Positions 1 through 24,415 of a DNA stretch of 24,415 nt are shown piece after piece. The notes under the pieces are model-generated. The model saw only the letters and a list, made by a program, of their open reading frames with translations, did not search any database and was not told where the DNA came from. Source of the DNA: a virus; IMG/VR virus record IMGVR_UViG_3300030106_002076, positions 1 to 24,415 of that record; one strand, given 5' to 3'. The translations under genes were made by a program, and so were the position numbers. The first letter of the stretch is position 1. Every line of letters begins with the position of its first letter.

Positions 1-243
1 ATAAGAAGGTGCTGCAGCTGATGGTGGTGCAGATTTTATATCTGAATTTGTGGTGTTTGTTGTAGTTGATGTGCTTGTAGAACCTGATTCATATGTAGTT
101 GTAGCAGTTGACGTATACCCACCTTCAATTGCTGTGTTAGATCCTGAAGTATTTGTCTGTGTAGAACCACCATAAGCTGGTTTTACACAAAAAGCCAATA
201 AGGTCATTAAAATAATTAATATACCTGTAAAATAATAGTTCAT
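1..243 (-). CDS. Secreted Ser/Thr-rich protein, 3' end cut by window edge
   Basis: An open frame starts at ATG 243-241 and runs off the left edge, so only about 81 residues are seen. A strong ribosome binding site (GGAGG, 8 nt before the start) supports this start. The N-terminus reads MNYYFTGILIILMTLLAFC, a typical signal sequence with a hydrophobic core, followed by a likely signal peptidase I site near PAYG-G. After it comes a long Ser/Thr/Asn-rich low-complexity stretch, then a KSAPPSAAAPSY segment. Similar secreted proteins with a Thr-rich linker and a PPSAxAP segment recur in marine phages as conserved unknowns, possibly acting at the host envelope (my recollection, not checked). The cysteine at residue 19 is not in a lipobox. 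It is the most downstream gene of the leftward replication operon in the window. Confidence 0.75.
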   Translation of the reverse strand, partial: MNYYFTGILIILMTLLAFCVKPAYGGSTQTNTSGSNTAIEGGYTSTATTTYESGSTSTSTTTNTTNSDIKSAPPSAAAPSY

Positions 244-257
244 CCTGCTAACCTCCA

Positions 258-425
258 TTATTTTTGTTTAACCTCGTTTTCGTATGACATATCTGTGCCG
301 TGATCTTTTTCTATTTTGTATGTTCTTTTGCAAGTGCAATTATCACAAACACAAATACCATATTCATCTGCGTGTAAATCCCCGTTGCAATGGCAGTCGT
401 GATGACATTTTTTACATTTAGTCAT
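258..425 (-). CDS. Cys-rich miniprotein, probably zinc-binding
   Basis: A 55-residue protein starting MTKCKKCHHDCHC. The frame is open further upstream, but a good GAGGAG ribosome binding site lies directly before this ATG and nothing comparable precedes the longer alternative, so I choose the short form. It has eight cysteines in two clusters, CKKCHHDCHC and CVCDNCTC, plus four histidines. That pattern fits a small metal-binding fold, a zinc ribbon or metallothionein-like knuckle. The start overlaps the end of the preceding 216-residue gene by 8 nt, indicating translational coupling. The function is unknown; nucleic-acid binding or metal handling are both possible. Confidence 0.72.
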   Translation of the reverse strand: MTKCKKCHHDCHCNGDLHADEYGICVCDNCTCKRTYKIEKDHGTDMSYENEVKQK

Positions 426-1068
426 TTTTTTTCTCCTCAATCTCGTAAAAAAATTTATCAGTATCTTCTGTTCTCCATTTACGAGTATCTTCAACATTCC
501 ATTCACTTGTTTGTACTTTCCAGTCAGGAATTTCGTCCTTAACTGTAAATGATGGAATGTCCCAAATTAATCTATTGTTTGGCTGTGCCGCATAGTTGCC
601 GTCATCTAAGGCAAGTATATGTGCGCACTTATGTTCGTGCGGTATTTCAGAATGATCTGTATCTACTATATTACTCTCTGGATGTGCAAAGTCAACTGTG
701 AAAAGGTATGCACCATAATGCCATTTTTTATCTTTACCAATATATTTTCCTGATTGTCCATCTAAGATATCGTAAGAAGTAACAGCAGGATAGTAACTAA
801 AACAATTCCATAGCTGCAATTCATCAAGTCGACGCCCAGGTACTTCTTTTGGATCAAAGTCTCTTTGTATAAACGCAGAGATAGGCAATCTATAAAAGAT
901 TGCACCATTTTCCATAATCGCATGAAAGAGTATAGGGCGCCCTGTAATTGATGTAAGGCCAAATATAATGCAATCTTCAGTTTCGCCGTGATGCTTTTTA
1001 AGATCGTAAAGATATTCTCTTCTGATCTGTGCATAAGTCACAGGAATATTCGCATTTAAATAGGCCAT
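418..1068 (-). CDS. Conserved marine-phage protein of unknown function (216 aa)
   Basis: Starts MAYLNANIPVTYAQIRREYLYD and has no signal peptide or membrane segment. It is a mixed, aromatic-rich globular protein with a charged C-terminus that repeats Trp-containing segments (DWKVQ, EWNVE, KWRTE). A histidine-rich patch, HSEIPHEHKCAH, lies near residues 142-151 and could bind metal, but no known catalytic signature is recognisable. I recognise the N-terminus as a conserved hypothetical found in marine podoviruses next to replication genes. The ribosome binding site is weak: upstream lies the palindrome at 1079-1095 rather than a Shine-Dalgarno, so translation may be reinitiation from the 33-residue peptide just upstream. 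Confidence 0.8.
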   Translation of the reverse strand: MAYLNANIPVTYAQIRREYLYDLKKHHGETEDCIIFGLTSITGRPILFHAIMENGAIFYRLPISAFIQRDFDPKEVPGRRLDELQLWNCFSYYPAVTSYDILDGQSGKYIGKDKKWHYGAYLFTVDFAHPESNIVDTDHSEIPHEHKCAHILALDDGNYAAQPNNRLIWDIPSFTVKDEIPDWKVQTSEWNVEDTRKWRTEDTDKFFYEIEEKKND

Positions 1069-1078
1069 GTATCATATA

Positions 1079-1095
1079 TTAGTTTACTAAACTAA
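1079..1095. repeat. 17-bp palindrome at the end of the 33-aa peptide gene
   Basis: TTAGTTTACTAAACTAA has 8-bp perfect arms around a single central base. It overlaps the last codons and stop of the membrane peptide gene and lies 11 nt before the next start codon on the reverse strand. It could be a repressor site, an mRNA hairpin affecting translation of the 216-residue protein, or coincidence in AT-rich DNA. Confidence 0.45.
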
Positions 1096-1180
1096 TTAAT
1101 ATAATGATGGCAACTGCTACGCCAATAGCTATTTTTTTATTAGCTACAGCTAGTGCCCATAGTTGTTTTACTTTTTCCAT
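1079..1180 (-). CDS. Small single-pass membrane peptide (33 aa)
   Basis: A short gene with a clear AGGAG ribosome binding site 5 nt before the ATG (on the reverse strand). The product begins MEKVKQLWALAVANKKIAIG and continues with an uninterrupted hydrophobic stretch (VAVAIIILISLV), then stops after Asn. The basic N-terminal third and the hydrophobic remainder predict one inner-membrane helix. It sits 13 nt downstream of the polymerase stop codon and fills the only gap between polymerase and the next gene, which supports it being real despite its size. Very short membrane peptides of this design occur in marine phages. A holin-like, membrane-anchoring or host-modulating role is conjecture. 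Confidence 0.65.
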   Translation of the reverse strand: MEKVKQLWALAVANKKIAIGVAVAIIILISLVN

Positions 1181-1193
1181 AGTTTTCTCCTGG

Positions 1194-3038
1194 TTAATCG
1201 TAAATATCTCCCCAATTTTTTCCAGATTCATAATCTACTTTATTGGGAACTTCTAACTTAACAGCATTCTCCATTATCTCAACAATTTTTTTAGCTTTTT
1301 CATCTGATTCAATTGATAAATCTAACTCATCGTGTATTTGTACATGTGCAACAATTCCTTCTTTATATAAGTCTAACATCGACTTTTTAGTCATGTCTGC
1401 AGCGGATCCTTGAATTAATTTATTTAATGCTTTGTATGTATAAGCTCTTCTTATGCCTGGCCCATGCTCCTGTACTGCTTGCTCAAATGGTAATGCTTTA
1501 TGCATACCAAATTGATTTGGTTCCCACAAATGAAACCGACACAATCTTCCAAGTAAAGTTCTAATCTGCCCTCTTTGTTGAGCACGATTAGATACTGACT
1601 TCATTAAATTTTTAACAAATGGAACTTTGTTGTGGTAAATAGAAAATAATTCTTCTGCTTTTTCTTTACTAACGCCTAATTCTGCTTGAAGCTTGGCTTT
1701 ACCCATTCCATAAAATAAACCTAAATTAATTGTTTTAGCTTGTTCTCTGGGTATGTCTGCCATCTTCGCTACAATTGTATGAAAGTCTGCATTAGAGTTT
1801 AAGTAGGAGTCTTTAACATTAAATGCACTTGTGTCTTGATCTAGGGATGCATAGTGTACTACTAGTCTCGGTTCCTGTTGACTGTAGTCAAAGCATCCCC
1901 ACTTGCAACCTGATTCTGGTATAAACAGGGATCGAATCAGTGGACCTAAGTCCTTGTTGCGAGCGGGAATTTGTTGAAGGTTCGGATTCGAATAAGAGAA
2001 TCTTCCAGTTACTGTGCCTCCATTGTCGGATCTAATCTGATTAATGTCGGCGTGAATCCTACCTTTGTGTTCGTATTTAATAATTGTATCTATAAATGTG
2101 GTGTGTGCCTTGTTTATTTCTCTGGCTTTTGATATACATTTAACTAAAGGATGTTTATGAGAAGAAAGAAAGTTTTTTGTAAATGATGGCGCTTGGGTTT
2201 TTTCAGTTCGTTCATAAGTTAAGTTTAGTTTGTCAAAGACTTTGGCAATCGACCTTGCAGCCCATATTTGAGTTTCTACTCCTGTTTCTTTTTTTACTTG
2301 TTGGAGTAAGCTATCTTCTTCTGATGCTAATTGTTTCTTCAGTTTATGAGCTTTTTCAACGTCCACTCTCACTCCAAGAAATCTCATGTCAACCAAACAA
2401 GGAAAAAGATCAGTCTCTAAATCAAAAATAGAACCTAGATCCTGGTCGCTTATTTCTTTTTGCATGACTCTCCATAAGGCTAATGTTAATTGTGCATCTC
2501 GTTCAGCATAGTTACCAACATACATCGCTGGCAACTTCCACATATCTGCTTTAGGATCAACTCCCCATTCTTGTGCTGCTGCAACTAATTCTGTTTCATT
2601 TTTTCCTTGACCACAATAATCCCAACCTAAAGATCCAAGATCAAATCTAAATCTATTTTCATTTACAAGTGATGCTGCAATCATGGTGTCATAAATATTT
2701 CCATTTAATTTTATTCCCATGGCACGAATCCAACACACATCGTACATTGCATTGTGAAAAACTTTATCTGCAGGACACGCACATACATCCTTAAACCATT
2801 GAATTACTTTACTTTTTTCGAGGTTACCTCCACCTTCATGATCGAAAGGAAAGTATCCTGAGTAGCCATCAACGGCCACAGCAATTCCTACAACTTTACC
2901 TTTTCCAACTATGGAACCTGATCCCTTTGATTTTAAATCTGGATCATGTGTCTCCAAATCAATTGCAATTGTATCTGCTTGTCTTAGATCTGGAAATTCA
3001 GTAGGCTTAACCCATTCTGTTTGTGCTTTAAAAATCAT
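1194..3038 (-). CDS. polA: Family A DNA polymerase with 3'-5' exonuclease
   Basis: A 614-residue replicative phage DNA polymerase. The proofreading exonuclease comes first: ExoI IAIDLET (D27, E29), ExoII HNAMYD (D100) and ExoIII YAERDA (Y177, D181). The polymerase domain follows: motif A FDYSQQEPR (D384), motif B REQAKTINLGLFYGMG (R431, K435, Y443) and motif C QIHDELD (H569, D570). All catalytic acids are present, so the enzyme should be active. There is no 5'-3' exonuclease domain, as is normal for phage members. In motif B the residue matching E. coli Pol I Phe762 is Leu439. The start overlaps the DUF3310 stop by 4 nt (ATGA), a coupled arrangement. It lies with primase and helicase in one leftward operon. 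Confidence 0.97.
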   Translation of the reverse strand: MIFKAQTEWVKPTEFPDLRQADTIAIDLETHDPDLKSKGSGSIVGKGKVVGIAVAVDGYSGYFPFDHEGGGNLEKSKVIQWFKDVCACPADKVFHNAMYDVCWIRAMGIKLNGNIYDTMIAASLVNENRFRFDLGSLGWDYCGQGKNETELVAAAQEWGVDPKADMWKLPAMYVGNYAERDAQLTLALWRVMQKEISDQDLGSIFDLETDLFPCLVDMRFLGVRVDVEKAHKLKKQLASEEDSLLQQVKKETGVETQIWAARSIAKVFDKLNLTYERTEKTQAPSFTKNFLSSHKHPLVKCISKAREINKAHTTFIDTIIKYEHKGRIHADINQIRSDNGGTVTGRFSYSNPNLQQIPARNKDLGPLIRSLFIPESGCKWGCFDYSQQEPRLVVHYASLDQDTSAFNVKDSYLNSNADFHTIVAKMADIPREQAKTINLGLFYGMGKAKLQAELGVSKEKAEELFSIYHNKVPFVKNLMKSVSNRAQQRGQIRTLLGRLCRFHLWEPNQFGMHKALPFEQAVQEHGPGIRRAYTYKALNKLIQGSAADMTKKSMLDLYKEGIVAHVQIHDELDLSIESDEKAKKIVEIMENAVKLEVPNKVDYESGKNWGDIYD

Positions 3039-3289
3039 TTATTTATCCCCCATGAATTTGTTTTTTCTTCTTTTGGTTTTTCTGGATAATCACGATCAAT
3101 AGCCATTTGACAATAATGAATTGCTTTCTCCAAATCTTGCTTTTGTCCTTTCTGTTTGTGACGACATAAATACTTTATAGCGTTTCCTTCAGCAAACGGC
3201 AAGTTATTTTTATTTATAAATTCACTTGGCTGAATTTTCATAGAAGAATAATGAGATCCTCCTATTTGTCTTTTATATACATCACTCAT
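3035..3289 (-). CDS. DUF3310 family small phage protein
   Basis: An 84-residue protein with the DUF3310 signature: GGSHY near residues 10-14, IQPSEFI, then FAEGNAIKYLCRHKQKG, followed by a helix DLEKAIHYCQMAI. The family is common in phage replication clusters; its biochemical role is not established, and it is sometimes labelled nucleotide-kinase-like without good evidence. An AAGGAG ribosome binding site 8 nt before ATG supports the start. It overlaps the helicase stop by 4 nt and the polymerase start by 4 nt (ATGA at both ends), so the three are co-translated. Confidence 0.88.
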   Translation of the reverse strand: MSDVYKRQIGGSHYSSMKIQPSEFINKNNLPFAEGNAIKYLCRHKQKGQKQDLEKAIHYCQMAIDRDYPEKPKEEKTNSWGINK

Positions 3290-4731
3290 AATTTAAACTC
3301 CTTCTTTTTATTATTACTTTTTATTAAATATAAATTTTTCATGGATCTTGTTGCACCTACATACCAGACTCTGTATTCTTCATCTTGTTTGGATTTAGAT
3401 TTCTTTGCTCCTTTCAATGTATTAATTGTTTGATTTAAAAATAATACGACATTAGTTGCTTCTCCACCTTTAGCTCCGTGAATTGTTGAAACTTTTATTC
3501 TGGGTTTCTCTAAAATATTTTCTCCATTATCCAACATTAATCTCATATATTCTCTAGTAGTTATTGCGACGTTATTAAAAGCTTCGTACCATTCTAGACT
3601 ATAGTTTACTTCTTTTTCTTTTATTCTTTCCATAACCCTTTGCTGATGCACTTCAGGTACTTGTTCTAAATTTCTTAATTTATTCCACCACTGAATATCT
3701 TCATATAAATTTTTATTGACACTATTTCCTTCCGATGTTTCAAAAAATAAACCTTGGCGTTTTAAAATTGCGGGCACAGGTTTTAATAAGTGATTGGTTC
3801 TGGTTAGAATTAGCCAGTCTCCTTTTGTCATATCTATATCTATTAGTTTAAATCTATGTAATACTTCTCCTCTTTCTTTTTTAGGATAATAGTTTTTATC
3901 TAATCTATTCTCTTCAACTCTTTCAATAATAGAAAGTGCTAATTGCTGTATTTGACTAGGTACTCTTTCCGATTGTTCTAAAGGAATTTCTTTTGCTTTC
4001 CAGTTAATAAATGAATCTACATCTGCACCAGCCCAGCCAAAAATAGCTTGATCATCGTCACCTGCAACCCATATATCTATTCCTTTATTTTCTTTTTCTA
4101 TTTTATTCACTATGGCCCATTGAATTAATGACAGGTCTTGGGCCTCATCTATAAAAATAACATCAAATTTATTTTGAGTATTACCTTTAACTAAAAATTT
4201 ATCTAACATATCAGTAAAATCTATTAAACCATAAGTATCTTTATAATTGTCAATTTCTCTATTAATGCCTTCTAATTTATTTCTTTCTATACGCGTTAAG
4301 TGCTCATTCTTATCAAATTGTTCGAGCGGATCTATTTGCTTAACACGGGCTAAATTTATTATGTTTAAATACTCACTATCGGATGTAAATATTCCATTCC
4401 AACTGTTAGTTTCATATGATGCGTATTTAATTTGTATACCACAGCTCTCGCCTATTGCTTTATAATTCAATTCTTGCATTACATTTTCTTCTTTTAGACC
4501 TAAACTATTAAAAGCCAATGAGTGCAATGTTTGAAAATGTTGAATGTCTTTTTTAGTTAGATGTTCATTTTTTGCCAGATACCTGTCCCTAGCTTCTCTT
4601 GCAGCCTTACGAGTAAAAGCAAAATAACCTATACGTTTTAGAGGCACTCCTTTCTTGGCATATCTATGTACTTCATTTAAAAGTCTTCTTGTTTTTCCTG
4701 TTCCTGGAGGACCTATTACTTTATATCTCAT
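3286..4731 (-). CDS. SF1 helicase, UvrD/Rep-like
   Basis: A 481-residue superfamily 1 helicase predicted to unwind DNA 3'-5' with ATP. Visible motifs in order: Walker A GPPGTGKT (K13, T14) almost at the N-terminus; Ia FAFTRKAA; motif II VIFIDEAQD (D195, E196); motif III GDDDQAIFGWAG; motif IV WLILTRTN; motif V VSTIHGAKGGEA; motif VI VWYVGATRS. It is clearly shorter than bacterial UvrD/Rep (about 670-720 residues), with reduced 1B/2B insertions, as usual in phages. It overlaps the primase stop by one base (TAATG) and the DUF3310 start by 4 nt. It is the only SF1 helicase seen and may assist the polymerase or recombination. Confidence 0.93.
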   Translation of the reverse strand: MRYKVIGPPGTGKTRRLLNEVHRYAKKGVPLKRIGYFAFTRKAAREARDRYLAKNEHLTKKDIQHFQTLHSLAFNSLGLKEENVMQELNYKAIGESCGIQIKYASYETNSWNGIFTSDSEYLNIINLARVKQIDPLEQFDKNEHLTRIERNKLEGINREIDNYKDTYGLIDFTDMLDKFLVKGNTQNKFDVIFIDEAQDLSLIQWAIVNKIEKENKGIDIWVAGDDDQAIFGWAGADVDSFINWKAKEIPLEQSERVPSQIQQLALSIIERVEENRLDKNYYPKKERGEVLHRFKLIDIDMTKGDWLILTRTNHLLKPVPAILKRQGLFFETSEGNSVNKNLYEDIQWWNKLRNLEQVPEVHQQRVMERIKEKEVNYSLEWYEAFNNVAITTREYMRLMLDNGENILEKPRIKVSTIHGAKGGEATNVVLFLNQTINTLKGAKKSKSKQDEEYRVWYVGATRSMKNLYLIKSNNKKKEFKL

Positions 4732-6299
4732 TAATAGTTATTTTTCGCTTTTTCTGTGACTTTATGCTCTATTTGTTTAATTTCTAATTGTTTAACCTTA
4801 CATACTTTCACGGTTTTACCATCTACATTTAAGGAGACATTAAATTCCACCTTACATCTATCTTTTAATTTCTGAGCTATTTTTTCTTCTGGAATCTTCC
4901 AACTGTTTCCTAAGTGATCAATAAAGGATTGAAACCTAAAGAAATGAAAACCTTCTTCAGTTAAACATGCTCCCGTTGCAATTTGCCTTCTTTCTTTTGC
5001 CTGCGGTCCATTAATACAATATTGAAATAATTCTTCCTCTAGTCTATCATTTATTTGTGTTCCTTTAGGTGGTGTTATTGTTTGACAATTTTTTCTTAAT
5101 AAAGTTAATGTTGCTCTAAAATCTTTTGGTTTTAAAGGCTCGTGATAAATACCTGTCTGTTCCCAAATTAAATCAAGTAAATCTTTTTGTTGAGTCATCA
5201 TTTTTCTATTTGCTGCAACTACTTCTGATTTACTACCATCTGGAAGAGACACGTTGAATCTATACTCTGGTTCCGCATACATAATAATTTGAAAATCTGT
5301 TATCTCAGGAAAAGAAGTTATACTGTCTGATTTAACTCCAAAAGGTCTTGAGTAACATAGGCTCCTCATACATTTGCTGTATATTGGATCCTCATAGCAA
5401 GTATGTCCTGCTGTATCTTTTTTCCAAGCTGTTATTTTAGAATCTAATTTTGTTTTGTCCCAAGGATCTTCTAAGTAATTATAATTTGCTTTTGAAACTT
5501 GGTCTGGCCACTTATCTTTGTATTTCTTTTTAGCAAAGACCATATAGTTGTACATAAATCTGTCTCTACCATCATCTAATTTTCTTTTTGAACATAAAGC
5601 TAGACATGGAGGACCATCTTCAAATTCTGGATTAGTTCCCAGTAGAATATTTCTATGTGTCTCTTCTACAAGTTTATTTAAATCTTCTTTATTTATTTTT
5701 GATTGATTAGCAAATTCTATAAATTGCTTTAAAGATAGTTTAGAATTATTCTTATCTACAGCATATCTATTAGTGGATCCATTATTATAGTAAGGTAAGT
5801 TAATAAAATTTCCTGGTTTGATTTCTCCCTTATCATCTTCTTTCAGTTCTTTCTGTTTGGGAAAAACCTCTGTATTAGGTTCCAACCCAAGAGGCAGAAG
5901 AAAAGACTTTAAACCATCTATTAAATCTGCCGCTGGTATCGGCTCATCCATAAAGAGATAACAATGAAGACCTCCGCTTTTAGATAGAAGTGGAACTAAA
6001 GGTAGCTTGTACTGCTGAAATAAAGATAAGTAATGTTCTACTTTAAAATTTTTATAATTTTTTGGATCTATGTCTATACAACCAAATTGTGCTGTTTTAT
6101 TTAGACGACACGGTTGTATGCCTATTGAAATTTTACCTTCTATGTGATTCTGGTAATCGGAAGCATTGATAGGTCTTCCTGCCCATTCATAATTCGGTTT
6201 TAATTTATTTCGTTCAGAGTCTAACTCTGTTTTGGACATGTCTGCAATTCCAAAATCACCTTCATATCCTTTAAATAATTCTATAAATTTTTCTACCAT
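4731..6299 (-). CDS. Archaeo-eukaryotic-type (AEP) primase-like replication protein
   Basis: A 522-residue protein whose N-terminal half carries AEP superfamily motifs: FGCIDID (D76, D78, metal ligands), SKSGGLHCYLF (H112) and, after TEVFPKQ, GNFINLPYYN. This ordering matches AEP primases of the TOTE-associated and phage type. Further on, HTCYEDPIYSKCMRSLCYSR with its three cysteines resembles a zinc-binding element of such primases. No Walker A is visible, so unlike T7 gp4 there is no fused helicase. The C-terminal 150 residues are unassigned. The start has an AAGGGA ribosome binding site 6 nt upstream, with a GC-rich hairpin just before it. It is the first gene of the core replication group. 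The superfamily call is from motifs only; polymerase activity is not proven. Confidence 0.8.
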   Translation of the reverse strand: MVEKFIELFKGYEGDFGIADMSKTELDSERNKLKPNYEWAGRPINASDYQNHIEGKISIGIQPCRLNKTAQFGCIDIDPKNYKNFKVEHYLSLFQQYKLPLVPLLSKSGGLHCYLFMDEPIPAADLIDGLKSFLLPLGLEPNTEVFPKQKELKEDDKGEIKPGNFINLPYYNNGSTNRYAVDKNNSKLSLKQFIEFANQSKINKEDLNKLVEETHRNILLGTNPEFEDGPPCLALCSKRKLDDGRDRFMYNYMVFAKKKYKDKWPDQVSKANYNYLEDPWDKTKLDSKITAWKKDTAGHTCYEDPIYSKCMRSLCYSRPFGVKSDSITSFPEITDFQIIMYAEPEYRFNVSLPDGSKSEVVAANRKMMTQQKDLLDLIWEQTGIYHEPLKPKDFRATLTLLRKNCQTITPPKGTQINDRLEEELFQYCINGPQAKERRQIATGACLTEEGFHFFRFQSFIDHLGNSWKIPEEKIAQKLKDRCKVEFNVSLNVDGKTVKVCKVKQLEIKQIEHKVTEKAKNNY

Positions 6300-6315
6300 A
6301 ACGATCCCTTGCTTC

Positions 6316-6345
6316 GGGCGGGTTCTACTCTCGCTTTCCCCGCCC
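6316..6345. promoter_or_regulatory. GC-rich hairpin upstream of the primase gene
   Basis: GGGCGGG (6316-6322) pairs with CCCGCCC (6339-6345) around a 16-nt loop, a 7-bp all-GC stem in otherwise AT-rich DNA. It sits in the 65-nt gap between two leftward genes, 5 nt before the primase ribosome binding site on the mRNA. Neither side has a T-run, so it is not a standard intrinsic terminator. An mRNA processing/stability element or a translation control element is plausible. Confidence 0.6.
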
Positions 6346-6364
6346 TATTTTCCTCAAGAAAAAA

Positions 6365-7129
6365 CTAGTAATTAGACTCTTCTTTGTTAGCTTCAACAGA
6401 AGCTGCCGCAATATTACTTTTATGTAATGATTTGTTAAAATCTCTAGCTAGGCTATAGATTTCTGCATTATCTACTGGTTTAACTAAAGAAACCGTCATT
6501 CCATGCCAGGTAAAATTACCTAAGTTCTCAACAGAATTTATTTGATAAATTCTAGAAAACGCAGGTGCTGGTATAGACTTGCCTGTTTTCTTGGATATAA
6601 TGAATTCATTATCCATTAATGAATTCCAACCCCTACTAGTTTTTAACTGAGTAGTCTTCAAAGGCATAAGAGCCTTTTCTGGTCTATCTCCAAGAAGAAT
6701 CACAAAATGATTTGCCGTCTTGACAATTTCATTACCGTTTGGCAATACGTCTTTCATTCCGCTCTTCGAAGTCTGAGCCATAATCTCTGGCCCCCTGTCT
6801 GGATGAACAGGTCTACCTTCGCTTTTATCGAATGGTGCCCATTCTGGATATGTCATTTTGTAGAAACATGGTATTACATGAATACCTTTTTCTCCACTAT
6901 ACAGTTTTTTAGTAACTGTATTGTAGAACATTCCTGCTTCTGCGCCATCAACATATTTCGCATGTTTCTTTTTAGTTTCATAAGAACCACTTTGTAGTAG
7001 TTTTAGGAAAGGTAAAGCTAAGTCGCCTTTCTCTATATTTTCCAAACCCATTCCTGAGTCTGATTCAAAATCTAGAGTGGCTAACGCGCCTTCTTTTTTG
7101 ACTGCTAAGTCTCTTGCTTCTTGTGTCAT
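6365..7129 (-). CDS. Conserved phage protein of unknown function (254 aa), replication-associated
   Basis: A soluble protein with no signal peptide. After a short charged N-terminus comes GLENIEKGDLALPFLKLLQSGS, then a beta-rich core (VDGAEAGMFYNTV, GIHVIPCFYKMTYPEW, HFVILLG, MPLKTTQLKTSRGWNSLM), ending in an acidic Ser/Asn tail (EANKEESNY). The LPFLKLL and GxxYN pattern is one I associate with conserved hypotheticals in marine podovirus replication clusters. A flexible acidic tail and the position between unknown early genes and primase would suit a single-stranded DNA-binding protein, but I see no recognisable OB-fold signature, so this stays a guess. A GGAG ribosome binding site precedes the ATG; the previous stop is 1 nt away. 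Confidence 0.8.
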   Translation of the reverse strand: MTQEARDLAVKKEGALATLDFESDSGMGLENIEKGDLALPFLKLLQSGSYETKKKHAKYVDGAEAGMFYNTVTKKLYSGEKGIHVIPCFYKMTYPEWAPFDKSEGRPVHPDRGPEIMAQTSKSGMKDVLPNGNEIVKTANHFVILLGDRPEKALMPLKTTQLKTSRGWNSLMDNEFIISKKTGKSIPAPAFSRIYQINSVENLGNFTWHGMTVSLVKPVDNAEIYSLARDFNKSLHKSNIAAASVEANKEESNY

Positions 7130-7130
7130 G

Positions 7131-7697
7131 TTATTTGCTCCGTGTTATTTTTGTTTTGTTTCCCTTAAACAGGTTAAAGTGTTCAGAAGGCAAGTCTAAA
7201 CCTTTTTCGACTCGCGATCTGTACTCTGCTTTGAGAGTCATGGGCTCAACTTTCAGCTTTTGAGCTGGTTCAAACCCATTTTCTCTCGCAAGGTCTGCAT
7301 AATTGCTCGCCTTGTTATCTTCGCCACGACCAAAGGAAACAGTGATTTCATTTTTAATCAAATCACCCAGGTCGTTTTCTCGAAGCCAGTTATAAGCGCC
7401 TTCCTTCTTTGCTACAGGAATTGTTGCGCTATAAATTTGTGTTACTTCTACTCCAGATCCATCTTGTAGTTTCATAGTCTTTAATTTTAAAGACTCCATT
7501 ATTTCTGGAATAACTTCTCCTGAAAGTTTATCCGCTTGTTGCTTTTTGCGTTTTAATCTTTCTTCGTCTTCTTTTATTTCATCTTCTAGTTTTTGTAGTT
7601 CTAGAACATGAGTAGATAATGTATTTGCATCACCTATCTCATTAACTTGTTGTGGAGAATCCTCCACAAACATATCATGTAAGTTTTCATTACTCAT
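7131..7697 (-). CDS. Coiled-coil phage protein of unknown function (188 aa)
   Basis: The frame is open 10 codons further upstream, but a clear AAAGGGAAA ribosome binding site lies immediately before ATG 7697-7695, and that start overlaps the preceding stop by 8 nt as elsewhere in this operon. I therefore start at MSNENLHDMF. Residues about 25-65 form a strongly charged coiled coil (LQKLEDEIKEDEERLKRKK). A compact domain follows with IPEIMESLKLKTMKLQDGSGVEV and YNWLRENDLGDLIKNEITVSFGRGED. I recognise this layout (coiled coil, then PE-[IL]M, then WLR-IK-V-x-F-GRGE) as a recurrent phage replication-region unknown, perhaps a DUF7173-type protein. No enzymatic motif is present. Confidence 0.8.
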   Translation of the reverse strand: MSNENLHDMFVEDSPQQVNEIGDANTLSTHVLELQKLEDEIKEDEERLKRKKQQADKLSGEVIPEIMESLKLKTMKLQDGSGVEVTQIYSATIPVAKKEGAYNWLRENDLGDLIKNEITVSFGRGEDNKASNYADLARENGFEPAQKLKVEPMTLKAEYRSRVEKGLDLPSEHFNLFKGNKTKITRSK

Positions 7698-8034
7698 ATT
7701 TTCCCTTTCTAAATTTAAAAAACTCATTTAAATTATTAATTTCTTTTATGATCTTGTATCTTTCTTTAGCGTTTTTAGATGTGTACATCGCTGTATCATA
7801 AACTTTTTTATTACTGTCGTAAAAATGAACAGTTGGAATACCTATATTAGGCATGTCTTTCAAGTCTTCTTTTTTAGGAACTTTTAGTTCTTTCTCAGTA
7901 TAGAAGACATGATTAGGTGTCATATTAGGCATTGCCTTTTTTAAACTTTTACTTACGTCTATAAAAGAATCTTTAAAAGATTTCTTTTTTAGAACTCCGT
8001 ACTCATTATTGTGTTCGTCATATATTATATGCAT
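7690..8034 (-). CDS. Unknown phage protein, faint thioredoxin-fold resemblance (114 aa)
   Basis: A Lys-rich protein starting MHIIYDEHNNEYGVLKKKSF with a strong GAAAGGA ribosome binding site. The segment IGIPTVHFYDSNKKVYD (residues about 64-80) resembles the cis-proline loop and following strands of thioredoxin-fold proteins. There is no CxxC, so a redox role is not supported. The N-terminal half does not resemble anything I recognise. It overlaps the next gene by 8 nt and is the second gene after the divergent promoter. Confidence 0.75.
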   Translation of the reverse strand: MHIIYDEHNNEYGVLKKKSFKDSFIDVSKSLKKAMPNMTPNHVFYTEKELKVPKKEDLKDMPNIGIPTVHFYDSNKKVYDTAMYTSKNAKERYKIIKEINNLNEFFKFRKGKYE

Positions 8035-8091
8035 ATTTTTTCCTTTCGTTTTGTTTTTAATGTATAGATATAATAAGGCTTTTTTAAGGCA

Positions 8092-8457
8092 CTATTCATC
8101 TATTTTTCCTTTCTCGTATAGGTTTATTTCTAATGGATAATACATTTGCTCTTGTCTATCCCATTTAAGAAGATTAAATCTTCCATGATTTATGTCAGAA
8201 ACAATTGCAACGGCAATCCCAATTACTGATGGATCACCCGATAAAAGTAAATAATCATTAGACGTATAATCTTTTAGTAAACGTCTCAATTCATATATTA
8301 TAGGACCAGGACTCATAATAATTTGAGTATCTTCTTTAAGAAGAACTTTCAACTTACCATACTTTTGAGCGCCAATAATATTATACTTAGGACGCCCTAT
8401 TCGTGTTCCTGGTAATTCCTGTAATACGTAAACTGTACTTTCTTTTTCTTTTTCCAT
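8092..8457 (-). CDS. Conserved marine-phage unknown, first gene of leftward operon (121 aa)
   Basis: The protein begins MEKEKESTVYVLQELPGTRIG and is globular, with no membrane segment. Recognisable stretches are TVYVLQELPGTRIGRPKYNI, IIMSPGPIIYELRRLL, DYLLLSGDPSVIGIA and GRFNLLKWDRQEQMYYPLEI. I have seen this sequence type as a small conserved unknown at the head of early regions in marine podoviruses. The frame stays open to 8559, but that would add a hydrophobic leader encoded by the promoter palindrome and would overlap the start of the rightward gene; ATG 8457 is the sensible start. Its leader carries only a weak AAGAAAG ribosome binding site, which is one arm of the palindrome. Confidence 0.82.
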   Translation of the reverse strand: MEKEKESTVYVLQELPGTRIGRPKYNIIGAQKYGKLKVLLKEDTQIIMSPGPIIYELRRLLKDYTSNDYLLLSGDPSVIGIAVAIVSDINHGRFNLLKWDRQEQMYYPLEINLYEKGKIDE

Positions 8458-8462
8458 AAATA

Positions 8463-8510
8463 CTTTCTTGACAAAAGATATAATAGGTATTATATACAAT
8501 GTCAAGAAAG
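8463..8510. promoter_or_regulatory. Palindromic divergent promoter
   Basis: A 48-bp palindrome centred between 8486 and 8487. The outer arms are CTTTCTTGACA (8463-8473) and TGTCAAGAAAG (8500-8510), and the inner arms TATAATA (8479-8485) and TATTATA (8488-8494); only four base pairs are unmatched. Rightward, TTGACA 8468-8473, a 17-bp spacer and TATATA 8491-8496 form a good sigma70 promoter for the SNF2-like gene. Leftward, TTGACA (8505-8500), 17 bp and TATATC (8482-8477) mirror it for the replication operon. The predicted leaders are only about 13-18 nt. In each direction the weak ribosome binding site AAGAAAG is the same arm that supplies the -35 box of the opposite promoter. Confidence 0.75.
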
Positions 8511-8520
8511 AAAAAAAATT

Positions 8521-9951
8521 ATGAACTATAAATTTAAAACGAAGCCATACGCGCATCAATTAAAAGCGTTGGAAATTTCCTGGAATAAGGAAGTATTTGC
8601 TTATTTCATGGAAATGGGAACAGGTAAATCTAAAGTATTGATAGATAATATTTCTATGCTTTATGATAAAGGTAAAATAGATGGTGCTTTAATTGTAGCA
8701 CCTAAAGGTGTTGTTAAAAATTGGCATGAGCAAGAGATACCTACTCATATGGTTAACCACATAGAGAAAGTGTCTATTTTGTGGCAGGCTTTAATCAATA
8801 AAACACAACAACAAAAACTAGACTCACTTTTTAAAAATGAGGTAAAGTTTCATATATTAATTATGAATGTTGAAGCTTTTTCAACTAAAAAAGGTGTGGA
8901 TTTTGCTAAAAGATTTTTAAACTCTCATAATGCTATGATGGCTATAGATGAAAGTACAACTATTAAAAATCCTAGTGCTAAAAGAACCAAATCTATACTA
9001 GGTTTAGCTTCTATGGCAAAATATAGAAGAATATTGACAGGTTCGCCTGTGACAAAATCACCATTAGATTTGTATACTCAATGCCAGTTCCTTGATTCTT
9101 GGCTCTTGGGGCATTCTTCTTGGTACACGTTTAAAACTAGATATGCCATTATGAAAAACATGTCTTTTAATGGTCGAACTTTTCAAAAGGTGGTCGGATA
9201 CAAAAATCTAGGTGAATTATCAGATAAATTAAAACCTTTTTCACATAGAGTCTTAAAAGATGATTGTTTAGATCTACCTAAAAAGACTTTTATGAAAAGA
9301 ATTATTCAATTATCCCCAGATCAACATAAGGTTTATGCACAAATGAAGCAATTAGCCCTAGCTGAAATGAACGGTAAAATGATTACAACAGCTACTGCAT
9401 TAACTCAATTAATGAGACTACAACAAATTACTTGTGGTCACTTTAAAGCTGATGATGGCACTACTCAAGAAATACCCAATAATCGTACGGGTGAATTAAT
9501 AGACATACTACATGAAATAGAGGGAAAAGTAGTTATTTGGGCCCATTGGCAAAAAGATGTTACTTTAATTATTAAAGAACTTGTTAAAGAGTTTGATCAT
9601 GGGTGTTGTGTAGACTATTTTGGTTTAACACCACAAAGTGAAAGACAGGAAAATATTAGAAAATTTCAAGAAGATGAAAATGTTAGATTTTTTGTTGGAA
9701 CACCTCAAACGGGTGGATATGGTATTACCTTAACTGCAGCTAGTAATATGATTTATTTTTCTAATGGCTATGATTTAGAAAAAAGAAAACAATCGGAAGC
9801 GAGGATAGATAGAATAGGTCAAACTAAACCTATGACTTATATAGACATCCTTGCGGAAAATACTGTTGATGAAAGAATCGTCAAAGCTCTTCGTAAGAAA
9901 ATTAATATTGCCTCAGAAGTTATGGGTGAAGAATTAAAAGCATGGATTTAG
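8521..9951 (+). CDS. SNF2-like SF2 helicase/ATPase
   Basis: A 476-residue superfamily 2 protein of SNF2 type, the only rightward gene in the window. Motifs: an N-terminal Q-like region YAHQLKAL; Walker A MGTGKS (K36); Ia LIVAPKGVVKNW; motif II AIDESTTIKNPSAKR (D143, E144), with the DEx-x-IKN form typical of SNF2; motif III LTGSPVTKSPLDLYTQ; motif IV-like VVIWAHWQKDV; motif V GGYGITLTAASNMIY; motif VI QSEARIDRIGQTKPMTYIDI. Length and motifs match phage SNF2-like ATPases that translocate on duplex DNA and are thought to help replication, recombination or protein removal. No nuclease or DNA-binding appendage is visible. It starts about 18 nt after the predicted transcription start of the divergent promoter. 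The ribosome binding site is weak. Confidence 0.93.
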   Translation: MNYKFKTKPYAHQLKALEISWNKEVFAYFMEMGTGKSKVLIDNISMLYDKGKIDGALIVAPKGVVKNWHEQEIPTHMVNHIEKVSILWQALINKTQQQKLDSLFKNEVKFHILIMNVEAFSTKKGVDFAKRFLNSHNAMMAIDESTTIKNPSAKRTKSILGLASMAKYRRILTGSPVTKSPLDLYTQCQFLDSWLLGHSSWYTFKTRYAIMKNMSFNGRTFQKVVGYKNLGELSDKLKPFSHRVLKDDCLDLPKKTFMKRIIQLSPDQHKVYAQMKQLALAEMNGKMITTATALTQLMRLQQITCGHFKADDGTTQEIPNNRTGELIDILHEIEGKVVIWAHWQKDVTLIIKELVKEFDHGCCVDYFGLTPQSERQENIRKFQEDENVRFFVGTPQTGGYGITLTAASNMIYFSNGYDLEKRKQSEARIDRIGQTKPMTYIDILAENTVDERIVKALRKKINIASEVMGEELKAWI

Positions 9952-9963
9952 AATTTTATGAAT

Positions 9964-10088
9964 AGGGATCGGAAAGTCGTCCTTACGGGCATGTGGTGGT
10001 GTCCTGCTCTAACGAGCGAATTTGATTCGGTATTCCGAATCTCTAACTATTTCATTGACCGTTAAATCAATAACCACCACTTATCCCT
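9964..10088. ncRNA. Candidate structured RNA, cloverleaf-like, between convergent genes
   Basis: The 183-nt gap between the SNF2-like gene and hsp20 holds nested complementarity. The outer stem is AGGGAT (9964-9969) with ATCCCT (10083-10088). The inner closing stem is GTGGTGGT (9993-10000) with ACCACCAC (10073-10080), 8 bp perfect. Inside lie three hairpins: GCTC/GAGC (10006-10017, loop TAAC), GATTCGG/CCGAATC (10024-10041, loop TATT) and ATTGA/TCAAT (10054-10071, loop CCGTTAAA). TAACG of the first hairpin can kiss CGTTA of the third. It lacks the T-loop and anticodon geometry of a real tRNA. The strand is undetermined: it could be the 3' UTR of either convergent gene, or a DNA-level element. 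Confidence 0.5.
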
Positions 10089-10103
10089 TAAAATGTAGGA
10101 TAT

Positions 10104-10125
10104 ACGCGCGAGGCGTTGTAATTTT
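10104..10125 (+). terminator. Possible weak terminator of the SNF2-like gene
   Basis: ACGC (10104-10107) and GCGT (10113-10116) can form a 4-bp stem with a 5-nt loop, followed after TGTAA by a run of five T. The stem is short and the T-run is offset, so this is only a tentative rightward terminator. Confidence 0.25.
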
Positions 10126-10134
10126 TGAACCCTA

Positions 10135-10542
10135 TTATTTTATCGATATTTTTTTTGGCTTCTTGTTTTCTGGCGGATCATATTTTAAATCCACTTTCAA
10201 CATTCCATCTTCTAGTTTAGCTCCACTACATTCAACATACTCTGACAATTGAAGTTGTTTTTTAAATGCACGTTTAGCTATACCTCTATGGACAAAGTCT
10301 TCTTTATCATCAGAAGTTTTTCCTTCAATGGATAGGACTCCGTCTTGCACCTGGACATCAATGTCCGACTTCTTGTAGCCAGCCACCGCCATTTCCAATG
10401 TGTATTTATCTTCACCTGCTTTCTTTATATTATAATGCGGAAAGCCTGCGTTTATGTTGGGTAGTCGATGAATTCTATGGAAGAAATTCTCGAAACCAAT
10501 TGCGTTGTTTAGGAAATTATTTAAATTTATTAGATCAGTCAT
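10135..10542 (-). CDS. Small heat-shock protein Hsp20 (IbpA-like)
   Basis: A 135-residue alpha-crystallin-domain chaperone. The short N-terminal arm contains GFENFFHRIHR; the domain begins at FPHYNIKKAGEDKYTLEMAVAGY, continues with DIDVQVQDGVLSIEGK and the loop preceding the HRGIAKRAFKKQLQLSEYVE strands, and ends with GAKLEDGMLKVDLKYDPPE. A short C-terminal tail with KKISIK gives the I-x-I motif used for oligomer assembly. All hallmark segments are present, so it should be functional, holding unfolded proteins until refolding. Phage-encoded Hsp20 is known in marine phages and is thought to aid protein folding or virion assembly. A strong AAGGAGG site precedes ATG. It is last in the leftward virion operon, or has its own promoter. 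Confidence 0.95.
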   Translation of the reverse strand: MTDLINLNNFLNNAIGFENFFHRIHRLPNINAGFPHYNIKKAGEDKYTLEMAVAGYKKSDIDVQVQDGVLSIEGKTSDDKEDFVHRGIAKRAFKKQLQLSEYVECSGAKLEDGMLKVDLKYDPPENKKPKKISIK

Positions 10543-10548
10543 AGTAAC

Positions 10549-10576
10549 CTCCTTGTTTAGACAGTTAATAAAAGAG
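10549..10576 (-). promoter_or_regulatory. hsp20 leader with possible RNA-thermometer pairing
   Basis: On the leftward mRNA, CUCUUU (10576-10571) can pair with AAGGAG (10554-10549), the hsp20 ribosome binding site, giving a 6-bp stem with one G-U pair and a 16-nt loop. This resembles the weak U-rich masking in fourU-type thermometers. The same CUCUU can instead pair with the upstream AAGAG (hairpin at 10572-10592), so two exclusive folds exist. The evidence is pairing only. Confidence 0.3.
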
Positions 10577-10592
10577 CCCCTAAAGCACTCTT
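10565..10592 (-). terminator. Possible intrinsic terminator/attenuator before hsp20
   Basis: Read leftward, AAGAGT (10592-10587) pairs with GCUCUU (10577-10572) with a 9-nt loop and is followed by UUAUU, so UUUUAUU follows the stem's last C. It lies 38-65 nt after the stop of the 375-residue gene. The stem is moderate, so partial termination is as likely as full. Confidence 0.35.
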
Positions 10593-10598
10593 ACTTCT

Positions 10599-10626
10599 TA
10601 TATATACTATTTGTGTTAAATTACAA
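10599..10626 (-). promoter_or_regulatory. Possible promoter for hsp20
   Basis: Leftward TTGTAA (10626-10621), a 16-bp spacer and TATATA (10604-10599) resemble a sigma70 promoter in the gap upstream of hsp20, overlapping the very end of the intergenic space. In AT-rich DNA such matches arise by chance, so support is weak. It would give hsp20 expression independent of the virion operon. Confidence 0.3.
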
Positions 10627-10629
10627 GAC

Positions 10630-11757
10630 CTATAATAGATCTACAATTCCGCCTCGATTTAAACCATATGCATGATGGCTGGAGTAGTCTCTTTGTGGTG
10701 CAGATTTACTTGTGCCTCCGCCAAATTCTCCTTGACCACCTTGATCAACGAATCCTCCTCCTGGATCAAAACTAGGTGTACTTGGTCTATCATCTCTTCC
10801 AGTGTCTTGAATTGTTGTTGTTCGTTTTGGTTTTGCAGGTGGTACTATAACATTTTTAGGTGTTGTTGTTGAAACTTTATCAAAAATATCATCTTCTAGT
10901 ATGTTTTCTCTAGTTTTAAATTCTTTTATAGTGGCCTTTTGATCATCATCTGCTCTATCTAATCTTTGTTTTTGTGCTATAATATTTGTTTTTCTTTTGC
11001 TTTCCAACCATGCTTGTTTTGCTGCTTTTATTGCTTTTATTCTTGTCTTCTTACCTGGTGCACTCATATTACCTGCTCGAATCTTTTCAATTCTATCATC
11101 AAAAGTATCTTCATCCATTTGTGCATAGTTGTATCCAGCCATAACATTTTCAGCAGTGTCATAGTCTAAACCTTGTTGTTGAACTACTCTGCCAATATCA
11201 TCTAAAGCAACACCAGAACCTAGTGCTTGATTTTCTAGAATTGCTCTTTCGTTTACTGGAAGTGTTTGAGCTAATCCATGAATAAAATTCATTGCAGGAT
11301 TTACAGCAGACATAACTCCTTGCATAAGGGGATTACCTAATAATTTATTTTTAACTCCGTACCAGAAACCTTGTTGACCTGGCTCTAGGTTAACATCATA
11401 CATGTCACCATAATATGCTTCGCCTAAATTAGCTTCATTAGCCCATGGATTGTCTATTCCCATCTTCGCTAATTGTTGATTAGCCAACAACTGATCATGT
11501 GCTTCTGTCAATCCAGATGTTTCTCTATAAGAACTTGGCAATCTTATTTTATTTGGATCTGGATTATAGACGCTATAATTATCTCCGCCAGTAGTAGTCG
11601 GAGAAACTACAGCTCCAATACCTGTGTCAGTGTCAGTGCCTTCTTCCGTAGTGTCGAAAGTTTGCTCGTAGTTCCAGCCAAATGGATCATAAGTCATTTG
11701 ACTTACGTTTGGATCTCCCGATAAATATGCTCTATATAGCTGATCTAATGTTGCCAT
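10630..11757 (-). CDS. Virion-associated protein of unknown function (375 aa)
   Basis: Starts MATLDQLYRAYLSGDPNVSQ; the start overlaps the preceding stop by one base (TAATG). Three zones are visible: an acidic, Thr/Gly-rich N-terminal linker (residues 30-65); a middle region, GFWYGVKNKLLGNPLMQGVMSAVNPAMNFIHGL (about 130-165), with amphipathic-hydrophobic helices; and a basic helical segment (KKTRIKAIKAAKQAWLESKRK, about 236-258), followed by a disordered Pro/Thr/Gly tail ending LNRGGIVDLL. The terminal RGGIV patch resembles the Gly-Gly motif shared by the neighbouring proteins. Position at the end of the tail/virion block suggests an ejected or internal virion protein, but I recognise no domain. 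Confidence 0.8.
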   Translation of the reverse strand: MATLDQLYRAYLSGDPNVSQMTYDPFGWNYEQTFDTTEEGTDTDTGIGAVVSPTTTGGDNYSVYNPDPNKIRLPSSYRETSGLTEAHDQLLANQQLAKMGIDNPWANEANLGEAYYGDMYDVNLEPGQQGFWYGVKNKLLGNPLMQGVMSAVNPAMNFIHGLAQTLPVNERAILENQALGSGVALDDIGRVVQQQGLDYDTAENVMAGYNYAQMDEDTFDDRIEKIRAGNMSAPGKKTRIKAIKAAKQAWLESKRKTNIIAQKQRLDRADDDQKATIKEFKTRENILEDDIFDKVSTTTPKNVIVPPAKPKRTTTIQDTGRDDRPSTPSFDPGGGFVDQGGQGEFGGGTSKSAPQRDYSSHHAYGLNRGGIVDLL

Positions 11758-14700
11758 TATCCTATTCCCCTTTGTCTAAGTCTTATAGCTTTTTCTTCTT
11801 GAGAAAGCAATGCATTTTCTGTCTGTGTTAATCCTGTGTTTGTAAGTCCTACATTATTCGTCATATTGGCACCTTGTCCCACGAGTGATGGGTTGACTTC
11901 TGGTGTAGCAATATCCATAGGGGATTTTGCCTGTGCTCCTGTAGTTCCTGCAGACATTGCTGGTTTAGGTTTACTCTTCCAAATGTTGCTTAAAAGGTAT
12001 TGTTTAAAATCATTATTAAATATTTCTTTAATTTCTTTAGGTTCATTTATCCATGTTGCCGCTGCACTAGCTTCATCTATTGGATCTTCTACTTCTCCTC
12101 CAGCTAAATATCCAACTCTTCCACCTTCTGCCATTTCTTCTTCATCAAATGGATTATATAATGGAGGAAACATTTCTAAAGATAAAGGTGCAAGTGAAAG
12201 CATATCTCTCAGGGTATCTATTACTGGTCTTGCTACATTAAGTGGATTTTCTATTCCCATCTTCATAGAATTTTCTTCAAAAGCTCTTATAACTTCACTA
12301 GATAAGGGCAATGGTCTAAAAATTCCTTCACGAATAGTTCTAAAATCTCTTTTTGAAAGACGTCTTGATGCATCTAAAATCTGATCTTCAGTTAATCCAA
12401 GTATCTGTCCTGCATCATAGTCTCTCATCATGTTTCTTCTAACTTCAAATAGTGCTCTGTTAGAATTAACATATGCATCTATAACTTCCTTAGGAGTTAT
12501 TGGACCAGCACCTAGTCTAGTTTCTCTTGTAAATAAACTTCTAGAATTACGCACACCTCTTTGATAGCTGGCAATTTTAAAATCTAATCCTCTTGCAGGG
12601 TTTACATCGACAACTCTTAATCCTGCAAAACCAGCAAGTTCATTACCTAGTTCATAAGATTGACCATACTTGTCAAAGTCTTCATTAATTGCTAATCCCA
12701 TTCTTTTAAATTGTGGTATGGAAAAAGGAGCTGCTGCCTTAATTAAATGTTTTATCATTTTTTGAACCTTGTCTCCGTCAGTATCTTCAGGGTTCCAAAC
12801 TTGAACACCTTCTCTAGTTCTGCCCCGTCTTGCTATAATATCAAACGCTGCCTCCGTAAAAATTGCTTCATCTACAAACGGTGATGCTGTTTCTTTAACT
12901 GCTTCCATAACACCCAGCATAAAGTCATCCATCATTCCATCTTGATCCTGGTTTCCTGCTGCAACATTAGTTAATACAGCTTGGAAAGGTCTAACTAAAG
13001 TGTCGTATGCATTAGCATGACTGAAATCTATGTATTTTAAATCTCCTGTTTCTTTATCTCTAATAGGAATTAGTGTTGAATTTTTAGACCAGTCTGCAAC
13101 ATATCTTCTCATTGCATCCATCTCGTCTTTTGTAACATCGTAAACCATTTGAGCGCCCGCAGTAACTCCAGCAGGAACTGCTGCTGTAGTAAGGCCCATT
13201 CCTACAAGTCTTTGATAACCAAGACGTCTTAAAGGTTTTGCTCCATTAGGTAGTGTATAGTTAATATCTCTTAGAGCACGTCTTACAATATTAGTACTTG
13301 TTCTCATAATTTCTGCAGGGAAAGATACGAAATTTCCAACTGGCCATCTACGTAAACCTTTTATAAAATCTGATACATAATCATAGTTAGGAATATTATT
13401 TCTAACTATGTCGGCTGCTTCATTTTTTAAAAAATCATCTCCATATTTAACTTCTTTACCTAAATAGTTAGTAACTGTATCTCCTTCTTTAATTCCAGCT
13501 CTTACAAATGCTTTACCTATACGATCTCTTTCTACTGCCCAAGATGCAATTTTCCAGAAATCATCTTCAGCTGTGTACATGTCTTGAGCGAATCTTTTAG
13601 CTTTAGAAAAAGGTTTTAAAAGCATTCTTAAACCTTTATCAGAAGTCATTGTTTGACCAAAATTAACATCTTCTAAAAGTTTAGTTAAGTCTCCTAATCT
13701 TACGTTAGTATTAACCACACCTAATTCTAAGAGTTCTCTATAAAGTTCATTTTGTTGTCTTGCCCCTTTAAGAGGTACTTGTAAAGCTTGATATGCAGTT
13801 TTAATTGCACTCGGTGTTGGAATAATTCCATTAGCTGTTGCAAATGCACCAGCACTAATTAAGTTTCTTGCATGAGTGATGGGTGATAATACTGTTTTTG
13901 CAAGTTGTGATGCAGCTTTAGGATATAAAACTAAATTTTCATATATCTTGCCACCCATACTTGGATCTGTTAATGCTTTTGAAGTTTCAGCTAAGGCATC
14001 TGCAATTTCACTAATTGCATATTTGCCTTCTAATGGATTGGTAATACCTGCTTCTAAAGTTCTAGATGGATCAATCATTATTGGTTTAATATCAGATCCT
14101 AATGCGTCTACTGCTTCATCGTAAGAATCTTTGCCATAAAACATTTTTCTACCACCTTTAAGGCTACCTAGTCTCTCAGATTCTTTAAAGAGGTCTTGAA
14201 AAAATTCATTTCGTCTTGTAATTAAAGATAGTCTTGCAGTGCCACCTAATATAGTCTGCATAGGGTTTCTTCTTTTTCCAAGTAGTTGTTCAACAACTTC
14301 TCTGTGTTCTTTAGGTAATTGATCTAAACGTGTAAAACTGCTTGTTTTAACTGCATCGTCTAAAGCTGTTTTACCAACAAAAAAATTAGGAAGACGAAAA
14401 AGTGGGTCAGAAGGTCTATCCATTCTAAAACCTTTTGGAAGTCTAGCTGTCTTAATTAATCTTTCTACATAATATTTTGCCTGTTCATTTGTTATTGGTT
14501 TTCCATTTTGTTTTGCAACATCTTTAAACATTTTAATACCTTTTTTAACTGCTTCTTCAGAAGCTCTATAACCCATAAAAGGAAGTAAAGATTTATTTTG
14601 AAATACATCATAGGTTCCACCCAACCATCCTTTAAATTTATCTCCAAATAATTTTTGAAATTTTGCAAGTTCTTTTTCATCCATTTGTGATCCAAGGGCA

Positions 14701-15833
14701 GTAAACATATCTCCCCAACCTTTTCTAATGGTTTTTAAATTTTTAAATATTTCATTTATGTTTTTGTTGGCATCTTTTCCGCCAATTGTTTTAAGCTCAC
14801 TTCTTATGGAGTTCATTAATGTAGAATCCATATCTCCAAAAACAACTTTACCTGTTTGAGTAACTTCATGTTTTCCAGATAACAATAAATCATGAATTTT
14901 TTCTAAAGATTTATTTCTTTGAGTAGCTGTTCCTTTTTCAATTACTGTTTTCCATGCAGGAAAAATAGCATCTATATTGTTATCTAATTCTCTAGAAGTT
15001 TGTTGAGCTAAATTTAAATCTGCGGATCTAACTCCAAGTTGCTTTCTCTCTATGTCAAAAAATTCTTGAGTCTTTCCACTTCTAGCTCTAAAGCCAGAAG
15101 CAATTTTATCTAACAGTCTATCTATTTTATTATCAGCAAATCTTAGTTCTTTGCCCCTTGTCGCTAGTTTCTTGAGTGTTTGTGTCGTGCCACCAAGAAC
15201 ACCTGTAAACAATGCTCCTTCAGTACCAAACTTAACTCTATTAATTAATTCTCTTGCAGCATCATAGTCATCATCTCTTTCAAGTTCAGTTGGTCCTCCT
15301 AATAGGTCCCCAAAAGTTCCAATCTGTTCAACATCACCAACAAAGACTCCTTCAGCTATACCGCCAGACGTTGCAGCGGCTGTAAACCTTGCAGTTTTTC
15401 CCGCAGCATTTAATTCAACTGCTTTTTTACCTGCTTTGACAATGTCTGGATCTGTAACTGTAAAATATTTTTTAAGTTTTTTAGCTCGTAATGCTGTATT
15501 AGCTATTGCTGCTCCTCTAGTAAATGCAATAGCTCCAGGAACACCTATATTAACTAGTGCCTCTGTAATTTTACCAGCAGTTGTTGCTTCTGCTTTCTCA
15601 TCCCAATCAGTTAAATCATCAAACCATTTTTCTACTTCTACTGCTTTCTTAGTACCTGCTCCAAGATCCATTAAGGTTGCACCTAGAGAAAATAATCCTT
15701 TTGGAATTGAAATAAGACCTGATCCCACACCTGCAAGCATGGAATGCATTGTACCTATTTTGCTGTAGTCTTCTGCGCCACTTTTTTCAGCGCCTTCGCC
15801 TGATTTATTTAAGGCGTCTAATATAGAAGTCAT
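11757..15833 (-). CDS. Large virion protein, probably internal/ejected (1358 aa)
   Basis: The largest gene in the window. Residues 30-60 (MLAGVGSGLISIPKGLFSLGATLMDLGAG) and 90-116 are hydrophobic helices. More hydrophobic or amphipathic helices occur near 658-674 (ISAGAFATANGIIPTP) and 876-898 (VGMGLTTAAVPAGVTAGAQMVYD), among long soluble helical regions. Near 834 is GNFVSFPAEIMRTSTN, a pattern that recalls polyvalent-protein-associated and internal virion proteins. A GGRVGYLAGG motif sits at about 1237, before a disordered tail. No transglycosylase or protease motif was recognised. Size, membrane-active helices and location fit the role of T7-type internal core proteins ejected to build a DNA channel; that is inference. 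The start is coupled by a TAATG overlap to the preceding gene. Confidence 0.85.
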   Translation of the reverse strand: MTSILDALNKSGEGAEKSGAEDYSKIGTMHSMLAGVGSGLISIPKGLFSLGATLMDLGAGTKKAVEVEKWFDDLTDWDEKAEATTAGKITEALVNIGVPGAIAFTRGAAIANTALRAKKLKKYFTVTDPDIVKAGKKAVELNAAGKTARFTAAATSGGIAEGVFVGDVEQIGTFGDLLGGPTELERDDDYDAARELINRVKFGTEGALFTGVLGGTTQTLKKLATRGKELRFADNKIDRLLDKIASGFRARSGKTQEFFDIERKQLGVRSADLNLAQQTSRELDNNIDAIFPAWKTVIEKGTATQRNKSLEKIHDLLLSGKHEVTQTGKVVFGDMDSTLMNSIRSELKTIGGKDANKNINEIFKNLKTIRKGWGDMFTALGSQMDEKELAKFQKLFGDKFKGWLGGTYDVFQNKSLLPFMGYRASEEAVKKGIKMFKDVAKQNGKPITNEQAKYYVERLIKTARLPKGFRMDRPSDPLFRLPNFFVGKTALDDAVKTSSFTRLDQLPKEHREVVEQLLGKRRNPMQTILGGTARLSLITRRNEFFQDLFKESERLGSLKGGRKMFYGKDSYDEAVDALGSDIKPIMIDPSRTLEAGITNPLEGKYAISEIADALAETSKALTDPSMGGKIYENLVLYPKAASQLAKTVLSPITHARNLISAGAFATANGIIPTPSAIKTAYQALQVPLKGARQQNELYRELLELGVVNTNVRLGDLTKLLEDVNFGQTMTSDKGLRMLLKPFSKAKRFAQDMYTAEDDFWKIASWAVERDRIGKAFVRAGIKEGDTVTNYLGKEVKYGDDFLKNEAADIVRNNIPNYDYVSDFIKGLRRWPVGNFVSFPAEIMRTSTNIVRRALRDINYTLPNGAKPLRRLGYQRLVGMGLTTAAVPAGVTAGAQMVYDVTKDEMDAMRRYVADWSKNSTLIPIRDKETGDLKYIDFSHANAYDTLVRPFQAVLTNVAAGNQDQDGMMDDFMLGVMEAVKETASPFVDEAIFTEAAFDIIARRGRTREGVQVWNPEDTDGDKVQKMIKHLIKAAAPFSIPQFKRMGLAINEDFDKYGQSYELGNELAGFAGLRVVDVNPARGLDFKIASYQRGVRNSRSLFTRETRLGAGPITPKEVIDAYVNSNRALFEVRRNMMRDYDAGQILGLTEDQILDASRRLSKRDFRTIREGIFRPLPLSSEVIRAFEENSMKMGIENPLNVARPVIDTLRDMLSLAPLSLEMFPPLYNPFDEEEMAEGGRVGYLAGGEVEDPIDEASAAATWINEPKEIKEIFNNDFKQYLLSNIWKSKPKPAMSAGTTGAQAKSPMDIATPEVNPSLVGQGANMTNNVGLTNTGLTQTENALLSQEEKAIRLRQRGIG

Positions 15834-16918
15834 TACAAGACTCCAGATCTACTAAACTTATCATCTATCTTTCCGCCTTCAACTTTGAAGAATCTATCTC
15901 CGTCCTTACCCATACCGATATAATATACTCCATCAGCTAGATCCTCTATTTTTACTTTTTTCGCTTCCGCAGCTGAAAAAGTATCTTTTACATCTGGATA
16001 TTTTCTTTTAGCCCATAATCTAGATGCTGAATCTGTAGAACCAGTTTGATCTAAAAGCTCTTCATATTTATTCTTATCTTCCTGTTTCATTATTTTATTA
16101 AAAGTAGTTGGATCTTCTTTACTAAGTTTTGCTAAAAATTCATAATTACCTAATTTTTTCTCTTTAGATTTTTCTATGTCCTTTTGAATCTCTCCTGAAA
16201 GTGTCATCATTGAAATTTTGTCATAAAGATCTTTAGTACCACCCATTCCTTTAGCAGCCGCTGATATAGCGTTTGCAATGTCTTGTTTAGTGTCTCCTGT
16301 ACTTGTACCAAAAGCTTCACTCGCTGCAGCTAATGCATCATTTATCATTCTTTTCTGCATTCCAGGAGCAAATATTTTCATACGTTCTTTGTTTAAATCA
16401 GAAACAGATATATCGTCTATGGTACCAGTTCCTTTGGTACCAGTTCCTTTTCCTGACATGTCACCTAAATCGCCGTCATCATTTTCGTCGTCTGGTGGTG
16501 TCTTATAATTAACTTCCCCATCAGAAGAAAAATATTTTTTATAAGGTCTTAACTCTGCTTCTTTTTCCATTACTTCTTTTTCTGCTTTTTCTGCTTTAAC
16601 AATAGGGGCAGCTTCGTATATTTTTTTAAATATGCTATTTTTTGCAGGTCTAAATATATAATCTGCTATGCTATCAAATCCAGCCTTTCCAGATAATTCT
16701 CTATATGGATTACCCATACCTAATTCTTGAAATCTTCTTAAATTTTCCATAACTACTTCATTGTCATAGTATGGAGATCCAAAAGTATCCGCTGTATAAC
16801 GATTAAATGGTTCTATCCTACCACCCTTATCATAACCTTTACGATCTTCAAGCCCGTGCATAATTCCTTCATTAACGGATCCGCCTTTTCTGAACATTGG
16901 TCTTTTTAAAGTTCTCAT
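15833..16918 (-). CDS. Virion-associated unknown with N-terminal GG motifs (361 aa)
   Basis: I start at MRTLKRPMFRKGGSVNEGIM: this ATG overlaps the previous stop (TAATG) and has a GGGGAG site 7 nt upstream; the longer ATG five codons earlier lies inside that site. The N-terminus has two Gly-Gly elements, RKGGSVNEG and DKGGRIEPFN, on a basic segment. I recognise the RPMFRxGGS opening from marine phage genomes. Next is a charged helix rich in Glu/Lys (KAEKAEKEVMEKEAEL), an acidic linker with GTGTKGTGT, then a helical middle and a C-terminal beta-rich piece ending YYIGMGKDGDRFFKVEGG. The function is unknown; a virion or ejection protein is likely from context. Confidence 0.82.
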   Translation of the reverse strand: MRTLKRPMFRKGGSVNEGIMHGLEDRKGYDKGGRIEPFNRYTADTFGSPYYDNEVVMENLRRFQELGMGNPYRELSGKAGFDSIADYIFRPAKNSIFKKIYEAAPIVKAEKAEKEVMEKEAELRPYKKYFSSDGEVNYKTPPDDENDDGDLGDMSGKGTGTKGTGTIDDISVSDLNKERMKIFAPGMQKRMINDALAAASEAFGTSTGDTKQDIANAISAAAKGMGGTKDLYDKISMMTLSGEIQKDIEKSKEKKLGNYEFLAKLSKEDPTTFNKIMKQEDKNKYEELLDQTGSTDSASRLWAKRKYPDVKDTFSAAEAKKVKIEDLADGVYYIGMGKDGDRFFKVEGGKIDDKFSRSGVL

Positions 16919-18267
16919 TAAGCATCTCCCCAAAGTTTTCTACCTAGAGCAACATTACCAAAGATACTCGCTAATCCTGTTCCAGCTTGTAGCGCCGTTG
17001 ACAATGGACTTGCTTGAGGTTGATCAGCAAATTGATACTGTGCAGGGTATCCACCCATTAATCCAGTTACCTGACCACCAAACCAGCCTGCTCTTTCCAT
17101 TGGTTCGTACGCTGCTTTTTGTGCTAGTTGTCTGTCTGCATCAAGTTGTGCTTGAGCTTGTGCTTGTCTTACTGCACCCAATGATCCTAGACCTGAAATT
17201 TCTTGTGCTGCTAATTGTGGAGCAAGACCAGCAAGCTGTTGGTATGATTGTGCTAAACCTGTTTGTGCTCCCCCTAATCCTAATTGTTGTTGAGCAAGTG
17301 CTGCTTCTTGTCCAGCTAAACCTGCACGTTGTCCTGCAAAGCCTGCCTGTTGTTGAGCTAATGCAGATTGTGCTGCTCCTAAACCTAATTGTTGTGCTGC
17401 TTGAGCCGCTTGTTGCTGGGCAAGTGATCCTTGCATTCCAGCTAATCCTGCCTGTTGAGTAAATGCTCTACCCGCTAAATCTTGTGCTTGTGTATATCCC
17501 TGTTGTAATAGGTTTGCTTGTAAAGCGCCTCTGTTTCTATCGCTTGCTGATTGATACTCTGCTTCTGCAATTCCATGACGACCACCACCGAATGCTCCCG
17601 CAACTGTTGGTGCGCCTAAACCTAGTTTAGATTTTTGAGCTTGCAAATCAAATTCTGCTAAAGACTTATCAATAACCTGTTGTTGATAAGGTGACATATA
17701 AGTTTGATAGGCTGAAGGTCCTGCTGCTGTTCCTGCTCCAGTAATATATTGAGATACTCCGCCAAGTGTTGTACCTGCTGTACCTAATCCTGTACCAGCT
17801 GCTGTAATATATGGAGATACTCCACCAAGTGTTGTTTGAGCACCTGTTAATTGTGTTCCAGCTTGACCTAAAGTAGTTCCAGCTCCTGCAAGTCCTGTGC
17901 CAGCTGCTGCAACATATGGTGAAACCTTTCCAAGTTCAGTAGTTGCTGTTGCAAGATGCGGTGCATAAGCTCCAAGTCCACTTGCTTTTGCTATGGCATC
18001 TTTTTGTAATTGATCTAGACCTGCAACTTTTGGTCCAAGTGCAGCCATACCTGCTTGTCTTTCGCCAAATTGTGTTGCTGCTAGTTTCTGTGCTGCTTGT
18101 CTAGAGGCAAAATCTGCTGCCGATTCGCCTGGCCTTTGAGCCATTGTAGCTGATATATCAGTTGTAGTGGTCGGTTGACCTGCTACGCCTGGTAATATAT
18201 CTGCATACGTTTTACCAATTGCTTCTATAAACGGTGCGGGAAGTGTTCTTGTTTCTGTAACAGCCAT
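16918..18267 (-). CDS. Ala/Gln/Gly-rich repeat virion protein (449 aa)
   Basis: Starts MAVTETRTLPAPFIEAIGKTY; the start overlaps the previous stop (TAATG). Residues 112-180 contain imperfect repeats built on LGGVSPYITAAGTGLGTAGTT. Then come a conserved segment YMSPYQQQVIDKSLAEFDLQA and GAFGGGRHGIAEAEYQSASDRNR (residues about 190-246), which I have met in many marine phage structural proteins. Residues 274-357 are twelve exact heptads of the type GLAGQEA / ALAQQQL. The composition (Ala, Gln, Gly) predicts a long amphipathic helix or fibre. The likely role is internal virion, needle or tail-associated; no enzymatic motif is present. The C-terminal 50 residues are Gly-rich and partly hydrophobic. 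Confidence 0.83.
   Translation of the reverse strand: MAVTETRTLPAPFIEAIGKTYADILPGVAGQPTTTTDISATMAQRPGESAADFASRQAAQKLAATQFGERQAGMAALGPKVAGLDQLQKDAIAKASGLGAYAPHLATATTELGKVSPYVAAAGTGLAGAGTTLGQAGTQLTGAQTTLGGVSPYITAAGTGLGTAGTTLGGVSQYITGAGTAAGPSAYQTYMSPYQQQVIDKSLAEFDLQAQKSKLGLGAPTVAGAFGGGRHGIAEAEYQSASDRNRGALQANLLQQGYTQAQDLAGRAFTQQAGLAGMQGSLAQQQAAQAAQQLGLGAAQSALAQQQAGFAGQRAGLAGQEAALAQQQLGLGGAQTGLAQSYQQLAGLAPQLAAQEISGLGSLGAVRQAQAQAQLDADRQLAQKAAYEPMERAGWFGGQVTGLMGGYPAQYQFADQPQASPLSTALQAGTGLASIFGNVALGRKLWGDA
17197..17448 (-). repeat. Twelve in-register heptad repeats (21-bp units)
   Basis: Codons for residues 274-357 of the 449-residue protein form twelve successive 7-residue units without insertions, for example GLAGMQG, SLAQQQA, GFAGQRA, GLAGQEA, ALAQQQL, GLAQSYQ. 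Leu or Phe is at position 2 in most units, and Gln is usual at positions 5-6. Confidence 0.75.
17728..17934 (-). repeat. Imperfect Gly/Thr/Ala repeats
   Basis: Residues 112-180 of the 449-residue protein hold three divergent copies of a unit of the kind VSPYITAAGTGLGTAGTTLGG, with shorter TTLGQAG/TQLTGAQ units between them. The nucleotide copies, around GATACTCC[GA]CCAAGTGTTGT, are still partly identical, indicating fairly recent duplication. Confidence 0.6.
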
Positions 18268-20549
18268 TATCCTACCTTACTCTCTAATTTTTTCATTGTA
18301 TCATACATTCTTTGTGCTCCTTTTTCAATGCTTCCTCCGCCAGCGCCTCTTACAGCGTCAGCAGTCATTACGAATTCATTTTTTGCTAACTTAGCATTAA
18401 CATCATCTTTACCTTCTTGAGCGCCAAGGTTCTGGAAACCTCCTGCTCTCATATCAAATTCTATTCCATCAGGTGCCATTCTTGGTATTCCTGGTAGTCT
18501 CATTCCTGGTACTCCTATTCCCATAACACCGCCACCGAATGCTCCTACTCTTCCGCCTTTTGCCCAACCTTCTTTTGCAACTTCTTCAATAGCATCGTTT
18601 TCTGACATACCATGAGCCATATAAATCCTCACTTGAGCCATAAATGCAGCTACATCTGCTTCACTTAAACCTCTCAATTTATCTAAATTAGCCATAGGTC
18701 CTATCGGAACTCCTTCTTCTTGTTGTAATTGCCATGGAGTTACATCATCTTCTTGTTCAGGATAATCGTCAGGATCTCCACCTGTGTATAATCCTACTCT
18801 TCCGCCTTGATTATTTTGGTTCATCATTCTTAAGTATCTCATATAGTCTTCAAGGTTTTCAAAATCATCAATAGTTAACCACGGTGGAGTTTCTCGTGAT
18901 TCATATGTTAAACCTGGATTATGTTCTCTTAAATATGCATCACCTTCAGGTGTGCTTACGTCTATAACTTCATTACCACTAGCATACCCTACTCTTCCAC
19001 CATTAGCCATTTGAGATTTCATTTCGTCAGATAATTCTGCTTGATAATCTAATTCATTTCTTAAAAATTCACTAAATCTTCCTGGCTTACCTGCTTCTAA
19101 CCATTGAATTCTTATTTCTCTTACATAATCCTCATCTAGTCCTAAATTTTTTATAATTGATCCACCTGTAAATAACCCAATTCTTCCGCCTTGAGCTTTT
19201 TTAGTTTTTTTCATTTCTTCTATATATTTATCTCCTAACTTATTATAGAAACTTTCTGGTAATTCTGGATTTTTCTGGCCTCCAAAAAATAAAATCTCAC
19301 CTAGTCGTCTCAATAATTGATTTGGTAGAAATAAATTACCTTCTTCATCTGTAGCAACTTTACTTGCTAAATTCTCTATTCCTCCTGTTATTTTTTTGCC
19401 TACTTTAGATACTTTTTCTGGATCACCAAGACCAAAGATATCTGATCCGCTGTTAAACCCAATTCTTCCGCCTTGAGCGAATTCTTCTTCATCATCATCT
19501 AATAAATCTTGCATTGCTTTTAAACCTACTCTACCGCCCATGATGCCACCTATGGATCTTTTCTTTCTAGTTTTTTTAGTTTTTCCTTTTAAAACCTTAG
19601 GTATCTTTTTTCCATATTGTTGCATAATATCTATTATGGCTTCTTTATTTTCCATTGGGTTTGCTAATAATCTATAAAGATGTTTAAAATTTTCATTTGT
19701 TTTATATTCTTTTCCCATTGTAGCCAGGTTTTTAAATAGATTTGAAATTTCATTAGACTTAAATCCAAGTTTACGTAATACTGAAAAAGGTCCACCGTAA
19801 GCTGTCATAGATTCAAATTTTTCAAATTCGTCAAAGGACATAGTTCCATCTTCTTGCTTATGCTCATTATATCTTTCAACTAGTTTTGAATCTTGTGTTT
19901 CATAGTTGCCAGTTTTTACTATGGGCTGTGCACCAGCGTCTAGACTCTTGATGCCTGATCCTTGACCCCTGACTTGTTCACCTATAGGAACACCTTGATC
20001 TTTCATTAATTCAATTATATCTAAATCATCATCGTGAAATTCTTCTAGGTCATCTTCATCTGTTCCTGCATAAAAACCTACTCTACCACCTTGATTATAT
20101 TCATTTGTATATCTAGCCACGAAATCATCCTCCTCATCTTGAGTCCAACCTGTTTCCCAATCGGACTGCATATACTCTCTATAATACTTTCTTAAGTATT
20201 CTTCAACATTTCCTTTTCGTCTAGCCATGTCAAAACCTTCAGTTTTTGTTGGATCTCCTCCACCAAAAGCCAAAGCCGCTCCTCCCAAAGCTGCTTTTCC
20301 TGCTGTGCTTAAACCTTTTATATTTGGAAGTATATTGCTCATTGAAAACCCTTGACCCATTCCAGGAAATCCTCTACCAAAAAATGTACCACCACCTAGA
20401 CCATAGGCTCCCAAACCCAATAATGCAGCCTTACCTATAGGGCTTTTAATGATTTGTTTAACAGGTTTAGTAACTGCTTTAACTGCTTTTTTAACTAGGC
20501 TTCCAAGGCCATAGTGTTGTCTAGGTATGTTCATTCTCGATATTGCCAT
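18267..20549 (-). CDS. Virion-associated protein with seven GGRVG motifs (760 aa)
   Basis: Starts MAISRMNIPRQHYGLGSLVKKA, then a basic, Gly-rich hydrophobic stretch to residue 98. The rest is acidic helical segments separated by a motif GGR[VI]G plus a Gly-rich turn, with the first Gly at residues 154, 338, 360, 454, 517, 582 and 665 (for example QGGRVGFYAG, NGGRVGYASG, QGGRIGLFTGG). A second small repeat is QGVPIG / EGVPIG (185, 613). The C-terminus has KDDVNAKLAKNEFVMTADAVRGAG, similar to a segment found at the end of various phage tail and virion proteins, then a terminal helix. No Shine-Dalgarno is evident; a possible promoter lies upstream. The function is not known: virion scaffold or multi-domain binding protein are the options. 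Confidence 0.85.
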   Translation of the reverse strand: MAISRMNIPRQHYGLGSLVKKAVKAVTKPVKQIIKSPIGKAALLGLGAYGLGGGTFFGRGFPGMGQGFSMSNILPNIKGLSTAGKAALGGAALAFGGGDPTKTEGFDMARRKGNVEEYLRKYYREYMQSDWETGWTQDEEDDFVARYTNEYNQGGRVGFYAGTDEDDLEEFHDDDLDIIELMKDQGVPIGEQVRGQGSGIKSLDAGAQPIVKTGNYETQDSKLVERYNEHKQEDGTMSFDEFEKFESMTAYGGPFSVLRKLGFKSNEISNLFKNLATMGKEYKTNENFKHLYRLLANPMENKEAIIDIMQQYGKKIPKVLKGKTKKTRKKRSIGGIMGGRVGLKAMQDLLDDDEEEFAQGGRIGFNSGSDIFGLGDPEKVSKVGKKITGGIENLASKVATDEEGNLFLPNQLLRRLGEILFFGGQKNPELPESFYNKLGDKYIEEMKKTKKAQGGRIGLFTGGSIIKNLGLDEDYVREIRIQWLEAGKPGRFSEFLRNELDYQAELSDEMKSQMANGGRVGYASGNEVIDVSTPEGDAYLREHNPGLTYESRETPPWLTIDDFENLEDYMRYLRMMNQNNQGGRVGLYTGGDPDDYPEQEDDVTPWQLQQEEGVPIGPMANLDKLRGLSEADVAAFMAQVRIYMAHGMSENDAIEEVAKEGWAKGGRVGAFGGGVMGIGVPGMRLPGIPRMAPDGIEFDMRAGGFQNLGAQEGKDDVNAKLAKNEFVMTADAVRGAGGGSIEKGAQRMYDTMKKLESKVG

Positions 20550-20597
20550 AATGTTTGTTATTTTATGTTAAAGGCAGGGATTTCACCTGAAAGTATA

Positions 20598-20626
20598 ATA
20601 TTACTTGTTTTTTACAAGTAAATCAA
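20598..20626 (-). promoter_or_regulatory. Possible promoter with hairpin spacer before the 760-aa gene
   Basis: Leftward TTGATT (20626-20621), 17 bp and TAATAT (20603-20598) resemble a sigma70 promoter. The spacer and flanks contain an 8-bp stem, TTACTTGT (20601-20608) with ACAAGTAA (20614-20621), loop of five T. This 73-nt gap is one of few breaks in the virion operon. The hairpin could equally be an mRNA 3' structure for the 112-residue gene; read leftward there is no T-run. Confidence 0.35.
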
Positions 20627-20961
20627 GTTACATCTCTAGGCTTAATCTCTAAAGCCGAGAGTATAACATGTAGTCTATTTGCAGTAGCTGCAGTCACCTT
20701 AATTACTTCGCTCTCCTGTGCGATTAGGGGTGCCGATAACAGCTCTGTTGTGGCGTTTGCCGATATTGATTTTGTCTTAAAAAGGCTGAATACATTATCA
20801 GAAGTGTCAGTTAAAGTCACTGTAATTGTATCAGCATTACCTGAATCTTCAGATACTAAAATTGATTTTATAACAGCTGTTGAATAAGAAGGTACTGTGT
20901 ATAGTGTCGTTGCACTAGTACTAGTTAGGTCTGCTTTTTTATTTACAAAACTATTTGCCAT
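20623..20961 (-). CDS. Small beta-sandwich virion protein (112 aa)
   Basis: Starts MANSFVNKKADLTSTSATTLYTVPS and consists of alternating short strands: TAVIKSILVSEDSG, TITVTLTDTSDNVFSL, SISANATTELLSAPLIAQES, EVIKVTAATANRLHVILSALEI. This is the pattern of a small jelly-roll or Ig-like fold, found in phage decoration, tail-tip or neck proteins in marine phages, where related sequences with TTLYTVP and a terminal LEI occur. It is likely a virion component, but which one cannot be told. The start overlaps the 54-residue gene's stop (TAATG). Confidence 0.85.
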   Translation of the reverse strand: MANSFVNKKADLTSTSATTLYTVPSYSTAVIKSILVSEDSGNADTITVTLTDTSDNVFSLFKTKSISANATTELLSAPLIAQESEVIKVTAATANRLHVILSALEIKPRDVT

Positions 20962-21125
20962 TATGCTAAAAAGAAAGCTTCTGCTTCCGCCTCATCTTTT
21001 AAATCTTTTTGATAGGATGTATTTAATTTTTGTATAACACCATCTACGTCTCTAACAAATGATTGTTGTATCTGTTGATCATATTTTTCCGTTGGTTGTG
21101 TTAATGATTGTACTATTCTAGCCAT
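20961..21125 (-). CDS. Small conserved phage protein (54 aa)
   Basis: A short gene fitting exactly between its neighbours, with one-base TAATG overlaps at both ends; that fit is the main evidence. The product opens MARIVQSLTQPTEKYDQQIQ, continues QSFVRDVDGVIQKLNTSYQK and ends with an acidic helix, DLKDEAEAEAFFLA. It is predicted all-alpha, soluble and possibly a short coiled coil. The MARIVQSLTQP opening is one I associate with small proteins beside tail genes in marine phages. A virion assembly factor or minor structural protein is likely. Confidence 0.78.
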   Translation of the reverse strand: MARIVQSLTQPTEKYDQQIQQSFVRDVDGVIQKLNTSYQKDLKDEAEAEAFFLA

Positions 21126-22066
21126 TATACTATTCCTCCGTATTTATATAAATTTACAAGTCCACCACTTGCTAAACTTATACTTTTGTTAAGAAATTCT
21201 TTGTATTCCTCTAAACTAGTTATTCCTAGATCATCAAGTCTATCTTTATTTTCTAAATAACCTGATTGAAGCTGACTTTTTGCAGTACGTTCTATATCTT
21301 CTTTTTCCATCCAAGTTGTTTCAGGGTTTGTTCTTAGTGCATCTTTCTTTGTTTCTATATCTCCTAATAAAGTATTTACAGCCTGCCTTTGATCATCATA
21401 ACTATCCCCAATACCTTTAATATCAAAACTTTTTACATAATCTTCTCCTAAGGTTTTTATTTTATCACTCAGTTCTAATTCTCTTTGTAGTTGATCACCA
21501 TACTTGCTATGATACTCCTCAAACAAAGACGCTGGCTCAGTTTTACGCCAGTTTGCAAACTCTTGAGCACCTACTCCTTCTGTAGTTGCATAATCCCATG
21601 CTGTTTTTTTTAATGGTTTTTTTGGTTCAAGACTTTTTGGAACATATCCAATTGGTGTTATCTCTTCCTCCCCATATATATTCTGTAAATTTTCTACCCA
21701 ACTTCTAGGTTTATTATATGTATCAATTATATGTTTTCTAAAAACAGGGTTCACATAATTACTAGTAATACCTACTGGTGTTACTTTCTTTTTAGGTGGT
21801 GTATAACCAGTGTGCAGACCTCCTGGTCCTCCTGTTTGATGTGGTAATGTAGTTTGTTTAGGAGGTGTCTGACCCATATTTGGATTAGAACCTGGACCAC
21901 TACTAGGTGTATTGATTCCTGTTTTTTGATGTTTTTGAGCTTGTGATTGAGATTTACCAGCATGACCAGCATGACCAAACTGTGCCATAGATCTACCTGG
22001 CGACATTCCTCTTTTTTTAGAACCACCAGTATATTGACTTGCTGAATAACTTCTTCTATTACTCAT
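21125..22066 (-). CDS. Virion-associated unknown with basic N-terminus (313 aa)
   Basis: Starts MSNRRSYSASQYTGGSKKRG after a GGGAGAAG ribosome binding site, overlapping the tail gene stop (TAATG). The first 100 residues are a disordered, basic stretch rich in Gly, Pro, Gln and His (AQFGHAGHAGKSQSQAQKHQ). After about residue 100 it becomes helical and acidic (SLFEEYHSKYGDQLQRELEL; DDQRQAVNTLLGDIETKK). It ends LASGGLVNLYKYGGIV, a terminal double Gly-Gly patch like those of the downstream proteins. No known domain was recognised. A connector, scaffold or ejected protein are all possible. Confidence 0.8.
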   Translation of the reverse strand: MSNRRSYSASQYTGGSKKRGMSPGRSMAQFGHAGHAGKSQSQAQKHQKTGINTPSSGPGSNPNMGQTPPKQTTLPHQTGGPGGLHTGYTPPKKKVTPVGITSNYVNPVFRKHIIDTYNKPRSWVENLQNIYGEEEITPIGYVPKSLEPKKPLKKTAWDYATTEGVGAQEFANWRKTEPASLFEEYHSKYGDQLQRELELSDKIKTLGEDYVKSFDIKGIGDSYDDQRQAVNTLLGDIETKKDALRTNPETTWMEKEDIERTAKSQLQSGYLENKDRLDDLGITSLEEYKEFLNKSISLASGGLVNLYKYGGIV

Positions 22067-24204
22067 TATCTTCTCCCGTCTGGTTGTATATCTAATCTGA
22101 AAGTTCCAACTTTCCAGTGTTGTCCAATACTATCATTAGATATTTTTAAAGCAACCGCTCGACCTCTAGCACGCGTGTCTACTTTTGTTGTACTTGTACT
22201 AACGGTAAAAGGACCTAAAGATGAACTTGCTTGAGAGTCTGATGGATAATTCTTTAAATTTAATGTAACGATAGCATTTCCAGTTTGGCTTAAAAAGTCT
22301 GGAAGTACTCGTCTAACTTTCATTATAAATTCACCATCACCATCTAATCCTTTATGGTCTAAATCAAAATCTCCTGTTTGAATGTTTGCAGCAATTGCTG
22401 AAGCTGTTCCTGCTTTAACTTGATTAACTCCTGTTTCATGTTCATAGTAAATTGTAACTCCATCCGTATTACCAACTGTAGTGTCACTGGTTGCACTTGA
22501 ATCATATTCTGTTCCATGAGGTTTACCAAATATATGAGAATCTGCCCAAGAAGATCGAGCTAGTGAACCTGTAGTCCATACAGGTCTGTCTGCCGTTGAA
22601 TCCATATAGTTATAAGTAACTGATCTATTATTAGATGCAGCACCACTACCTGGATAGAACCAAGTAACTTCACCAAACAAGTTGTTTAAACCTGCACAAA
22701 TATGTTGTTTAGGAACTGTGTTAATGTCATCATAAACATAATCTTCAACCAAGCACGGTAAGGATTCTAATTTACCAGTATATCTAAAAAAACCATTCTC
22801 TGACATCCAATATGCAGATCCATCAACCTCGACGGCCGCATTTTGTCCAATCAATCCACAGTTAGTACCCACCTGTTGGAATGAGAAAGTAAACGGTGGA
22901 CCCACAAATCTCATAATAAATAAAGAAGTGTCTGTCCAAACATAAATTGCATCACGACCTCTAATCGCTCCAACAATTCTTGTACCATCCGCAAGTCTTT
23001 GTGTACCCGCAGTGTTAGTTGAAGTTGGGGTCCAAGTCGTTAAAGATTCTTGAGAAGACCATCTAATAAACATATCGTCTTGTGTAGAAGTTGTACCAAT
23101 TGTAGTTTCTGTTCCAAAACAAATTAAGTGTCTATCGGGCGTAGAAACTAAAGTAAATTGTGATGCTGTAGGTGCCCCCGATATAATAGTTGCCCTTGTT
23201 GCAGTTGCATCTGTTGCATTAGAGTCCCATTCAAAAGTTGAACCATCTGCAATAGTTGCAATAAGTTTATTTCCATAATTATCTAAGTGCCATAATCCAG
23301 GTGCAGTTACAAGATCACCTGTTTGTGAAGCACCCCATTTTGTATAATCTGATGCATCATAAATTGTTGCTCCATCGGAATGTGATGCAGCTGTAGTATT
23401 ATCTGATCCTCTAGTTAATCCTGATAAAGTATTGGTACCTGTAGTATTTGAAGTATAAGCAACTCTTTCATTATTTATTAAAACTGATCCTGAAGCAGGA
23501 AATGCTGAAGAGTCATCTAACACAATACTAGAGGACCCTGAAGTTAATGCTCCATCTAAAGTTGAAAAAGCTTCCCCTGCAACATTACCACCCCATAAAC
23601 CTAGTCCCCAACCAGCTGTTGCTTCTTCGACCGCAGGGCCTATCTTATAAAAATGTCTAACTCTTACTCCACCTGATGTGGATGCTCCTGATCCAGATTC
23701 AGCGGATCCCATTTCAATAGTAATTGTTGTTGAAGTTGGAACCGTTGTAACCATGAAATTGGTATCGTCAAAATCATCAGAATCAAAATTAGAATTGGTA
23801 GCTGATGAAAAATTATCTAAACGAATAATGTCATATTTCGTAATATTATGATCAGATGCAAAAGTTATAGTAACAGTCGCATCATTTTGTGTTGTAGTAA
23901 AAGCGTTAGTTAAAGTTGTTGTACTCTTAATAGGGGTAATGTCATAAAAAGCTCCTCCTGAATATACGTATAAAAATCTGTTTGTGCCTAATGCAGCATA
24001 TTTAATACCATCTGAATTAACAAAATGGTGCAGAGCTGTATTTCTTCCTGTAAGAGTATTGTCTCCTAATTGAGCCCAACCACCTATTTTTTCAGGTGTG
24101 CCATATCTAAAACGAACATAGTCGCCATCAACCCATTGGCCCTCGCCACCAGTTGCTGTAACTTGTTTATTAAATCCAGGCTGAATTTTTATCTTTTGTA
24201 GCAT
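22066..24204 (-). CDS. Tail hub-like beta-rich structural protein (712 aa)
   Basis: Starts MLQKIKIQPGFNKQVTATGG after an AAAGGG ribosome binding site. Almost all beta strands. The N-terminal part reads GQWVDGDYVRFRYGTPEKIGGW, ALHHFVNSDGIKYAALGTNRFLYVY and GAFYDITPI. Ser/Thr-rich domains follow, including a segment of Ig-like or fibre-like strands (GALTSGSSSIVLDDSSAFPASGS). A C-terminal part contains GRDAIYVWTDTSLFIMRF, GSAYWMSENGFFRYTGKLESLPC and YVYDDIN. The repeated W/Y-containing blades suggest a beta-propeller, and the order resembles podovirus tail hub or DNA-stabilisation proteins (P22 gp10 or T7 gp12 type). I am confident it is a tail protein, less about which. It is the first complete gene of the virion block in this window. 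Confidence 0.85.
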   Translation of the reverse strand: MLQKIKIQPGFNKQVTATGGEGQWVDGDYVRFRYGTPEKIGGWAQLGDNTLTGRNTALHHFVNSDGIKYAALGTNRFLYVYSGGAFYDITPIKSTTTLTNAFTTTQNDATVTITFASDHNITKYDIIRLDNFSSATNSNFDSDDFDDTNFMVTTVPTSTTITIEMGSAESGSGASTSGGVRVRHFYKIGPAVEEATAGWGLGLWGGNVAGEAFSTLDGALTSGSSSIVLDDSSAFPASGSVLINNERVAYTSNTTGTNTLSGLTRGSDNTTAASHSDGATIYDASDYTKWGASQTGDLVTAPGLWHLDNYGNKLIATIADGSTFEWDSNATDATATRATIISGAPTASQFTLVSTPDRHLICFGTETTIGTTSTQDDMFIRWSSQESLTTWTPTSTNTAGTQRLADGTRIVGAIRGRDAIYVWTDTSLFIMRFVGPPFTFSFQQVGTNCGLIGQNAAVEVDGSAYWMSENGFFRYTGKLESLPCLVEDYVYDDINTVPKQHICAGLNNLFGEVTWFYPGSGAASNNRSVTYNYMDSTADRPVWTTGSLARSSWADSHIFGKPHGTEYDSSATSDTTVGNTDGVTIYYEHETGVNQVKAGTASAIAANIQTGDFDLDHKGLDGDGEFIMKVRRVLPDFLSQTGNAIVTLNLKNYPSDSQASSSLGPFTVSTSTTKVDTRARGRAVALKISNDSIGQHWKVGTFRLDIQPDGRR

Positions 24205-24220
24205 AAAGCCCTTTATAATA

Positions 24221-24415
24221 CTAAAAGGCCCAGCTTACAAACGAATATCTAGTGCCTTTAGTTGCTTCCTTAACTTCATGTGGGTACATAAAAGTCGATG
24301 GAAATAATAATATATCCCCTGTTTTTAAAGGAATTTTTTTGCCTCTGCAATAGAATTCTGCACCCTCGTAGTTATCATTTAAATTTGCAACGATAGATAC
24401 TATAGGAACTCCCTT
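24221..24415 (-). CDS. 2OG-Fe(II) oxygenase, 5' end missing
   Basis: The last 64 codons of a gene that enters from the right edge. The visible segment reads VSIVANLNDNYEGAEFY, then IPLKTGDILLFPS, MYPHEV and GTRYSFVSWAF before the TAG stop. This is the C-terminal half of the double-stranded beta-helix of prolyl-4-hydroxylase-like dioxygenases: the His of YPHEV is the second iron-binding histidine and the Arg of GTRYS binds 2-oxoglutarate. The first HxD is outside the window. Such enzymes are frequent in marine phages, with targets unknown. Its stop is 16 nt from the tail gene start, so the two are co-transcribed. Confidence 0.88.
   Translation of the reverse strand, partial: KGVPIVSIVANLNDNYEGAEFYCRGKKIPLKTGDILLFPSTFMYPHEVKEATKGTRYSFVSWAF

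Follow-up and report, generated by a model that had tools for sequence, protein, structure and literature searches.

A conserved multi-pseudoknot RNA located 3′ of helicase genes in HTVC023P-like pelagiphages

The gap between the SF2 helicase and hsp20 genes

The window, that is, the whole stretch of 24,415 nt analysed here (IMG/VR record IMGVR_UViG_3300030106_002076), is a fragment of an HTVC023P/HTVC027P-like pelagiphage and encodes a DNA polymerase, an SF1 helicase (phrog_1967), a primase, an SF2 helicase (phrog_62), hsp20 and virion genes. The SF2 helicase gene (8521 to 9951, + strand; PHROG match, E 1e-118) lies on the strand opposite to the DNA polymerase, SF1 helicase and primase side, and its stop codon is about 10 nt 5′ of the RNA described below, a spacing that is repeated at 29 loci. 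The hsp20 open reading frame (10135 to 10542, − strand), convergent with the SF2 helicase, forms the 3′ border of the gap. An initial annotation had noticed here a gap of 183 nt holding a series of complementary segments; the gap was confirmed (9952 to 10134) and the listed segments are present in the window. Its description of the element as lying between convergent genes is right for the window but not in general, as most relatives have it between co-directional genes.

To compare the folding energy with that of shuffled sequence, positions 9964 to 10088 were folded on both strands. The result showed that the + strand reaches −40.5 kcal/mol compared to −26.6 kcal/mol for dinucleotide shuffles (z −4.6, 0 of 200 shuffles as good) and that the − strand is also better than all 200 (z −4.35), so that the proposed excess of folding over dinucleotide shuffles was borne out on either strand. 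ARAGORN found no tRNA or tmRNA gene in the window element, and Rfam 15 (4227 families, including hammerhead, HDV, twister and riboswitches) gave no match to it with E up to 10, so that the suggested tRNA mimic does not hold. Rfam 15 searched with eight loci containing other members returned two weak matches, neither of them near the element. A sub-threshold match to CRISPR-DR27 at L100:3370-3394 (26.3 bits, gathering threshold 35, E 1.5) is likely due to chance. BLAST searches for the RNA in named phages gave short chance matches only, a literature search (subscription literature outside its scope) gave nothing relevant on such a motif, and the words noncoding and intergenic are absent from two papers on HTVC023P-type phages.

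Other features of the gap were also considered. A weak A/T-flanked hairpin (GTAGGA..ACGCgcgaGGCGT.., 10092 to 10145, without strand assignment) is found in relatives both with and without the RNA; its folding energy is not beyond that of shuffles, and it may terminate both convergent transcripts. RNA-free SF2 sites (L012, L014 and L016–L018) have a small hairpin, TCCTAC-AAAAT-GTAGGA, straight after the helicase stop codon, and in RNA-bearing relatives the RNA stands in place of its left arm. Many viral contigs terminate within a few hundred bases past the SF2 helicase stop codon (window 9952 to 10134; L001–L080), and the gene 3′ of this site differs (hsp20, M15 peptidase, holin-like, terminase-like or hydroxylase). 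As a variable insertion site, this region may break assemblies. Stop-codon readthrough or a coding role of the RNA region was rejected: a second in-frame stop codon comes within a few codons at most loci, so there is no conserved extended frame, and the open reading frame at 10022 to 10252 was not counted as evidence of a gene. The idea that the start of the DUF3310 protein of the window (MSDVYKRQ) derives from a sequencing adapter was discarded, the adapter sequence being absent. A search for a promoter directly 5′ of the RNA gave nothing above chance.

Consensus fold and covariation

Comparison with about 100 distinct relatives in contigs of uncultivated viruses indicated a single RNA family, about 120 nt long, in which compensatory change is strong. 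In the window, the whole structured RNA spans 9961 to 10080 on the + strand (cmsearch with covariance model R1, 105.2 bits, E 8e-30, the window being among the 41 training rows). The conserved fold consists of three hairpins in series, G, C and D+H, crossed by two helices, A and B, all read from the + strand. Hairpin G is formed by CGGGCA (9986 to 9991) and TGTCCT (10000 to 10005), and five of its six pairs show two-sided change. Its loop holds the 5′ strand of helix B (GTGGTGG, 9993 to 9999), which pairs with the 3′ tail (CCACCAC, 10074 to 10080) in 98.8% of cells and covaries through UA/CG and AU/GC switches, although B is absent from the covariance model. Hairpin C (10006 to 10017, loop TAAC at 10010 to 10013) is paired in 98% of cells with two-sided change at three of four pairs; it is an optional module that is missing from diverged subclades. 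Hairpin D+H has a 5′ arm at 10021 to 10032 (TTTGATT + CGGTA) and a 3′ arm at 10057 to 10071 (GACCG, a TTA bulge at 10062 to 10064, and AATCAAT), its pairing being supported by covariation, strong in H, with D 99% paired. Its loop contains the 3′ strand of helix A (TTCCG-A-ATCTCT, 10033 to 10044), the partner of the 5′ tail (AGGGAT-CGGAA, 9964 to 9974). The conserved positions of the RNA are nearly all paired, and few unpaired nucleotides are strictly conserved. At some loci (L162, L176, L113 and L218) an optional extra hairpin lies between the helicase stop codon and the RNA, for example TTTACATAC-TAAC-GTATGTAAA, TTACACAACTGTGTAA or TTATAC..GTATAA.

This fold shares parts with the one proposed initially. 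The 8-bp stem GTGGTGGT/ACCACCAC and hairpin 1 (GCTC/GAGC) were supported by the relatives and correspond to helix B and hairpin C, respectively, and the contact of TAACG with CGTTA likewise found support. AGGGAT pairs with ATCTCT at 10039 to 10044 and not with the ATCCCT of the proposed outer 6-bp stem; this 3′ half falls beyond the conserved element, and several relatives do not have it. Pairing in 80% of cells of hairpin 2 (GATTCGG/CCGAATC) results from conserved letters that serve D, H and A, and only one of its seven pairs shows two-sided change, while hairpin 3 is paired in 37% of cells in relatives; neither belongs to the conserved fold. The cloverleaf was likewise not recovered, since a nested multiloop with one terminal closing stem is replaced by three serial hairpins with pseudoknots.

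In the 41 sequences, 92.4% of cells pair and two-sided change affects 23 of the 38 pairs. Cells with two-sided change numbered 190, whereas shuffles gave 71.8 ± 9.1 and slid structures no more than 92; such counts are of sequences and not of independent events. In a tree-aware simulation with 70 sequences and an alignment made without modelling A or B, its tree being drawn from the same short alignment, G, B and H each came out at p 0.0025, the lowest value that 400 replicates allow; C gave 0.005, and D and the outer part of helix A both gave 0.057. The inner part of helix A was not significant because it is poorly aligned there. Duplexes of helix A taken from anchored ends in the 70 relatives averaged −11.9 kcal/mol compared to −8.1 kcal/mol with swapped strands. 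As an independent test, a pattern made of helix A only, for which we estimate less than one chance match, found 88 stretches in the viral collection, and all 37 distinct newly fetched ones also carry B, G and D+H. Taken together, the compensatory changes exceed both the shuffled and the tree-aware expectation, indicating from alignment that the element is a conserved structured RNA; the covariation excludes a chance structure. With the poorly aligned portion of helix A (Ab) left aside, about 237 G.U cells were counted against 15 A.C cells, implying selection on the + strand RNA and not on a DNA element or on an RNA of the other strand.

The TAAC loop of hairpin C is complementary to GTTA in the bulge between H and D. 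Loop and TTA bulge are jointly present or absent in 92 of 94 aligned members (64 with both, 28 with neither); of the other two, one combines TAGC with TTA, which can still pair by way of a G.U, and the second (L336:10680-10799) keeps TTA although its loop is shortened. This second case is the sole clear break of loop–bulge pairing. The discovery patterns fix some letters, so that the apparent conservation of TAAC and GTTAAA is biased. As most TAAC members were found by patterns requiring both parts, the SF1-helicase scan is the cleanest sample, with about 14 members having both TAAC and TTA and 11 having neither. Loss of loop and bulge may represent few events, since the members lacking both fall in related subclades. 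The UAAC/UUA contact could be made by direct pairing or by docking, and the UAAC could alternatively take a GNRA-like loop fold.

Relatives and alternative genomic sites

Within 80 loci carrying relatives of the SF2 helicase, L001, L002, L003, L007, L050 and L051 have the element directly after the stop codon, and L004, L005 and L006, whose helicases are very similar and whose 3′ flank is the same, have about 135 nt missing at the RNA site. DNA patterns derived from RNA-bearing relatives found many further members in viral contigs. The covariance model R1, built from the 41 sequences with nested hairpins only, gave one match per locus in 122 loci. Some of these are overlapping pieces or nearly identical, the first 79 sequences including 70 distinct ones, and diverged members scoring down to about 45 bits were located after SF1 helicase genes. 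Since the pattern scan of viral contigs gives its members as at least those listed, the family is larger than listed. The RNA is thus common to well over a hundred contigs, all of uncultivated viruses and many short, and is absent from the complete genomes of HTVC027P, HTVC023P and 023Pt_psg01. A cellular copy was rejected: the sole match in genome_contigs is a contig of a Thermoplasmatales metagenome-assembled genome with phage gene order. This contig (L205:1-8000, LSSG01000033.1), binned as Thermoplasmatales, carries hsp20, SF2 helicase, primase, SF1 helicase, the RNA and the start of DUF3310, and is probably a misbinned phage contig.

The position was tallied at 121 loci. About 90 have the RNA after the SF1 helicase gene, 29 after the SF2 helicase gene and one (L093) at a hydroxylase gene, and one tallied contig is cut too near the RNA for a site to be assigned. 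In L093 the RNA overlaps the end of the hydroxylase-like gene by 36 nt. Elsewhere it is always in sense orientation, 9 to 28 nt 3′ of a stop codon, whereas the next gene and the distance to it differ between loci. At the SF1 site the RNA begins 10 to 28 nt after the stop codon and mostly lies 5′ of DUF3310 and the DNA polymerase; at the SF2 site it begins 9 to 10 nt after it, with hsp20, M15 peptidase, holin-like or small genes convergent opposite. The two sites are on opposite genome strands. SF1 loci without the RNA have a helicase stop codon that overlaps (ATGA) or adjoins the following start codon.

Whole-contig searches found one real RNA match per genome. In 13 genomes with the RNA at the SF2 site the SF1 site is RNA-free, as in the window, where two open reading frames overlap by 4 nt at that site, and conversely the SF2 site is RNA-free in the SF1-site genomes G021, G022, G023, G026 and G027. 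The RNA-bearing genomes readable at both sites thus have it at exactly one, implying a single copy at alternative sites, on opposite strands and in sense each time.

Possible roles of the RNA

The fold, strand, position and single copy at alternative sites are, by comparison of relatives, established, whereas its transcription, stability, action in trans and any binding partner are what we infer. The initial suggestion that this is a novel phage ncRNA or a 3′-UTR element holds up, the tests of covariation, conservation in relatives and folding against shuffles all being positive. Our leading interpretation, held tentatively and at a little under an even chance, is a single-copy, trans-acting structured ncRNA that is carried in a helicase transcript and works by its shape. 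Such an RNA would come from the + strand and form the 3′ end of the early helicase message. The 5′ tail enters the D+H loop (helix A) and the 3′ tail the G loop (helix B), two pseudoknots that lock the hairpins, with the UAAC/UUA loop–bulge contact bracing hairpin C against D+H. As both ends are tied into the fold, trimming of the helicase message should leave the RNA intact, and it would then serve as a ligand or decoy of a protein or ribonucleoprotein and not by antisense pairing. Since the conserved positions are nearly all paired, recognition by shape is a better fit than antisense action. The move to the opposite strand kept the sense orientation, and the new site has no downstream gene that could be controlled, which is easier to reconcile with an RNA product than with a cis switch. 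Against action in trans, the tight and constant spacing to the upstream stop codon also suits a cis 3′-end element, no promoter-like site stands out directly 5′, and genomes of the same group exist without the RNA. The alternative sites could also reflect one historical relocation and not function.

The main rival, which we regard as rather unlikely, is a cis-acting 3′-end element of the helicase mRNA that would block 3′-to-5′ exonucleases or insulate the cistron and so give a longer-lived message. The 3′ tail tied into the fold and the constant sense position 9 to 28 nt past the stop codon, while downstream distance and gene vary, are consistent with this, as is the overlap of the helicase stop codon with the next start codon (ATGA) in relatives lacking the RNA. 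However, the spacing could follow from how tightly phage genes are packed, the unrelated SF1 and SF2 helicases carry the RNA alternatively and never both where both ends are read, and in L093 it follows another gene. Control of the downstream DUF3310–polymerase genes by a riboswitch or translational element is improbable: the fold at the SF1 site often ends 17 to 24 nt 5′ of the following start codon, and a Shine–Dalgarno-like AAAGGAG lies in between, but inserted small genes separate the RNA from DUF3310, and 29 of 121 loci (the SF2 site, including the window) keep the fold with no downstream sense gene. The consistent position before a regulated sense gene expected of a riboswitch or 5′ leader is therefore lacking at these 29 loci, which excludes a cis switch acting downstream as the general role.

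The scarcity of strictly conserved unpaired positions lowers the chances of a ligand pocket and of a catalytic core alike. It bears equally on a self-cleaving ribozyme that would cut the early transcript or free the RNA's own end, which we also consider improbable, there being no Rfam ribozyme match, even though the size, the several pseudoknots, the intercistronic position and the phage setting recall known self-cleaving RNAs. HDV-like and other pseudoknotted self-cleaving ribozymes, theta included, are likewise small, compact and found in phage transcripts; in the present RNA, by contrast, one hairpin loop takes the 3′ tail and another the 5′ tail. The strand order of HDV-like ribozymes differs from that of this fold. 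Theta ribozymes are known to occur in phages (PMC10879173). A function at the DNA level, such as an origin, a packaging site (both raised in the initial annotation) or a recombination site, is very improbable, as is a chance structure given the covariation: the RNA lies within or beside the replication gene module and many contigs end nearby, but a G.U count far above A.C is not expected of a DNA element and points to selection on the + strand RNA.

Among known systems, xrRNA elements of eukaryotic RNA viruses block 5′-to-3′ enzymes. They are likewise pseudoknotted with ends tied in and have a 3′ untranslated position, as this RNA has at one of its two sites, but sequence and topology are different, Rfam gives no match, and exonuclease resistance is putative here. 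The RNA motifs of Pelagibacter and marine metagenomes likewise came from comparative genomics of marine genomes and several are pseudoknotted, but the motifs examined there lead ribosomal or methionine genes (PMC2704228, PMC2864571), and the words phage and helicase do not occur in the Pelagibacter paper. The present RNA has no match in Rfam 15.

The RNA family and its fold are new, and the function could be of a known kind. It is conceivable, though on the unlikely side, that the RNA represents a new class of functional RNA in marine phages, with a catalytic role or that of a nuclease-proof ribonucleoprotein ligand, carried as a one-copy module that moves between early helicase genes. Its consensus can be used for probing, structure work and metatranscriptome searches. 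HTVC023P-type pelagiphages are described as widespread viruses of SAR11 (PMC9599517). A conserved multi-pseudoknot RNA of their uncultivated relatives, one that neither Rfam nor three complete relatives contain, gives phage–host biology a concrete unknown that can be tested.
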